From: Chitinivorax tropicus
GTDB lineage: Bacteria > Pseudomonadota > Gammaproteobacteria > Burkholderiales > SCOH01
NCBI RefSeq assembly: GCF_014202905.1
Contig: NZ_JACHHY010000015.1
Coordinates: 1 to 64,000 of the forward strand
DNA length: 64,000 nucleotides
Direction of reading: 5' to 3'
Part shown: positions 1 to 64,000 of the stretch, in pieces
Numbering within the stretch: the stretch's first letter is position 1
Layout: the number at the start of each line of letters is the position of its first letter
The notes under the pieces: generated by a model
Databases searched by the model: none
Told to the model about the DNA's origin: nothing
The model's input: only the letters and a program-made list of their open reading frames with translations
Made by a program: the position numbers and the translations under genes

Positions 1-228
1 TTCCTGCGGGAAGCCGAAGCGGGCTTGCCGGTTGCAGAGTTGTGCCGCAAATATGCTTTTTCGGAATCCTGTTACTACCTCTGGCGCAGCAAGTTCGGCG
101 GCATGAGTGTTTCCGATGCCAAGCGCCTCAAGGAACTGGAAGCCGAGAATGCCCGCCTCAAGCGCATGCTGGCCAACAGCCTGCTGGAGAATGAAGTCAT
201 CAAGGAGGCGCTGCAAAAAAAGTGGTGA
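1..228 (+). CDS. IS3-family transposase OrfA (5' partial)
   Basis: This frame is open from base 1 to the stop at 226-228, so the start codon is upstream of the window. The visible part holds the end of a helix-turn-helix (residues reading [20 protein letters not shown]) followed by a leucine-rich coiled coil that ends in LQKKW. In IS3 elements OrfA binds the terminal repeats and, by -1 frameshifting, supplies the N-terminus of the OrfAB transposase. The frame ends just after the slippery run of seven A bases. Family assignment is firm; whether the element is still active cannot be judged here. Confidence 0.88.
216..222 (+). other. programmed -1 frameshift heptamer A_AAA_AAG
   Basis: In the orfA reading frame the codons read CAA AAA AAG TGG TGA, so bases 216-222 form a perfect A_AAA_AAG slippery heptamer, the classic IS3-family signal. 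A -1 slip here enters the orfB frame directly and yields the OrfAB fusion. The orfA stop lies four bases after the heptamer. Confidence 0.85.
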
Positions 229-1085
229 CCGCACCGGTTCGACGGGAACGGGTGCGGTTTCTGGCTGGGCACGGCCTTAGTCAGCGTCATGCGCTGCGTA
301 TCGCCCGCATGAGTACGAGCGCTTTCCGCTACAGCCCGAGACCCGATCACAACGACGTACTGCGTCAACGCATCATTAAACTGGCACAGAAACACCGGCG
401 CTACGGGGCCGGGATGATCTATCTGAAGTTGCGCCAGGCTGGAGAGGTCGTGAATCACAAGCGGGTGGATCGCCTCTATGCCGAAGCGGGCCTGCAAGTG
501 AGAAGGCGCAAGCGGAAGAAGATCCCAGCCGCGGATCGTCATCCTCTGGAGCGGCCCTTGGCTGCCAACCAAGTGTGGTCTATGGATTTCGTGTTCGACC
601 GGACGGCAGAGGGGCGCAGCATCAAGAGCCTGACCATCGTCGACAACGCGACTCATGAAGCCGTGGCCATCGTTCCGGAACGGGCCATGGGCGGACAGCA
701 ACTCGTGCGCATCCTCGACCAACTGGCCAAGACACGCGGGCTGCCCAAGGCGATCAGAACCGACAACGGCAAGGAGTTCTGTAGCCGGGCCCTGCTGACA
801 TGGGCTCATGCACGAGGTGTTCAACTGTTTCTCATTGAGCCCGGCAAGCCAAATCAGAATGCTTACATCGAGTCCTTCAACGGACGTTTCCGTGATGAGT
901 GCCTGAATGAACACTGGTTCACCAGCATTCGACACGCACAGGTCGTCATTGAAGCCTGGCGACGTGAATACAACGAGGAACGGCCCAAGAGATCCCTGGG
1001 CGGTTTGATGCCTGCCGCCTATGCCAAAACACTTATCCAGAAATCGGTTAAATTAGCCTCGGACTCTAAAGCCGACTGCTACTGA
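222..1085 (+). CDS. IS3-family transposase OrfB (DDE integrase domain)
   Basis: OrfB is the catalytic half of the transposase and is normally made as an OrfAB fusion. It has an N-terminal HTH_21-like region and an rve integrase core. The DDE triad is visible: Asp in WSMDFVFD, Asp in RTDNGKEF, and Glu in [19 protein letters not shown], followed by the usual [12 protein letters not shown] tail. At 287 residues it is full length and uninterrupted. The frame begins at a GTG at 222 inside the frameshift signal, which probably is not an independent start. The intact triad and frameshift site suggest the element was recently active. Confidence 0.9.
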
Positions 1086-1303
1086 AAACGGAGGGACGTC
1101 GGGTACATCTGATAATGCCAAAGCCGTTGGCGAAATTTCACACTGGCAGTTGCCCTGATCGGAGTGAAACAGCACCCTATACGATGGTGTGTCTTTGAAT
1201 ACTGGGGCGATATAGTGAAATAGCCGCTATATTGAATAGAAAGATGCTGCGATGTATGGTGAGTGTGTCTGGTTGGGGCTGTGTTTGAATTGGGTGAGTG
1301 GGT

Positions 1304-2068
1304 ATGAGGTGGCTACGGCTTTGGATTGTGGCGCTATTGTTTAGCGGTGTCCCTATTGCGGGTGCAGATAAGGCTGTTCGTCTCGCAAGTGGTGAGTGGC
1401 CGCCGTTTCAGTCTGCGCAGCTCAAATATGGCGGGCTTGCGACCAGGATCATCACTGAAGCATTTGCGTTGAATGGTATTCAGGTCGAATATGGCTATTT
1501 TCCTTGGAAGCGTTCCTATTCCTACGCTGAGGCTGGTGATTGGGATGGTACTTTTGTCTGGTTTGCCTTACCTGAGCGCCGCGCCCAGTTTTATATCAGT
1601 GATCCGGTGGTGGATACCAAGTATGTGTTTTTCCATTTGAAAAATACGAAATTTGACTGGTCTACACTTGAGAGCCTGCAGGATACCAAGATCGGGTTAT
1701 TGGCTGGGGCGTCCATGGGGGATGACTTTCAGCGGGCAGAGCAGGATGGTGTCTTGCAGGTCGAGTATTCCAACAACGAGGAGAGTGGTTTCAGAAAGCT
1801 GCTCACAAAGCGTGTCGATGTCATATTGTGTGATGTCGAGGTTGGTTACTACGTCATCCAGAATATGTTCACGCCACAACAGGCTGCCTTGTTCACCCAC
1901 CACCCACAGCCTTTCAAAGTCGAACCACAGAATCTGCTGCTTTCGAAGAAGGTGGACAGAAACAAGCAGTTGATCGAATTGTTCAATAAAGGGCTTCGGC
2001 AGCTGAAGGCCAGTGGCAAATATGAGCGGTTCTTTCTGGAAAGCCGGCGGGAAAAATCGACGCCATAG
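1304..2068 (+). CDS. periplasmic solute-binding protein, family 3 (SBP_bac_3)
   Basis: About 254 residues with an N-terminal signal peptide (MRWLRLWIVALLFSGVPIAGA) and a family-3 extracellular solute-binding fold. The start of the mature protein (VRLASGEWPPF), the aromatic-rich PWKRSY segment and the RAQFYISDPV stretch match the amino-acid-binding type. No permease or ATPase gene is adjacent, so it may be an orphan binding protein; the ligand cannot be read from sequence. I chose the ATG at 1304 over a GTG two codons upstream; neither has a strong ribosome binding site. It converges with piuC. The IS element ends about 200 bases upstream and could affect its promoter. Confidence 0.8.
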   Translation: MRWLRLWIVALLFSGVPIAGADKAVRLASGEWPPFQSAQLKYGGLATRIITEAFALNGIQVEYGYFPWKRSYSYAEAGDWDGTFVWFALPERRAQFYISDPVVDTKYVFFHLKNTKFDWSTLESLQDTKIGLLAGASMGDDFQRAEQDGVLQVEYSNNEESGFRKLLTKRVDVILCDVEVGYYVIQNMFTPQQAALFTHHPQPFKVEPQNLLLSKKVDRNKQLIELFNKGLRQLKASGKYERFFLESRREKSTP

Positions 2069-2231
2069 CGGCGGTATCCATCCGGGGATGCCGCTTGGGT
2101 GCCCAGCAAACACCAGTAGGGGGCGGTTGGTCGGATGGTTTTCCTGATTGTGCCATTGGCCGGTGTGGGCCGATCTCGCCTTGCCAAATGTGGATTGGGT
2201 ACGCTGTCTGTATGAGGCGCATCAACGGTGA

Positions 2232-2912
2232 TCAGATCTCTGCCCATAACCGTAGCAGGTTGTGATAATGCGAGGTCAGGCTGATCAGCTCCTCGGCATC
2301 ACCCAGTCGGTTTCTTAGGCTGACGATTGCCATATCGAGATCAAACAGCATGCTGCGGTGTTGATCGCTACGCACCATGCTTTGCAGCCAAAAGAATGAG
2401 GCCAGGCGGGCTCCTTGGGTCACGGGCTCGACACGGTGCAAGCTGGTTGAGGGATAGAGGATCATGTCGCCGGCAGGCAGCTTGACTGAATGCAGGCCGT
2501 AGGTGTCTTCAATCACCAGCTCGCCGCCTTCATATTCATCCGGGTCGGCCAGAAACAGGGTGCAGGATAGATCGGTCCGTACCAGTTCGCCTGTGCTGTT
2601 GATGGTGCGGATGGCGTTGTCAACATGGTTGCCGAAATCCATGCCGCCTTCGTAGCGATTGAAAAGTGGGGGGAAGATACGTTTGGGTAGGGCCGCAGAG
2701 AAAAACAATCCGTTGTGCTTCAATGCTGTCAGGATGAGGTCACCGACCTCCCGGGCAATAGGGTCTTGATCCGGCAATTGTAGATTGCGTTTTACCTGTG
2801 CCGATTGAGAGCCAGCAGTGATGCGGCCATCTTGCCAACAGCCTGATGCAAGCCTCGCCCGGCAGTGTTGAACGGTTTCTGTATCCAGTACATTAGGGAT
2901 ATGAAGCAGCAT
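2232..2912 (-). CDS. piuC: PKHD-type Fe(II)/2-oxoglutarate hydroxylase PiuC/YbiX
   Basis: This 226-residue protein has the exact usual length of the PiuC/YbiX family. The open frame runs 25 codons further upstream, but [10 protein letters not shown] at 2912 matches the conserved family N-terminus and was chosen as start. Fe(II) ligands are visible as His96 and Asp98 (NHVD) and His159 (SLHRV), and Arg169 is the likely 2-oxoglutarate anchor. In E. coli and Pseudomonas the homologue sits beside the Fiu or PiuA siderophore receptor, and here it follows a Fiu-like receptor on the same strand. Its substrate is not established in general. A hairpin lies between the two genes. Confidence 0.9.
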
Positions 2913-2977
2913 AGTGGGTCTCGTCAAGTCGTGGTCGGGTTTTGCTGGCGTGGCGACATGGTTGCGCAAACGATGAA

Positions 2978-3008
2978 CCCAAGCCAATGCCTTAGGCGTT
3001 GGCTTGGG
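2978..3008 (-). terminator. hairpin between fiu and piuC
   Basis: Two 14-base arms (2978-2991 and 2995-3008) pair around a TTA loop with one G-T wobble. It lies about 30 bases after the fiu stop and 65 bases before the piuC start. There is no clear T-run, so it may act as a weak terminator or as an mRNA 3'-end stabiliser within the operon. Confidence 0.5.
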
Positions 3009-3037
3009 TCATGATAGCAGTCAAACAATACGTGGAA

Positions 3038-5212
3038 TCAATTGAAGCGATAGCTGCCGGTCAATTGAACGCCACGGCCTGGGCCGGTGACGGTGTGGCC
3101 GGCATACAAGCCCTCGTAGTATTTCTTGTCGAGCAGGTTGGTTGCATTGAGCTGGATCGAGTAGTCGCGCTTGTCGTATGCCACCATGGCATCCCAGCGG
3201 ACATAGGCGGGCAGCTCCGTGGTATTGGTGACGCCAGTATAGCGTTTGCCTTTGGCGTCGAAGCCACCCCCTACCTTCCAGCCCATGCCCAGTGCATACG
3301 TTGTCCAGCCGCCGATGGTGTAGCGTGGCGTGTTGGCAGCTTCCTTGCCCTGGCTGTTGCTGTCGATATGGCTGTCGATCTTTGACTTCATCAAGGTGAC
3401 ATTGCCAAAAGCCTCCAGCTTTTCCGTCAGCCGGCCTGCTATGCCAAAGTCGATGCCATCGGTGTGGCGCTTGCCGCTCAGCAGATAGACATCCTGCTTC
3501 AGCGGGTCGGTGTTGCGCTCATGTGTCTTGGTGATCCGGAAGGCTGCGGCTCGTAAGCTCAGGTCGCCATCCAGCAGATCCAATTTGGTGCCGATTTCCA
3601 GATTACGGTTTTTCTCAGGCGGCGTGTTGGTGCCACGGGGGTCGAGTGCATAAGCCTCGCCCGAGGGGTTGAACGATGTGCCGAGCGTGGCGTAATAGCT
3701 CTGCTGGCCATCGGGCTGATAGATGACCCCAGTGCGGTAGCTGGCGATACGATCAGTGCGGGCGGTATCGGTGCTGCTCCAGCTGTTGGTCTTCGCATTG
3801 AAGTTGCGTGTGGTGTAATCCCCCTTGAAGCGATCCCAGCGCAAACCTGCCAGCACCTTCCATTGGTATGTCAAGGCCACCATGTCTTGCGCGTAGATGC
3901 CCACGACATTCGAGTCGAAATTGACATCGCTGCCGGGCAGGCGTACTGGTGTCTGCATGGCCGGATGCGGGTCTGGGTTGCCAAGTGTGGTGGTGGGGGC
4001 GCCATCTTTGTGGCTCCAGCGGTAGGTCTTGGATTTCTCACCGGTGTAGTCCAGGCCAGCCAGGATCTGGTGCTTGATATCACCTGTGCGGAATTCGCCC
4101 ATCAGATCAAACTGATTGGAGAAGATCTTCTCTGTTCCTTCGCGACCAGGCCGGTTACGGATGATGGTGGTCTTGTCGGCCAACACGCCGCCGGTGCTGG
4201 TGATATCAAGGCGAGGCGCGGTCGGCCAGACATCCCGGTGATATTTGCCATAGCGCAAGGTATTGCGGAGCGTGACATTGGACGACAGCTTGTGTTGGAC
4301 GATGGCCGTGCCAATGTCTGCCTTATTCTTTTCGTAGTCCCAGTCCGGCAGCCCATAGAATCGATTTTGTGGCACATCGATCGGCTTGCCCTGGAAGTAA
4401 GGCACCCCATAGTCTGGAATATTGTCTTCTGTGAGGTGATAGTAGGAGAGCGTCAACTCCGTTGGCTCACCAATGCCCAGGCGTAGCGAGGGGGCCACGC
4501 CCCATCGGTTCTGCTCGGTTCCATCGCGATCACCATCTGCTTTTTGGATCATGGCATTCAAACGCATCGCGGCGGTTTCTCCCACCATCAGGTTGGAATC
4601 AACAGTTGCCCGTTGGTAGCGATTGCTGCCAATGGTGCCAGACACCTCGGTGCGCTTCCCGGCAAATGGCTGTTTGCTGACCTGATTCACCAGCCCGCCT
4701 GTCGAGCCACGACCAAACAGCATGGAGGAGGGGCCGAACAGGGCATCGACACGGTCAGTATTGAACAGATCTCGGTTGTACTGACCAATATCCCGCACGC
4801 CATCCAGATAGATATCTGTGCCAGCGGCAAAGCCACGGATAGTGATATTGTCACCGGTGCGGCCCCCTTCCCCGGCGTTGAAGGTCAAGCCCGGCACATT
4901 GCGCATGGCGTCTTTCAACGTGGCATCGCCTTGGTCTGCAATCAAGCGCTGGGTGATGGTGGTTTCACTTTGTGGAATGTCGCGCTTGGCCGTCGGCATT
5001 TTGCCAACAGACGTCGTAGCCTTGTTGTAGGATTTGTCCGACGGCATGGCGCTGTCAACGCGGGTTGCATCCACATTTACCGCAGGGAGCACGGTGTCCT
5101 TGACCGTTTCCGCCAGAACCGGGGTTGTCGCGACCAGGCCGGCCAAGGTCAGGCTCGCAGGCAGCTTGGCCATATGGCGGACTGCCGATTGTTTTTTGTT
5201 TATTTCTCTCAT
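3038..5212 (-). CDS. fiu: TonB-dependent catecholate siderophore receptor, Fiu-like
   Basis: A 724-residue outer-membrane receptor. It has a signal peptide ending near PVLAE, a plug domain (ITQRLIADQGDATLKDAMRN, VPGLTFNAGEGGRTGDNITI) and a 22-strand-type barrel ending in QLTGSYRFN. Length and plug sequence match the Fiu/CirA catecholate siderophore group. It imports ferric siderophores using energy from TonB-ExbB-ExbD, whose genes lie directly upstream on the same strand. No separate Fur box or strong promoter is visible in the 190 bases upstream, so it may be read through from exbD. The exact siderophore cannot be told from sequence. Confidence 0.9.
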   Translation of the reverse strand: MREINKKQSAVRHMAKLPASLTLAGLVATTPVLAETVKDTVLPAVNVDATRVDSAMPSDKSYNKATTSVGKMPTAKRDIPQSETTITQRLIADQGDATLKDAMRNVPGLTFNAGEGGRTGDNITIRGFAAGTDIYLDGVRDIGQYNRDLFNTDRVDALFGPSSMLFGRGSTGGLVNQVSKQPFAGKRTEVSGTIGSNRYQRATVDSNLMVGETAAMRLNAMIQKADGDRDGTEQNRWGVAPSLRLGIGEPTELTLSYYHLTEDNIPDYGVPYFQGKPIDVPQNRFYGLPDWDYEKNKADIGTAIVQHKLSSNVTLRNTLRYGKYHRDVWPTAPRLDITSTGGVLADKTTIIRNRPGREGTEKIFSNQFDLMGEFRTGDIKHQILAGLDYTGEKSKTYRWSHKDGAPTTTLGNPDPHPAMQTPVRLPGSDVNFDSNVVGIYAQDMVALTYQWKVLAGLRWDRFKGDYTTRNFNAKTNSWSSTDTARTDRIASYRTGVIYQPDGQQSYYATLGTSFNPSGEAYALDPRGTNTPPEKNRNLEIGTKLDLLDGDLSLRAAAFRITKTHERNTDPLKQDVYLLSGKRHTDGIDFGIAGRLTEKLEAFGNVTLMKSKIDSHIDSNSQGKEAANTPRYTIGGWTTYALGMGWKVGGGFDAKGKRYTGVTNTTELPAYVRWDAMVAYDKRDYSIQLNATNLLDKKYYEGLYAGHTVTGPGRGVQLTGSYRFN

Positions 5213-5403
5213 GCGTATCTCGTTATGTTGTGGATTGCGGAAAAGCCCACCCCTGCCTTGAATGGGGCATCGTCAAGATGGGCATGTCTGCAGGGCAGAT
5301 TCGGTTGATGTGGCCTCGATCCATCCGCCTGGTTTGATTCAAGGCTGGCGCCATGGCACCGCGCCCACCATCAGGCTGATGTGGATCTTCAAATCAACGG
5401 CGC

Positions 5404-5823
5404 CTAGGGCTGAGCAGGCACCTCGGTGACAAAGCCGATCTTGCCGACCCCTTGCTGCTGAGCGGCAGCCATGGCCTTGGCCACGCTGTCATAGCGAACG
5501 CTCTCGTCAGCTCGGATGTGCAGCTCGACTTTAGGGTTGACTGCAATCGCAGCGGCGAAGCGCGGGCCGAGTTGGTCAGCAGCAACAGACTGATCGTTCC
5601 AGTAATACCCCCCCTTTGCATCGATCGCGAGGCGGATCGACTCGGGCAGATCCTTGTGCTGGCTCGCGCTGGCCTTGGGCAATTGGACATTCACCGCATT
5701 GGTCAGCATTGGCGCGGTGATGATGAACACCACCAATAGCACCAACATCACATCCACCAGCGGCGTGGTGTTGATCTCCGCCATTGGTGCGGCGTTCCCG
5801 TCATCGAAACTACCGAACGCCAT
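5404..5823 (-). CDS. exbD: biopolymer transport protein ExbD
   Basis: 139 residues with one N-terminal transmembrane helix and a periplasmic domain. The family signature AEINTTPLVDVMLVLLVVF is present, with the functionally essential Asp at residue 24 at the start of the helix. ExbD joins ExbB in the proton-driven motor that energises TonB. The gene overlaps the end of exbB by 14 bases, which points to translational coupling. The order is tonB, exbB, exbD, followed on the same strand by the siderophore receptor. Confidence 0.94.
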   Translation of the reverse strand: MAFGSFDDGNAAPMAEINTTPLVDVMLVLLVVFIITAPMLTNAVNVQLPKASASQHKDLPESIRLAIDAKGGYYWNDQSVAADQLGPRFAAAIAVNPKVELHIRADESVRYDSVAKAMAAAQQQGVGKIGFVTEVPAQP

Positions 5824-6481
5824 CGTGGGCCTCCGTCAGTAAATGGGCGTGCAGGTCATGTGCGAAACCATCCATTTCCTGAGCCAATACCCGGTTCATC
5901 CGGACAAAAGTGTTGTAGGCCACCACAGCAGGTATGGCGGCAGCCAAGCCCGCAGCAGTGGCGATCAATGCCTCACCAATGGGCCCCGCCACAGTGCCAA
6001 TCGAGGCCTGACCCGCTGTCGCGATGCCCACCAGCGCATGGTAGATGCCCCATACCGTACCAAACAGGCCGATAAAAGGTGCGGTCGAGCCCACCGTTGC
6101 GAGCCATGTCAGGCCACGTTCCAAGCGACCATTTTGCTGTGCCAGCTGATTGCGCAGGGTGCGGACCAGATAGTCATCCAGCGAAACAGTCTTCCCCAGC
6201 GATTGGCTGGCGTGCTTGCGATGATGCGCCAGACCATCACGTGCAGACCTGGCCAATGCGGCAAGGGGGGATGCGGAGTGCTCGATCAGTTGATTGGCGG
6301 CTTGCCAGCTGGCGGCCTGCCAGAAACGCTGCTGCACATCGCGATTGGATTGACGAATCCGCCATAGCAAGGCACCCCTGCCCAAAATCAGGCACCAGCT
6401 GACGACAGACATGGCCAACAACAGTAGAAAAACCGTGATGAGAACACCATCACCCTGTTTGAATACCAGGGATAAATCCAT
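5810..6481 (-). CDS. exbB: MotA/TolQ/ExbB proton channel protein ExbB
   Basis: 223 residues with the three-helix layout of ExbB: an N-terminal helix after MDLSLVFKQGDG, then two long helices separated by a cytoplasmic loop. The conserved region TAPFIGLFGTVWGIYHAL and the final helix with AEALIATA-like sequence (GEALIATAAGLAAAIPAVVAYN) are clear. It forms the inner-membrane proton channel of the Ton motor with ExbD. It starts 11 bases after the tonB stop and overlaps exbD, so the three genes form an operon. Confidence 0.94.
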   Translation of the reverse strand: MDLSLVFKQGDGVLITVFLLLLAMSVVSWCLILGRGALLWRIRQSNRDVQQRFWQAASWQAANQLIEHSASPLAALARSARDGLAHHRKHASQSLGKTVSLDDYLVRTLRNQLAQQNGRLERGLTWLATVGSTAPFIGLFGTVWGIYHALVGIATAGQASIGTVAGPIGEALIATAAGLAAAIPAVVAYNTFVRMNRVLAQEMDGFAHDLHAHLLTEAHDGVR

Positions 6482-6492
6482 GAGAACAGCCT

Positions 6493-7170
6493 TTACGCTT
6501 GATACAGGTTGAATTTGAGAGGGATGAGTACACTGCCGACAATGGGTTCTTCCCCACGTTTGGCAGGTACGAATTTCCAGCGCCGAACCGCCTCCAATGC
6601 CGCTTTGTCCAGCCTCGGGAAACCGCTGCTGCTGCTGACCTCCACCGAAATCGGCAACCCTTTTTCACTGACCTGCGCCCTGACCATTACCGTGCCCTGT
6701 TCCTGCAGCTCCAATGACAACGGGGGATAGGCAGGCTTAGGGTTGGATAGATAGGCCGCTGAGAAGACCGGCTGTGTCTCCACCGCCGGAGCGGGCTTCT
6801 CCACACTTGTCGGTGTCACTGGGGCGGGGTGGGCTGCGGCCACCAAGGTTGGCTGCGGCTCACTGACCGTTTCTGTTGCACTGGCGGTGGGGGCCTGCTC
6901 TGTAGCCGATTTGTCGTTGGTCAGCATCGGGCGGGTGACGACAGCCTGGCGTACCGGAGCCGGTTTGGTGGGGGATGGCTCTGGTGTGCTGGGCTTAGGT
7001 GGCGTGGCGGGTGCTGGTTCAGCAGGGGCCGCCACGGCAGAAATCATCTCGACGTAATCCAGGCGTGGCGCAGTCTCGACGCTGGGCCGATTGACAACCA
7101 ATGCGCCGATCACGGCGATATGCAACGCGATGGCCACACCACTGCTAATAAGATTAGGATTGCGATTCAT
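6493..7170 (-). CDS. tonB: energy transducer TonB
   Basis: 225 residues from ATG at 7170. There is a single N-terminal membrane anchor (SSGVAIALHIAVIGALVV), a long Pro/Ala/Glu-rich spacer that would cross the periplasm, and a C-terminal TonB domain (YLSNPKPAYPPLSLELQEQG, VSSSSGFPRLDKAALEAVRRWKF). It carries energy from ExbBD to outer-membrane receptors such as the nearby Fiu-like protein. The frame extends 33 codons further upstream, but those residues are not TonB-like and precede the anchor. No ribosome binding site precedes the ATG, and the promoter -10 box ends six bases before it, so the mRNA may be leaderless. Confidence 0.92.
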   Translation of the reverse strand: MNRNPNLISSGVAIALHIAVIGALVVNRPSVETAPRLDYVEMISAVAAPAEPAPATPPKPSTPEPSPTKPAPVRQAVVTRPMLTNDKSATEQAPTASATETVSEPQPTLVAAAHPAPVTPTSVEKPAPAVETQPVFSAAYLSNPKPAYPPLSLELQEQGTVMVRAQVSEKGLPISVEVSSSSGFPRLDKAALEAVRRWKFVPAKRGEEPIVGSVLIPLKFNLYQA

Positions 7171-7176
7171 TCTTAT

Positions 7177-7206
7177 AATATAACAAGAATTGTTATCAAT
7201 AACAAT
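7177..7206 (-). promoter_or_regulatory. tonB promoter with overlapping Fur-like palindrome
   Basis: On the minus strand TTGTTA (7205-7200) and TATATT (7182-7177) are spaced by exactly 17 bases, a good sigma-70 promoter. A perfect 8+2+8 palindrome, ATTGTTAT-CA-ATAACAAT at 7189-7206, covers the -35 box and much of the spacer. Its AT-rich ATAA/TTAT half-sites resemble Fur boxes, and a repressor bound here would block RNA polymerase. Fur as the binder is inferred from the iron-uptake genes downstream. Confidence 0.65.
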
Positions 7207-7506
7207 GCTTAATCGTTGGTGCGAATGGATGGCGCGACGGCGCATGGCAGCCCGCTCCCCAGTATGCACGCCAGCTGAATGCCGGGCGATGAGTCGGATG
7301 CCCGTGGCGCTAGGTGTGGTGGCGGCATCGATGCCGCTTCACGCAGGGTGGGGAGGTGTTTGGTCAACTGGGTCTGGTCGGTTTCGACCGGGTGTTTGTC
7401 TGAGGAGGGGTTTGAGCATCATCCACCATGTATGGCCATGACATGCACCACCTGCATGTGGGTTGGTGCGGAGTGTGCCTGTCAGATCTGCTCACGTTCA
7501 AGGGGC

Positions 7507-7539
7507 AAAAAAAAGCCCGACAGCGTACTGTCGGGCTTT
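7507..7539 (-). terminator. Rho-independent terminator of rhlE
   Basis: A perfect 12-base-pair stem (7512-7523 with 7528-7539, loop CGTA) is followed on the minus strand by eight T bases (complement of 7507-7514). It lies 19 bases after the rhlE stop. Confidence 0.92.
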
Positions 7540-7557
7540 CTTCAAGTGGGGATGCTA

Positions 7558-9207
7558 TCAGCGTTCTGTACGACCGCGGTTGCTCCCTGGGCTACGGCGT
7601 CCGCCATTGCTACCTTCACCTTGCGTGCGTTTGCGAGGTGCAGCAGCGGCTGCGGCATCATTGCCGAACATCTGGTCATATCGTGCGCCACTGGCGTAAT
7701 CGCTTGGGAAGTAGGGTGCGGGCTGCGCCTGGCGTGGGCGCCCACCTTGACCAAAGCGGTTGCTGGGTTGTGCATCGTTGCGCCAGCCGGTATTTTGACG
7801 GGGTGCGCGGCGTTCATTACTCCAGCCACGGCTTTGACCGCCTTCGCGTGGTGCGGCGCCATCACGTGCTGCAAAGCCCTCGCGCGGTGCAGATTCGCGT
7901 TGGCCGGCAAAGCCCTCACGATTCGATTGGAAGCCTTCACGGCGGCCTTCACCATTGCCACGGCGCTGTCCGTCGCGGCTACCACCAAACCCACGGCCTT
8001 GGCCGGAGCGTGGCGCCCCGCTACGGCGATCGCCACGGCTACCCTGTGGGCGAGGTTGGAAGCGGGCTTCCATGCCTTCCACGGCAAATGGTGTGATCGA
8101 TTGACCAGTAAAGCGCTCGATACGGCGCAGGGTCAGTACGTCATTCTTCCCAGCGAAGGAAATGGCGACACCGCTTGCACCGGCACGGCCAGTACGGCCA
8201 ATGCGGTGAACATAATCTTCAGCGAACTTGGGCAGGTCGAAGTTGATGACATGGCTGATACCGGAGACATCAATACCACGCGCAGCAACATCCGTTGCGA
8301 CCAGCACGCGTACATCGCCACGGCGAACCTTGAGCAAGGTGCGTTGGCGGTCACGCTGCTGCATGTCGCCATGCAGTGCGGCAGTCTGGAAGCCTTCGGC
8401 AGCCAGCTCATCCGCAAGTTGATCCGCATCGCGTTTGGTGGCGGTGAATACAATGGCCTGCTTGACGTCAACGTCGCGAATGAAATGGCTCAGCAAACGC
8501 TGTTTGTGTGACAGATCATCCACATAGTGCAGCTTCTGCTCGATGTTTTCGTGGCGTGCAGTCTGTGCGGCAATCTGGATGCGCTTCGGTTCGGTCAGGA
8601 GCTGATCCGCCAACTTGCCCACAACGCCCTCCAGCGTAGCCGAGAACAGTGCGGTCTGGCGGGTTTTCGGTGTGCGTTCAGCGATGCCCAGTACGTCTTC
8701 CGAGAAGCCCATGTCCAGCATGCGATCTGCCTCGTCCAGAATCAGCATCTCCAGGCGCGAGAAGTCGATGCGACCGCTTTGCAGATGGTCGATCAGGCGG
8801 CCCGGTGTCGCAACCAGAATCTCAAATGGGCGATCCAGCAGCTGATTCTGTGTGCGATACGATACGCCACCGACGATGCTGACAACCTTGGCGCGGCGCA
8901 GATGCTTGCCATAGGTTGCTGCGGCGTTGGCAACCTGTTGTGCCAATTCGCGGGTCGGGGTCAGCACCAGAATGCGCGGGCCGCGGCCTGCTGCTTTGGG
9001 TTCTTCAGTCAATTTCTGCAGAGCAGGCAGCATGAAACCTGCCGTTTTACCGGTACCGGTTTGTGCGGAGGCCATCAGATCATGGCCGGCAATGATCTCA
9101 GGCACGGCTTCTGCCTGAATAGGAGTGGGGGCCGTGTAGCCGGCGTCGTTCAAAGCTTTGAGGATGGCGGGGTGTAGGCCGAGGTCGGCGAAAGTCAATT
9201 GTGACAA
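7558..9207 (-). CDS. rhlE: DEAD-box ATP-dependent RNA helicase RhlE
   Basis: A 549-residue RhlE-type helicase. The Q-motif region (YTAPTPIQAEAVPEI), motif I AQTGTGKT (48-55), motif II DEAD (158-161), motif III SAT (189-191) and motif VI HRIGRTGRAG are all present. A helicase core of about 380 residues is followed by a long basic tail rich in Arg, Gly and Ser (roughly 385-549), with repeated RGG-like and REGF segments. Such tails bind RNA. The protein remodels RNA in ribosome assembly or mRNA decay. It ends at a strong terminator and is divergent from typA. Confidence 0.93.
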   Translation of the reverse strand: MSQLTFADLGLHPAILKALNDAGYTAPTPIQAEAVPEIIAGHDLMASAQTGTGKTAGFMLPALQKLTEEPKAAGRGPRILVLTPTRELAQQVANAAATYGKHLRRAKVVSIVGGVSYRTQNQLLDRPFEILVATPGRLIDHLQSGRIDFSRLEMLILDEADRMLDMGFSEDVLGIAERTPKTRQTALFSATLEGVVGKLADQLLTEPKRIQIAAQTARHENIEQKLHYVDDLSHKQRLLSHFIRDVDVKQAIVFTATKRDADQLADELAAEGFQTAALHGDMQQRDRQRTLLKVRRGDVRVLVATDVAARGIDVSGISHVINFDLPKFAEDYVHRIGRTGRAGASGVAISFAGKNDVLTLRRIERFTGQSITPFAVEGMEARFQPRPQGSRGDRRSGAPRSGQGRGFGGSRDGQRRGNGEGRREGFQSNREGFAGQRESAPREGFAARDGAAPREGGQSRGWSNERRAPRQNTGWRNDAQPSNRFGQGGRPRQAQPAPYFPSDYASGARYDQMFGNDAAAAAAPRKRTQGEGSNGGRRSPGSNRGRTER

Positions 9208-9531
9208 GACAAATCCTTCAGAACAAATATCAAAAGCCGGCTCAGTCTGTATAGTGAAACAGACGGCAATACCAAAACAGGACAGCCAGATGGCATGAAA
9301 TGAGGCGGTTCTACCGGCTACGTAACATCGACGCTAACCGGGTAGGTGACGCGCAAACACAGTGCGGGTGCGCGAAGAGGTCAGATTCGATGAGTTTTTG
9401 ATGTGCGGTTTGGCAACTGGTTGATGCACAATCAAAAAGAGGCGGCATTATCTTTTAATTGCAAGAAAATTGCAAGCTTTTTGTGTTAAACTCGCACGCT
9501 TTTACTGAATCTTGAAAGCTGGAATCGATAC
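9208..9531 (+). other. divergent intergenic region rhlE / typA
   Basis: 324 bases without a supported gene, holding the promoters of rhlE (minus) and typA (plus). The stretch from about 9420 to 9500 is AT-rich and contains two TTGCAA copies and a GTTAAACT block that could be part of the typA promoter. I could not fix a -35/-10 pair with confidence. Confidence 0.5.
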
Positions 9532-11343
9532 ATGACGCGCGCCATTCGCAATATCGCCATCATCGCCCACGTTGACCATGGTAAAACCACGCTGGTCGAT
9601 AAATTGCTCCATCAGGCGGGAACCTTCCGTGAAAACCAACATGTCGCCGAACGGGTGATGGATAGCAACGATATCGAAAAGGAACGCGGTATCACCATCC
9701 TCGCCAAGAATACGGCAGTCAACTACGAAGGCACCCATATCAATATCGTTGATACCCCAGGGCACGCGGACTTCGGCGGCGAAGTCGAGCGCGTGCTGGG
9801 CATGGTTGACGGTGTGCTCCTGCTGGTTGATGCGGTCGAGGGCCCGATGCCCCAAACCCGCTTTGTCACCCGCAAGGCGCTGGCGTTGGGCCTGAAGCCG
9901 ATCGTAGTCATCAATAAGGTGGATCGCCCTGGTGCGCGTCCAAACTGGGTGATCGATCAGACTTTTGATCTGTTCGACAAGCTGGGCGCCACGGAAGAGC
10001 AGCTGGATTTCCCCGTGGTGTTCGCCTCTGCCCTGAATGGCTTTGCGACACTGGATTTGGCAAAGCCTTCTGATGATATGCGCCCGTTGTTCGAGACGGT
10101 GCTCAAGCATGTGTCACCACCGACTGGCAGCCCGGATGAGCCGCTGCAGTTGCAGATTTCCGCTCTGGATTACTCCAGCTACACAGGTCGTATCGGTATT
10201 GGCCGTATCGCACGTGGCCGCATCAAGCCTGGCCAGCAAGTCATGGTCATGGGCCGTGACGGTCAGAAACAGGCCAAAATCAATCAGGTATTGGGTTTCC
10301 AGGGCCTGGAGCGCGTGTTGGTTGACCAAGCGGAAGCTGGCGACATCATTTTGATCAATGGGATTGAAGAAATCGGTATCGGCGTCACCATCGCAGATGT
10401 CAATCAGCCTGAAGCGCTGCCCATGCTGTCGGTGGATGAGCCGACCCTGACCATGAATTTCCAGGTCAATACCAGCCCATTTGCTGGCACGGAAGGCAAG
10501 TTCGTGACTTCGCGCCAACTGCGTGACCGCCTGCAGAAAGAGCTGCTGACCAATGTGGCTTTGCGGGTTGAAGACACGCAGGATGCAGACGTATTCCTGG
10601 TTTCGGGCCGTGGTGAGTTGCATTTGACCATTCTGCTTGAAAACATGCGTCGTGAAGGTTATGAGCTGTCAGTTTCCAAGCCTCGCGTGGTGATGAAGGA
10701 GATCGACGGCGTCAAGTGTGAGCCTTATGAGATGCTGACCGTTGATGTGGAAGAGGCCAATCAAGGTGCAGTGATGGAAGAGTTGGGGCGCCGCCGTGGT
10801 GAAATGGTCGATATGTCCAGCGATGGCAATGGCCGCACCCGTTTGGAGTACAAGATTCCCGCTCGGGGCCTGATTGGCTTTCAGGGTGAATTCCTGACCC
10901 TGACCCGTGGTACTGGCATCATGGCGCACGTATTTGATGAATACGCGCCGCTGAAAGCCGATATCCCTGGCCGCCGCAATGGCGTGCTGATCAGCCAGGA
11001 ACAAGGCGATGCGGTAGCCTATGCCCTGTGGAACCTGGAGGATCGTGGTCGGATGTTCATCGGTGCAGGTGAGAAAGTCTACGAAGGCATGATCATCGGC
11101 ATCCACAGCCGTGACAACGATCTGATCGTCAACCCGTTGAAGGGCAAGAAGCTCACCAACGTCCGTGCATCTGGTAAGGATGAAGCGGTCGTGTTGACAC
11201 CGCCGATCAAGATGACGTTGGAGTACGCTGTGGAATTCATCGATGATGATGAGCTGGTGGAAATCACCCCGCAATCCATCCGTTTGCGTAAGCGTTACCT
11301 GTCGGAAAACGAACGCAAGAAGATGGCCAAGGCCGAAGGCTGA
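9532..11343 (+). CDS. typA: ribosome-associated GTPase TypA/BipA
   Basis: 603 residues, the normal length for this translational GTPase. G-domain motifs are visible: G1 AHVDHGKT (12-19), RGITI (G2), [10 protein letters not shown] (G3) and NKVDR (G4). EF-G-like domains and the BipA-specific C-terminal domain follow ([26 protein letters not shown]-like basic end [16 protein letters not shown]). BipA binds 70S ribosomes and aids 50S assembly, mostly at low temperature or under stress. It is monocistronic and ends at a hairpin shared with convergent serS. Confidence 0.96.
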
Positions 11344-11382
11344 TTATGATCTGGAGTGGGGTTGATTTCCCGCTTCGGTGCC

Positions 11383-11419
11383 AAACAACAAAGCCCGTCA
11401 ATGACGGGCTTTGTTGTTT
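11383..11419. terminator. bidirectional terminator between typA and serS
   Basis: An inverted repeat of 18-base arms (11383-11400 and 11402-11419) has a GC core GCCCGTCA/TGACGGGC flanked by A and T bases. It gives a T-rich tail in either direction and lies between two convergent genes. Confidence 0.88.
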
Positions 11420-11437
11420 GTGGCGCTACGGCGCAAA

Positions 11438-12751
<1,314 letters not shown>

Positions 12752-12839
12752 CTAGATTGCACGATTCTCGCAGAAATGCCGGTGCATCGGCAATCTAGGC
12801 ATCCAGATCGCCGAGTGGGCCATTTCAGCATGAAGTTCT

Positions 12840-13742
12840 TTAGCGACAGGATAGAATTCCCCTGATCTTGCCATCCAGACTCTCACCAGATGGCAAGTTC
12901 GGGCCGTTGATAAATCTTGATGAAAATTCATCCAGTTTGAATTTTAAGGTTCTGGCCTCGGTAAGTGTCCTGGTGGTGCCGGACACCGGAAGAGGGCCAA
13001 GATCGTATGTGTGCACTGAAATGACATCTTTTCCACCCTCTTGAACAAGTGGGATGTCATTGCCAATAATCTCTTCAAACCGCTGGTAAACAGGTTCAGG
13101 TACAATAAAGTACAAACCCTGTTTCACAAGCCTTGATTTTGAATAAACCAGACTTTTTCTGATGATTTGTGGTATCAAACGCTTGTGAACATTAGCCCAG
13201 TTCAAACCATGCCTAGAAGGCGGAATGTTCATTTTCTGATCACGTGCCGCGTACCACGAGTCGCGATAGTTTCCAGTAATATCAATGCTCTGGACCTCAA
13301 TGCCAACGTAGCTGGTGAGCGCGCCATCAACAATATGAGCTAACACCCAATCCATGCTCATTTTGCTCAATTTAACTTCTTTTCCAGAGTTCTGGCCAAG
13401 CGCAACAACACAATCCAATGACGTGCCAGTTTCAGTTACCTTCTTGATATATTCATCAAAAAGCAAAAATTGAGCATCACCGAAAACTTCACTACTGACC
13501 CGCTTGATGGTTGCATAACAATCTGCATAAAGTCTATTTGGGCAGATAATGACATTCTGACCACCGTTGGATACAGAACAGGTTCCATAGCAAATGGTAT
13601 TGGTATGGTCATATTTTGAACATGCCTTTCCAATGAAAGGGCATGCATTCAGTTGCCAGAACTGTCTGGCTATTTGTGTGATATCAGTTGGGTTGTATCC
13701 GAATATTTCAACTAAAGAGCGTGACTTTGATATTTTCGCCAT
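12840..13742 (-). CDS. NotI-family type II restriction endonuclease
   Basis: A 300-residue protein resembling NotI-type endonucleases. An N-terminal cysteine cluster (ACPF Cys34, Cys41, CYGTC Cys51/55, ICPNR Cys67) resembles the Fe-Cys4 motif of NotI. A variant PD-(D/E)XK site is visible as Asp131 (MDWVLAHI) and Glu149-x-Gln151 (YVGIEVQSIDITGNYR), with Gln replacing the usual Lys as in NotI. It would cut a GC-rich site that the paired methylase protects. Its ATG overlaps the methylase stop as TAATG, so translation is coupled. The sequence is AT-rich (20 of 60 bases GC at 13441-13500), which suggests transfer. The recognition site is unknown. Confidence 0.75.
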   Translation of the reverse strand: MAKISKSRSLVEIFGYNPTDITQIARQFWQLNACPFIGKACSKYDHTNTICYGTCSVSNGGQNVIICPNRLYADCYATIKRVSSEVFGDAQFLLFDEYIKKVTETGTSLDCVVALGQNSGKEVKLSKMSMDWVLAHIVDGALTSYVGIEVQSIDITGNYRDSWYAARDQKMNIPPSRHGLNWANVHKRLIPQIIRKSLVYSKSRLVKQGLYFIVPEPVYQRFEEIIGNDIPLVQEGGKDVISVHTYDLGPLPVSGTTRTLTEARTLKFKLDEFSSRFINGPNLPSGESLDGKIRGILSCR

Positions 13743-14899
13743 TACGAAATCAACCTTTTGATTGTCTCTCCAATTGCCTTAGCCATCAATGGCGGAACCG
13801 CGTTGCCCACTTGTTCAAATTGCTCGGTCAAACTTCCCGTGAAAATATAATGATCTGGAAAGCTTTGGATTCGGGCCGCTTCTCTTACTGAAATCGCTCG
13901 ATCTTGAGTGGGATGGAAGAAGCTACCCCAGTGTGGATCGCATTTGGTCAGGATTGTTGAGCACAACTCATCTGGGTGAAGCCTGCCGTACCGCTTTGTA
14001 TGGTCGCTCCTTCTTGCTCGTTGCAAGCCTGCAGGTAACAATTCGTGTGGAATGTCCCTCCAGCTTCCACCTTGCGGAATATGCTTCAGTCGCTCAAGGT
14101 TGGCTTTTCCAAGTTTCGCGCAGCCATGATTGAAGATTTTTGTTGAATCTTCTCGAAGAATTTTCTGAAATTCAGATTGTGGTGGTTTGGTATATTCAAC
14201 ATCATCAATCAGCTGCCCAAGAGCAAGCTCTGGCAAGTCAGAAAGTGCATCCCAAACTGTAGTTTTTTCCTTTAATCTCGTTGCAAGCAACGGGGGAACT
14301 TGAATGCAAAGTTCTTTTGCCCCAGCAAAATTTGCAATAGCTGTTGCATTTCGTGTTGGTTCTGGAAACTCAATCTTTGCGCTGTCTCTGAGTGCAATGA
14401 AGATGGTTCTGAAGCGCATTTGTGGAACACCATAATGACCTGCAAATAGAATTCGATGATCAACGGTGTAACCCATCTTTTCGAGATGGGCATAAATAGC
14501 ACTCACGGCAGTGCCTTTTCCAAGTGAGACGATCCCTGGAACATTCTCAATCAAAATGGCTTTGGGCTTTAGAATATCGGCAATCCGCAAATATTCTTTA
14601 AATAGATGATTTCTTTGATCATCCAGGGTTCGGATTGGCGCATTGATTGAAAAGCCTTGGCACGGCGGCCCTCCAGCAATCAAATCCAGTTCGCCTGGTT
14701 TCAGCCCAGTCAATTTTAGAATATCTATCTCTGATAGCTTGCGAATATCATTCGTTACAACATGTGCGTGAGGGTGATTTTTTGCGAAAGTGGCCGCATA
14801 AGTGGGGTGAATGTCTGAACCTAATATTGACTGAAAGCCCGCCATGTTCAAACCACAAGTCAAACCACCTGCACCTGAGAAAAAATCTACCAGTTTCAT
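13742..14899 (-). CDS. DNA (cytosine-5-)-methyltransferase
   Basis: A 385-residue C5-cytosine methylase with all main motifs in order: I DFFSGAGGLTCGL (5-17, AdoMet binding), IV GGPPCQGFS with the catalytic Cys80, VI ENV (118-120), VIII VPQMRFRTIFIA, and X near the C-terminus (QVGNAVPPLMAKAIG). It methylates cytosine in the site cut by the endonuclease encoded next. The methylase comes first, so the cell is protected before the nuclease is made. The low GC content contrasts with serS and rarA on either side, consistent with acquisition of the pair as a unit. Confidence 0.93.
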   Translation of the reverse strand: MKLVDFFSGAGGLTCGLNMAGFQSILGSDIHPTYAATFAKNHPHAHVVTNDIRKLSEIDILKLTGLKPGELDLIAGGPPCQGFSINAPIRTLDDQRNHLFKEYLRIADILKPKAILIENVPGIVSLGKGTAVSAIYAHLEKMGYTVDHRILFAGHYGVPQMRFRTIFIALRDSAKIEFPEPTRNATAIANFAGAKELCIQVPPLLATRLKEKTTVWDALSDLPELALGQLIDDVEYTKPPQSEFQKILREDSTKIFNHGCAKLGKANLERLKHIPQGGSWRDIPHELLPAGLQRARRSDHTKRYGRLHPDELCSTILTKCDPHWGSFFHPTQDRAISVREAARIQSFPDHYIFTGSLTEQFEQVGNAVPPLMAKAIGETIKRLIS

Positions 14900-14959
14900 C
14901 TAATTAGTCCAAATCCTGCCTACATCTATCAAACTTCAAAATTTCCTGATTTTGAAGAC

Positions 14960-16264
14960 TTACTTCTTACCCGCTTTTTCATCCCACTTCCGCAGAAGAG
15001 CCAGTTTTTCACCAATTTTGATCTCAAGACCTCTTGGTGTTGGTTGATACCAACCAGGCTCTTCTATGCCGTCAGGAAGATAGGTTTCACCTGCAGCATA
15101 GGCATTCGGTTCATCATGGGCATAGCGGTATTCGTGCCCATAGCCTAGTTCCTTCATCAGTTTGGTTGGTGCATTGCGCAGGTGGACGGGTACTTCGCGG
15201 CTTTTGTCTTGTTTGACAAAGGCTTTTGCCTGGTTGTAGGCGTTGTAGCCCGCATTGCTTTTGGCGGCGACAGCCAGATAGATCACCGCCTGCCCGAGTG
15301 CCAATTCACCTTCAGGACTTCCCAGTCGTTCATAGGTCAGTGCGGCATCGTTGGCGATCTGCATGGCTCTTGGGTCGGCAAGCCCAATGTCCTCCCAGGC
15401 CATGCGGATGATCCGCCTGGACAGATAACGCGGATCAGCACCGCCATCCAGCATCCTTGTTAGCCAGTACAATGCTGCATCGGGATGGGAGCCTCGAACC
15501 GATTTGTGCAGGGCGGAAATCTGGTCATAAAAATTGTCTCCGCCTTTGTCAAAACGCCGCGAATTCAAGGTCAGGGCATTTTGGATGAAGTCAGCGTCAA
15601 TTTTCTGGATACCTGCTGTGCTCGCTGCTGTTTTGCACTGTTCGAGCAGGTTCAAGAATCTTCTTGCGTCGCCATCGGCATAGCCAATGAGGGTGTCTCT
15701 TGCCACCTCATCGAATGTCAGGTCAGGGAGCGCCGTTCTCTGTGCGCGTGCGAGCAAGTCCTTCAGCTCATCTTCTGTCAGCGATTTCAGCACATAGACT
15801 TGGGCGCGTGACAGCAAGGCTGAGTTCACTTCAAAAGAGGGGTTCTCCGTTGTGGCGCCGATGAATGTGACCAAGCCGCTTTCCGCATAGGGCAGCAACG
15901 CATCTTGTTGGGACTTGTTGAACCTGTGAATTTCATCTACGAACAGAATGGTATGCCTGCCTTGCGCAAGGTTCTGCTCTGCTTGTTCCATGGCGGCTCG
16001 GATGTCTTTGACGCCGGAGAACACTGCTGATAGGGCGATGAATGCGCAGTCGAAGGCGGTTGCGGTCAGCCTGGCAAGCGTTGTCTTCCCAACCCCTGGC
16101 GGGCCCCAGAAAATCATGGAGTGTGGTTTGCCAGATTGAAAGGCCAGCCTCAGTGGCTTGCCCTGGCCAAGCAGGTGAGACTGGCCGATGACTTCATCCA
16201 AGGTCTTGGGCCGGAGGGCCTCGGCCAATGGTGCTACAGGTGCTTGCGAGAACAGGTCAGCCAT
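14960..16264 (-). CDS. rarA: replication-associated recombination protein A (RarA/MgsA) AAA+ ATPase
   Basis: 434 residues, the usual length. The N-terminus (PLAEALRPKTLDEVIGQSHLL) leads into Walker A GPPGVGKTTLARL (around 54-66), Walker B FVDEIHRF and sensor 1 IGATTENPSF. The C-terminal tetramerisation domain follows (RGSHPDAALYWLTRMLDGG, EDIGLADPRA). RarA acts at stalled replication forks. The lolA-rarA-serS order known from enterics is kept, except that an R-M cassette separates it from serS. A 284-base gap to lolA upstream holds no gene I can support. Confidence 0.95.
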   Translation of the reverse strand: MADLFSQAPVAPLAEALRPKTLDEVIGQSHLLGQGKPLRLAFQSGKPHSMIFWGPPGVGKTTLARLTATAFDCAFIALSAVFSGVKDIRAAMEQAEQNLAQGRHTILFVDEIHRFNKSQQDALLPYAESGLVTFIGATTENPSFEVNSALLSRAQVYVLKSLTEDELKDLLARAQRTALPDLTFDEVARDTLIGYADGDARRFLNLLEQCKTAASTAGIQKIDADFIQNALTLNSRRFDKGGDNFYDQISALHKSVRGSHPDAALYWLTRMLDGGADPRYLSRRIIRMAWEDIGLADPRAMQIANDAALTYERLGSPEGELALGQAVIYLAVAAKSNAGYNAYNQAKAFVKQDKSREVPVHLRNAPTKLMKELGYGHEYRYAHDEPNAYAAGETYLPDGIEEPGWYQPTPRGLEIKIGEKLALLRKWDEKAGKK

Positions 16265-16548
16265 GCGTCACCTTGCCTGGGCGGTGGGGCTGAGCGGTAG
16301 CCTTTTCTGATCGCTGTTTTGCAATATGTATGGTGCCTTTGCCGAAAAGGCAGGCTGCATCGGCTAACACGCTGGTGTGCTGATACGATTGCGGCAGAGC
16401 CCGCGGGGTTGTCGGATGTGGATTGCTTGATTTGCCAGTCAAGTGCAGAAACGGGCCAAGGCGAGCCGGTAGCTGACCCATGGTGCCAGCCAGTGGGCCA
16501 AGCTGAGTCAGCCTGACCGGAACTGGCTGTGGTTGCAGTTGGTGCAGA

Positions 16549-17166
16549 TCATTCACTGATTACATCCACGCCTTTGGGGGGCACGAATTTGAATTGGTCT
16601 GCGGACAGCTTTGGGTTGCGTTCCAATTTGTTGAATCGGATCACGGTGGTCTGGCCAAAGTTGTCTTTCAGCTCCATGACCACCAGCTCGTTCTTCGCAA
16701 AGCCCATTTTGACGCTTTGGAAGGTGGATTCGCTGGATTTGGGCTTGGCATCCAGCCAATCCAGCCCGTCTTTGCTGCCCGCATCTTTCAGGACATAGGC
16801 TTTTTCGATGTCATTGCTGCCCGCCAGCAATGCAGCAGGGCTGGAGCCCAGAGCTTGATCGAGTTTTTTGACGGTGACCTGCTCGATGTCTTTGTCGTAC
16901 AGCCATAGCTTCTGGCCGTCACCCACGATCACTTGATCGTAGGGTTTGGTGTAGGTCCAGCGGAATTTGCCGGGGCGCTGGATCATCACATGTCCACTGG
17001 CCTGCTGGCTGTTGGCAGCACGTTGGCCGGTGACCTGTTGCGTAAAATCGGCCTGCAGTGAATCGGACCCGGCCACAAACGCCTTGAGTTGTTCAATGCC
17101 GCCAGCCCAGCTTGTTGGGCTGTTCAGCAGCAGGGAAAGAAGTAGGGGCAATGTATAAGGTTTCAT
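16549..17166 (-). CDS. lolA: outer-membrane lipoprotein carrier protein LolA
   Basis: 205 residues with a signal peptide (MKPYTLPLLLSLLLNSPTSWAG). The mature part shows the LolA features: AFVAGSDSLQADFTQQV, a SGHVMIQRPGKFRWTYTKPY core, and DKDIEQVTVKKLDQAL. LolA carries lipoproteins through the periplasm from LolCDE to LolB. Several lipoproteins that may depend on it are encoded in this window (bamC, mltA, the Ala-rich lipoprotein). It is followed on the same strand by rarA. Confidence 0.94.
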   Translation of the reverse strand: MKPYTLPLLLSLLLNSPTSWAGGIEQLKAFVAGSDSLQADFTQQVTGQRAANSQQASGHVMIQRPGKFRWTYTKPYDQVIVGDGQKLWLYDKDIEQVTVKKLDQALGSSPAALLAGSNDIEKAYVLKDAGSKDGLDWLDAKPKSSESTFQSVKMGFAKNELVVMELKDNFGQTTVIRFNKLERNPKLSADQFKFVPPKGVDVISE

Positions 17167-17221
17167 GGTCGGGCATTATGCGGTAAAAACGATCACCAAG
17201 GTCAAGGTGCTTGTTAAAGAC

Positions 17222-17244
17222 AAAAGCCCCGGAGGACCGGGGCT
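17222..17244 (-). terminator. Rho-independent terminator of the OmpA-family gene
   Basis: AGCCCCGG (17225-17232) pairs with CCGGGGCT (17237-17244) around AGGA. On the minus strand the stem is followed by TTTTG. It lies 22 bases after the ompA-like stop and separates that gene from lolA. Confidence 0.82.
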
Positions 17245-17266
17245 CTTGGAGGAAACCAGCCGCTGA

Positions 17267-17959
17267 TCAGTTAGCGGATTTGGTGCCCTTCAGTTCGATC
17301 TCAACCCGGCGATCAGGCTGCAGGCAAGCGATCAATTTCTTGGTCTTCTTGTTGCCTTTGCAATCTTCAGGCTTGGTCACAGGCTGGGATTTGCCCAGGC
17401 CCTGTGTCGTGATCTTGTCAGCGGGCAAGCCTTTGCTGACTGCGTAAGCCTTCACTGATTCAGCGCGACGCTCGGACAGTTTCTGATTGTACTTGTCGGA
17501 GCCGATGCGATCGGTGTGGCCGGAGATCTCAACTGTGCCGTCGATGCTCTTGACGTGAGGTGCCAGTGCGTCTTCGATGACTTTGTCCAAGGCAACTTTA
17601 CCTTCGTTGGACAGCTTGTCGCCATTGAAGGCAAACAGGACATCAGCTTGCAGCGTGAACTTTTCGGTCTTCGGAGCAGCCGGCGCGACCACAGGTGCAG
17701 GTGCTACCGGTGTGGCAGGCGCTTCGACAACCGGCGCGGGTGCGGGAGCAGGCGCTGGCTTGGGTGGCATCAGGCTGGCATCGCACTCTTCGGTTGCATT
17801 TTCTTTGGTCCAGTAGCCGGTACGCCAGCATTCGCTATAAGCGTTCTTCACGACGGAACCCGTGGAACCATCTTGAGTGTAGCCTTCGCTTGCATGAGCG
17901 GTAAAGCCGGCAACGGCCAACGAAGCTGCCAACACAGACTTGATCAGTTTGTTGGTCAT
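17267..17959 (-). CDS. OmpA-family peptidoglycan-binding outer-membrane protein
   Basis: 230 residues with a signal peptide ending FTAHA. An N-terminal segment has paired cysteines (SECWRTGYWTKENATEECD), followed by a Pro/Ala linker (about 68-100) and a C-terminal OmpA domain. The peptidoglycan-binding signature is clear in ISGHTDRIGSDKYNQKLSERR, and a second Cys pair (EDCKGNKKTKKLIAC) lies near the end. There is no eight-stranded barrel, so it resembles RmpM-like betaproteobacterial OmpA proteins that link the outer membrane to the cell wall. It is a single gene with its own terminator. Confidence 0.88.
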   Translation of the reverse strand: MTNKLIKSVLAASLAVAGFTAHASEGYTQDGSTGSVVKNAYSECWRTGYWTKENATEECDASLMPPKPAPAPAPAPVVEAPATPVAPAPVVAPAAPKTEKFTLQADVLFAFNGDKLSNEGKVALDKVIEDALAPHVKSIDGTVEISGHTDRIGSDKYNQKLSERRAESVKAYAVSKGLPADKITTQGLGKSQPVTKPEDCKGNKKTKKLIACLQPDRRVEIELKGTKSAN

Positions 17960-18392
17960 ATTGTTTTCTCCTGACTGAAAAGGGTCAAACTGGAAATTCT
18001 TATTATTCAGCGGGCTTAATCAGAGCCCGGCAACGTGGTAAGGATAGCTTTAAAGCCCGAATGATACCAAACGAAATGTGGCTGAAATGTGAAAGCAGGG
18101 CGCAACTGTTGTTTTTTTGCAAACAAGTGGCCATCGGATGGCGTTTTCGGGGCGGTTTCAAGCCAGGTCGTCATCATTTTTCACTTTGGCGGCCAGGCGA
18201 GGCGACATGTATTTCCAGGCACGTTGATCGACATGCACGGAAGCCCAGGGAGGCGGATGGCAGCGCGACCGGGCGGGTCATTTCCCAGGCAGGTGACGTG
18301 CTTTGGAAAATACCAGGGACGCATCAATTGGTCGGGTGGGCCTGCCGTGCTAGAATCTTGTCTATTTTTCGCATCGAAAAGCCCAAGGATAC
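17960..18392 (+). other. divergent intergenic region ompA-like / gyrA
   Basis: 433 bases without a supported gene. The left part is the untranslated leader and promoter of the OmpA-like gene, with AGGAG-type Shine-Dalgarno sequence just before its ATG. The right part holds the gyrA promoter at 18328-18356. No conserved RNA element was recognised. Confidence 0.5.
18328..18356 (+). promoter_or_regulatory. gyrA promoter
   Basis: TTGGTC (18328-18333) and TAGAAT (18351-18356) are 17 bases apart, and TGC just before the -10 makes it an extended -10 promoter. Transcription would start near 18363, about 30 bases before the gyrA ATG. Confidence 0.65.
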
Positions 18393-20987
18393 ATGGAACA
18401 GTTCGCAAAAGAGACCATACCCGTCAGCCTTGAAGAGGAAATGCGCAAGAGCTATCTCGATTATGCAATGAGCGTGATCGTCGGTCGAGCGCTGCCGGAC
18501 GTGCGGGATGGCTTGAAGCCTGTACATCGCCGCGTTTTATTTGCAATGCATGAGGCCAACAATGTCTGGAACCGCCCATATGTGAAGTGTGCACGTATCG
18601 TCGGGGACGTCATGGGTAAATACCACCCGCATGGCGATGCTTCGATCTACGATACGCTGGTGCGCATGGCTCAGGATTTCAGCATGCGTTATACCTTGGT
18701 CGATGGCCAGGGTAACTTCGGCTCGATCGACGGTGACAATGCGGCGGCGATGCGTTATACCGAGTGCCGTCTGGAGCGGATCTCCGGTGAGTTGATGGCG
18801 GACATCGACAAGGAGACCGTCGATTTCGTACCCAACTATGATGGTAAAGAGCAAGAGCCATCGGTGCTGCCAACCCGCTTGCCCAATTTGTTGATCAACG
18901 GCCAGACTGGTATTGCAGTCGGGATGGCAACCAATATCCCACCACACAATCTGTCTGAAGTCATCGATGGCGCATTGGCGTTGTTGCGCAACAGTGAGCT
19001 GACGGTTGATGAGCTGATGGAATACATCCCGGCGCCGGACTTCCCCACTGCTGGCATCATCTATGGCATCAGTGGCGTGCGCGAGGGTTATCGCACAGGC
19101 CGTGGCCGGGTGGTGATGCGTGCCCGTACCCATGTCGAAGAGGTGGGTAAGGACAAACAGGCCATCATCGTTGATGAGCTGCCCTATCAAGTCAACAAGA
19201 AGAACCTGATCGAGAAGATCGCGCAATTGGTGCGTGACAAAGAGATCGACGGCATTGCCGATCTGCGTGACGAGTCCGACAAATCCGGCATGCGGATGTA
19301 CATCGAGCTCAAGCGCAATGAGATGCCAGATGTCGTGCTCAACAATCTGTTCAAGCAGACTGAGCTGCAATCCACATTTGGCATGAACATGGTGGCGCTG
19401 GTCGATGGCCAGCCACGGTTGCTGAATCTCAAGCAGATCCTCGAATGCTTCCTGCGGCATCGTCGTGAAGTAGTGACCCGTCGCACCGTCTATGAGCTGA
19501 AAAAGGCGCGTGAGCGGGCTCATGTCCTGGAGGGTCTGGCGGTTGCGCTGTCCAATGTGGATGAGGTGATTGCGCTGATCAAGGCATCACCGACCCCGCC
19601 AGAGGCCAAGCTTGCCTTGATGTCTCGTGAGTGGCGCTCTCCACTGGTTGAGGACATGTTGGCGCGCGTTGCATCCGATGCAGCCCGCCCTGAATGGCTG
19701 TCACCTGAGTTTGGCTTGAAAGCGCAAGGCTATAAGCTGTCGGATACACAGGCCCAGGCGATTCTGGATATGCGCCTGCAGCGCCTGACCGGGTTGGAGC
19801 AGGACAAGCTGCAGGCTGAGTATCGCGAGGTGATGGATAAGATTCTGGATCTGTTGGATATTCTGTCCAAGCCGGAACGGGTGACCCAGATCATCGCTGA
19901 TGAGCTGGCAGACACCAAGCAGATGTTCGGTGACGCACGCCGCTCCGAGATCATTCCTTTTGGCGAAGACATCAGCCTGGAAGACCTGATCACGCCGCAG
20001 GATATGGTCGTGACCCTGTCGCATGGCGGGTATATGAAGGCGCAGCCGCTGGACGATTACCGGTCCCAGCGGCGCGGTGGACGTGGCAAGCAGGCTGCCG
20101 CCACCAAGGAAGACGATTTCATCGACAACCTGTTCATTGCCAATACCCATGATTACGTATTGTGCTTCTCAAGCCTGGGGCGCGTGTATTGGATCAAGGT
20201 CTACGAGGTACCGCAAGGCGGGCGTACCGCCCGTGGCAAGCCGATCGTCAACCTTTTGCCTTTGCAGGACGGTGAAAAGATCAATGCGATCCTGCCGGTG
20301 AAGACGTTTGACGAGGATCACTATGTGTTCATGGCCACCAGCCTGGGCACCGTCAAAAAGACACCGTTGTCGGATTTCTCCCGCCCGCTCAAGAAGGGCA
20401 TCATCGCCGTCGATCTGGACGAGGGGGACTACCTGATCGGCGTGGCCATCACATCAGGGAAACATCAGGTCATGATGTTCTCCGATGCCGGCAAGGCGGT
20501 TCGCTTCGACGAGCAGGATGTACGCGCCATGGGTCGTCAGGCACGTGGCGTGCGCGGCATGCTGCTGCAGGAAGGCCAGTCGGTGATCTCGATGTTGGTT
20601 GCCGACTCTGAAGACTGGCAGGTGTTGACTGCTACTGAGAACGGCTATGGCAAACGCACCCCGATTGGGGAATTCCGCTTTACCAGCCGTGGCACGCAAG
20701 GGGTGATTGCGGTTGATCTGACGGAAAAGACCGGCCAGAAACTGGTCGCGGCCACGCTGGTGCAGACCAGTGACGAAGTCATGCTGATCACGACCGGTGG
20801 TGTATTGATCCGCACCAAGGTCAGCGAGATCCGTGAGACAGGGCGTGCCGCACAGGGGGTGCGTCTGATCAATCTGGACGAAGGCGAGAAGTTGTCCGGG
20901 CTGGAAAAGGTCATCGAGACGGAAGGCGAGGAGATCGAACAGGAAGGTGACGAGGGAGCTGACATCAGCCCGGATTCCGATGCCTGA
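18393..20987 (+). CDS. gyrA: DNA gyrase subunit A
   Basis: 864 residues. The winged-helix and tower domains carry the catalytic Tyr region, and the C-terminal beta-pinwheel contains the GyrA box QRRGGRGK, which separates gyrase from topoisomerase IV. With GyrB it introduces negative supercoils. The quinolone region reads [14 protein letters not shown], so the residue equivalent to E. coli Ser83 is Ala83, with Ser at 84 and Asp at 87. The acidic C-terminal tail is usual. The gene has its own promoter and a strong terminator, so it is monocistronic. Confidence 0.97.
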
Positions 20988-21040
20988 TTGTTCATCGCGC
21001 TTGATCCGGCGGGTCCCATCCGGACGCGTTCGATAGGCCG

Positions 21041-21070
21041 AAAAAGCCACCGCAAATGCGGTGGCTTTTT
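21041..21070 (+). terminator. Rho-independent terminator of gyrA
   Basis: A perfect 14-base-pair stem (21041-21054 with 21057-21070, loop AA) ends in TTTTTG and further T bases, 54 bases after the gyrA stop. Confidence 0.92.
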
Positions 21071-21140
21071 GTTTTCTTGCAAATATGTGTGGTCTGCACT
21101 AATACAAAACGGGTTGTCTTTCATTTAAGGGGGGCAGGTG

Positions 21141-21479
21141 ATGAAGAGTGTACTGATTGCATTGTTGACATGGCTGGCAATGATGGCCGGGGCTTGGGCG
21201 GCGGTTGACCTCAATGCTGCGAGCCAGCAACAGCTGGAGGCATTGCCCGGCATCGGCCCGGCAAAAGCAAAGGCCATCATTGAATATCGCACCAAAAATG
21301 GACCCTTCAAGGCCCCTGAGGATGTGATGAAGGTGTCTGGCATCAAGCAGGGGACATTCGATAAGATCAAAGGTGAGCTGACCGTTGGCGGTAAAGGGCC
21401 TGCGCCGGCAGCTAAGCCTGCTGAGGCCAAGGCGGGCGCCAAACCGGCTGAGCCGAAGAAAGAAGAAAAGAAAAAGTAA
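21141..21479 (+). CDS. ComEA-like helix-hairpin-helix DNA-binding protein, exported
   Basis: 112 residues: a signal peptide (MKSVLIALLTWLAMMAGAWA), a helix-hairpin-helix domain (VDLNAASQQQLEALPGIGPA, KAKAIIEYR, VSGIKQGTFDKIKG) and a Lys/Ala/Pro-rich tail. In naturally competent bacteria small exported proteins of this kind bind incoming DNA in the periplasm; many betaproteobacteria also have copies with no proven role. ATG at 21141 follows a strong AAGGGGGG; a GTG three bases earlier is less likely. It is a single gene between two terminators. Confidence 0.85.
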   Translation: MKSVLIALLTWLAMMAGAWAAVDLNAASQQQLEALPGIGPAKAKAIIEYRTKNGPFKAPEDVMKVSGIKQGTFDKIKGELTVGGKGPAPAAKPAEAKAGAKPAEPKKEEKKK

Positions 21480-21498
21480 TCGACATATTCCACTTCAA

Positions 21499-21526
21499 AA
21501 AACAGCACCGGGCAGGGTGCTGTTTT
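21499..21526 (+). terminator. Rho-independent terminator after the ComEA-like gene
   Basis: AAAACAGCACC (21499-21509) pairs with GGTGCTGTTTT (21516-21526) and the stem runs into TTTTCCTTTC. It lies 20 bases past the stop. Confidence 0.85.
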
Positions 21527-21887
21527 CCTTTCAATACGCCCAATTCACATGAATTTTCCCGTTTTTTCCTGATGGATGTTGCAGTGCCGCGATGTGTGTT
21601 CGCTGTATGGGCGCACCAGCCCAATTGTGTGCCGGATATGCATTCCTGCTCATGTTTTTTTGATTTTTGCATTGCAAAACAGGTTGTTCTGAATAATTTC
21701 GGCAAATATGCTAGCGTTAGGTTCTGTTGACGAACGAATGTCGGTGTGACGGAAGACAGCGGACAACGGCTCAGTTACCCGACAATGAGTAGCACTGATT
21801 GAAATGGAGGTCGGCCACCAAGGCATTGATGGTTTATTACCGAGGCAGGGAGGCGCTTTGGCATGCAATGTGTAAGGAGACATCACC
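21527..21887 (+). other. intergenic region upstream of the ECHDC3-like gene
   Basis: 361 bases with no supported gene. A possible promoter is TTGTTC (21684-21689), 17 bases, TATGCT (21707-21712), which would leave a leader of about 170 bases. The gene start is preceded by AAGGAGA. No RNA motif was recognised in the leader. Confidence 0.4.
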
Positions 21888-22691
21888 ATGCAGTCCGTTG
21901 TCGTTGAGGATGAAGTAACCTCGCTAGTGCTTCGTGAGCGCCATGAAGGCGTTGTTCAACTCACCTTGAATCGTCCCAAACAGCAAAATGCGCTGTGTAG
22001 CCAACTGCTCTCGTGCCTGCAGAGCGAGCTGGATGAGATCTCTCTGGATGAATCAGTCCGCGTGGTGGTCTTGGCAGCTAAAGGTCCTGCTTTCTGCTCC
22101 GGGCATGATCTGAAAGAAATCCAAGGACGCTACACGCGCGAGCATTGTGTGGCCCTGTTCCGCCAATCAAGCAGATTGATGATGACCATGACACGGATGC
22201 CCCAGCCCATCATTGCCAAGGTGCATGGCATGGCCACGGCAGCGGGGTGTCAACTGGTGGCCAATTGTGATATGGCCGTGGCCTCGACGACGGCCAAATT
22301 CGCGACTTCCGGTATCAATTTCGGGCTGTTTTGTGCAACACCTGCTGTGGCAATCAGCCGCAGCTTACCTCGTAAGGTAGCTGTCGAAATGCTGTTGACC
22401 GGCGAGTCGATCGACGCCCACACCGCCTTTGTGCGTGGCATGGTGAATCGGGTGGTGTCGCCAGAGCATCTGGATGAGGAAACCATGCGCCTGGCGATGT
22501 CGATCTGTGATAAACCGGCGTCCTCCATCATGGCTGGCAAACAGATGTTCTACCGGCAGCTGGACATGGGGCTGGAGCAGGCCTATCAATACGCAGCAGA
22601 GGTGATGGCCTTGAACGTGATGTCAGAAGATGCGCACGAGGGTATCCAGGCCTTTCTGGATAAGCGCCCCCCGCACTGGCGGCCAGCCTGA
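21888..22691 (+). CDS. enoyl-CoA hydratase/isomerase family protein, ECHDC3-like
   Basis: 267 residues of the crotonase superfamily. The oxyanion-hole segments SGHDLKEI (71-78) and GMATAAGCQL (114-123) are present. The overall sequence, including GINFGLFCATPAVAISR and the KRPPHW end, resembles the ECHDC3 group rather than FadB-type hydratases. In the classical enzyme a catalytic Glu sits where this protein has Gln122, and the second Glu is also not obvious, so hydratase activity is doubtful. A clear AAGGAGA precedes the ATG. The pathway is unknown; no beta-oxidation gene lies next to it. Confidence 0.82.
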   Translation: MQSVVVEDEVTSLVLRERHEGVVQLTLNRPKQQNALCSQLLSCLQSELDEISLDESVRVVVLAAKGPAFCSGHDLKEIQGRYTREHCVALFRQSSRLMMTMTRMPQPIIAKVHGMATAAGCQLVANCDMAVASTTAKFATSGINFGLFCATPAVAISRSLPRKVAVEMLLTGESIDAHTAFVRGMVNRVVSPEHLDEETMRLAMSICDKPASSIMAGKQMFYRQLDMGLEQAYQYAAEVMALNVMSEDAHEGIQAFLDKRPPHWRPA

Positions 22692-22748
22692 CCATCGTGA
22701 ACACCCGAGTCGCCCGGCATCTGGTCTGTAACGCCATGCCGGGTTGGC

Positions 22749-23276
22749 TTATCTAGTGGCATTTTTTTTCAGTTGGAATGCTGCAGCCCAGGCCTCAACA
22801 TGAGCCGGAACGATTGGCGAGGGCTCGTCAAAGCCAATCGAACCCAGGACGGTGGCCGATGACACCTTCTCGCGGCCTTTGACAAACAGCCCGCGCAACA
22901 CCGCAGAAGCACACACCTTGCCATCCACTTCGAAATCTTGTTGGATGTACCAGTATTTTTCATCCCAGCACAGTAAGCGGGTCACCAGCTCAAATGATTG
23001 AAAAGGCTTGATTTCACGGATGAAGGTGAGATCTGCCGCCTGGACGACCGGCCCCCATTTGTGGCGTAGCAGGGTGCCCAATATGCCGGTGGTGCCCAGC
23101 AGATAGGTTCGGCCCAGATCCATGAATGACAAATAGCGTGAGTTGGTCATGTGCATATTGATGTCACAATCCCACGGCATGCAGCGAAAACGTTGCCGGG
23201 ACAGGGCCAGCGCGTGGGTGGGTTTGGCCAGCAGTGTGCGGATCAGGGTGATCAGAAAGCGAAAGTAGAGATTCAT
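22749..23276 (-). CDS. hotdog-fold acyl-CoA thioesterase family protein
   Basis: About 175 residues of the 4HBT/THEM6-like group. An N-terminal hydrophobic stretch (MNLYFRFLITLIRTLLA) precedes the hotdog core (RFRCMPWDCDINMHMTNSRY, SFMDLGRTYLL). The Asp in CDINMHMTN is at the usual active-site position. The likely role is hydrolysis of an acyl-CoA thioester at or near the membrane. The frame runs 57 codons further upstream; ATG at 23276 fits family length, but ATG at 23321, preceded by ACAGGT, is an alternative. It converges with the ECHDC3-like gene. Confidence 0.75.
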   Translation of the reverse strand: MNLYFRFLITLIRTLLAKPTHALALSRQRFRCMPWDCDINMHMTNSRYLSFMDLGRTYLLGTTGILGTLLRHKWGPVVQAADLTFIREIKPFQSFELVTRLLCWDEKYWYIQQDFEVDGKVCASAVLRGLFVKGREKVSSATVLGSIGFDEPSPIVPAHVEAWAAAFQLKKNATR

Positions 23277-23506
23277 ATGGCGGCGAAATCGGGTGGATCG
23301 GGTGTTCAAGTAGCTGTGCATTTTACCTGTAAAAGCCAATCGATTCTGTTGCCATCGACTCGTGGGGCGGGTGTATGCCATGTCCATGGCACCTCGGGAG
23401 GGCTTGATTGTCGGCAATATTTGTGGGATGCCCGGGGCCCGGAACACAGCCCGATCGCCTATAATGGGCGCTGTTTTTATGATCGTAACTGATTCGGATT
23501 ACCTAT

Positions 23507-24811
23507 ATGACTCAACTCGCGCTGACCATCGCCCGCCGTGCCCGGCTTGCAGGGCAGATGAAACAAGGCGTTGCGATCATTCCCACCGCGACCGAGCTTG
23601 CCCGCAACGCAGATTCGAATTTCCCTTTCCGCTTTGACAGCTCCTTCTTTTACCTGACAGCCTTTCCCGAACCAGACGCCATCGTGGTGATCGTGGCCGG
23701 GCCGCAGCCCATGAGTATCCTGTTCTGCCGGGAAAAAGACCCGGAGCGGGAGATCTGGGATGGCTATCGATACGGCCCCGAGGCGGCCAAAGCGAAATTC
23801 GGGTTTGATGAGGCGTGGCCTCTGGCTGAGATGGATCAACGGATACCCGAGATATTGCATCATCAGTCCTGTCTCTACTCGGCCTTCGGTGTGGACGCCA
23901 GCTGGGATCAGCGTGTCAGTGGTTGGTTGCAGGCCACCCGTCGCCTATCAGTCCGCGCCCATGTTGGCCCCACGGAGCTGCGAGATTGGCGCACCCTGGT
24001 CGATGAGATGCGCCTGATCAAAGATGAGCAGGAGCTGGGTGTGATGCGGCGGGCGGCGGCGATTTCAGGTGATGCCCATGTCCGTGCCATGCGTTTCGCC
24101 AAGCCGGGTTGCTTCGAATATGAGGTCGAGGCCGAGCTGATGCATGAATTCTACCGCCGTGGCAGTCGGGCCCCGGCCTATGGCAGCATCGTCGCTGCTG
24201 GGGCCAATGCTTGCGTGTTGCACTACGAGACCAACAATGCCGTGTTGAACGATGGGGATCTGTTATTGATCGATGCAGGGTGCGAGCTGGAAGGTTATGC
24301 CAGCGATATCACCCGTACCTTTCCGGTCAATGGCAAATTCAGCGGGCCACAGCGGGATGTCTACGAGATCGTGCTGGCCGCCCAGCAGGCAGCGATTGAC
24401 TTGATCCGCCCTGGTGCGCTGTGGAGCGATCCGCATCTGGCTGCCGTCAAAGTCCTGGCGCAAGGCATGTTGGACCTGAAATGGCTGGAGGGCTCTCTGG
24501 ATGCGGTGATCGAGTCTGAAGCCTATCGACAGTTCTATATGCATCAGACCGGGCACTGGCTGGGGTTGGACGTGCATGACGTCGGAGACTATAAGCAGCA
24601 GGATAGCTGGCGGGCGCTTCAGCCAGGTATGGTGATGACCGTTGAGCCCGGGCTCTATGTGCGGCCAACGGACAAGGTTCCAGAGGCTTTCTGGCATATC
24701 GGCATCCGTATCGAAGACGATGTGGCCATCACCACAACCGGCCACGATGTATTGACCGCTGGCACCCCGAAGACCATCGCAGATATTGAAGCCACCATGG
24801 CAACGCGTTGA
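23507..24811 (+). CDS. pepP: Xaa-Pro aminopeptidase (PepP, M24B)
   Basis: 434 residues, matching aminopeptidase P. The N-terminal creatinase-like domain (NADSNFPFRFDSSFFYLTAF) is followed by a pita-bread metallopeptidase domain. Metal ligands are visible: Asp in LLLIDAGCEL, Asp in YASDITRTFP, His in HQTGHWLGLDVHD, Glu in TVEPGLYV and Glu in IRIEDDVAI. It removes N-terminal residues preceding proline. The ubiH start lies 24 bases after its stop, giving the common pepP-ubiH arrangement. Confidence 0.95.
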   Translation: MTQLALTIARRARLAGQMKQGVAIIPTATELARNADSNFPFRFDSSFFYLTAFPEPDAIVVIVAGPQPMSILFCREKDPEREIWDGYRYGPEAAKAKFGFDEAWPLAEMDQRIPEILHHQSCLYSAFGVDASWDQRVSGWLQATRRLSVRAHVGPTELRDWRTLVDEMRLIKDEQELGVMRRAAAISGDAHVRAMRFAKPGCFEYEVEAELMHEFYRRGSRAPAYGSIVAAGANACVLHYETNNAVLNDGDLLLIDAGCELEGYASDITRTFPVNGKFSGPQRDVYEIVLAAQQAAIDLIRPGALWSDPHLAAVKVLAQGMLDLKWLEGSLDAVIESEAYRQFYMHQTGHWLGLDVHDVGDYKQQDSWRALQPGMVMTVEPGLYVRPTDKVPEAFWHIGIRIEDDVAITTTGHDVLTAGTPKTIADIEATMATR

Positions 24812-24834
24812 ACAAGGATCACGAGGAAGCGGTC

Positions 24835-26016
24835 ATGACCAATCAGATTGCCCAATTACCTGATCATCTCGACATCGCCATCGTCGGTGGCGGCCCTGTG
24901 GGTGCGGCTCTGGCCTTGTCATTGCAGGATGCCGGCCTGCATGTGGCCGTGCTGGAGGCTCGGGCAGGTGAGCCCAAACCCGACCCACGCGCCCTTGCCC
25001 TGTCATGGGGGAGTGTCCAGACGCTTGAGCGGCTTGGCGCCTGGCAGGGGTTGCAGGAGTCCACACCGATCAAGACTGTTCATGTTTCGCAGCGGAGTGG
25101 GTTTGGGCACGCGACTTTGTCGTGTGAAGAGCTGGATGTGCCTGCTCTGGGTTATGTGGTGAATTATGGGGACTTGGCTGGCGCACTGCATCGCCGCCTG
25201 TTGCAAGCGCCTGTCCACTATCAGCAAGGGGTACAGCTGGATACGGTCAAGGCACTGCCAGGCTATGTGGCCATGCGTCTGAATCAAGGCCATAAACAGA
25301 AAATGGTGACAGCCAGCTTGCTGGTGGTGGCCGATGGCGGCAAAAGCCTGACGACCTTGCCCGGCATCGAGCGTCGCATGCAGGATTATGGGCAGCATGC
25401 TGTGATCTGCGATGTCAGGACAGATCAGGCCCAGCGTTGGGTGGCCTATGAACGGTTTTCCGAACAGGGCCCGATGGCTTTGCTGCCGCGTGGCGAGGGG
25501 TTCACGGTGGTGTGGACTTGCGGCAATGATGAGGTGGAAGCCTGCATGGCATTGTCGGATGAGGTGTTCCTGGCGCAGCTGCAAGGCAGGATGGGGGATC
25601 GGGCTGGGCGTTTCATCTCCACCGGGCCGCGTGCATCCTTCCCGCTGGCTTTGCGGCGGCTGGTCAGCCCAGTGGGCGTGCGCACGGTGCTGATCGGCAA
25701 CGCGGCCCAGGTGTTGCACCCCGTCGCCGGACAAGGTTTCAATCTTGGCCTACGTGATGCGATCGCATTGGCGGATGTCGTGGCCTCGACAGCGCGCGAC
25801 ACGCTGGGGACGCAGCCCATGCTGAATCGGTACGCCAAGGTGCGTAAGCTGGATGCGACCACCACGACGGCCTTTACCGACAGCCTGATCAAATTATTTG
25901 CCTTGCCGGGCAGCCTCGCCAGCTCGGCAAGAGGCAGCGGCTTGGCCTTGCTGGATTTGGTGCCCGCCGCCCGCAAGCGTTTTACGCAACATATGGTATT
26001 TGGAGCCGGGGCATGA
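24835..26016 (+). CDS. ubiH: FAD-dependent 2-octaprenyl-phenol hydroxylase family (UbiH-type)
   Basis: 393 residues from ATG 24835, which follows GAGGAAG; the frame extends nine codons further into the pepP gap. The Rossmann FAD motif IVGGGPVGAALALSL is at the N-terminus, and the second FAD motif region GNAAQVLHPVAGQGFNLGLR is near residue 290. Members hydroxylate the ubiquinone ring. Position after pepP supports the ubiH name, but assignment among UbiH, UbiF and UbiI needs phylogeny. It overlaps the next hydroxylase gene by ATGA. Confidence 0.85.
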   Translation: MTNQIAQLPDHLDIAIVGGGPVGAALALSLQDAGLHVAVLEARAGEPKPDPRALALSWGSVQTLERLGAWQGLQESTPIKTVHVSQRSGFGHATLSCEELDVPALGYVVNYGDLAGALHRRLLQAPVHYQQGVQLDTVKALPGYVAMRLNQGHKQKMVTASLLVVADGGKSLTTLPGIERRMQDYGQHAVICDVRTDQAQRWVAYERFSEQGPMALLPRGEGFTVVWTCGNDEVEACMALSDEVFLAQLQGRMGDRAGRFISTGPRASFPLALRRLVSPVGVRTVLIGNAAQVLHPVAGQGFNLGLRDAIALADVVASTARDTLGTQPMLNRYAKVRKLDATTTTAFTDSLIKLFALPGSLASSARGSGLALLDLVPAARKRFTQHMVFGAGA

Positions 26017-27206
26017 GTGATCTGCAAAGTGATGTCATCATCGTAGGTGCAGGGCTGGTTGGCAGCAGCTTGGCCCTGGCCTTGGCCGGAAGCAGGCTGC
26101 GGGTGACGTTGATCGATGGGCGGGCACCCGCTCCCTTGCCCGAGGATGATTCCTGGGATACGCGGATCTATGCCATCAGCCCAGGTAGCCAGCAATTCCT
26201 GACAGAGCTGGGTGCCTGGCAGCGTATGCCGGGAGATCGTCTGTCGCCGGTCAGCCAGATGAAGGTGCGCGGCGATGCCCAAGATGCCTGCTTGGCTTTT
26301 TCGGCAGCCGATGTGCGGGTTCCTCAACTGGCCTGCATACTGGAAAACCGGCTGCTGCAGGATGCGCTGTGGCAAGCTGTCAAAGCGGCGGACAATGTGC
26401 AGATCATCTGCCCTGCAGAGCCCACCCACATGGCGCTGGATGGCCATGCGGCTTCGTTGACACTGGCGGATGGGCGGGTGATTGAAGGTCGATTGCTGGT
26501 CGGTGCTGACGGTGCGAATTCCTGGGTGCGTGCCCAGGCTGGTATCACCGCTGCGCCCCGCCTCTACCAGCAAAAAGGTGTGGTGGCCAATTTCGCGTGT
26601 GAGCGCCATCATGGACAGGTCGCTCGTCAGTGGTTCTTCCCGGACGGTATCCTGGCATGGCTGCCGTTGCCTGGGAACCTTATGTCAATGGTATGGTCTA
26701 CCTGGGATGCGCAAGCGGACGAGCTGGTCGCTCTTGATGCAGACATCCTGTGTGAGCGGGTCGCCCAGGCTGGCAACCACGAGCTGGGCAAGCTCAAGCT
26801 GGTGACTCTCGCCGCGGCCTTCCCGCTACGGTTGTTGCATCTTGATCGTATCGTCTCGCATCGGCTAGCGCTGGTGGGGGATGCCGCCCACAATGTCCAC
26901 CCACTGGCTGGGCAGGGCGTCAATCTGGGCTTTCAGGATGCATGCATCCTTGCTCGCGTCCTGAAGGCCGCCGGGGCTGGCGAAGACATCGGGGAGCATT
27001 TGCTGCTGCGCCGCTACGAGCGGGCGCGCAAAGAAGATATCCTGGCCATGCAGACTGTGACGGATGGTCTGCAGCGCCTGTTCAATAACGACAACAGCCT
27101 ACTTGGCTGGTTGCGTAATACAGGTCTGGCATTGACAGACCGCTTGGGCCCGATCAAGCATCGGCTGATTCGTCATGCACTAGGTTCTGTTGACATGGTT
27201 TCCTAG
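26013..27206 (+). CDS. UbiH/UbiF/VisC-family FAD-dependent hydroxylase
   Basis: 397 residues, a paralogue of the preceding gene with the same signatures: IVGAGLVGSSLALAL, LLVGADGANSWVR and GDAAHNVHPLAGQGVNLGFQ. It probably hydroxylates another ring position in ubiquinone biosynthesis. The ATG overlaps the previous stop by four bases (ATGA), so the two are co-translated. Which ring carbon it acts on cannot be told from sequence alone. Confidence 0.88.
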   Translation: MSDLQSDVIIVGAGLVGSSLALALAGSRLRVTLIDGRAPAPLPEDDSWDTRIYAISPGSQQFLTELGAWQRMPGDRLSPVSQMKVRGDAQDACLAFSAADVRVPQLACILENRLLQDALWQAVKAADNVQIICPAEPTHMALDGHAASLTLADGRVIEGRLLVGADGANSWVRAQAGITAAPRLYQQKGVVANFACERHHGQVARQWFFPDGILAWLPLPGNLMSMVWSTWDAQADELVALDADILCERVAQAGNHELGKLKLVTLAAAFPLRLLHLDRIVSHRLALVGDAAHNVHPLAGQGVNLGFQDACILARVLKAAGAGEDIGEHLLLRRYERARKEDILAMQTVTDGLQRLFNNDNSLLGWLRNTGLALTDRLGPIKHRLIRHALGSVDMVS

Positions 27207-27470
27207 TCCGCGTTGGCCGGTGTTGGGCCTGTGCCGTTGTCGCAAGCCGCTTGCATGGATCATGATGTGGCGTCGTCTTGCTGCCGGGCTCGGGTGCAAG
27301 ATCAGGCCAGCCCGATGGGTAGAGATGGGAGGTGGGGCGGTCCATTGTTGTCACGCGCTGGCATGGCCCGCCATGCAGCGCATGTGGTACGTGGTCTTGC
27401 CCTCAACCCGCTTTGGCACAAGTTTAGGGAAACCGTGTCAGCAGAACCTTGAAATACATTGGAGAAATCG

Positions 27471-28253
27471 TTGAGTACATTCATGTTGAAAGTTGGGCGT
27501 GTGAGCGCCTCGGTGGCGGTGACATTGGCGCTGGCGGCCTGCCTGCCGAATTCCACCGTGGCGGCGGATAAGCAAGCGGACAAAGGCCCGGTCAAGCCTG
27601 CGGTGGCTGAGGACATCAAGAAAAAGCTGGCAGAACGCCTGCCCAATGTCAAAATCGATAGCGTGGCCAACACGCCGATCAGCGGCTTGTACGAGGTGGT
27701 GGTCAACAAGCGCGATATCGTCTACGTGGATCGCGAAGCCAAGTATCTGATGGATGGCAATCTGGTTGATCTGTCGGTGCGCAAGAGCCTGACAGAAGAG
27801 CGGGCGGCTGATCTGCGCCGTGTCGATTTCGGCACGCTGCCATTCGACGATGCCATCAAAGTGGTCAAGGGCAAGGGTGAGCGTAAGCTGGCGGTGTTCT
27901 CTGACCCGGATTGCCCATTCTGCAAGCGTCTGGAAGCCTCGTTGAAGGATATGGATAACGTCACCATCTATACCTTCCTCTACCCGCTGGCCCAATTGCA
28001 CCCCGACGCACCCCGTAAATCCGCCCTGGTCTGGTGCGCGGCGGATCGTGTCTCGGCATGGAATGCATTGATGCATGAGGGCAAGCTGCCGGAAGGCGAA
28101 GGCAAATGTGATACCCCGCTGGCCAAGATCGCCAGCCTGGCAGAGCAATATGGCATCAGTGGCACACCGGGTATCGTGTTCCCGAATGGCAAGCTGGTGC
28201 CAGGGGCCATTTCTCGCGAACAGATCGAAAAAGAGCTGGGCGCGGGCAAGTAA
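27471..28253 (+). CDS. dsbC: thiol:disulfide interchange protein DsbC
   Basis: About 260 residues. The thioredoxin-like domain carries the CPFC active site (Cys148 and Cys151, SDPDCPFCKRLEAS), a cis-Pro loop SGTPGIVF and a further Cys pair (WCAAD, KCDTP). An N-terminal dimerisation domain precedes it. DsbC isomerises wrong disulfides in the periplasm. I chose TTG at 27471 because GGAGAA lies five bases before it; ATG at 27483 is the alternative. The signal region ends in TLALAAC, a lipobox-like motif at Cys24, but VAA-D ten residues later could be a normal cleavage site. Confidence 0.9.
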   Translation: MSTFMLKVGRVSASVAVTLALAACLPNSTVAADKQADKGPVKPAVAEDIKKKLAERLPNVKIDSVANTPISGLYEVVVNKRDIVYVDREAKYLMDGNLVDLSVRKSLTEERAADLRRVDFGTLPFDDAIKVVKGKGERKLAVFSDPDCPFCKRLEASLKDMDNVTIYTFLYPLAQLHPDAPRKSALVWCAADRVSAWNALMHEGKLPEGEGKCDTPLAKIASLAEQYGISGTPGIVFPNGKLVPGAISREQIEKELGAGK

Positions 28254-28277
28254 CCGTGTGATGGGGCGCTCTGCAAG

Positions 28278-29084
28278 GTGGCAAGCTTGACGACAGGGCG
28301 TTCCATATTGAATTTGATGACAGCGCTATCGCTATCCTTGGCGCTGCATTACCTGTTGATCTTTGGGTTGACTGCCTATGGTGATCGGCCCAGCAGCCAG
28401 TCCCGGCAATCCATCTCTGTCCACCTGTCCAAGGTGGATCGCAAGATGGTGGCGCCTGCCAGCCCAGCCAAGGCAACGCCGCTTTCCGTGCCACAATCCA
28501 AGCTGAAGCTGCCTAAGCAAAGCCCCCCCCCGCCTTCCGCCCACACATCGCTGCCCACCATGTTGGGCGAGACGCAGGCCACCGCTTCGCCTGAAGAGAG
28601 CCCGGGTTCACCGGCAGTGGTGTTGCCTGAGCCTGTACCGTTCATGCCCAGCCTGGGGATCATTGAAGCGCCCGATCTGACCTATTACCCCTCGGCTGAG
28701 GTGGACGAGCCCGCCGTGCCGACGGAGCCGATTACCCCGTTTCTGCCAGTGTGGGCACTGAAGAACCCGGACAAGGAGATCAATGGTCGGGCGTTGTTGC
28801 GGCTATGGGTCGATGAAAAAGGTGAGGTAGAGAAAGTCGATGTGGTGGAATCGAACCCATCAGACCTGATGGATGACAATGCGCTGTATGTCTGGCGCCA
28901 TGCCAAGTTCAACCCAGCCATCAAGAATGGCAAGGCAGTGCGCAATCAAAAGCTGATCGAGGTCACCTTTGGTGATGTCACCAAAGTTTCGCCCGATCAG
29001 CTGATGGTGGTCGAGCAGCCTAGTGCACCGGGTTCGGATGGCGCTGGTGAATCGCCTCGATTTCGCTCAAAACGGGATCACTGA
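28278..29084 (+). CDS. TonB-like protein with C-terminal TonB domain
   Basis: 268 residues with one N-terminal membrane helix (LMTALSLSLALHYLLIFGLTA), a Pro/Ser-rich spacer and a C-terminal TonB-type domain (NGRALLRLWVDEKGEVEKVD, VWRHAKFNPAIKNGKAV). It is a second TonB-like protein, without exbBD nearby; its partner is unknown. It starts 24 bases after dsbC and may be in the same transcript. A TTG at 28287 preceded by AAGGTGG is an equally good start. Its 3' end overlaps the convergent tas gene by 65 bases. Confidence 0.75.
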   Translation: MASLTTGRSILNLMTALSLSLALHYLLIFGLTAYGDRPSSQSRQSISVHLSKVDRKMVAPASPAKATPLSVPQSKLKLPKQSPPPPSAHTSLPTMLGETQATASPEESPGSPAVVLPEPVPFMPSLGIIEAPDLTYYPSAEVDEPAVPTEPITPFLPVWALKNPDKEINGRALLRLWVDEKGEVEKVDVVESNPSDLMDDNALYVWRHAKFNPAIKNGKAVRNQKLIEVTFGDVTKVSPDQLMVVEQPSAPGSDGAGESPRFRSKRDH

Positions 29085-30060
29085 GCTGTAAGCTCGCACT
29101 GTTGATGTTTTCGGCCAGCTGGTTGAGATTGGTGGCGCCGATGATATTGCTGGCGACGAACCAACGGCTGGTCACAAAGGCGAGCGCCATCTGGGCCGGG
29201 GACAGGCCATGCTCCCGTGCCAGCTTCACGTAGGCGGCGGTGGCCTCTTGCACATAGGGTTTTTGATAACGCCCACCAAATTGCGGGAACTGGTTCAGAC
29301 GGCCCGTTGCCTGCGGGTTATCCAGATATTTGCCCGATAACAGGCCGAATGCCATCGGGCTATAGGCCAGCAGCCCCACCTGCTCATGATGGCAGGTTTC
29401 AGCCAAGCCCATTTCAAAGGTCCGGTTCAACAGGCTGTAGGCATTCTGGATGGTCACGATACGTGGCAGCTGCAGGCTGTCTGCGATCCGCGTGAATTGG
29501 CATACCCCCCAGGGGGTTTCATTGCTGACACCAATGTAGCGTATTTTTCCTTCTTCGATCAGCGTTGCCAACGCGGCCAGCTGGGTCTCGATATCGGGCG
29601 AAGGGCGTTGCTGCGTCGGATCATAGCCGACTTGCCCAAACATGGGCACATAGCGGGCGGGCCAGTGCAGTTGGTACAGATCGATGTATTCGGTTTGCAG
29701 GCGTTTGAGGCTGGCCTCCACCGCCATGCGGATCTGACGGGCATCGAGGCGTGGGGTTTCACCCCCCCGCACCCATTCCAGGCCCCGAGAAGGGCCGACC
29801 ACCTTGGTGGCGATCACCAATTTACTGCGATCCTGCCGTTTCAGCCAGGTACCCAGATAACGCTCCGTCGATCCTTGCGTCTCGGGGCGGGCGGGGACTG
29901 GATACATTTCAGCTGCATCGATGAAGTTGATCCCGCGCGAGATCGCGTAGTCAAGCTGGCTATGGGCTTCATCTTCCGTGTTCTGCTCTCCCCAGGTCAT
30001 AGTACCCAGGCAGAGTCGGGAGACAGTGAGATTGCTATGGGGTAACGAAAGCATTTGCAT
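29020..30060 (-). CDS. tas: NADP(H)-dependent aldo-keto reductase, Tas-like
   Basis: 346 residues, the same length as E. coli Tas. Aldo-keto reductase signatures are present: GTMTWGEQNTEDEAHSQLDY, the catalytic Asp-Tyr pair in FIDAAEMYPVP, Lys in IATKVVGPSRG, His in YQLHWPARY, and the NADP-binding segment near the C-terminus (ASNIIGATNLNQL). The physiological substrate is not settled in the family. The gene converges with the TonB-like gene and the two coding ends overlap. Confidence 0.92.
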   Translation of the reverse strand: MQMLSLPHSNLTVSRLCLGTMTWGEQNTEDEAHSQLDYAISRGINFIDAAEMYPVPARPETQGSTERYLGTWLKRQDRSKLVIATKVVGPSRGLEWVRGGETPRLDARQIRMAVEASLKRLQTEYIDLYQLHWPARYVPMFGQVGYDPTQQRPSPDIETQLAALATLIEEGKIRYIGVSNETPWGVCQFTRIADSLQLPRIVTIQNAYSLLNRTFEMGLAETCHHEQVGLLAYSPMAFGLLSGKYLDNPQATGRLNQFPQFGGRYQKPYVQEATAAYVKLAREHGLSPAQMALAFVTSRWFVASNIIGATNLNQLAENINSASLQLSDPVLSEIEAIHQRHPNPVH

Positions 30061-30278
30061 GATGACCTTCCTGATTCGGTGTCGGTTCTGTTGAAACAGT
30101 GCCAGCAGAGCCTTGTCGGCAGATCAGCCATCATAGCCGATCTTGACGTGGTGTATAGGGGAGTGATGACGCGGTGTTGCCGACGATAACATGCGGCATG
30201 AGCGCAGACATGGCACTTGCGGAGAATCCACACTTCAGCCAAGAATGGCGACACCCCTTACTGACAAAGAGTTTTCCC

Positions 30279-31427
30279 ATGCACTTTGACTTTGATCATG
30301 TGATCGATCGCCGTGACAGTGATAGCCTCAAGTGGCAGCGCTATGCCCAACAGGACATCATCCCCATGTGGGTGGCCGACATGGATTTTCCCGCTGCGCC
30401 AGTCATCCAGGCTGCGCTGCAGGCCCGCGTGGAGCAGGGGATCTATGGTTATGGTCTGCCGCCAGCGGGCTTGATCACAGCGCTGATCGACTACCACAAG
30501 AACCGTCACGGTTGGCTCATCCACCCAGAGTGGCTGGTGCCCTTGCCCAGCCTGGTGACAGGTTTGAATCTGGCCGCACGAGCGGTGGGCGAGCCGGATG
30601 GCAGGGTGGTCATGGCCACGCCGGTGTATCCCAAATTCCTCAGTGCACCGACCGAGGCGGGCAAGACACGCGTCACCGTTCCGCTCAAGCAGGTCGAAGG
30701 ACGATGGGAGTGGGACTGGCCAGCTTTGGACACGGCGCTGCAAGGGGCGGATCTACTGTTGCTGTGCAACCCCCATAACCCGGTTGGCCGGGTGTGGCGA
30801 CGGGATGAGCTGGCGCAGATCCATGCCTTGTGCGCGAAGCATGGCGTGGTCGTCTGCTCGGACGAGGTGCATTGTGATCTGGTGCTGGCGGATGATGTGC
30901 AGCATTGCAGCTATGCCACGCTGGGCGAGCAGGCACTCGATCAGAGCATGATTTTGTTGGCACCGAGCAAGACCTGGAATCTGGCGGGCCTGGGGTGTGC
31001 AATGGCAGTGATTCCAAATGCAACATTGCGCAGGCAATATCTCAAAGCCATGCTGGGCCTCGTGCCCCATGTCAACGTGCTGGGTTACGCAGCCGCCGAG
31101 GCGGCCTATCAGCATGGAGAGCCGTGGCGGCAGGCGTTGATCGACTACCTGCGTGGCAACCTTGATGCGGTCACGCAGGCATTGGATGGCTACCACGGCT
31201 TGCGGCTGACACGTTGTGAGGCCACTTACCTGGCCTGGATCGACTGCCGTGACGCCGGGATCACATCGCCCACCGCGTTTTTTGAATCAGTCGGGGTGGG
31301 GATCTCGGATGGCGCGGAATTTGGCAGCCCAGGCTTTGCCAGGTTGAATTTTGCCTGCCCGCGTAGCGTGTTGGAGCGCGCGTTGCAGCGGATCAGAACG
31401 GGTTTGGCAGCACGCACTGGTCAATAA
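30279..31427 (+). CDS. patB: MalY/PatB-family pyridoxal-phosphate C-S lyase
   Basis: 382 residues of the MalY/PatB fold-type I aminotransferase family. The start MHFDFDHVIDRRDSDSLKWQ and the PMWVADMDFP segment are diagnostic. The PLP lysine lies in APSKTWNLAGL. Members cleave cystathionine or cysteine conjugates to pyruvate, ammonia and a thiol. The frame runs 35 codons further upstream, but ATG at 30279 fits the family. The GntR-type regulator gene follows 93 bases later. Confidence 0.88.
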   Translation: MHFDFDHVIDRRDSDSLKWQRYAQQDIIPMWVADMDFPAAPVIQAALQARVEQGIYGYGLPPAGLITALIDYHKNRHGWLIHPEWLVPLPSLVTGLNLAARAVGEPDGRVVMATPVYPKFLSAPTEAGKTRVTVPLKQVEGRWEWDWPALDTALQGADLLLLCNPHNPVGRVWRRDELAQIHALCAKHGVVVCSDEVHCDLVLADDVQHCSYATLGEQALDQSMILLAPSKTWNLAGLGCAMAVIPNATLRRQYLKAMLGLVPHVNVLGYAAAEAAYQHGEPWRQALIDYLRGNLDAVTQALDGYHGLRLTRCEATYLAWIDCRDAGITSPTAFFESVGVGISDGAEFGSPGFARLNFACPRSVLERALQRIRTGLAARTGQ

Positions 31428-31440
31428 TACGATTGATTGA

Positions 31441-31462
31441 TTGTTGAACAATTGATCAATTG
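31441..31462 (+). promoter_or_regulatory. candidate operator upstream of the gntR-type gene
   Basis: A perfect 14-base palindrome CAATTGATCAATTG (31449-31462) overlaps a near-palindrome TTGTTGAACAA (31441-31451). It is in the short gap between patB and the GntR-type gene, about 60 bases before the latter's ATG. The position fits an autoregulatory operator; no binding data are available. Confidence 0.4.
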
Positions 31463-31520
31463 AGGCCGATCGGGCACAGTAAGCCACTTTGGAACGTGCC
31501 CGATACAGGTTGAGCGCAAG

Positions 31521-32186
31521 ATGACTTTCATACCCCAAGATTCGCTGACAGAGCAGATTGCCCGTTACCTGGGGCACCAGATCATCACCGGGCATTTGAA
31601 GCCAGGGGAACGGATTCAGGAGATGCGGATCGCCAGTGAGCTGAACGTCAGCCGAGGCTCGGTCCGCGAAGCGTTGCTGATCCTCGCCCGTCGCCACTTG
31701 ATCGAAATCCTGCCTCGACGTGGGGCTGTGGTGTCAGCACTGACCGAGGTTGAGATCCGCAGCCTGTATGAGCTGTGGTTCATGCTGCTGAAAAAGGTCG
31801 CCATGAATGCCGCAATCATGTGGCAGGACGATGAGTTGGCGCAATTCACGGCACTGATCAAAGAGATGGGCGAATACGCCGAGCGCAACGATCTGGAACG
31901 TTTCTACGACAAGCTGTCGGTCTTCCTGACGGTGATCTACCCTTATGCCAACAACAGCTTCATGGTGCAGGTCATGGAAGATCTGCTGCCGACTGGCAAA
32001 CGCTGTTCCTATATGGTCTTTCGCCTGGGCAAAAGCGAACTGATGCGATTGTATGAATCATTCGTCCATGTCATGGATAAAGTGCTTAAACGAGATGCGG
32101 AAGGGGCCGGGCAGCTGGTCGAGCAGATTGGTGCCGAGCAGTTGAAATTGGCGCTGGATGCCCTGAGAGTGCAGGTTGCGCAATAA
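31521..32186 (+). CDS. GntR-family transcriptional regulator (FCD-type)
   Basis: 221 residues. The N-terminal winged helix has the GntR signature (IITGHLKPGERIQEMRIASE, LNVSRGSVREALLILARRHL) and the C-terminal half is helical like the FCD effector-binding domain. Metal or ligand residues of FCD proteins are not obvious. It lies between patB and the DAHP synthase gene; either, or itself, may be its target. Palindromes occur just upstream of the gene and across its stop codon. Confidence 0.88.
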   Translation: MTFIPQDSLTEQIARYLGHQIITGHLKPGERIQEMRIASELNVSRGSVREALLILARRHLIEILPRRGAVVSALTEVEIRSLYELWFMLLKKVAMNAAIMWQDDELAQFTALIKEMGEYAERNDLERFYDKLSVFLTVIYPYANNSFMVQVMEDLLPTGKRCSYMVFRLGKSELMRLYESFVHVMDKVLKRDAEGAGQLVEQIGAEQLKLALDALRVQVAQ

Positions 32187-32196
32187 TATTGCGCAA
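32176..32196 (+). repeat. TTGCGCAAT inverted repeat over the gntR stop codon
   Basis: TTGCGCAAT (32176-32184) and ATTGCGCAA (32188-32196) flank AAT, forming a perfect 9+3+9 inverted repeat that covers the TAA stop. A third TTGCGCA copy lies about 23 bases downstream at 32219-32225, before aroG. It could be a terminator-like stem (no T-run) or a protein-binding site. Confidence 0.45.
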
Positions 32197-32301
32197 TGGT
32201 GAAAATTGGTGCTGCAGAATTGCGCAGTCACTGTCATAATGACCTTCGTGCGTCGAAATTGTTGCGACGCGATCACGGATTGACTTTGAGCTGGAAGCAT
32301 C

Positions 32302-33369
32302 ATGAGACGTAGAACAGACGATATACATATCAAAGAAATCAAAGAGTTGACCCCGCCGATCTATTTGATCGAAACCAACCCGATCACCGATACCGCATCG
32401 CATACGGTCTATAACGCCCGCCAGGCGATCAGCCGCTTGCTGTGTGACCAGGACGACCGCCTGTTGGTGGTGATCGGCCCTTGCTCGATCCACGATACCG
32501 AAGCCGCCTTGGAATACGCCGGTAAGCTGAAAGGCTTGCGCGACGAGCTGGCCGAAGACCTGGAAGTGGTGATGCGGGTGTATTTCGAAAAGCCCCGTAC
32601 CACAGTCGGCTGGAAAGGTTTGATCAACGACCCCTACCTGGATGACAGCTTCGAGATCAACGACGGCCTGCGCACAGCCCGTAAGCTGCTATTGTCCATC
32701 AACGACCTGGGCGTGCCGGCTGGGACTGAGTTCCTCGACATGATCTCGCCGCAGTATTTTGCCGATCTGATCAGCTGGGGGGCGATTGGTGCCCGCACCA
32801 CCGAGTCACAGGTGCATCGTGAGCTGTCATCCGGGCTGTCTTGTCCGGTCGGCTTCAAGAATGGTACTGATGGCAATTTGAAGATCGCGGTCGATGCCAT
32901 TCGCGCAGCCCAGGTGCCGCACCATTTCCTGTCGGTGACCAAGCTCGGCCATTCCGCCATCGTATCGACCACCGGCAACCCTGATTGCCATGTGATCCTG
33001 CGTGGTGGTAAAGAGCCCAACTATGATGCGGCAAGTGTGGATGCGGCAGCTAAAGAGCTGGAGAAGGTTGGCCTCTCGCCCAAATTGATGGTGGATTTCA
33101 GCCATGCCAACAGCCGTAAGGACTATCGTCGGCAGATGGAGGTGACTGATGACGTGGCCAACCAATTGGCCGCCGGTGAGAAGCGGATTTTCGGTGTCAT
33201 GATCGAGAGCCATCTGCAAGAGGGGCGACAAGATCTGATCCCTGGCAAAGAATTGTGCTACGGTCAAAGCATTACCGATGCCTGCATTGGCTGGGCCGAC
33301 ACCGAGGTGGCGTTGCGCCGATTGGCTTCGGCAGTGCGTGAGCGCCGTGCCAACGCTTGCGCACAATGA
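32302..33369 (+). CDS. aroG: 3-deoxy-7-phosphoheptulonate synthase (class I DAHP synthase)
   Basis: 355 residues of the AroF/AroG/AroH class. Conserved blocks are clear: VVIGPCSIHDTEAALEYA, MRVYFEKPRTTVGWKGLIND, SWGAIGARTTESQVHRELSS, CPVGFKNGTDG and MVDFSHANSRK. It joins phosphoenolpyruvate and erythrose-4-phosphate at the start of the shikimate pathway. Which amino acid inhibits it cannot be told with certainty; the aroG symbol follows overall similarity. A terminator follows the gene. Confidence 0.94.
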   Translation: MRRRTDDIHIKEIKELTPPIYLIETNPITDTASHTVYNARQAISRLLCDQDDRLLVVIGPCSIHDTEAALEYAGKLKGLRDELAEDLEVVMRVYFEKPRTTVGWKGLINDPYLDDSFEINDGLRTARKLLLSINDLGVPAGTEFLDMISPQYFADLISWGAIGARTTESQVHRELSSGLSCPVGFKNGTDGNLKIAVDAIRAAQVPHHFLSVTKLGHSAIVSTTGNPDCHVILRGGKEPNYDAASVDAAAKELEKVGLSPKLMVDFSHANSRKDYRRQMEVTDDVANQLAAGEKRIFGVMIESHLQEGRQDLIPGKELCYGQSITDACIGWADTEVALRRLASAVRERRANACAQ

Positions 33370-33417
33370 TGCCCTAGGCGCTGCCCCACTGGCATCGGGC
33401 GAGCCTCAGGACTGCAG

Positions 33418-33441
33418 ACGGCGCGTTTTCGCGCCGTTTTG
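33418..33441 (+). terminator. Rho-independent terminator of aroG
   Basis: ACGGCGCG (33418-33425), loop TTTT, CGCGCCGT (33430-33437), then TTTG. It sits between aroG and the acyl-CoA ligase gene. Confidence 0.85.
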
Positions 33442-33455
33442 TATGGAGACCACGA

Positions 33456-34934
33456 ATGCTTGCAATCACCCCGCTGGGCGAGTGGCTGGACTATTGGCGG
33501 CTGCGGGCGCCGTCCCGAGAGGCGTTGATCGAGGCGGATACTGGGGCTCGTTGGAATTATCAGCAACTGGCCGATGCCTGTGACCGGCTGACGGGCGCGC
33601 TACGCGCAGAGCGGGTTGCGGCGGGTGACCGGGTTGCCTTGCTCGCCCGTAATCGGGTGGAAACCATCCTGTTGTTGTTTGCCTGTGCCCGCCTGCGGGC
33701 GGTGCTGGTGCCTTTGAATACCCGCCTGACCGCTGCCGAGCTGACCGGTTTGTTGCAAGACGCAGAGCCCTGCCTGTTGCTCCATGACGACACGCAGGCG
33801 GCAACCATTCCACGGTTGCAGCACGCCTGCCCGGCCAAGCCGCTTACCGATCTGCAAGCATTGGCGGGCAGCCCGGCACCATTGTCACAGACTGACCCCG
33901 AGCAACCGGTGCTGATGTTGTACACATCTGGAACGACGGGGAAGCCCAAGGGCGCGCTGCTTTCCCAGCGCATGGTGTGCTGGAATGCCATCAATACCTC
34001 GATCAGCTGGGATCTGTCCGGGGCGGACAGCACCATCATCCATACGCCGTTTTTCCACACCGGCGGCCTGCACGTCTTGACCACCCCACTGCTGCTGCGG
34101 GGGGGGCGGCTGGTGCTGTTGCCGGTTTTCGACCCCGAGCAAGTGCTGCATTGGTTGGAGACGGCACGCATCAGCACGCTGTTTGCTGTACCCACTATGT
34201 TCCAGCGGCTGCTGGATTCCCCCGCCTTCGCTGACACCGATCTGAGCCACCTGCGCTTTTGCATCAGCGGTGGCGCACCTTGCCCGGTCGAGTTGATCGA
34301 GCGCTATCAGGCACGGGGCGTGGTGTTCATTCAAGGCTACGGCTTGACCGAAGCGGGCCCCAATTGCTTTACGCTACCTGCGCACGATGCGCTGGCCAAA
34401 CAGGGCTCGGTGGGTTTCGCCAATTTTGCGACCCGGGCGCAAGTGGTCGATGAAGCAGGGCACCCTGTGCCTGTGGGCTCAGTGGGTGAGCTGTGGCTGG
34501 CCGGGCCGACGCTGTGTAGTGGATACTGGCGGAATCCGTCGGCAACCCGGCAGCTGTTTCAGGATGGCTGGCTGAAAACCGGTGATCTGGTGCGGCAGGA
34601 CGCAGAGGGATATACCTGGATTGTCGATCGCAAGAAGGATATGTACATCTCAGGCGGAGAAAATGTCTATCCTGCAGAAATAGAAGCCGTCTTGTTGCAA
34701 TTTCCCGCCATTGCCGAGGCTGCCGTCGTCGCACGGCCAGATGCCGAATGGGGCGAGGTGGGTGTGGCCCACCTGGTGCTGAAACCCGGTCAGGTGTGGG
34801 ATGAAGCAGCCTTGCGCGCATTTCTGCAGACCCGGCTGGCGCGTTTTAAGCAACCCAAGACATATTGCATCGAGACGATGTTGCCACGCACCACGACCGG
34901 CAAGATCCAGAAAAATCAACTGAAGGAGATTTGA
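33456..34934 (+). CDS. AMP-dependent acyl-CoA synthetase/ligase
   Basis: 492 residues of the ANL superfamily. The P-loop LYTSGTTGKPKGALLSQ, the YGLTEAGP motif, and C-terminal motifs GDLVRQDAEGYTWIVDRKKD and the catalytic Lys in TTTGKIQK are all present. It would activate a carboxylic acid as acyl-AMP and transfer it to CoA; the substrate (fatty or aromatic acid) is not clear. GGAGA precedes the ATG. Its stop shares one base with the next ATG (TGATG), so it forms a pair with the alpha/beta hydrolase. Confidence 0.87.
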   Translation: MLAITPLGEWLDYWRLRAPSREALIEADTGARWNYQQLADACDRLTGALRAERVAAGDRVALLARNRVETILLLFACARLRAVLVPLNTRLTAAELTGLLQDAEPCLLLHDDTQAATIPRLQHACPAKPLTDLQALAGSPAPLSQTDPEQPVLMLYTSGTTGKPKGALLSQRMVCWNAINTSISWDLSGADSTIIHTPFFHTGGLHVLTTPLLLRGGRLVLLPVFDPEQVLHWLETARISTLFAVPTMFQRLLDSPAFADTDLSHLRFCISGGAPCPVELIERYQARGVVFIQGYGLTEAGPNCFTLPAHDALAKQGSVGFANFATRAQVVDEAGHPVPVGSVGELWLAGPTLCSGYWRNPSATRQLFQDGWLKTGDLVRQDAEGYTWIVDRKKDMYISGGENVYPAEIEAVLLQFPAIAEAAVVARPDAEWGEVGVAHLVLKPGQVWDEAALRAFLQTRLARFKQPKTYCIETMLPRTTTGKIQKNQLKEI

Positions 34935-35725
34935 TGCCGCTGGCCGAGCTGAACACAACCGAGCTGTATTACGAGCTGCATGGAAATGGACGCGATGTGG
35001 TGGTGCTGCTGAATGGTATCTCGATGAGCACGGCGGCATGGGGGCTTCAGGTGCCGGCTTTGGTCGCAGCGGGTTTTCGGGTGTTGTGCTACGACCTGCG
35101 TGGGCAATGGCAGTCCGGCAAGCCCCAGCAAGATGCCTATACCATGCCACAACATGCCGATGACTTGGTGGGGCTGCTGAGCCACCTCGATATCGAAGCC
35201 GCTCATCTGGTGGGTATCTCCTATGGTGGTGCTGTTGCCCAGCATGTGGCCATCGGCCATCGCAGTCGGCTGCGAAAACTGGTGCTGGCCGACACCTTGG
35301 CCTGGTCGGATGAAGTCAACAACGTGGTGGCTGACACGTGGTTCGCCGCCGCCAACAGCGGGCACCCCACCTTGCGCTTCGATGTCGGGTTGGCCATGAC
35401 ATTCGGCAACACCTACCTGCGGCACAACCCCGTGTTGATTGCCAAGATGCGTGAATTCGCCGCCAATCAGCCTTGGGCGCCGCTGGCCCGCCTGATCAAT
35501 GGCATGCGGATGCATGACGTGCGCGATCATCTGTCGCAGATCAAGGCTGATACACTTGTCATAATTGGAGAGGATGATCGATTTACACCGCTTTATCATT
35601 CACGGCTGCTGGCGGATCGCATTCCATCTGCTAAACTCGCGGTGATTGAGGATTGCGGCCATGCATCTTGCCTTGAGCGCCCAGAGGCCTTCAACAAGCT
35701 GGTGCTGGATTTTCTTGCCACATAG
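34934..35725 (+). CDS. alpha/beta-hydrolase
   Basis: 263 residues of the alpha/beta-hydrolase fold. The nucleophile elbow is GISYGG, the acid is in GEDDRFTPL and the His is in CGHASCLERP, so the triad is complete. The sequence resembles 3-oxoadipate enol-lactonase-like and esterase-like members, but the substrate is not known. AAGGAGA lies before the ATG, which overlaps the ligase stop. The tight coupling suggests both act on the same acyl compound. Confidence 0.85.
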   Translation: MPLAELNTTELYYELHGNGRDVVVLLNGISMSTAAWGLQVPALVAAGFRVLCYDLRGQWQSGKPQQDAYTMPQHADDLVGLLSHLDIEAAHLVGISYGGAVAQHVAIGHRSRLRKLVLADTLAWSDEVNNVVADTWFAAANSGHPTLRFDVGLAMTFGNTYLRHNPVLIAKMREFAANQPWAPLARLINGMRMHDVRDHLSQIKADTLVIIGEDDRFTPLYHSRLLADRIPSAKLAVIEDCGHASCLERPEAFNKLVLDFLAT

Positions 35726-35841
35726 AGCCCACTCCGATCATTGTTGTGCCCGCCACAACAGCCCCGCGAAGCCTGCCTGATCACGTCAGGCGAGCTGGCG
35801 GGTGAGATAGGTTGCTGCTCACCACTAAATGCATTGAACAC

Positions 35842-36966
35842 ATGAACGCCGATAGCACTCCTGCCAGCTCACTCCCGCGCATTCTCGTCGCTGATGATTC
35901 GCGCATCGTCCGTGCCACCATCCGCAAACATCTTTCTGGTGTGTTCGACATCATCGAAGCCGTGGATGGAGAGGATGCCTGGTCGATTTTGAAGGCACAT
36001 CCGAACATCCAGGTGTTGATTTCTGACTTGGGCATGCCCAATCTGGATGGTTTCGGCCTGCTGCAACGGATTCGTACCACCGAAGACGCACAATTACGCA
36101 AATTGCCGGTGATCGTGATTTCGGGTGATGAGGAAGAGGAGGTGAAACGACGTGCCGTCGGGATGGGGGCCAGTGACTTCATCACCAAATCCACTGATCG
36201 TACCGAGCTGATCGCACGTGTCACTGCCAATGTGCAGCGTGCCGAAACCGAGGCTGCACTCGATGAGAGCCGCGCCGAGCTTGATAAGAAAGCTGCAGAA
36301 GATGCGACGACCGGCCTGGGGACTCGCAATCTGCTGGAGCACAATACCCGCCAAGCAATTGCGCACGCCGCCCGCCACCATCAACGCGTGATTCTGTTGT
36401 TGCTGCAGTTGGATCGTTACGAGGAGACGGCAGCACGGTTCGGTCAGGCCGTGTCGGATCAGATCCTGAAAGCATTGGCGAAATTGCTGGCCTCCAAGGT
36501 TCGCGGTGAAGACACCATTGTCCGGCTGGGTGATTCATCTTTTGGCGTGTTGTCGGCCAGCCATGCAGCAGGTGAGGAAATGATCCTTGCCGAACGCCTG
36601 CGCACCGCGCTGGAAGGGGCGCGTATCAATTTCAAAGGCCACATCCTGCGGTACACCGCCAGTGTTGGTGTGCTGAACACTGAGCCTAATATTGAGGCAG
36701 AAGAAGCCTTCAGCATCGCGGAGGCCCGGATGAACGCCGCCATCAAGGCCGGTGGCAATCGCGTGTTGGCGCAGGATGTAACACCTCACCCATTGATCAA
36801 ACCTGATCTCGCAGGTGCGCTGGCCTTGATCCGTGAAGGGAAGGTGCAGGATGTCGTGCCCTTTGCCGCAGAGCTGCTGGGTGAAATGATGCCCTTGCTG
36901 AATATCGCCAATCAGCAATTGTTACTGGGGTTGTCGATGGACAAGCTGCGTGAGAAGGCCCGCTGA
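35842..36966 (+). CDS. response regulator with degenerate GGDEF domain
   Basis: 374 residues. The receiver domain (ILVADDSRIVRATIRKHL) has acidic pocket Asp18/Asp19, phospho-acceptor Asp62 (LISDLGMPNLDGFGL) and Lys116 (FITKS). A short coiled linker leads to a GGDEF-like domain, but the signature reads RLGDSSF (228-234) instead of RxGGDEF, so diguanylate cyclase activity is unlikely. A helical tail of about 60 residues follows. No sensor kinase gene is adjacent. It may act as a c-di-GMP or GTP sensor, or by protein contact; this is inference. Confidence 0.82.
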   Translation: MNADSTPASSLPRILVADDSRIVRATIRKHLSGVFDIIEAVDGEDAWSILKAHPNIQVLISDLGMPNLDGFGLLQRIRTTEDAQLRKLPVIVISGDEEEEVKRRAVGMGASDFITKSTDRTELIARVTANVQRAETEAALDESRAELDKKAAEDATTGLGTRNLLEHNTRQAIAHAARHHQRVILLLLQLDRYEETAARFGQAVSDQILKALAKLLASKVRGEDTIVRLGDSSFGVLSASHAAGEEMILAERLRTALEGARINFKGHILRYTASVGVLNTEPNIEAEEAFSIAEARMNAAIKAGGNRVLAQDVTPHPLIKPDLAGALALIREGKVQDVVPFAAELLGEMMPLLNIANQQLLLGLSMDKLREKAR

Positions 36967-36990
36967 AACAGCGTGCCAGATGGATCGCCA

Positions 36991-37034
36991 CCCCAATGAA
37001 CAAGGGCTGCAGATGCAGCCCTTGTTCATTGGGG
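36991..37034. terminator. long perfect hairpin between convergent genes
   Basis: Perfect 21-base arms (36991-37011 and 37014-37034) with a GA loop lie between the stops of the response regulator gene and lplT. The core AAGGGCTGCA/TGCAGCCCTT is flanked by AATGAAC/GTTCATT, so it can serve as a terminator in both directions although no long T-run is present. Confidence 0.8.
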
Positions 37035-37087
37035 CCATCGCCCGGTTTGGGTGAGGATGGCCGAACCAGGTCAGCGAAGCCTGGGGG

Positions 37088-38407
37088 TCAATGATGATAT
37101 GGGGCATCGCCTTCCGCTGGCATGAGGCCACGTTTGATCGCGTTGCGATGCATTTGATAGATGATTGTCATCACAATCATCAGCAAGCAGCCAAACCCGA
37201 TGATGATGGCGTACATGGGTGGCATATCACCCTTCTTGAAATAGGCGGCGGCAACAGGGTTGATATCAGCGGGCAACGGATGGCTGAAGAACTTCACCAG
37301 CAGGGCATGTATGCCCACCATGACCAGAATGCCCAGGTTTTCGTTGAAATTCTGCACCGCAATCGAGTGCCCGGCCCCCATGATGGAATGCCCTCGGTGT
37401 TGCAGCATCGCGTTCAATGGCACCACAAAAAAGCCAGACAGGGCACCCACGATGACCATCAGGCTGGCCGCCACGCTGACCTGATTCACAAATAGCATGC
37501 TGATTACGAACACCCCCATGGCGATGCCTGCAGGCAGCACCCTGAACGCCTGTTTGAGTGGGATGTAGAAGCTGGCTGCCGCAGCACCCAGAATGGTGCC
37601 CACCGCAACAACAGCCACCAGCTGGGTTGCCTTTTCGAAAGGGATGCCCAGCCAGATGATCGACCAATTGATCACCACCAGCTGCATGGTCCGGCCCGCA
37701 CCCCAGAACAAGGTGGTAACAGCAAGAGAGAGACCGCCCTGTGGGTCTCGCCACAATTTCCGCACACATGTCCAGAATTCACGCACCAGATACTTCGGGC
37801 TGTAGTGCAAGGGATGGATTTCTACATCCAGCTTGGGAATGTAGAGATTGATCCATGATGCGGCCAGATAGATCAGCGCCAGCACTGAAATGGCAAAGGT
37901 GGGCGTATCCAGCGAACCGATCACCGGCACGCTATGTACCAGATGATCAATCCGCTCACTGACCAGAAAGCCACCCAATACTGTCCCGAAGATGATGGCG
38001 CTGACGGTTGCGCCCTCCAGCCAGCCATTGGCAGCCACCAGCTTTTCATGGGGCAGGTATTCGGTGACGATGCCGTACTTGGCAGGTGAATAGGCTGCTG
38101 CGCCAAAGCCAACCAGTGCATAGGCCAACAGCGGCGGCGCACCCACCAGCATGCCTACACAGCCCGCCAGCTTGATGCCATTGCAGATCAACATCGCACG
38201 CCCCTTGGGCATCGAATCGGCAAAAGAGCCGGCGAAGGGGGCAAGCAGCACATAAGAGACAGTGAAACACCACAACAACATCGACTGATGCCATTCCGGT
38301 GCATGTTGAAAGTTGAGTAGTGCCAGGGCGGCGATGAACAGTGCGTTGTCTGCCAGAGCAGATAAGAACTGGGCGCCCAGAATGATAAAGAATCCGCGGT
38401 CCATCAT
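37088..38407 (-). CDS. lplT: lysophospholipid transporter LplT
   Basis: 439 residues of the major facilitator type, with about 12 predicted membrane helices. The start (MDRGFFIILGAQFLSALADN) and FAGSFADSMPKGRAML, SPAKYGIVTEYLPHEKLVAA and NGWLEGATV segments fit LplT. LplT flips lyso-phosphatidylethanolamine from the periplasmic to the cytoplasmic leaflet for re-acylation. The usual partner gene aas is not next to it. ATG at 38407 or the second ATG three bases on may be the start. Confidence 0.9.
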   Translation of the reverse strand: MMDRGFFIILGAQFLSALADNALFIAALALLNFQHAPEWHQSMLLWCFTVSYVLLAPFAGSFADSMPKGRAMLICNGIKLAGCVGMLVGAPPLLAYALVGFGAAAYSPAKYGIVTEYLPHEKLVAANGWLEGATVSAIIFGTVLGGFLVSERIDHLVHSVPVIGSLDTPTFAISVLALIYLAASWINLYIPKLDVEIHPLHYSPKYLVREFWTCVRKLWRDPQGGLSLAVTTLFWGAGRTMQLVVINWSIIWLGIPFEKATQLVAVVAVGTILGAAAASFYIPLKQAFRVLPAGIAMGVFVISMLFVNQVSVAASLMVIVGALSGFFVVPLNAMLQHRGHSIMGAGHSIAVQNFNENLGILVMVGIHALLVKFFSHPLPADINPVAAAYFKKGDMPPMYAIIIGFGCLLMIVMTIIYQMHRNAIKRGLMPAEGDAPYHH

Positions 38408-39058
38408 GAGGTCGGCACGCCCGATCGAGCAATGCCGAATGATTGAAAACCGGGTTTATACCATGTTTCAACAACCATCGTGACGAACCTATCTCAAGAA
38501 ATGCAATAAAACACGTGGACGATACCGCTGGCGGGATCGTTCCCAATATAGGCCAAGCGGAGAGCGGCAGTATGTTGCAGGCTGATCCGGTAGCGTATTG
38601 TGTTGCCGCGCGGTCGCCCCGGCGGGTTGCGTCCCCTGCATCATCTCCCCGCCAGGCCTGGCTCCGACCAACACACCATGCTGCATGTCAGCTATGTCTG
38701 GGCCAAGACTGATAAATCGGAAATAAGCTTATCTCTTTTACGTATTGACAATATCTTGGCAGAGCAGGAAGAATCACCGGCTGTGCTCAGCAGAATCACA
38801 CGCAGATGGTTTGAGCCAGATGGCCTGGGTTTTTTGGCATGGCTTCATGTCTCGTGCTGGTCTGGCTCAGAGCAAAACAGCCCGCCAGACGCACTGAGCC
38901 GAATGTTGGAGCAAGCTGTGGTTGCCACTCGTCGATATAGCCAGCTATATGCCTCGTGACACCGGGCTCTGCTCAAGACACGATTCGGCGGTGATATGAC
39001 GCGGTGTCATACAGCCTGGTGACCAGAATCACTTAACTGAAACAAACGTGGAAAAACG
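38408..39058 (+). other. intergenic region lplT / lysC
   Basis: 651 bases without a gene I can support. A frame from ATG 38678 to 38959 (93 residues, start MLHVSYVWAKTD) has no ribosome binding site and no recognised domain. TTGACA at 38745 followed 18 bases later by AAGAAT could be a promoter for lysC. I saw no lysine riboswitch or other recognisable leader RNA. Confidence 0.5.
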
Positions 39059-40285
39059 ATGGCGCTAATCGTACAGAAATATGGCGGTACATCGGTCGGC
39101 AACCCGGAACGGATCAAAAATGTTGCCAAACGAGTCGCCAAATGGAAAGCCCAAGGGCATCAGATCGTAGTGGTGGTTTCTGCCATGAGTGGCGAAACCA
39201 ACCGACTGATTGCACTGGCCAAGGAAATTCAAGCCCAGCCGGATCCGCGTGAACTGGATGTGATCGTGTCAACAGGCGAGCAAGTAACCATCGGCTTGCT
39301 CGCCATGGCGCTCAAGGATGCCGGTATCGATGCCAAAAGCTATACCGGTGGTCAAGTCCGCATTCTGACAGACAGTTCGTTCACCAAAGCCCGTATCATC
39401 GAAATCGACGAGCACAACATGCGCGCCGATCTCGAAGCCGGGCGCGTCGTCATCGTCGCTGGTTTCCAGGGCGTTGATGAACACGGCAACATCACCACCC
39501 TGGGACGTGGTGGCTCAGATACCACCGGCGTGGCCCTGGCGGCGGCGCTCAAGGCCGACGAGTGCCAGATCTATACCGACGTGGATGGGGTGTACACCAC
39601 CGACCCACGGATTGTGCCCGAAGCACGTAAGCTGGATCGCATCACCTTTGAAGAAATGCTGGAAATGGCCAGCATGGGCTCCAAAGTCCTGCAGATCCGC
39701 TCAGTTGAATTTGCCGGTAAATACAAGGTCAAGCTGCGCGTATTGTCCAGCTTCGAAGATGCTGGCGAAGGCACATTGATTACCTTTGAGGAAGACGAAG
39801 AAATGGAAAAGGCTGTCATCTCCGGCATTGCGTTCAACCGTGATGAAGCAAAGATCAAGATCACCGGCGTACCTGACAAACCCGGCATCGCCTACCAGAT
39901 TCTAGGCCCCGTTGCCGATTCAAACGTCGATGTGGATGTGATCATCCAGAACACAGGCGAAGATGGCACCACCGACTTCTCCTTCACCGTTCATCGTAAC
40001 GATTACGCCAAGACCTTGAAGATCCTGGAAGGTGTCCAGTCCCATATCGGTGCGAAAAGCGTCAGCGGCGATGACAAGATCGCCAAGGTGTCCGCCGTGG
40101 GCATCGGCATGCGCTCCCATGTGGGCGTGGCATCGACCATGTTCCGGACACTGGCGGAAGAAGGAATCAACATCCAGATGATTTCGACCTCAGAGATCAA
40201 AATCTCGGTCATCATCGACGAGAAATATCTGGAGCTGGCGGTTCGCGTTCTGCACAAGGCATTCGGCTTGGATCAGCCTGTCTAA
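39059..40285 (+). CDS. lysC: aspartate kinase
   Basis: 408 residues, the usual length of monofunctional aspartokinase. The start (MALIVQKYGGTSVGN) and VVVVSAMSGETNRL, STGEQVTIGLL and the LGRGGSDTTGVALAAALKAD segments form the kinase domain. Two ACT domains at the C-terminus (ITGVPDKPGIAYQILGPVAD; AVGIGMRSHVGVASTMFRTL) give feedback control by lysine and/or threonine. It makes aspartyl-phosphate, the first step towards lysine, threonine and methionine; dapA at 49422 acts later. A terminator follows. Confidence 0.96.
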   Translation: MALIVQKYGGTSVGNPERIKNVAKRVAKWKAQGHQIVVVVSAMSGETNRLIALAKEIQAQPDPRELDVIVSTGEQVTIGLLAMALKDAGIDAKSYTGGQVRILTDSSFTKARIIEIDEHNMRADLEAGRVVIVAGFQGVDEHGNITTLGRGGSDTTGVALAAALKADECQIYTDVDGVYTTDPRIVPEARKLDRITFEEMLEMASMGSKVLQIRSVEFAGKYKVKLRVLSSFEDAGEGTLITFEEDEEMEKAVISGIAFNRDEAKIKITGVPDKPGIAYQILGPVADSNVDVDVIIQNTGEDGTTDFSFTVHRNDYAKTLKILEGVQSHIGAKSVSGDDKIAKVSAVGIGMRSHVGVASTMFRTLAEEGINIQMISTSEIKISVIIDEKYLELAVRVLHKAFGLDQPV

Positions 40286-40310
40286 CCAGCTGCTCGACAC
40301 CAGACTACTC

Positions 40311-40337
40311 AACAGCCCGCCAGTCGGGCTGTTTTTT
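40311..40337 (+). terminator. Rho-independent terminator of lysC
   Basis: AACAGCCCG (40311-40319) pairs with CGGGCTGTT (40325-40333) around CCAGT, and a run of seven T bases follows. Confidence 0.92.
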
Positions 40338-40698
40338 TCAGTGGCGTCGGCAGAGTTCCACTCTGGCGTTGACTCAGCCATGTCCTCGTATCCAGAAGAC
40401 TGTCAAAGCGTGCGGCGCTTCCGTGGCAGATGAGTCGATATCCCAAGCAGGGTGAGGGACATGGAAACAATCGACTCATGTGGTGGATTGGCAATGGATT
40501 CAGCGGGTGCCAGGGGTAGGTTCAGGGAGGCTTTGCATCATAAACATCCTGTAAGCAAAATTTTTTATCGGTTTGTATCAATCTGATCAATTTCGATTGT
40601 GAAATATAAGTTACTAATTTGCCTGTAACTTGTGCCAATTGGCCTGCGGCGAGGCATGACGTGCCAATCGAGATTTGCTGAGAAAATGAAAAAAGGTG
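40338..40698 (+). other. intergenic region before the tRNA promoter
   Basis: About 360 bases between the lysC terminator and the tRNA promoter. The right half (40540-40620) is AT-rich, as expected upstream of a strong stable-RNA promoter. No coding frame or other element could be supported. Confidence 0.5.
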
Positions 40699-40727
40699 TT
40701 GACGGGTAGGGGGCTACTAAGTAATAT
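40699..40727 (+). promoter_or_regulatory. promoter of the tRNA-Ser/Arg/Arg operon
   Basis: TTGACG (40699-40704) and TAATAT (40722-40727) are spaced by exactly 17 bases. A GC-rich stretch (AGCGCC) follows the -10 box, typical of stringently controlled stable-RNA promoters. The first tRNA begins 18 bases later. Confidence 0.85.
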
Positions 40728-40745
40728 AGCGCCTCTTTCGAGAAC

Positions 40746-40839
40746 GGAGAAATGGCCGAGAGGTCGAAGGCACTCCCCTGCTAAGGGAGCATACGGGCTA
40801 AAACTCGTATCGAGGGTTCGAATCCCTCTTTCTCCGCCA
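40746..40839 (+). tRNA. tRNA-Ser (GCT)
   Basis: The seven-base acceptor stem GGAGAAA/TTTCTCC, the T-loop GGTTCGAATCC, a long variable arm typical of tRNA-Ser, and an encoded CCA end (40837-40839) are visible. The anticodon GCT is at 40780-40782 in loop CTGCTAA, reading AGC and AGT codons. It is the first gene of a three-tRNA cluster. Confidence 0.97.
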
Positions 40840-40846
40840 ACATAGC

Positions 40847-40923
40847 GCACCCGTAGCTCAGCTGGATAGAGTACTTGGCTACGAACCAAGGGGTCGGGCG
40901 TTCGAATCGCTCCGGGTGCGCCA
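40847..40923 (+). tRNA. tRNA-Arg (ACG), copy 1
   Basis: A 77-base tRNA with acceptor stem GCACCCG/CGGGTGC and encoded CCA. The anticodon ACG (40881-40883) is normally converted to ICG and reads CGT, CGC and CGA. It begins seven bases after tRNA-Ser. Confidence 0.97.
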
Positions 40924-40948
40924 GTTGAAAAAGCATGTTCTTGAAAAT

Positions 40949-41025
40949 GCATCCGTAGCTCAGCTGGATAGAGTACTTGGCTACGAACCAAGGGGTCGGG
41001 CGTTCGAATCGCTCCGGATGCGCCA
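40949..41025 (+). tRNA. tRNA-Arg (ACG), copy 2
   Basis: Identical to copy 1 except for one acceptor base pair: stem GCATCCG/CGGATGC, so position 4-69 is T-A instead of C-G. Anticodon ACG and encoded CCA are the same. It probably arose by tandem duplication and is followed by a terminator. Confidence 0.97.
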
Positions 41026-41030
41026 ATTAC

Positions 41031-41061
41031 AAGCCGCTGTCGAAAGACAGCGGCTTTTTCA
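41031..41061 (+). terminator. Rho-independent terminator of the tRNA operon
   Basis: AAGCCGCTGTC (41031-41041) and GACAGCGGCTT (41046-41056) form an 11-base-pair stem with a stable GAAA tetraloop, followed by TTT. Confidence 0.92.
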
Positions 41062-41519
41062 TTTCCCGGCTTTGTTCGCGCAGGGTGGCGTGGTGCTGGT
41101 GGCAATGTGATGTCAATGGTTTCCAGTTGAGGCGTCGTTTGGAGAGTGTGTGACGCTCAGCCGACGCATACAGTACGCTACAGCCAGTGAGGAAATTGTG
41201 AATCATGCAAGCTGGCACCCAGGCGCAGGCTGTTGTTGCCTCGCTTGCAGCTTCCTTGCAAGGCACTGCTGATGTGCTGCGATCGTGGTCTTCGCCTCGG
41301 TGGTGGCGATGCCCACGAGAAGAGCGCCGCACCGCTGGGTGACAGCTTTATAATGTCCTATTCCGTGGCTGTGGCCATTTGCCGCCTTCAACCACATTGC
41401 CCGTCAAGGCTTGACAAGGTAGGAGAAAGCACCTGAGGCAGCTTGGCATCCAATGCCAAACACGTCGTGCCTTGCCATTCGCTACCGAGCACGCTATCAG
41501 ATCAATCCACGAGGTATTC
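41062..41519 (+). other. intergenic region tRNA operon / mutS
   Basis: About 460 bases with no supported gene. No integrase, attachment-site repeat of the tRNA 3' end, or phage remnant was seen after the tRNA genes. The mutS ribosome binding site (CGAGG) is at its end. Confidence 0.5.
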
Positions 41520-44120
41520 ATGGCAGTAGATCAAGTCGAAGTCTCCCCAAAAACAGCCAAACCCGTTGCAGATGTCCAGCACACACCCATGATGCAGCAA
41601 TATCTGCGTATCAAAGCAGATCACGCAGACAAGTTGGTGTTCTACAGGATGGGTGACTTCTATGAGCTGTTCTACGGTGATGCCGAGCTGGCTGCCAAGC
41701 TATTGGATATCACCCTGACCACGCGTGGTGCGTCGGGCGGTGTGCCGATTCGAATGGCAGGGGTGCCCTATCATTCAATGGAGCAATATCTGGCCAAATT
41801 GGTCAAGCTGGGGCAGTCGGTCGCCATTTGTGAGCAGATCGGTGATCCGAACACGTCAAAAGGCCCGGTTGAACGGAAGGTCGTGCGCGTGGTGACGCCG
41901 GGAACCTTGACGGACACGGCGTTATTGGATGAAAAACGCGACAATGTCCTATTGGCCATTCATGCCATCAAGGGGTTGGTGGGCTTGGCCTGGTTGTCAT
42001 TGTCCTCAGGCGCATTCCGTCTGAAAGAGGTGCCAGCTGAGCAATTGGTGTCTGAGTTGGAGCGCATCCGACCAGCGGAAATCCTGTTGCCGGATGGCCT
42101 GCAATTGCCGGTGATCAGCCAGATGGGTTTGACTGGCAAGGCGCTCGCTGCATGGCACTTTGATACTGAAACCGCTCAACGCCTGCTGAAACAGCAATTC
42201 GGCACGCACGATTTGACCGGCTTCGGGTGCGATGGGCTGTTGCCCGCATTGGGGGCGGCTGGGGCGCTGGTGGATTATGCGCGGCAGACACAGGGCTCTG
42301 CTTTGCCGCATCTGACCGCGCTGGCGGTCGAGCGTGGCAATGAATACCTGGTGCTGGATGCTGCGACCCGCCGCAATCTGGAATTGACTGAGACCATTCG
42401 TAATGAATCTGCGCCGACATTGATGTCGGTATTGGATCAATGCGCCTCTGCCATGGGTAGCCGCTTGTTACGCCATTGGCTGCATCATCCATTACGGCAG
42501 CATGACCAGATCATCACCCGGCAACAAGCAGTGATCGAGTTGATGGAGCAGGATGCTGCCGGTGATGTTTTCGAGGTATTGAACCGCATGGCCGATATCG
42601 AGCGCATCACCGCCCGCATCGCCCTGCGTACCGCTCGCCCCCGCGACCTGTCTGGTTTGCGCGATGCATTGTTGCGCCTGCCTGAGTTGAACCCGATCCT
42701 GCAGGGTTTGCATGCTGAGTTATGGCAACCACTGCAAGCCGCATTGGTGGTTCCACCAGCCTGCATGAGCCTGCTGGCGTCAGCCTTGCAGGCTGAGCCG
42801 GCGGTGGTATTGCGTGAGGGAGGGGTCATCGCGGATGGCTATTCCGCCGAGTTGGACGAGCTGCGGGCGATTCAGACCAACTGTGGAGAATTCCTGCTGG
42901 CGCTGGAGGCCAGGGAGCGCGAGCGGACAGGGATTGCAACGCTGAAGGTGGAATTCAACCGGGTGCATGGCTTTTACATCGAGGTCAGCCGTGCGCAGGC
43001 GGACAATGTACCGGACGATTATCGGCGGCGTCAGACACTGAAAAATGCCGAACGCTTCATCACGCCTGAGTTGAAAACCTTTGAAGACAAGGCATTATCT
43101 GCTCAGGATCGAGCGCTGGCGCTGGAGAAGAGCCTGTATGAAGCTTTGCTCGATCAGCTGCAGACCCATCTGCAGTCTCTACAGCAGTTGGCAGCTGCGG
43201 TGGCGCAGCTGGATGTTCTGGCGTGTTTGGCCGAGCGTGCGTCTACGCTGAATTGGGTTGCCCCTCAATTTACGACAGAAACCGTCTTGGAGATCGATCA
43301 GGGCCGCCACCCGGTAGTGGAAAGTCAAATCGATCATTTCATCGCCAATGACACCCGCCTGGCCAGCACCCGCAAGCTGCTACTGATCACCGGCCCCAAT
43401 ATGGGCGGTAAATCAACCTATATGCGACAGAATGCGTTGATCGTGCTGCTCGCCCATGTGGGTAGCCTGGTCCCCGCCAGCCGTGCGCTGATCGGGCCGG
43501 TGGATCGCATCTTCACACGCATTGGCGCATCTGACGACCTGGCCGGTGGTCGGTCGACCTTCATGGTCGAGATGACCGAGACAGCCAATATTCTGCACCA
43601 TGCCACCGAGCATAGTCTGGTGCTGATGGATGAGGTGGGGCGGGGTACCTCGACATTTGATGGGTTGGCTTTGGCCTATGCCATTGCGCGCCACCTGCTT
43701 GAAAAAAATGGCAGCTATACCCTGTTTGCCACCCACTATTTCGAATTGACACGTCTGAGCCAGGCCTTTCCCATGGCTGCGAATGTCCACCTTGATGCTG
43801 TTGAGCACAAAGATCGAATTGTGTTTTTGCACGCAGTGCAAGATGGGCCGGCCAGCCAGTCATATGGAATCCAAGTGGCCCAGCTGGCTGGTGTGCCGAC
43901 ACCCGTGATCCGATCCGCCAAGCGCCATTTGGCTGAGTTGGAGCAGATGGGGGCTGGCGGAGCTTTCCAGGGTGACTTGTTTGCATCGGCACCTGTTTAT
44001 GAAGAGGTGAATGTAAGCTCGCCTGTTGTGGAGGCGTTGGCAGGGCTGGACCCAGATGCCTTGACACCTCGTCAGGCATTGGATGCGCTTTATCACCTCA
44101 AGACTTTGCTGAATGCGTGA
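41520..44120 (+). CDS. mutS: DNA mismatch repair protein MutS
   Basis: 866 residues from ATG 41520, preceded by GAGG; the frame extends 16 codons upstream. The N-terminal mismatch-binding motif ([21 protein letters not shown]) includes the F-x-E type Phe and Glu. The C-terminal ATPase has Walker [14 protein letters not shown] and Walker [17 protein letters not shown], and the signature around [12 protein letters not shown]. It recognises mismatches and starts repair with MutL. It is not in an evident operon. Confidence 0.96.
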
Positions 44121-44340
44121 TCTATGCTTCAAGCTTCAGCCAAACGAGCATCGATTCCGCGTGCTGCTGGTGTGAGTGTGCAGTAGGCGATAGAGCGGTC
44201 GAACTGTTTGGCCTTGTGTCAGGGCGAGGCTTGGTGCCGGTGGTGGCTGCGTTGGTGTCAATGTATGGCAGACAGTGATTGGGGCCGGACACGAGCGCGT
44301 TCCAAGACGTTGTGAATCCAGGCTGACAGAGCATGAGGAA

Positions 44341-44811
44341 ATGATGGTGTGCAATAGCAGTGCTGCATTGGCCGGGGCACAGGCCGCCGAAGGGGTGATC
44401 CGACTCATCGGAGACATCCGGCGTGGGGTGTTGCACCTTGACGATGTCCGTCAGGTTGCGGCCTCTGTATTGGAACGATATGGGCATTACCTGAACGAGT
44501 GCTTGACTGACGCAGGTATCATCATCCCACCCGCAGTTGACCTGACAACCGGTGAAACCGGTGCCATCCAAGTCCTTTCCCACCCGCAGGCCGCGACTAT
44601 TCTGGCGGTCTTTCAACAAAATGAGCGGCTGATCAGGGGCTTCAAAGAGGTGGAGATCCTGCATGAAATCGTCCGCGCCAAGGAGACAGGGGAGGGCGGT
44701 GGACGAGATGTTGATGAGCTGGCGACCATGATGAGAGGGCGCGCTCCCTTTTTCAATCTGGGGCTGACCAGTGCCGGTCCAATCGTGTTTTTTTCCCGGC
44801 CATTACTTTGA
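44341..44811 (+). CDS. hypothetical protein downstream of mutS
   Basis: About 156 residues; I do not recognise a family. The start is chosen at two consecutive ATGs (44341, 44344) that follow GAGGAA; the frame extends to 44275 without another good site. No signal peptide or membrane helix is evident. It is mainly helical in character (VIRLIGDIRRGVLHLDDVRQ; QQNERLIRGFKEVEILHEIV) with an acidic, Gly-rich patch near residue 125. It is convergent with slyD. A moderately confident real gene of unknown function. Confidence 0.5.
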   Translation: MMVCNSSAALAGAQAAEGVIRLIGDIRRGVLHLDDVRQVAASVLERYGHYLNECLTDAGIIIPPAVDLTTGETGAIQVLSHPQAATILAVFQQNERLIRGFKEVEILHEIVRAKETGEGGGRDVDELATMMRGRAPFFNLGLTSAGPIVFFSRPLL

Positions 44812-44833
44812 TGTAGCCATATCTGGCAATGAA

Positions 44834-44856
44834 AAAGGCCAGCAATGCTGGCCTTT
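44834..44856 (-). terminator. Rho-independent terminator of slyD
   Basis: AAAGGCCAGC (44834-44843) and GCTGGCCTTT (44847-44856) flank AAT. On the minus strand the stem is followed by TTTTTC, 20 bases after the slyD stop. Confidence 0.85.
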
Positions 44857-44876
44857 GCTTGGCTGAAGCCTGTCGC

Positions 44877-45359
44877 TCAGTGATGGTGATGGCCATGTGG
44901 GCCATGGGCATGGCCATGCGAAACCTCTTCAGCGGTTGCAGCACGAACCTCTGTCACCTCACACTTGAACATGACCCGCTTGCCAGCCAGCGGGTGGTTG
45001 CCATCCACCACCACTTTGCCGTCAGCGATGTCCGTGACGCGGAACAGAATGGTTTCACCTGTTTCTGCATCATCCGACTCAAACATCATGCCAACTTGCA
45101 CCTCTTCAGGAAATGCATCCGCCGACTCCATGCGTACCAGCGTTGGATCGTATTCGCCAAAAGCTTCATCCGGCTCCATCGGCACATCCAGCTTATCGCC
45201 TACTGCCTTGCCGTGCAGCGCTTCTTCCAGTTTTGGGATGATGTTGTCGTACCCGCCATGCAGATAGCTGATCGGTTCTTCGGTTTTGTCAACAAGCTGG
45301 TTCTCGCCATCGTACATTTCATAATGTAATGAAACGACGGTGTCTTTAATGATTTGCAT
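44877..45359 (-). CDS. slyD: FKBP-type peptidyl-prolyl isomerase SlyD
   Basis: 160 residues from ATG 45359; a 62-codon upstream extension of the frame is not family-like. The FKBP domain (VVSLHYEMYDGENQLVDKTE, YLHGGYDNIIPKLEEALHGK) holds an inserted IF chaperone flap, and the C-terminus is a His-rich metal-binding tail (HGHAHGPHGHHHH). SlyD isomerises prolyl bonds and carries nickel. It is divergent from roxA, with 232 bases between them. Confidence 0.95.
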   Translation of the reverse strand: MQIIKDTVVSLHYEMYDGENQLVDKTEEPISYLHGGYDNIIPKLEEALHGKAVGDKLDVPMEPDEAFGEYDPTLVRMESADAFPEEVQVGMMFESDDAETGETILFRVTDIADGKVVVDGNHPLAGKRVMFKCEVTEVRAATAEEVSHGHAHGPHGHHHH

Positions 45360-45591
45360 GAGGGAATTCCTTGCAGAAAGTGTAAAGCTGCGCCGCGCTG
45401 GCGGGCAGATCAAGAATGAATGCTCACATTGTAAACCACAACGTTGGATTGTATTGCGTCTTTTCCGTGATCTTCGCAGAACTTCCTCATGATCGGGATC
45501 GGCTGCCCATTGGTGCGGTTTCTCATCCCCCTTGACTTGATACAAGTCCAGAAGAGCAGGGCGATGTTAAAATGGCCGCGAATGTGAATCC

Positions 45592-46716
45592 ATGGAGCAA
45601 CAATCAATGCAATTATTGGGCGGCTTGAGTGCAGAACAGTTTCTGACCGAATACTGGCAGAAGAAGCCATTGCTGGTACGGCAGGCCGTACCTGGGTTTC
45701 AGGGGCTGATCGACCCTGCTGGGTTGAATGACTTGGCCTGTCGTGATGACGCGATTTCAAGGATCGTGCGATTTGAAAAACAGCAGTGGCAGTTGGCCCA
45801 TGGACCATTTGATCGCCGGCAGCTGAAGCATTGGCAGCAAGGGGCCTGGACGATCCTGGTCAGCAACCTCAACCATTTCCTGCCCGAAGCCGCCAAGCTC
45901 TTCTACCAATTTCAGTTCATTCCTTTCGCACGCCTGGATGACTTGATGGTCAGCTACGCACCAGAGGGTGGTGGCGTGGGGCCACATTTCGATTCATATG
46001 ATGTGTTTCTGCTGCAGGCAGGTGGCCGCAAACGCTGGCAGATCAGCGCTCAGGCTGATCAAACATTCATTGAGGATGCCCCTATCCGTGTCTTGAAGGA
46101 TTTCCAGTCGGAGCAGGAATGGGTGCTGGAGCCCGGCGATATGTTGTATCTGCCACCGAAATACGCGCACCATGGCATTGCGCTCGAACCGGGCATGACC
46201 TACTCAATTGGGTTCCGCGCACCCAGCACGCAGGAGCTGGCAACCCAGTTCATGACCTATTTGCAGGATCACATCTCACTGCAAGGTATGTATACAGACC
46301 CAGACCTGCAACCTCAGCAGACTCCTGCGGAAATTCACCCGGACATGATTGCCAAGGTGCAACAGATGCTGACGCAGCTGACATGGCAGCGTGAAGATAT
46401 CGCAGCTTTTCTGGGTACTTACCTGTCTGAGCCAAAAACGCATGTTTTCTTTGAATCACCCGAAACATTATTGGATTTCGACGACTTCCTGACGCATCTG
46501 GAAAAGCATGGCTTGATATTGGATCTGAAAACACAAATGCTTTATACGGGAAACGACATATTTTGCAATGGGGAAGTGGTTTGCCATGACCCGTCGGATC
46601 GAGGCGCATTATGCGCCTTGGCCAATCAACGGCATCTGCAAATTGCCTCACCCAGTGATGAATTGGCAGAGTTACTGTATGAGTGGTATGAATGCGGCTA
46701 TCTGAACCTGGGCTGA
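45592..46716 (+). CDS. roxA: JmjC-type ribosomal protein uL16 arginine hydroxylase (RoxA/YcfD)
   Basis: 374 residues of the bacterial ROX family. The JmjC/cupin iron ligands are His132 and Asp134 (GPHFDSYDVFLLQ) and His193 or His194 (PPKYAHHGIA). The start (LGGLSAEQFLTEYWQKKPLL) and RWQISAQ segments are typical, and the C-terminal winged-helix region follows. It is a Fe(II)/2-oxoglutarate oxygenase that hydroxylates an arginine of ribosomal protein L16 in E. coli. ATG 45607 is a possible alternative start. Confidence 0.92.
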   Translation: MEQQSMQLLGGLSAEQFLTEYWQKKPLLVRQAVPGFQGLIDPAGLNDLACRDDAISRIVRFEKQQWQLAHGPFDRRQLKHWQQGAWTILVSNLNHFLPEAAKLFYQFQFIPFARLDDLMVSYAPEGGGVGPHFDSYDVFLLQAGGRKRWQISAQADQTFIEDAPIRVLKDFQSEQEWVLEPGDMLYLPPKYAHHGIALEPGMTYSIGFRAPSTQELATQFMTYLQDHISLQGMYTDPDLQPQQTPAEIHPDMIAKVQQMLTQLTWQREDIAAFLGTYLSEPKTHVFFESPETLLDFDDFLTHLEKHGLILDLKTQMLYTGNDIFCNGEVVCHDPSDRGALCALANQRHLQIASPSDELAELLYEWYECGYLNLG

Positions 46717-46921
46717 ATGTCGGGTAAGCCTCGTCGGTGCTGGGTTTTCCGGAAGTTTGCGAGCATATACTTCTATGCAAATTCACTGGATATTTTGAAA
46801 AAACCTGCTAGAATCACCCAGTCGGTCGGCCCAAGATCGAATTTAAACTAAGATCGCCAGCCATGCGGCTCGGCAGGTCTTAACCGTTTGACTTGCTTAA
46901 CTTAGTTAAGGGTAAAAATAA

Positions 46922-47185
46922 ATGAAACACTCGCTCCTCGCTGCTGCTCTGCTGGCTGTTGCTCTGACCGCCTGCGGTAAAAAAGAAGAAGCTCCTGCTG
47001 CTGCACCTGCTGCAGAAGCACCTGCTGCTGCACCTGCACCTGCTGCTGAAGCGCCTGCTGCTGCTGCGCCTGCTGCTGACGCTGCTGCTGCACCTGCCGC
47101 TCCTGCTGACGCTGCTGCTGCGCCTGCCGCTCCTGCTGCTGACGCTGCTGCTGCGCCTGCCGCTCCTGCTGAAGAGAAGAAGTAA
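46922..47185 (+). CDS. small Ala/Pro-repeat lipoprotein
   Basis: 87 residues. The signal peptide ends in a lipobox LTAC (Cys18), so the mature protein would be a lipid-anchored chain starting CGKKEEAPAAA. Almost all of the rest is Ala, Pro, Asp and Glu, with three 30-base tandem repeats coding DAAAAPAAPA. The tail ends in EEKK. No enzyme domain exists; it is probably a flexible spacer or cell-envelope protein. A GGTAAAAATAAATG-type leader with AAGGG precedes the ATG, and a TGCTAGAAT extended -10 lies near 46806. A terminator follows directly, so it is monocistronic. Confidence 0.8.
   Translation: MKHSLLAAALLAVALTACGKKEEAPAAAPAAEAPAAAPAPAAEAPAAAAPAADAAAAPAAPADAAAAPAAPAADAAAAPAAPAEEKK
47078..47170 (+). 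repeat. three 30-base tandem repeats in the Ala/Pro lipoprotein gene
   Basis: Units at 47078-47107, 47108-47137 and 47141-47170 each code DAAAAPAAPA. Unit 1 differs from the other two by one base (A for G), and an extra GCT codon separates units 2 and 3. The near-identity shows recent expansion by slippage or recombination. Confidence 0.9.
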
Positions 47186-47208
47186 TCTAGCTTCCTCTGC
47201 TTTGCAGA

Positions 47209-47236
47209 AAAAGCCGATCAGTGATGATCGGCTTTT
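47209..47236 (+). terminator. Rho-independent terminator of the lipoprotein gene
   Basis: AAAAGCCGATCA (47209-47220) pairs with TGATCGGCTTTT (47225-47236) around GTGA. Confidence 0.9.
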
Positions 47237-47387
47237 GCATTTCTGGGGGCTGCACTCACTGAAGTTGGTTTGGCCTTTGTCGAATCAGTTAAGCAGGCAT
47301 CGCTGACATATTCGTGGGAAATGGCGCTACTGCTACATGTTTTTGGGTGGGCGGGCGCTGGCAGCCCGATACGCGTTCCGTCTTGGC

Positions 47388-48158
47388 CTACGAGATCTCT
47401 CGCCAGGAGAAACCATCCACCTGGGTGGCAATACCGATCCAGTCTCGCTCACAATTCAATGCTTCGCTCAAGGCCGCGCTGGCCAGTGTCGGTAGGTTGT
47501 TTTTCTGGCTCAAATGCGCCGCCACCACATGTTGAAGCGAGTTTGTGTCGATCGCTCGAATCAATCCTGCAGTCTGTTCATTGCTCAGATGTCCTAGCCG
47601 CCCGGCCACACGTTGCTTGAGTGGGTAGGGGTAAGGGCCGTCCATCAACATCTGCAGATCGTGATTGCATTCCAGTACCAATGCATCGCAACCAGTCAGT
47701 TTGGCCTCGATCAATGGTGTGATATGGCCAACATCGGTCAACACACCCAGCCGATGCTGCCCATCGGTGAAAACGTGCTGTGTAGGCTCTCGCGCATCGT
47801 GCGGTACGGGGAATGGCATGATGTGCAGATCGTCGATGTCGATAGTGTCATGGCTGTCATAGGGTTGGATGAGTGGAATAGCCTGTGCCATGGTGGTTGC
47901 GGCGTTGAATGTGCCGAAGCTGGCGTAGACGGGGATACGAAATTTGGCCGCCAGCCTGGCCACGCCTTGCAGATGGTCGCGATGCTCATGGGTGACGATG
48001 ATGGCGCTGAGGCATGTTGGCGTGAGATGGAGGCGGGCGAGACGTTGTAGCGTGTCTCGTAGACCAAACCCGCAATCCAACAGGATGCGGGTCTGTTTAC
48101 ATTCCACGATCAGGCCGTTGCCCTCGCTGCCACTGCCCAGCGAGGCAAAGCGCAGCAT
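47388..48158 (-). CDS. MBL-fold metallo-hydrolase (YycJ-like)
   Basis: 256 residues of the metallo-beta-lactamase fold. The metal motif THEHRDH gives His57, His59, Asp61 and His62, and the start MLRFASLGSGSEGNGLIVEC matches the YycJ/WalJ-like group. Some members are exonuclease-like; the substrate here is unknown. Its ATG overlaps the bamC stop as TAATG, so it is translationally coupled to bamC and belongs to the dapA-bamC transcript. Confidence 0.85.
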   Translation of the reverse strand: MLRFASLGSGSEGNGLIVECKQTRILLDCGFGLRDTLQRLARLHLTPTCLSAIIVTHEHRDHLQGVARLAAKFRIPVYASFGTFNAATTMAQAIPLIQPYDSHDTIDIDDLHIMPFPVPHDAREPTQHVFTDGQHRLGVLTDVGHITPLIEAKLTGCDALVLECNHDLQMLMDGPYPYPLKQRVAGRLGHLSNEQTAGLIRAIDTNSLQHVVAAHLSQKNNLPTLASAALSEALNCERDWIGIATQVDGFSWREIS

Positions 48159-49276
48159 TATTTGAGTTGGTCGAACAGCAGTTGCAGAATCCGTTTTGCC
48201 GTTTCTGATCGGTCCTCTTTGTTGTTCTTATCCAGAACGCGGATGGCAGTTTTGTTTCCTGCTTCGGTCACTTCCAGGCGATAGTCTTCGGCTTGGTTGG
48301 ACTTGTCACCGGAGAACATGGAGGAGAACCAGCCGCCATCACTGCGTTTGGCATCGGGGTCGGCATAACGGATGTAGTAGACGCCGCGCAGTCGGTCACG
48401 ATCGACTACGGTGAATCCACTACGATCCAGCGCAAGCCCTATCCGACGCCATGCCCGGTCAAAGTTGTCGAGCACCACCAGGTTGTCGGCAACCAATGTT
48501 GCATTGGCTGATTTGGTGCTGGTGTCGGTCGTGGCCGGGGTGATGGTCTTGGTGCTGTCCGCCATGGCTTTGTCCGCAACGGGGGTGGGTGCAAAGCGTT
48601 GCTGCAATAAGGCCAGCATTTCGGTTTCCAGCTCGGAATCGGCTGCCCGTGGTTGCCAGATGGTGCGATCCTTCGCCGCGTTCTCAAACACTTCCACCAT
48701 GCCACGATGGCTGATGTAGATTTCCGTTGTGCCGGGTTTGGCACCCTTTTCCAGACGTGTTCTGAATTTGTCGCGCTCGCCGGTCGAGTACAGCCCATCC
48801 AGCACTCGGCCAATGGTTTTACGGATCAAGTCCTGAGGCAATTTGGCGCGATTTTCCTGCCAATCGGTTTCCAGAATGCCCGTGGCTGGGTTTTCCGCAG
48901 CAATGGTAAAGCCCTGCTTTTTCCAGAAATCCTGAACCTCACGCCATACAACATCAGCAGGTCTGTTGACCACCAGCCAGCGTTGATTGCCTTGGCGCTC
49001 GATCTTGGCGTCTGGGGTGTCGGGCAGCACATTCTTGCTACCGACTGCTTGGGGCGCTGCCGATGCGGCTCCACCGCCATTGCTGGTGGCTTGGGGAATG
49101 GAATAGGTGGTGTCGCTTTGAATGGATGTCAGATCAGGCGGTACCTCAAGCGATCGGCTGCTGTTGCTTTCGCTATTGGGATTGCGGTAGTCGATCTTCT
49201 TGTTTTCGATCGGTGTGCTACACGCTGCAATGAGGCAGGCCGCTGTCAGGCTGGCGGCCAGCTGTGTTGTCTTCAT
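48158..49276 (-). CDS. bamC: outer membrane assembly lipoprotein BamC (NlpB/DapX)
   Basis: 372 residues from ATG 49276 (a 20-codon upstream extension was excluded). The signal peptide ends at a lipobox IAAC (Cys19), followed by the unstructured BamC N-terminus that binds BamD (IDYRNPNSESNSSRSLEVPP, DLTSIQSD). Two helix-grip domains follow. It is part of the BamABCDE complex. As in E. coli, bamC lies downstream of dapA on the same strand. The next gene, for the MBL hydrolase, overlaps by one base. Confidence 0.92.
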   Translation of the reverse strand: MKTTQLAASLTAACLIAACSTPIENKKIDYRNPNSESNSSRSLEVPPDLTSIQSDTTYSIPQATSNGGGAASAAPQAVGSKNVLPDTPDAKIERQGNQRWLVVNRPADVVWREVQDFWKKQGFTIAAENPATGILETDWQENRAKLPQDLIRKTIGRVLDGLYSTGERDKFRTRLEKGAKPGTTEIYISHRGMVEVFENAAKDRTIWQPRAADSELETEMLALLQQRFAPTPVADKAMADSTKTITPATTDTSTKSANATLVADNLVVLDNFDRAWRRIGLALDRSGFTVVDRDRLRGVYYIRYADPDAKRSDGGWFSSMFSGDKSNQAEDYRLEVTEAGNKTAIRVLDKNNKEDRSETAKRILQLLFDQLK

Positions 49277-49421
49277 GCCATTTCCTTGAATTTCTGCGAA
49301 GTCATGAGCAATGGAACGACGATATCGGGCCATCATGCCAGTGCATACGGCCCAATTCGATTCTCATTTTGCTGAATGTTCTCAACTGCATATTACACAG
49401 GTGGAAGATGCCGATTATGCT

Positions 49422-50300
49422 TTAAAGTTCAATGCCGGCATCTGACAGCGCCTGTTTCACGATGGGTTGACACCCAAGAGACAACGGTGTCAACGGCAGG
49501 CGGATGCCTGATTTGATCAAACCCATCTGCTGAGCTGCCCATTTGACAGGGATGGGGTTGGCCTCGACGAACAGGTGTTTATGCAACCCCTGCAGCCGAT
49601 CATTGATGGCCCGTGCCCCTGCAATATCCCCTGCCAGCGCTTTGACGCACAGCTCGTGCATCAGCTTCGGTGCGACGTTGCCGGTGACGGTGATGACACC
49701 GTGTCCGCCCAGCAGCATGAATGGCAAAGCGGTTGCATCGTCGCCGGTATACAGCGCAAAGCCGGCGGGCGCGCGTTTCACCATATCCGCGCAGCGTTCC
49801 AGATTGCCTGTTGCATCTTTGATACCGACGATGTTTGCAATCTGAGCCAAGCGCAAGGTGGTGTCATTGCTCATGTCGGCAACGGTACGCCCAGGGACGT
49901 TATACAGGATGACCGGGATATCGACCGCTTCTGCAATGGTTTTGAAATGCAGGTACAAACCTTCTTGGGTAGGTTTGTTGTAGTAAGGTACGACCGATAG
50001 TGTCATGTCGGCACCAACCCGCTTAGCCTCACGGGTCAGCTCGACGGCTTCTCGTGTGGAATTGGCACCGGTGCCGGCGATGACGGGGATGCGGCCCGCA
50101 GCGTGTTCAACAGTGATGCGGATCAGCTCGACATGTTCATCAACCGACACCGTGGGGGATTCGCCGGTGGTGCCCGCGACGACCAAGCCATCGCTGCCAT
50201 GTTCGACATGGAAATCGATCAAACGTCTCAAGCCGTCCCAATCCAGGCTGCCGTCCTCAAACATCGGGGTGACGATGGCGACCAAACTACCTTTAAGCAT
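49422..50300 (-). CDS. dapA: 4-hydroxy-tetrahydrodipicolinate synthase
   Basis: 292 residues, the usual length. The start [31 protein letters not shown] and the catalytic Lys161 ([10 protein letters not shown]) with Tyr133 (LYNVPGRT) are intact. It condenses pyruvate and aspartate semialdehyde, the first committed lysine and diaminopimelate step, and so also feeds cell-wall synthesis. It is followed by bamC and an MBL hydrolase; the 145-base gap before bamC has no strong terminator. Confidence 0.97.
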
Positions 50301-50616
50301 GGTTGATCCTACCGATTACTCAAAAGCGCCTAGTTTACCCGATTCATGATGGCGCGTGGGGATTGACGCAGCAGCAAGTTCAGTCTGCTCAGACTTCCTA
50401 GGGCTGGGCGATGCTATGGTAAAATCAGCGGTTTGCGTGAATATCATCGATAACCTTGGATGCCGCTTGCCGGACGAGCAAAGGGTGGCTGCAGGCGCGA
50501 GGTAGAGTACGGGGCAGGATGCGAGGTGTATGGCGCAAGGCCCTGACGGATGCTCCTGCCGTGTGGCAAGCGGTTTCTGACAGGTTGTCGATCAATACAG
50601 GAACAGGTTAAACGAC
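50301..50616 (+). other. divergent intergenic region dapA / ybiT-like
   Basis: 316 bases without a gene. An extended -10 (TGGTAAAAT at 50417-50425) is the best promoter candidate for the ABC-F gene and would leave a leader of about 185 bases. No leader RNA was recognised. Confidence 0.4.
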
Positions 50617-52221
50617 GTGATCACCACTTCCAACATTACCATGCAGTTTGGCGCGAAGCCGCTGTTCGAGAATGTATCCATCAAGTTCGGCGACGGCAAC
50701 CGCTATGGTCTGATCGGCGCCAACGGCTGCGGCAAGTCAACTTTCATGAAGATCATGGGGGGCGATCTGGAGCCGAGTGCAGGCAATGTTTCGCTGGACC
50801 CTGGCGTGCGATTGGGTAAGCTGAAGCAGGATCAGTTTGCCTATGAAGACCAGCGGGTGATCGATGTGGTGTTGCAAGGCCACCTTGAGCTGTGGGCGGC
50901 GATGCAGGAAAAAGACGCCATCTACATGAACCCGGAGGCCACCGAAGAAGACTACATGCGCGCGGCGGATCTGGAAGTCAAATTCGGTGAGATGGGGGGC
51001 TATGATGCCGAGGCCCGTGCTGGCAGCCTGCTGCTGGGGGTGGGGATTCCTGTCGAACAGCATTTTGGCCCGATGAGTGAAGTGGCACCTGGCTGGAAAT
51101 TGCGGGTATTGCTTGCGCAGGCGCTGTTCTCCAATCCGGATGTGTTGCTGCTGGATGAACCGACCAACAACCTGGATATCAACACCATCCGTTGGTTGGA
51201 GCATGTGTTGAATGAGCGGGAATCCACCATCATCATCATTTCGCACGACCGGCATTTCTTGAATGAAGTCTGTACCCATATTGCCGATCTGGACTACAAC
51301 ACAATCCGTGTATATCCGGGCAATTACGACGACTACATGGAAGCGAGCATGCAAGCCCGTGAACGCCAGGTGTCGGCCAATGCCCGTGCCAAGGAGCGGA
51401 TTGCTGAACTGAACGCGTTCGCGGCCCGCTTTGCAGCCAACAAGTCGAAAGCCCGTCAGGCAACCTCTCGTTTGAAACTGGCGGACAAGATCAAATCGGA
51501 AATGGTGGAGGTCAAGCCCTCCAGCCGGCAGAACCCTTTCATCCGTTTTGATCTGGAAGACAAGCAGAAACTGCACCGCCAGGCATTTGAGATGGACAGC
51601 GTGAGCAATGGCTTTGATTCAGTGTTGTTCAACAACCTCAACTTGATTCTGGAAGCCGGCCAGAAGCTGGCGGTGATCGGGGGGAACGGTGTGGGTAAGA
51701 CCACGTTCATCCGTACACTGGTTGGTGAGCTGCAAGCCAAACATGGTACGGTGAAATGGGCGGAAAAAGCGCAGATCGGCTATTTTGCCCAGGATCACGC
51801 CGAGGATTTCGATACCGACCTGAATGTATTCGATTGGATGAAGCAATGGGCGCAACCGGGGGATGATGATCAGGTCATCCGTGGCATTCTGGGTCGTTTG
51901 CTGTTCTCTGGTGACGATGTGAAGAAATCGGTTCGCGTGTTGTCCGGCGGTGAAAAAGGTCGGATGTTGTACGGCAAATTGATGCTGGAACGCACCAATG
52001 TGCTGATCATGGATGAGCCGACCAATCACATGGACATGGAGTCCATCGAGTCGCTGAACCTGGCGCTGGATCTGTACAAAGGTACTTTGATCTTTGTTTC
52101 GCATGATCGCCAGTTCGTTTCATCATTGGCCACCCAGATCCTGGAATTGAAAGGCGATGGCGGCTTTACCCACTATGCAGGTGGTTACGAGGAATATCTG
52201 TCGAGTCAAGGTCTGGTGTAA
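50617..52221 (+). CDS. ybiT: ABC-F family ATPase, YbiT-like
   Basis: 534 residues with two ABC domains and no membrane helices. Walker A is GANGCGKST and GGNGVGKTT; Walker B with DEPTNNLD and DEPTNHMD; the second signature is VLSGGEKGR, while the first is altered to [10 protein letters not shown], as in YbiT. The linker and the [20 protein letters not shown] segment also match YbiT. ABC-F proteins act on the ribosome E site during translation. The start is GTG at 50617, weakly supported by an upstream AGG. Confidence 0.92.
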
Positions 52222-52283
52222 AACGGTTGCTGATGCGCAGATGCAACAAGTCAGCAAATGCGCCGTGTATTGAGATGTCTGCT

Positions 52284-52307
52284 GAAGGGCCGCTGTAGCG
52301 GCCCTTC
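52284..52307 (+). terminator. hairpin after the ybiT-like gene
   Basis: GAAGGGCCGC (52284-52293) and GCGGCCCTTC (52298-52307) pair around TGTA, 63 bases after the stop. The T-run is weak (TTC), so termination may be partial. Confidence 0.65.
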
Positions 52308-52651
52308 GTCATGTATACGTTCGGATATTGTTTAGGGGTTTATTTTGCATTGCGATATAATCGAAAAACTACTATCCAGAATGCAGAGCCCTACAAAACA
52401 GAGAGTTGTGCAGGGCGATGCGGCCAAGAACGGTAGTACATCGCAAAGCAGAATACCCATCCAATAACAATACCCGACTCGCATCCGCGTAGCCGACCAC
52501 CTTAGCGCTGCTTTGCGCCATGCCCAATAGCTGCAGTGCAGCAAGATGACTGGAGGCGTCGTTGCCCGGGTCAGTGGAGTGCCCCATGGCGCCACTGAGG
52601 TAGTTACGCGGTTCGCGCCAGTGTGGAACGGCTTTTTGAGGGAAGAATACA
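52308..52651 (+). other. intergenic region upstream of the SDR gene
   Basis: 344 bases with no supported gene. A perfect TATAAT (52356-52361) is a likely -10 box in an AT-rich stretch, though the -35 is poor. This would give a leader of almost 290 bases before the SDR gene. No RNA motif was recognised. Confidence 0.4.
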
Positions 52652-53392
52652 ATGAGACTCAATGGGAAAATTTCGATTATCACCGGTGCTGCCAATGGGA
52701 TCGGTAAGGCAACGGCACTGAAGTTTGCGGCTGAAGGGGCAACTGTCATCGTCTGTGACCTGAATCTGGAAGCAGTCGCTGGCGTGGTGGAAGAGATTCG
52801 CGCTGCAGGCGGCAAGGCGGAAGGGCATGTGGTCAATGTGACCAACCGCCAGCAGATCGCGGACATGGTCGCTGCGGTAAAGGAGAAACATGGCCGTATC
52901 GATACCCTGGTCAATAACGCCGGGATCGTGGCTGATGCGCGTTTGCAGAAGATGACTGACGAGCAGTTCGATCGCGTGATCGATATCAACCTGAAAGGCG
53001 TTTACAACTGCGCCCGTGCGGTGGTCGATATCCTGGTCGAGCAGGGCAGCGGCGTGATCGTGAATGCGTCTTCCGTGGTGGGCCTGTATGGTAACTTCGG
53101 GCAGACCAACTATGCGGCAACCAAGTTCGGCGTGATCGGCTTTACCAAGACCTGGGCAAAAGAGCTGGGGCCGAAAGGCGTTCGGGTCAATGCAGTTTGC
53201 CCTGGCTTCATCGCCACCAACATCCTGAACTCGATGCCTGAAAAGGTGATTGCAGCGATGGAAGAGCGGGTGGCATTGCGCCGCTTGGGCAAGCCTGAAG
53301 AAATCGCCAATGTCTACGCTTTCCTGGCTTCGGACGAGTCGAGTTACATCAATGGGGCGGCAATCGAAGTCAGTGGCAGCATTTCGATGTAA
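52652..53392 (+). CDS. SDR oxidoreductase, beta-ketoacyl reductase (FabG/PhaB-like)
   Basis: 246 residues of the classical short-chain dehydrogenase family. The coenzyme motif [13 protein letters not shown] (88-91), Ser140/141, Tyr154 and Lys158 (YAATK) are in place. The [16 protein letters not shown] stretch is FabG-like. It probably reduces a 3-oxoacyl thioester with NAD(P)H; whether the carrier is ACP or CoA is unknown. It stands alone rather than in a fab cluster, which favours a specialised role such as polyhydroxyalkanoate or secondary fatty-acid metabolism. A terminator follows. Confidence 0.88.
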
Positions 53393-53414
53393 ACTCAGCC
53401 CCTGTCGGCCCTGC

Positions 53415-53448
53415 AAACACGCCGCCTATGTGCGGCGTGTTTGTTTTT
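53415..53448 (+). terminator. Rho-independent terminator of the SDR gene
   Basis: AAACACGCCGC (53415-53425) pairs with GCGGCGTGTTT (53432-53442) around CTATGT, followed by GTTTTT. Confidence 0.9.
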
Positions 53449-53576
53449 CTGGCGCCATGGCTGTGTTGCGTCATCCAATCGGCACCTCGTCAGGTAAGCG
53501 CATATAGAGACAAGGTGGCGATCAGACAGGTGGCGGATATCGTGGCACGGGCTGTAACCAGTCGAATTGTTGAAGA

Positions 53577-54842
53577 ATGATGGGGAATTGGAACATGTTG
53601 CGCAGGATGTGTGCGGTGATGGCGTTATTGGGTTTGGCGGGATGCGCGTCGGTAGAGCCAGTTCATAGACCAACTCAGGAGCCCCTCCCGCCCACCACCG
53701 TGCCCCCCCCTGTCAGCCAGCCCCAACCGCAACATTGCCCATGCCCCCCTGTGACGGAAACCAAACCAGAGCCCGCACCTGTGGCACCCACCCTGCAGCG
53801 TGTCAGTTGGGGCGAGGTGGTCGGCTGGCCGGGGGACTTGCTGGCGCCGAGTTTCGAAGCGCTGTTGCAGTCGTGCAAGGCAATTGCCCGGCGCCCCGGT
53901 TGGGGAGAGGTATGTGAGGCGGCAAAAGCCGTCGACCGTCGCGATGGCCCGGCCATGCGCCGTTTCTACGAAACCCGCTTCGTGCCCTTGCGGGTTGCCA
54001 ACGCAGATGGCAGCACGGAAGGCCTGATCACCGGCTATTACGAGCCGCTGTTGAATGGCGCATTGACGCGCGATGAGCGTCACCGATTCCCCTTGTATGG
54101 CGTACCCGACGATCTGTTGACGATCGATCTTGGCGAAGTATATCCAGACCTGAAGGGCTTGCGGCTACGTGGGCGCATCGAGGGGCGCAAGGTGGTGCCT
54201 TATTACTCGCGCGAGCAGATCGAAAAAGGCGCGGCACGGTTAGGTGGTAAAGAGCTGGCCTGGGTGGATGATGAGGTGGAGGCCTTCTTTTTGCAGATCC
54301 AGGGGTCAGGGCGCATTAAGCTGCCAGATGGCAGAATGTTGCGCGTCAACTACGCTGACCAAAACGGCCACCCTTACAAGGCGATTGGCAAGACTTTGAT
54401 CGATCGTGGTGAGCTGCCACCAGGGCAGGCCTCGATGCAGGCCATTCAAGCCTGGGCGCTGCAAAACCCGGACAAGCTGGCGGAGATCCTGAACAGCAAT
54501 CCTAGTTTTATATTCTTCCGCACCTTGCCCAATAAAGAAGGTGGCCCGCAGGGCGCATTGGGCGTGCCGTTGACGGATGCCGCCAGCGTGGCGGTTGATC
54601 CCAAGTTCATTCCGTTGGGGGCACCTGTGTTCCTGGCCACCAATTGGCCCAATACGGATCGACCATTGCATCGATTGATGCTGGCGCAGGATACCGGGGG
54701 GGCCATCCGGGGGGCAGTGCGTGCCGACTTTTTCTGGGGATTTGGCAAAGAGGCGGGCCAACAAGCTGGAAGAATGAAACAGCGTGGCAAAATGTGGGTA
54801 CTGCTGCCCCAGGAAATCGCCAATGGCAAGGGATTGATGTGA
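53577..54842 (+). CDS. mltA: membrane-bound lytic murein transglycosylase A
   Basis: 421 residues. The signal sequence ends at a lipobox LAGC, followed by a Pro-rich linker (about 25-60). The MltA domain has the conserved GYYEPLLNG segment, EAFFLQIQGSGRIKLPDGR, and the C-terminal 3D domain VAVDPKFIPLGAPVFLAT with the catalytic Asp in AQDTGGAIRG. It cleaves peptidoglycan to 1,6-anhydro-muropeptides at the outer membrane. Two ATGs at 53577 and 53580 and a third at 53595 are possible starts. Confidence 0.93.
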   Translation: MMGNWNMLRRMCAVMALLGLAGCASVEPVHRPTQEPLPPTTVPPPVSQPQPQHCPCPPVTETKPEPAPVAPTLQRVSWGEVVGWPGDLLAPSFEALLQSCKAIARRPGWGEVCEAAKAVDRRDGPAMRRFYETRFVPLRVANADGSTEGLITGYYEPLLNGALTRDERHRFPLYGVPDDLLTIDLGEVYPDLKGLRLRGRIEGRKVVPYYSREQIEKGAARLGGKELAWVDDEVEAFFLQIQGSGRIKLPDGRMLRVNYADQNGHPYKAIGKTLIDRGELPPGQASMQAIQAWALQNPDKLAEILNSNPSFIFFRTLPNKEGGPQGALGVPLTDAASVAVDPKFIPLGAPVFLATNWPNTDRPLHRLMLAQDTGGAIRGAVRADFFWGFGKEAGQQAGRMKQRGKMWVLLPQEIANGKGLM

Positions 54843-55109
54843 TGAAGCACCCGATCAGGTGGCTGTTTTGAAAAGGTATTCAACAGCAAGGCAGCTGCCG
54901 TGAAGGGTGTGTGACGAAACTTAAAGCGGATCTTTAAAATTCGTCGCTAGCTATTGAATTGGTTTACGTTTTTTTCTTTGCTGTATTAGAATTAAACTAT
55001 ATTGACAGTGTGGCCTTTGCTTTGTTGAAAGTCGCGTCAGTGCTGGCGTGTCGGCAGGCAGGTGGGTGAATGGCTCGCAAAACAACATTACGCTTCGAGA
55101 GATATAGAG

Positions 55110-56189
55110 ATGCTGAAAAAGATGACAGCTTTGATCTCCGCCTTATTGGCGTTCTCGCTGGCCATGCCTGAGGCCGCTGTTGCAGCGGCCAAGCCCAAAT
55201 CCAAACAAGCGGTGCAGAAATCGGCCAAGAGCGCCAGGGTATTGGCGCAACGGGCTGCAGCGAGCAAAAAGGCGGCAGCGCGTAAGGCACATTACTCGAC
55301 CAAGACCAGCCGTAAGGGCGCCACCAAATATGCGACATCGGCCAGCCGTAGCGCATTCAAGCGCGTGGTGGCGCATGAGCCGTTTAAGTACAAGCTGCAG
55401 ACCTATGATGTCGTGCCAGAGGCATTGCTGCTCGCATCAAATGCGGCTGTCGTCTTCAATGAGAACAATGGCGAGGTGCTGTTCTCAAAGAACAACCAGG
55501 CCCCGATGCCGATCGCCTCAATCACCAAGCTGATGACGGCCATGGTGACTTTAGATGCCAAGCTGCCGATGGATGAGTTGGTGACCATTGATGAGGCGGA
55601 TGTCGATAAGCTGAAGAATACTTCGTCCAGACTGCAGGTCGGCACCACCTTGACGCGGGCAGAGCTGCTGCTACTGGCTTTGATGTCATCGGAGAACCGC
55701 GCTGCGGCTGCCTTGGGGCGCACCTACCCAGGTGGTATCCACGCCTTCGTCAACAAAATGAATGCCAAAGCCAACGCGATCGGCATGAAACATGCGCTGT
55801 TCTACGATTCGACAGGTTTGAACAGCGGCAACGTAGCCTCGGCAGCCGACTTGGTGATGATGGTGCAGGCGGCTTATGACTACCCAGAGATCCGCCGTTA
55901 TTCGACCACCCCGGAATACGAGGTCTTTCTGCCATCCGGGCGGCGCTTGGCCTATAACAACACCAATGCGCTGGTGAAAGAGGATGAGTGGCAGATCGGC
56001 TTGTCGAAGACAGGGTTTCTCAGCGAAGCCGGGAAATGCCTGGTGATGCAGGCCACGATTTCCAATACGCCATTGGTGATCGTGCTGCTGGATTCTGTTG
56101 GCAAATACACACGTCTGGCAGATGCGAACCGTATCAAGGCTTGGCTTGAAAAAGGTGGCGGCGCGAAGATGCTGTACGTGCGAAGCTGA
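55110..56189 (+). CDS. pbpG: D-alanyl-D-alanine endopeptidase (PbpG/PBP7, S11 family)
   Basis: 359 residues from ATG 55110. A signal peptide (MPEAAVAAA end) is followed by a Lys/Ala/Arg-rich linker of about 60 residues that may contact the wall, then an S11 peptidase domain. The active-site motifs are SITK (Ser137, Lys140), SEN (194-196) and KTG (SKTGFLSEAGKC). It cuts peptide cross-links in peptidoglycan. It lies about 270 bases after mltA on the same strand, and a terminator follows. Confidence 0.92.
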   Translation: MLKKMTALISALLAFSLAMPEAAVAAAKPKSKQAVQKSAKSARVLAQRAAASKKAAARKAHYSTKTSRKGATKYATSASRSAFKRVVAHEPFKYKLQTYDVVPEALLLASNAAVVFNENNGEVLFSKNNQAPMPIASITKLMTAMVTLDAKLPMDELVTIDEADVDKLKNTSSRLQVGTTLTRAELLLLALMSSENRAAAALGRTYPGGIHAFVNKMNAKANAIGMKHALFYDSTGLNSGNVASAADLVMMVQAAYDYPEIRRYSTTPEYEVFLPSGRRLAYNNTNALVKEDEWQIGLSKTGFLSEAGKCLVMQATISNTPLVIVLLDSVGKYTRLADANRIKAWLEKGGGAKMLYVRS

Positions 56190-56210
56190 GATCTGTATCC
56201 AGTTGGAAAC

Positions 56211-56238
56211 AAAAGGCACCTGATCGGTGCCTTTTTTC
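56211..56238 (+). terminator. Rho-independent terminator of pbpG
   Basis: AAAAGGCACC (56211-56220) pairs with GGTGCCTTTT (56226-56235), loop TGATC, followed by further T bases. Confidence 0.9.
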
Positions 56239-56298
56239 ATGGTGCCAGCTCACGAGCGGGCTGGTATAGGGGGAGCCGAGAGCAACAGGGTGGGGCGA

Positions 56299-57093
56299 TC
56301 AGCTGATTTCGTCCATCCACCCCCAGTCATCGGTGTCCAGCTCGGCATCCGGCTCGGGGACGCTGACGTCATGGATGGGGCAGGCATCCAGAAAATCAAG
56401 GCCGATGGCCAGCTTCAGGTGATGCGGCAGGTTGCTGACCTGATTGGCCACGTCGAATGTATGCCATCTGCCATCGCACCAGGTTTCGGCCCACGCATGC
56501 AGGCTGACCTGCTGGTTGGGCAGGCCGGGTGAGTAGATGTAGCCACTGACATAACGCGCCGGGACGCCCAGATAGCGTGCGCAGGCCAGGAAGACCTGTG
56601 TCAGATGGCTACTGCTGCCGACGCCGGCGGAGAAGGTCTGGGCGGCAGAGGCAAGGTGCTCCTGGTTCGTGTCCGTCCAGACCAGCCGTTCGCGCAGGGC
56701 AGCCATCAGCATCATGAGCTGGTGCGGGGTCATCACCGCCAAGCGGTGCGGCTCGGCAAACTGGCGGATGGCCTGATCGGGCTTGGTCAGCTCGGTCTGG
56801 TGCAGGAAAAAGGGTGGGGGAAGTTTGTCCGCCAGGCTCTCGTGTTCAACTGTGGTTTCCACGATCCCATGGGCGATGACGCGGATTTCCTTGTGTGGGT
56901 AGTCCAGTGTCATCACATGCAGCACATTGCCATATGGGTCAATGCTTTTGTAAGCGGGGACGGGCAGCTCCAGCTCCCAATCGACAACCTGTCCGAGCAG
57001 GCTGCTGTGCGGGGTCAGGCGCAGGTGCTGCGTACTATGGCGCACCGTCGCATCGTGTCGGAACACGGCTTCGTGGGTGATGGCAAGTCGCAT
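56299..57093 (-). CDS. transglutaminase-like protein with Ser in place of catalytic Cys
   Basis: 264 residues from ATG 57093, preceded by GGAGG. The N-terminal domain (MRLAITHEAVFRHDATVRHS, the bacterial transglutaminase-like N-domain) and the core around LACARYLGVPARYVSGYIYS are typical of this family. His199 (SLHAWAE) and Asp214 (TFDVANQV) are kept, but the site normally reading GVCQH-like reads GSSSH, so the nucleophile Cys is Ser161. The C-terminus is very acidic (DDWGWMDE). It may be inactive, use Ser, or act as a binding protein. No partner gene of this family is adjacent. Confidence 0.8.
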   Translation of the reverse strand: MRLAITHEAVFRHDATVRHSTQHLRLTPHSSLLGQVVDWELELPVPAYKSIDPYGNVLHVMTLDYPHKEIRVIAHGIVETTVEHESLADKLPPPFFLHQTELTKPDQAIRQFAEPHRLAVMTPHQLMMLMAALRERLVWTDTNQEHLASAAQTFSAGVGSSSHLTQVFLACARYLGVPARYVSGYIYSPGLPNQQVSLHAWAETWCDGRWHTFDVANQVSNLPHHLKLAIGLDFLDACPIHDVSVPEPDAELDTDDWGWMDEIS

Positions 57094-57407
57094 ATCAGCC
57101 TCCAGTGGGGTGCATTGCCTGGCTTGTCCGCTTGGGGCATGCACGCTTCATCTGTTCTAGAAGCGCTGACCGGAATCCGCTCAGATTGATATGGAAAAAG
57201 ACAGCGCTTTTCTAGTTATAGCAAAGCACTATCCATGCCACAAAAAAATTTGATTGAAAATCATCGATGTAGGACATGTGCATATGCTGATGCCCAGTAA
57301 AAATGCACCGCTTCAGGGCATGTCGGGCTGCAGCTGCTTGCTGATGGGGCGTGGCATAGGTGCCGGGCGCACCATGCCAGCCTACTGAGCCATCCTGTGA
57401 CCAGGTA
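57094..57407 (-). other. intergenic region selO / transglutaminase-like gene
   Basis: 314 bases between two minus-strand genes. It is AT-rich around 57200-57270 and could hold the promoter of the transglutaminase-like gene. No gene or terminator could be supported. Confidence 0.4.
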
Positions 57408-58874
57408 TTACGATGAACAGCTGACGCTCAAGGTCTGCGCCCATGCAGGGGGGTGGGCGGCATAGTGCTCATGTGCGGGGTGCTCGTCATAGGGGGTGGC
57501 CAATACCTGCAGCAGCTGGTCGATTTCACTGAAATCCTGATGCCGTGCCGCGGCCTGGATGGCTTGCTCGGCCAGGTGGTTACGCAGAACAAATTTAGGA
57601 TTTGCCCGTCTTTGCTGTGCTTGCCGTGTGGCGGTGTCCTGGCCCTCTTGTTGCAGGCGAGATACGTACCCTGCCAGCCAGGCATCCATGGCGGGGCGAT
57701 CCAGGCATTCATCACGCACAGCCTGTTGTGGCTGGGCCGTATCCACCTCACTCAACAGGCGGAAGCAGCGGGTGTAGTCTACTTGGTTGGTTTGCATGAG
57801 GGTCAGGAGCTCGACAAGCAATGCTTCATCCCCCGCCTGCCAATGGGCAAGGCCCAGTTTGCGTTGCATACGTGCGAGATAGGCTGCTTCATATTGTGGC
57901 TGGAAGCTTTGCAGCGCGGCAATGGCCTCGTCTTTGTCCAGTAAGGTGATCAGTGCCTGGGCAAGACAATGCAGGTTCCACAGGGCAACGGCGGGCTGCT
58001 GGTCATAGGCATAGCGGCCAGTGTGGTCAGAGTGATTGCAGACGTGGCCGGCATCAAATGCATCCAGAAACCCGAACGGCCCGTAATCCAATGTCAGGCC
58101 GAGAATCGACATATTGTCGGTATTCATGACCCCATGGCAGAAGCCGACCGCCTGCCAATCTGCCATCAAGGCGGCGGTGCGGGTGGTCACCGTGTCAAGC
58201 ATGGCCTGATAAGGGTTGGTGGTATCACGGCAGTGGGGGTAGTAATGATCGATGACGAAATCCGCCAGCTGTTGGATGCGATCATGTTGATTGCGGTAGA
58301 AAAAGACTTCGAAATGGCCAAAACGGATGAAGCTGGGGCTCAGGCGCAGCACCACTGCAGCGGTCTCTGGTGTTTCGCGATAGACAGGCTCATTTGAGCC
58401 GATGATGCTCAATGCTCGCGTGGTGGGGATACCCAACCCATGCATGGCTTCCGAACACAGGAATTCGCGAATCGAGGACCGTAGCACGGCGCGGCCATCG
58501 CCCATGCGGGAGTAGGGTGTTTCGCCCGCACCCTTCAATTGCAGCTCCCAGAACTCACCCCGGCCATTCTGGATCTCACCCAGCCAGATCGCCCGACCAT
58601 CACCCAATTGCGGCACGAATTGGCCGAACTGATGGCCCGCATACAGCGTGGCCAAGGTATCCTGACCAGGGATGGGACGATTGCCGATCAACATGTCGGT
58701 GGCGGCGGGATGTTGTAATGAGGCCAGTGTCAGATCCAAGAGGCTGGCCGCCTGTGGGCTGAAAGCGACCGCGTAGGGGGCTGGTAGCGGCGTGGGCGCA
58801 AGGCGTGTATAAAAGGCGTCGGGCAGGCTGCCAAACCGATTGGTGAACTGCAGCGTATCGAGGGTTCGAGTCAT
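57408..58874 (-). CDS. selO: protein adenylyltransferase SelO (YdiU)
   Basis: About 488 residues, the usual length. Pseudokinase-fold landmarks are visible: GHQFGQFVPQLGDGRAIWLG, ELQLKGAGETPYSRMGDGRA, VLRSSIREFLCSEAM and GVMNTDNMSILGLTLDYGPF. The protein ends in SVSCSS, with Cys at the third-last position where animal SelO has selenocysteine. It transfers AMP to protein Ser, Thr or Tyr residues and is linked to redox stress. ATG 58874 (MTRTL) is chosen; ATG 58886 (MIRF) adds four residues. The far upstream extension is not family-like. Confidence 0.94.
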   Translation of the reverse strand: MTRTLDTLQFTNRFGSLPDAFYTRLAPTPLPAPYAVAFSPQAASLLDLTLASLQHPAATDMLIGNRPIPGQDTLATLYAGHQFGQFVPQLGDGRAIWLGEIQNGRGEFWELQLKGAGETPYSRMGDGRAVLRSSIREFLCSEAMHGLGIPTTRALSIIGSNEPVYRETPETAAVVLRLSPSFIRFGHFEVFFYRNQHDRIQQLADFVIDHYYPHCRDTTNPYQAMLDTVTTRTAALMADWQAVGFCHGVMNTDNMSILGLTLDYGPFGFLDAFDAGHVCNHSDHTGRYAYDQQPAVALWNLHCLAQALITLLDKDEAIAALQSFQPQYEAAYLARMQRKLGLAHWQAGDEALLVELLTLMQTNQVDYTRCFRLLSEVDTAQPQQAVRDECLDRPAMDAWLAGYVSRLQQEGQDTATRQAQQRRANPKFVLRNHLAEQAIQAAARHQDFSEIDQLLQVLATPYDEHPAHEHYAAHPPAWAQTLSVSCSS

Positions 58875-58957
58875 GAAACGTATCATCTGGCGTACTGGGC
58901 GGTCATTATAACCAGCGCTGATATTTGAAATAACAATGCTGAACAAAGGGTTATTGC

Positions 58958-59806
58958 ATGGAAAAACAACTGTTGGTTTCCACCGAATGGCTTGGCTCAC
59001 ATCTGCATGCACCCGATCTGATTGTGCTTGATGTGCGACACAACTTGGCCGACCCGCAGGCTGGCAAGCGCGCCTACTCGTTTTCGCATATCCCCGAGGC
59101 GTATTTCCTGCATCTCGATCACGATCTGTCTGGCCCGGCAACTGGCCATAATGGTCGCCATCCGCTGCCGTCGGCGGCTGAGTTCGGCAAGTTGTTGCGC
59201 AAGCTGGGGGTGACGCCAGATAAGATACTGGTGGCCTATGATGATAGCGGGGGGGCGTATGCAGCCCGCCTGTGGTGGATGATGCGCTGGATCGGTTTGT
59301 ACAACTGCGCGGTGCTGGATGGTGGCTGGCAGAAATGGGTGGCGGAGCACCGAACCGTGACGCAGGCGCTGCCGGTCATGCATGAGTCGGATCATCACGG
59401 CTTTGCACAAGAGGCGCTCAAGGTGTCCGCCGACCACATATTGACGCATTTACATGATCGGGATGCCATGCTGGTGGTGGATGCGCGCAGCCCGGATCGC
59501 TTCCGTGGCGAGAACGAAACCATCGATCCGGTGGCTGGCCATATCCCAGGGGCGGTCAATCGGTTCTTTCAACATAATTTGACTGCCAGTGGCACCTTCA
59601 AACCGCCAGCTGAGTTGTATCATGATTTCAAAGCTTTGCTCGGTGAGCGCTCCCCGAGCACCGTCGTATCGCAGTGTGGATCAGGTGTGACGGCCTGCCA
59701 TAATCTGCTGGCGATGGAGCTGGCGGGCTTGCATGGGGCCAAACTCTATCCTGGCTCGTGGAGCGAGTGGTGCAGCGATACCACCCGCCCTGTCGCGATC
59801 GGGTGA
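58958..59806 (+). CDS. sseA: 3-mercaptopyruvate sulfurtransferase/rhodanese
   Basis: 282 residues with two rhodanese domains. The N-terminal inactive domain contains SFSHIPEAYFLHLDHDLSG; the C-terminal one has the active Cys240 in QCGSGVTAC, a loop matching mercaptopyruvate sulfurtransferases (CGSGVTA). It transfers sulfur from 3-mercaptopyruvate or thiosulfate to an acceptor. It is divergent from selO, 83 bases away, and is followed 109 bases later by an amylase gene. Confidence 0.92.
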   Translation: MEKQLLVSTEWLGSHLHAPDLIVLDVRHNLADPQAGKRAYSFSHIPEAYFLHLDHDLSGPATGHNGRHPLPSAAEFGKLLRKLGVTPDKILVAYDDSGGAYAARLWWMMRWIGLYNCAVLDGGWQKWVAEHRTVTQALPVMHESDHHGFAQEALKVSADHILTHLHDRDAMLVVDARSPDRFRGENETIDPVAGHIPGAVNRFFQHNLTASGTFKPPAELYHDFKALLGERSPSTVVSQCGSGVTACHNLLAMELAGLHGAKLYPGSWSEWCSDTTRPVAIG

Positions 59807-59915
59807 GGGATGGCTTACTGCGCCAATGCGCCTGACAACCGCACAAAATGCCAAGTGGGGCAGGGGGGATTGGCGTAAAGTCTGCGCTGTTTTTCTTGCC
59901 CCGTTGGGATATGCC

Positions 59916-61499
59916 ATGTTCAAACGCTGCCTAGCCGCCTTGCTGTGTACCTGTCTGATGGCCATGCCCGCCATGGCTGGACAGCCTGCTGATATCAGCC
60001 CGGTGCCCATGCGGGCCAAAGACAGCAACTTGCCCGCCCATTGGTATCAGCGTGGCGTGTTCATGGAGATCCTGGTCCGGTCTTACCAAGATACCAACGG
60101 GGATGGCATTGGCGATTTGAATGGCTTGATTTCACGATTGGACTATCTGCAATCGTTGGGTATCAAAGGCATCTGGCTGATGCCGATCTTTCAGTCTGCG
60201 GACCATGACCATGGCTACACCGTCGTCGATTATCGAGCCATCGAGCCAGCGTATGGCACCCTGGCCGATTTCGACAGGCTGCTGGCTGAGGCTCACCGGC
60301 GCGGCATCGGGGTGATCATCGATTATGTGATCAACCACAGCGCCGCCACGCATCCGTTGTTTCTGGATGCGCAGACAGGCGCACAGGCGCAATACCGCGA
60401 CTGGTATGTCTGGCAGGCTGACAAGCCCGTGGGGTGGACTGCATTTGATGGCGACCCCTGGCATGCAGGGCAGGTTGGGTTCTACTATGGTGCGTTCGGT
60501 GGCGAGCTGCCGGATTTCAACCTGCGCAACCCGCTAGTGGTGGACTTCCATCTCGACAACCTGCGTTTCTGGTTGAATCGCGGTGTCGATGGGTTCCGTT
60601 TCGATGCAGTCGGCACCTTGGTCGAAAACAGCTCGGTTGCCTGGGAGAACCAGCCTGACAACCACCCGATCATGGGCCGTATCCAAGGCTTGCTGGCCGA
60701 GTATGGCAATCGTTTCATGATCTGTGAGGCGCCCAGCGACCCAGCGGCGTTTGCCGCCTCGTCGTCGTGTGGCCATGCGTTTGCCTTTGGCTTGCAAAAG
60801 CACCTGATCAAAAGCATCAAGATGGGCCGCCTGATGCCTGATGTGCCCTACCTGCTGGGTAAGCTGCCGATGCAATCGATGGGCACGCTGCTGTCCAACC
60901 ATGACGCCTTTGCTGGTAACCGCTTGTCGCAGCAGTTTGCCGATGATGAAGCGAGCTATCGGCTGGCCGCCGCCGCGCTGATGAGCCTGCCGGGCATTCC
61001 CTTCATCTATTATGGAGAGGAGATCGGGCTGGGTGTCTCAACACCCGTCACCCATCAAGATCAGGAGCTGCGTGGCCCGATGAGCTGGAATGGCACGGCC
61101 AAGGCTGGTTTTACCAAAGGGAAGCCGTTCAGGCCGCTGGTGGGCAACCATCGCACCCATCATGTCGGCGCCCAGCTAAGGCGGGCAGATTCGCTGCTGA
61201 ACACTTATAAGCAGCTGATCACATTGAGAAATGACACGCCTGCCTTGTCAGTGGGGGCATTCCGCCAATTGAGTCAGGCGCATGAGCCGGTGTTCATGTT
61301 CACGCGGAGTCATGAGCAATCCACCATGCTGGTGGTCCTCAACCTGGCAGCCCGACCGATGTCGGTCAAGCTACCGGTTGATCAATGCGATGCCTGGCAA
61401 ATCAAGCTGGCTTTACCGGCCCTGAAGGCCTGGCAGCCAGATGCGCAGTGCCAGCTGGTGCTGCCCGCACAGCAAGCAGTCTTCCTGTCTGGGCCGTGA
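59916..61499 (+). CDS. secreted GH13 alpha-amylase-family glycosyl hydrolase
   Basis: 527 residues with a signal peptide (MFKRCLAALLCTCLMAMPAM). The catalytic (beta/alpha)8 barrel starts at YQRGVFMEILVRSYQDTNGD, which also looks like a calcium-binding loop. The GH13 sites are region I DYVINHS, region II DGFRFDAV (Asp230), region III ICEAPSD (Glu271) and region IV LLSNHD (Asp330), so the triad is complete. It would hydrolyse or transfer alpha-glucosidic bonds of maltodextrins in the periplasm or outside the cell; the exact subfamily is not clear. The frame runs upstream into sseA; ATG 59916 fits the signal peptide. Confidence 0.9.
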   Translation: MFKRCLAALLCTCLMAMPAMAGQPADISPVPMRAKDSNLPAHWYQRGVFMEILVRSYQDTNGDGIGDLNGLISRLDYLQSLGIKGIWLMPIFQSADHDHGYTVVDYRAIEPAYGTLADFDRLLAEAHRRGIGVIIDYVINHSAATHPLFLDAQTGAQAQYRDWYVWQADKPVGWTAFDGDPWHAGQVGFYYGAFGGELPDFNLRNPLVVDFHLDNLRFWLNRGVDGFRFDAVGTLVENSSVAWENQPDNHPIMGRIQGLLAEYGNRFMICEAPSDPAAFAASSSCGHAFAFGLQKHLIKSIKMGRLMPDVPYLLGKLPMQSMGTLLSNHDAFAGNRLSQQFADDEASYRLAAAALMSLPGIPFIYYGEEIGLGVSTPVTHQDQELRGPMSWNGTAKAGFTKGKPFRPLVGNHRTHHVGAQLRRADSLLNTYKQLITLRNDTPALSVGAFRQLSQAHEPVFMFTRSHEQSTMLVVLNLAARPMSVKLPVDQCDAWQIKLALPALKAWQPDAQCQLVLPAQQAVFLSGP

Positions 61500-61551
61500 C
61501 GTGCTGCCAACAAGCGCTGGCCCAACTGTATCGCACCACGGAGATGACCCG

Positions 61552-61863
61552 ATGACGCACACGACATCTGCGGTGAAACCGCTGACCGAGGCCCAACAGG
61601 CGCTGATCTTTGAGGTGATGCAAGAGCACGAGACGATGATGGTCGAGCAGGTCGAGCGGGCTATCGAGCAATGCCTGGAGGGCGTCTATCGCGAGCTGGA
61701 CAGCCATCAGCTGGTTGATAAGCTGTCTCAACTGCCGCCTCACGACTATTTTGCTGCCGTGGCATTACAGCATCTCTTCTACATCCTGTCTGCGGGCAAG
61801 CGCGAGGCGGCTTCAGCGATCATCAAAAACCTACAGGACATGGCCCGTACCAATATGGGATGA
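61552..61863 (+). CDS. hypothetical protein after the amylase gene
   Basis: 103 residues, function not recognised. ATG 61552 is preceded by GGAG. No signal peptide or membrane segment is seen; the sequence is helical and acidic (EQVERAIEQCLEGVYRELDS; LQHLFYILSAGKREAASAII). It is 52 bases after the amylase gene on the same strand and may share its transcript. It converges with the cytochrome c'-like gene with only eight bases between stops. Confidence 0.65.
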   Translation: MTHTTSAVKPLTEAQQALIFEVMQEHETMMVEQVERAIEQCLEGVYRELDSHQLVDKLSQLPPHDYFAAVALQHLFYILSAGKREAASAIIKNLQDMARTNMG

Positions 61864-61871
61864 CGCGGTGG

Positions 61872-62315
61872 TCACTCCAGCTTGAACTGCTTGTGGCAGC
61901 TGGTGCAGGCTTGTTCGACGGCCCCCAGCGCGGGTTTCAGCTGGGTGGGGTCGGTGGGTTTGGCTGCGGCGGCGGCGGTGAGCTGTTGTAACGAGCGGGT
62001 CAGATCATCCTGTGCTTGTTTGAAAGCATGGGCGTCGCGCCAGATGTCACCCTTCGCTTTGCTGTCCTCCGCGTTTGGTATTGGCTCAAACCACTGCCAG
62101 GGCTTGGCGGATTGATCCGCCAAGGCATGGGCGGCACTCAGAAAGGCCTCCGGCTCATACTTCAGCCGACCATTGAGCATCCCCTGTAATGACTCGCGGG
62201 TACGCATCATTTCCTTGAATTGTTGCTTACGCAGGTGAACCGGGCTGTTTTTATCGACGCCACAGGCGGTCAACAAGACTGAAGCCGACAGAATGAGTAG
62301 CAAAGGTGTTCGCAT
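61872..62315 (-). CDS. cytochrome c'-like lipoprotein
   Basis: 147 residues from ATG 62315. The signal ends in a lipobox LTAC (Cys18), and the C-terminus has a haem-binding motif CTSCH followed by KQFKLE, the place of haem attachment in class II cytochromes c (cytochrome c'). The helical body (MMRTRESLQGMLNGRLKYEP; FKQAQDDLTRSLQQL) fits the four-helix bundle. It is likely a lipid-anchored haem protein on the periplasmic side; its electron partner or ligand is unknown. The 5' part of the longer frame was excluded. Confidence 0.82.
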   Translation of the reverse strand: MRTPLLLILSASVLLTACGVDKNSPVHLRKQQFKEMMRTRESLQGMLNGRLKYEPEAFLSAAHALADQSAKPWQWFEPIPNAEDSKAKGDIWRDAHAFKQAQDDLTRSLQQLTAAAAAKPTDPTQLKPALGAVEQACTSCHKQFKLE

Positions 62316-62666
62316 GATGATCCATCTACATCCAAAAATCCGCGCGGCACTATAAACCAAAATGGGACGAGTGCGCATGGCATCTGATACCAGAAAATGC
62401 AATGCGTTCAATCGAGGGCTGGAGCATCAGGCTGGCTGAGTCACTGTTCTGGCGCAAAGACGGCTGGGTGGATGTGTCGCACTGACATCCAATCGCATTA
62501 ATTGATTCATCTGATCAATAAAGCTGATACAACGCACAGCGGATTTCGGGTAACGTGTCGCCAGGCCGCATGAAGCTTGAATCCCAACGCATCAACCGCT
62601 AATGGTGCCGGCTGTTATATGATCAACGGCAGAGACATGCCGAGTACAGAAGATGGAGTGGGCGGG
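62316..62666 (+). other. divergent region cytochrome c'-like / LysR-type gene
   Basis: 351 bases holding the promoters of the cytochrome gene and the LysR-type gene. The frame of the LysR gene extends to 62577, but those 30 residues do not match the family. LysR regulators often control the divergent neighbour; here that would be the cytochrome c'-like gene. Confidence 0.45.
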
Positions 62667-63569
62667 ATGGAAATCTATCAACTGCGAACCTTTGTGGCGG
62701 TGGCTCAGCAGGGGCATTTGACTCAGGCTGCGGAAATCCTGCACCTGTCACAACCAGCTGTCACGGCACAGATCAAGGCGCTGGAGGAAGAGATGGGGGT
62801 CAGCCTGTTCGAGCGCTCCGCCGGTGGCGTGACCTTGACCAAGGCGGGCCAACTGCTGCTGCCCGAGGCAGAGGCGATATTGGCGGGTGCCCGTGGGCTG
62901 ATCACCATGGCGCGTGGCTTGCAAGGGCATTTGACTGGCAAGGTGCGCATCGGCACCATTGCCGACCCGGCCCTGTTGAGACTGGCTGACATTTTGGTCG
63001 AGATCCACCGGCGTTACCCTTTGTTGGATGCGCAGACCTCGCACAGCATCTCAGGTGTGGTGTTGAATGATGTTCGTAAAAAAGAGCTGGATTGCGGCTT
63101 TTTCATCGGCAAGAACCCCTATGTCAATGTCCATGCAATAGCGGTGCGCGAGCTGGTCTTCCGCGTAGTGGCGCCCGTGGCATGGCAGGACAAGCTGGCG
63201 AATGCTACCTGGAAAGATGTTGGCAGGTTGCCTTGGGTGTGGATCAACCAATTCAATTCCTACAACAAGCTCACCAACGAGTTGTTCCGTGAGCACAATA
63301 TCTCCCCACAGAAGGTATTCGAGCTGGATCAGGAGCGCACCACCCTGGCCTTGGTCAAGGCCGGGGTCGGTATGTCCCTGATGCGGGAGGAGCTGGCACA
63401 GGAAGCGCTGGCACGGGGGGATGTGATCGAGTGGGGCAATGTGCGCAAGACGGCATCCCTCAATTTCATCTGGCCCGCTGAGCGCGATGGTGATCTGCTG
63501 ATCACCGCCATGCTCGATATTGTCCGCTCTGTCTGGCAGCTGCCTGAGCAGGCGCCAGTGGCGAGCTGA
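62667..63569 (+). CDS. LysR-family transcriptional regulator
   Basis: 300 residues from ATG 62667, which fits the family N-terminus MEIYQLRTFVAVAQQGHLTQ. The winged helix-turn-helix (AAEILHLSQPAVTAQIKALE) is followed by a substrate-binding domain of the periplasmic-binding type (about 90-300). The effector and targets are unknown; the divergent cytochrome c'-like gene is a candidate target. It converges with the CBS-domain gene with only five bases between stops. Confidence 0.92.
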   Translation: MEIYQLRTFVAVAQQGHLTQAAEILHLSQPAVTAQIKALEEEMGVSLFERSAGGVTLTKAGQLLLPEAEAILAGARGLITMARGLQGHLTGKVRIGTIADPALLRLADILVEIHRRYPLLDAQTSHSISGVVLNDVRKKELDCGFFIGKNPYVNVHAIAVRELVFRVVAPVAWQDKLANATWKDVGRLPWVWINQFNSYNKLTNELFREHNISPQKVFELDQERTTLALVKAGVGMSLMREELAQEALARGDVIEWGNVRKTASLNFIWPAERDGDLLITAMLDIVRSVWQLPEQAPVAS

Positions 63570-63574
63570 CCGGG

Positions 63575-64000
63575 TCAGGCTGCCTGTTTGACCGAGCCCA
63601 ACAGCGTGCGACCCAGTTCTGCAAAGCTCTGGGCGCGCACCAGCGGGTCGAAATCCTGATGTAGGTGGCGTGCGATCTCAGCGGCAGAGAACAGCCCACG
63701 GATTTTCGGCTGTCCATTTTCGAGCGTGGTGACCAGCACATGCTGAAAGCCATAGCTGCGTAACGTTGCCAACAGGTCACCGACCGTCGCGTTCAGTATG
63801 TCGTTCATTCTGAAGGCATATAGCGCGTGGCTGGGGTGCATCACCTCTGCGACAGTCAATTCATCCCGTTTGACCCGTGTGCGTTCCAGTGCGGTCAGGG
63901 CACGCTCGCCCAGAATGTCATCTGCCGTCACGATGCCATGGATCAGCTGGTCGCTGTCTGTCACCATCAGCATGCGGACACCGACCGTCTTCATCTTTTC
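63575..64000 (-). CDS. CBS-domain protein (5' partial, runs off window)
   Basis: The frame is open to the last base, so the start is outside the window; an ATG at 63994 falls inside the first CBS repeat and is unlikely to be the real start. Two CBS repeats are visible (MLMVTDSDQLIHGIVTADDI and ATVGDLLATLRSYGFQHVLV with the RGLFSAAEIARHL end). CBS pairs bind adenosine nucleotides and regulate attached or partner proteins. No catalytic domain is present in the visible part. Confidence 0.85.
   Translation of the reverse strand, partial: EKMKTVGVRMLMVTDSDQLIHGIVTADDILGERALTALERTRVKRDELTVAEVMHPSHALYAFRMNDILNATVGDLLATLRSYGFQHVLVTTLENGQPKIRGLFSAAEIARHLHQDFDPLVRAQSFAELGRTLLGSVKQAA

Follow-up and report, generated by a model that had tools for sequence, protein, structure and literature searches.

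Gene organization of the lolA–serS region

The window, i.e., the whole stretch of DNA that was analysed, comprises 64,000 nucleotides of contig NZ_JACHHY010000015.1 from Chitinivorax tropicus. Within it, lolA, rarA, a restriction–modification (R-M) pair, and serS follow one another on the minus strand, in the order that an earlier sequence-only reading had given. The features of the region, from lolA to serS, are the following:

16549..17166, minus strand: lolA, intact native gene, left flank (81% protein identity to lolA of the same-genus genome G001)
16343..16544, minus strand: 5′ piece of the native (A-type) rarA, decayed (local alignment to nucleotides 16–214 of G001 rarA)
14960..16264, minus strand: replacement (B-type) rarA, complete, a foreign allele (identities and tree placement)
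14934..14957, no strand: 9-bp inverted repeat CTTCAAAAT..ATTTTGAAG between rarA and the methylase gene (sequence scan)
13742..14899, minus strand: predicted C5-cytosine DNA methyltransferase of the R-M pair, 385 aa (Pfam, PADLOC, motifs)
12840..13742, minus strand: predicted NotI-family type II restriction endonuclease, 300 aa (Pfam, PADLOC, profile against PDB)
12735..12840, minus strand: 3′ tail of the native (A-type) rarA, decayed, extending between the endonuclease stop codon and the former rarA stop (blastn to G001 rarA)
11438..12721, minus strand: serS, intact native gene, right flank (89% protein identity to serS of G001)

Both open reading frames of the segment 12,840–14,899 are intact on the minus strand, and the methylase gene precedes the nuclease gene, the two frames overlapping as TAATG within ...TTCGTAATGGCG...; these gene calls agreed with the sequence-only reading, as did the AT-rich character of the pair. 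The two genes together have a GC content of 44.0% versus 56.6% for the remaining window, a value that low was reached in 3 of 620 sliding windows (2060 bp, step of 100), and a count by hand returned the 20 G or C among 60 bases reported for positions 13,441–13,500. The whole serS gene has a GC content of 56.2%. The inverted repeat between rarA and the methylase gene is a possible hairpin or operator candidate.

Methylase and NotI-type endonuclease

The endonuclease matched the Pfam NotI family (PF12183) with 28.8 bits (cut-off 22; 1e-6) and the PADLOC model REase_II with 1.9e-108, and no match was obtained with NCBIfam. When a profile of nine endonuclease members was compared to the PDB, NotI was the sole match at E ≤ 1 (2.3e-17). 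The nuclease is a clear relative of NotI, as had been proposed, and not a protein dissimilar to NotI homologues. Residues D131, E149, and Q151 are invariant in 9/9 aligned members and align with the catalytic residues D160/E182/Q184 of NotI. The Glu-x-Gln motif pointed out by the sequence-only reading is therefore present in its NotI form and no oddity; the accompanying remark that Gln151 stands in place of lysine describes no departure, NotI having Gln184 at this position. The NotI-like cysteine cluster described earlier was also recovered: C34, C41, C55, and C67 are invariant in all nine aligned members, with C34, C55, and C67 facing NotI cysteines in both alignments and C41 in one alignment only. 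These four residues are candidate ligands of a NotI-type iron site, the cysteine-bound iron site of NotI presumably being their counterpart. A PD-(D/E)xK fold was sought in an AlphaFold2 model of the endonuclease based on six sequences; the model was poor (mean pLDDT 47.9), and Foldseek gave no match at E ≤ 0.001 for it.

The methylase matched the Pfam DNA_methylase family (4.1e-65) and the PADLOC model MTase_II (6.8e-133), and it has the GGPPCQ and ENV motifs. At the level of sequence, these results confirmed that the pair consists of intact, adjacent genes for a predicted C5 methylase and a predicted NotI-family endonuclease. By analogy with NotI, the two enzymes would be expected to methylate and cut one and the same site, probably a GC-rich palindrome.

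Native rarA remnants and the foreign rarA allele

In G001 and in two genomes of the same family (G003 and G004), lolA, rarA, and serS are contiguous, with no R-M genes, and the aligned end of rarA lies 20, 27, and 24 bp from serS, respectively. The lolA and rarA genes overlap in these three genomes, and 284 bp lie between them in the window. This gap aligned to nucleotides 16–214 of G001 rarA with a score of 68, against 30.8 ± 5.2 for 200 single-base shuffles (best shuffle 49; z = 7.1), while the remaining G001 rarA, which served as control, gave z = −0.5; by inspection, Gly27-Gln28 is in register in this 5′ piece. On the other side, the segment from the endonuclease stop codon to serS matched nucleotides 1205–1335 of G001 rarA and the adjoining spacer with 74.4% identity over 133 bp (blastn, E = 4.6e-20), and the native rarA tail starts exactly at the endonuclease stop codon. 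With native debris on both flanks, the block formed by rarA, the methylase gene, and the endonuclease gene therefore occupies the former middle of the native rarA, of which codons about 70 to 402 are missing. The sequence-only reading had placed the cassette exactly between rarA and serS, a position that does not hold, the native rarA being the broken gene and the intact rarA apparently belonging to the insert. It had also suggested comparing the rarA–serS gap in relatives; the gap is indeed free of R-M genes there, but in the window it contains the remains of native rarA. A plain insertion between rarA and serS was rejected in view of a foreign rarA with native rarA pieces on both sides.

The intact rarA of the window shares 73% protein identity with G001 rarA, compared to 89% for serS and 81% for lolA, and its best matches among 399 genomes of the order came from other families, namely G222 (92%), G178 (91%), and G134 and G103 (both 90%). 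Two rarA trees were calculated, with 73 and 72 rows, the second without the long-branch rows L144, L145, L157, and L227. In both trees, a 100/100 clade united the three native rarA genes from the family of the window and excluded the window rarA. Judging by identities and tree placement, the intact window rarA is foreign, and it appears to be part of the insert. It was placed in a single group of 15 rows (94/82, short of the tool's star) together with the second rarA genes, described below, of G222, G678, and G449. This group stands apart from the host rarA of G678 and also includes rarA genes of G134, G178, G103, G013, and G007, in which no native remnant was found; since the group holds rarA from remnant-free genomes, a plain chromosomal rarA donor is possible. 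The second rarA genes of G326 and G122 sit elsewhere in the second tree, and those of the five genomes form no single clade. The idea of B-type rarA as one mobile clade was dropped, as many other rarA genes intermix in both trees. The rarA of G325 pairs with the element rarA of G678 at 100/100, and the next open reading frame behind the G325 gene is on the other strand. Plasmid rarA was rejected as the source, the copies on the three plasmids examined having 63–66% identity and other settings. Two of these three copies adjoin uvrA and formaldehyde genes.

In a simpler event, the R-M pair would have inserted close to the rarA 3′ end and duplicated a long stretch of its target, and the duplicate would then have decayed. 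Such an event would correspond to a mode that is seen for mobile R-M systems, and a 3′ piece of rarA does follow the endonuclease gene. However, this piece resembles the native allele of the genus and the intact rarA does not, a native 5′ piece lies on the other side too, and the intact rarA is xenologous in the trees. We consider this explanation very improbable, and it was rejected as contradicted by the rarA tree.

The same anatomy in other genomes

A native rarA 5′ piece, then a complete second rarA, and then cargo were found in five genomes belonging to three other families (G222, G122, G326, G449, and G678). The left break is common to all five and lies within each rarA 5′ piece at about codon 118, with HRFNK on one side and AV[NK]H[YF][IL] on the other. 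Junction scans covered 687 different genomes (399 with at most 3 mismatches, and 294 plus 18 with a slightly wider pattern and at most 2), and matches with 0–1 mismatch occurred in 5 of the 687, precisely these genomes, always before a complete rarA. Most matches with 2–3 mismatches may be background because a reversed control pattern matched too (8 versus 18 matches in the 399-genome scan, 2 versus 11 in the 294-genome scan). G696 and G551, two genomes with matches of this kind, had no rarA, and in G273 rarA was on a different contig than the junction match.

The 5′ piece of G222 (codons 1–118) has 96.6% DNA identity (341/353) to rarA of the same-genus genome G031, with mismatches scattered up to the break. 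Behind the break, G222, G678, and G449 have similar leaders, and the likeness is weaker in G122 and G326; G326 has also lost part of its 5′ rarA piece. In G449, native rarA pieces flank a B-type rarA with its cargo, the right piece beginning at about codon 190, and no integrase was recognised. Only the right-hand native rarA tail was found in G435 (E = 2.5e-15). No native rarA 3′ half was found in G222, nor at the right end of G122, the right ends of these two elements either meeting a contig end or showing no native 3′ half. Viral contigs searched with rarA, the integrase, the endonuclease alignment, and the junction pattern yielded no relatives and 0 exact pattern matches. In E. coli, a 2501-bp lolA-rarA-serS query matched 5374 of 5426 genomes, in each of which one place covered 80% or more of it, and 52 genomes gave no match; the query was covered by a single piece in all 25 matches listed, so among these matches E. 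coli shows no sign of such elements.

Organization of the G678 element

The native rarA of G678 is interrupted at CACCGCTTTAATAAAG, and from CGCTTCAACAAATCG onward its reading frame continues to the stop codon, with amino acids 1–118 on the left and RFNK to the stop on the right. The intervening element measures 12,308 bp core to core, and its core copies, CGCTTTAATAAA on the left and CGCTTCAACAAA on the right, are equal at 10 of 12 positions and read CGCTT(T/C)AA(T/C)AAA, i.e., codons for R-F-N-K. No 9-mer was shared exactly between the flanks. The leader contains TTGTGCA repeats, and such repeats are located near both element ends. Just inside the left end lies the second rarA, which is complete, of another lineage, and 89% identical to the window rarA. 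It is followed 9 bp behind, on the same strand, by a gene encoding an Eco29kI-type endonuclease (RE_Eco29kI, 7.4e-70) and then by a C5 methylase gene (1.4e-61). On the other strand are genes for MobC (MobC_2, 1.1e-8) and a possible relaxase, a weak match (0.0065) below the cut-off. A tyrosine integrase gene (Phage_integrase, 1.5e-12, 48.1 bits, cut-off 27.1) is situated at the right end, against the native rarA 3′ half; a helix-turn-helix-like gene, assigned by inspection, and other small open reading frames complete the element. The GC content is 46% for the element rarA and 41% for the R-M genes, compared to 59–62% for the host. From this organization, G678 contains a complete integrase-bearing element in rarA, which is probably mobilizable. 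Relatives of its integrase were found in 20 of 368 genomes (G678 included), with at most 35% identity, and on plasmids and phages with 21–28% identity among the matches listed. Because the integrase relatives are distant where searched, the case for an element family is built on a single complete copy plus several incomplete ones.

Cargo genes and relatives of the R-M pair

In the five readable cases, the window, G222, G122, G678, and G449, the element rarA is followed at −4 to +60 bp by a gene of the same orientation. According to the family search, this defence-type cargo consists of R-M genes in the window and G678, of AbiJ (1.4e-26; Abi_C, 1.7e-22) in G122, of Hp1 (1.3e-61) and Hp2 (4.7e-19) in G222, and of a SMEK-domain protein (SMEK_N, 2.6e-41; PADLOC Aga_REase model, 4.6e-42) and a HATPase gene in G449, where a third cargo gene gave no match. 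No recognisable defence gene was detected in G326, which instead has a transposase-like open reading frame (by inspection).

Regarding relatives of the window pair, six loci, all in metagenome-assembled genomes, carry both genes adjacent (6/6; L035 ends at a contig end), with identities of 64–73% for the endonuclease and 73–82% for the methylase, and no match to either was found in the searched genomes of the same genus and family. The relatives are AT-rich compared to their own flanks in 6/6 loci measured. In L033, L034, and L037, the pair lies between ruvC and ruvA, and in L032 directly behind ruvC, with no rarA accompanying it; judging by these neighbourhoods, the vicinity of ruvC is a second favoured place of the pair. 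Relatives with the same cassette at the same site and a host-like GC content, which would have spoken against an inserted cassette between rarA and serS, were not what these searches returned, the placed ones being AT-rich and behind ruvC. L033 and L034 compared to L037 show 98% identity for the methylase and 95–98% for the endonuclease. Between L032 and L037 (identical in sequence to L101), the values are 94% and 91%, versus 80% for ruvC and 76% for yebC; with methylase and endonuclease more alike than ruvC and yebC, the pair therefore also moves alone. More distant NotI-family genes beside a methylase gene occur on plasmids in 32 records, of which 20 are typed as conjugative (the methylase was checked in two), and also in one phage record.

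The mobility of the pair without its neighbour gene would fit two independent events in the window, a rarA element with other cargo arriving first and the NotI-type pair entering later on its own, as it has behind ruvC. That no fixed R-M system is tied to the element rarA, the other four cargos being different, speaks for the same sequence of events. Against it, the remnant of the native rarA sets in precisely with the stop codon of the endonuclease gene, and wherever cargo could be read in the other elements (four of four), it immediately follows rarA in the same orientation. On balance, two separate arrivals seem unlikely to us.

Proposed origin of the window cassette

Taken together, the window cassette is likely to be the eroded form of an integrative, probably mobilizable element for which rarA serves as attachment site and which carries a spare rarA and a changeable defence cargo. 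It is also fairly probable that a family of such elements hits one internal codon of the replication-restart gene rarA and brings a whole rarA, so that the allele is swapped, the slot behind it serving as a dock for exchangeable anti-phage systems. In the boldest form of this proposal, the element RarA would itself be adapted to the element or its cargo. As for the mechanism, the integrase would recombine the circular form of the element into the host rarA, within its conserved Walker-B-region codons and at the proposed recombination site CGCTTYAAYAAA, and would thereby split the host gene after about codon 118. Thanks to the complete rarA that comes with the element, the host would not lose RarA, and the defence genes, which range from a 4 bp overlap to 60 bp behind rarA, would be read together with it. 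Different elements would bring different defence cargo. In the window, later deletions would have removed the integrase, the mob genes, and the greater part of the disrupted native rarA, leaving rarA and the NotI-type R-M pair as working genes.

The window itself departs from the complete element in several respects. Integrase and mob genes are absent from its cassette, in which only the methylase and endonuclease genes lie between rarA and the native tail, and an element leader is unrecognisable upstream of the window rarA (z = −0.1 to −0.3 against the leaders of G678, G222, and G449), for which reason the codon-118 break is not seen there. As the leader is not detectable, we call the cassette a probable relic of a rarA element and not a full member; with no left junction, integrase, or mob gene to be recognised in it, its descent from such an element is what we infer.

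The missing leader would suit homologous or homology-facilitated recombination, in which a fragment carrying rarA and the R-M pair from an ordinary donor chromosome replaced most of the native rarA through crossing over or end-joining within conserved parts of the gene, native tails being left behind and no integrase having acted in the window genome. The breaks do fall in conserved parts of rarA, the left one at HRFNK (five genomes) and the right one at codons around 402–412, close to WYxPTPRG (window, G326, and G435). In addition, remnant-free genomes have rarA genes of the 15-row group. These points are set against the recurrence of one left junction in five genomes from three families, three of them with a similar non-rarA leader, a complete integrase-bearing element at that very site, and native G222 sequence that is unmixed up to the junction. 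We regard such recombination as an improbable origin of the cassette and favour descent from an integrative rarA element.

Significance and comparison with known systems

If the integrative origin is true, decay would leave a foreign rarA and a stray defence system behind, and this would account in part for how patchy the rarA phylogeny of the order is. The elements would be a concrete vehicle for solitary defence systems found inside housekeeping operons without adjacent mobile-element genes; they would make the lolA-rarA-serS region a place to seek new defence genes in this bacterial order, and rarA an unsafe phylogenetic marker within it. No published element integrating in rarA was found in the literature searched, which largely omits subscription journals, nor was the variant in which an internal site is rescued by a complete carried gene, and the text of PMC10121019 contains no ycaJ, rarA, serS, or ruvC.

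Several known systems share individual traits with the locus described here. NotI (PDB 3bvq/3c25) and the NotI-family endonucleases resemble the window endonuclease in that the profile match covers most of the chain and that the D-(x)n-E-x-Q residues and N-terminal cysteines align, whereas NotI has 383 aa and the window protein 300 aa. Regarding cargo, AbiJ-like abortive-infection genes located on Acinetobacter plasmids have about 70% DNA identity to the AbiJ gene of G122. A 31-kb predicted island of Ralstonia solanacearum EP1 (PMC5080846) likewise combines RarA, R-M, and phage genes in one island, but the available part of that source gives a bare product list, with no word on integration into rarA or a replacement copy.

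Bringing a whole spare, as the rarA elements would do, is another way of coping with integration into a useful gene. Elements in trmE and dusA rebuild the end of the gene that they enter. As far as the available portions of PMC8409611 and PMC4482086 describe them, SGI1 in trmE and the islands in dusA are alike in their site-specific integration into a protein-coding gene; unlike the rarA elements, which supply a whole gene and leave the old one in pieces, they use the trmE 3′ end and the dusA 5′ end. According to the accessible sections of PMC5704250, most integrative and mobilizable elements (IMEs) with a tyrosine integrase use the 3′ end or, more rarely, the 5′ end of a gene, which remains undisrupted, and internal sites mean a disrupted gene. 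The G678 element is similar to the IMEs described in those sections in having one integrase at its end, a mob gene, type II R-M cargo, a protein-coding target, and core repeats at its ends. It differs from them in that the rarA site is internal (codon about 118 of 434) and that a complete second copy of the gene is carried.

Variation of rarA and its neighbourhood

Within one genus (loci L213-L218 of genomes G430-G435), rarA shared 82-83% identity with the window rarA in three genomes and 72-73% in three, with both identity classes occupying the same lolA-serS place; in G435, the native rarA tail was retained ahead of serS. In two other genomes, G400 (locus L219) and G103 (locus L084), ORFs of protease-like appearance on inspection by eye were situated immediately behind rarA and represent possible further candidate cargo. 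The window itself contains:

14934-14957: inverted repeat with 9-bp arms and a 6-base loop, lying within the gap that separates the rarA stop from the methylase start
40746-41025: cluster of three tRNA genes (one Ser-GCT, two Arg-ACG)

The repeat may form a hairpin or serve as a putative operator of the R-M genes.

Other locations of the NotI-type pair and of rarA

NotI-type M-R pairs were also located at ruvC in metagenome-assembled genomes, spanning several genera:

L033, 3257-6289; L034, 3147-7448; L037, 3258-7512: pair flanked by ruvC and ruvA
L032, 3256-5873: pair behind ruvC

When these loci were compared, the high identity of the pair was not matched by the neighbouring ruvC. This place in the Holliday-junction operon is a second favoured insertion spot of the pair.

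In Aeromonas caviae and Comamonas testosteroni, rarA and uvrA occur on plasmids, where they adjoin formaldehyde-detoxification genes:

L234, 7995-13907; L235, 7995-12007: plasmid loci with rarA, uvrA, and formaldehyde-detoxification genes

This plasmid rarA is another example of a passenger rarA.
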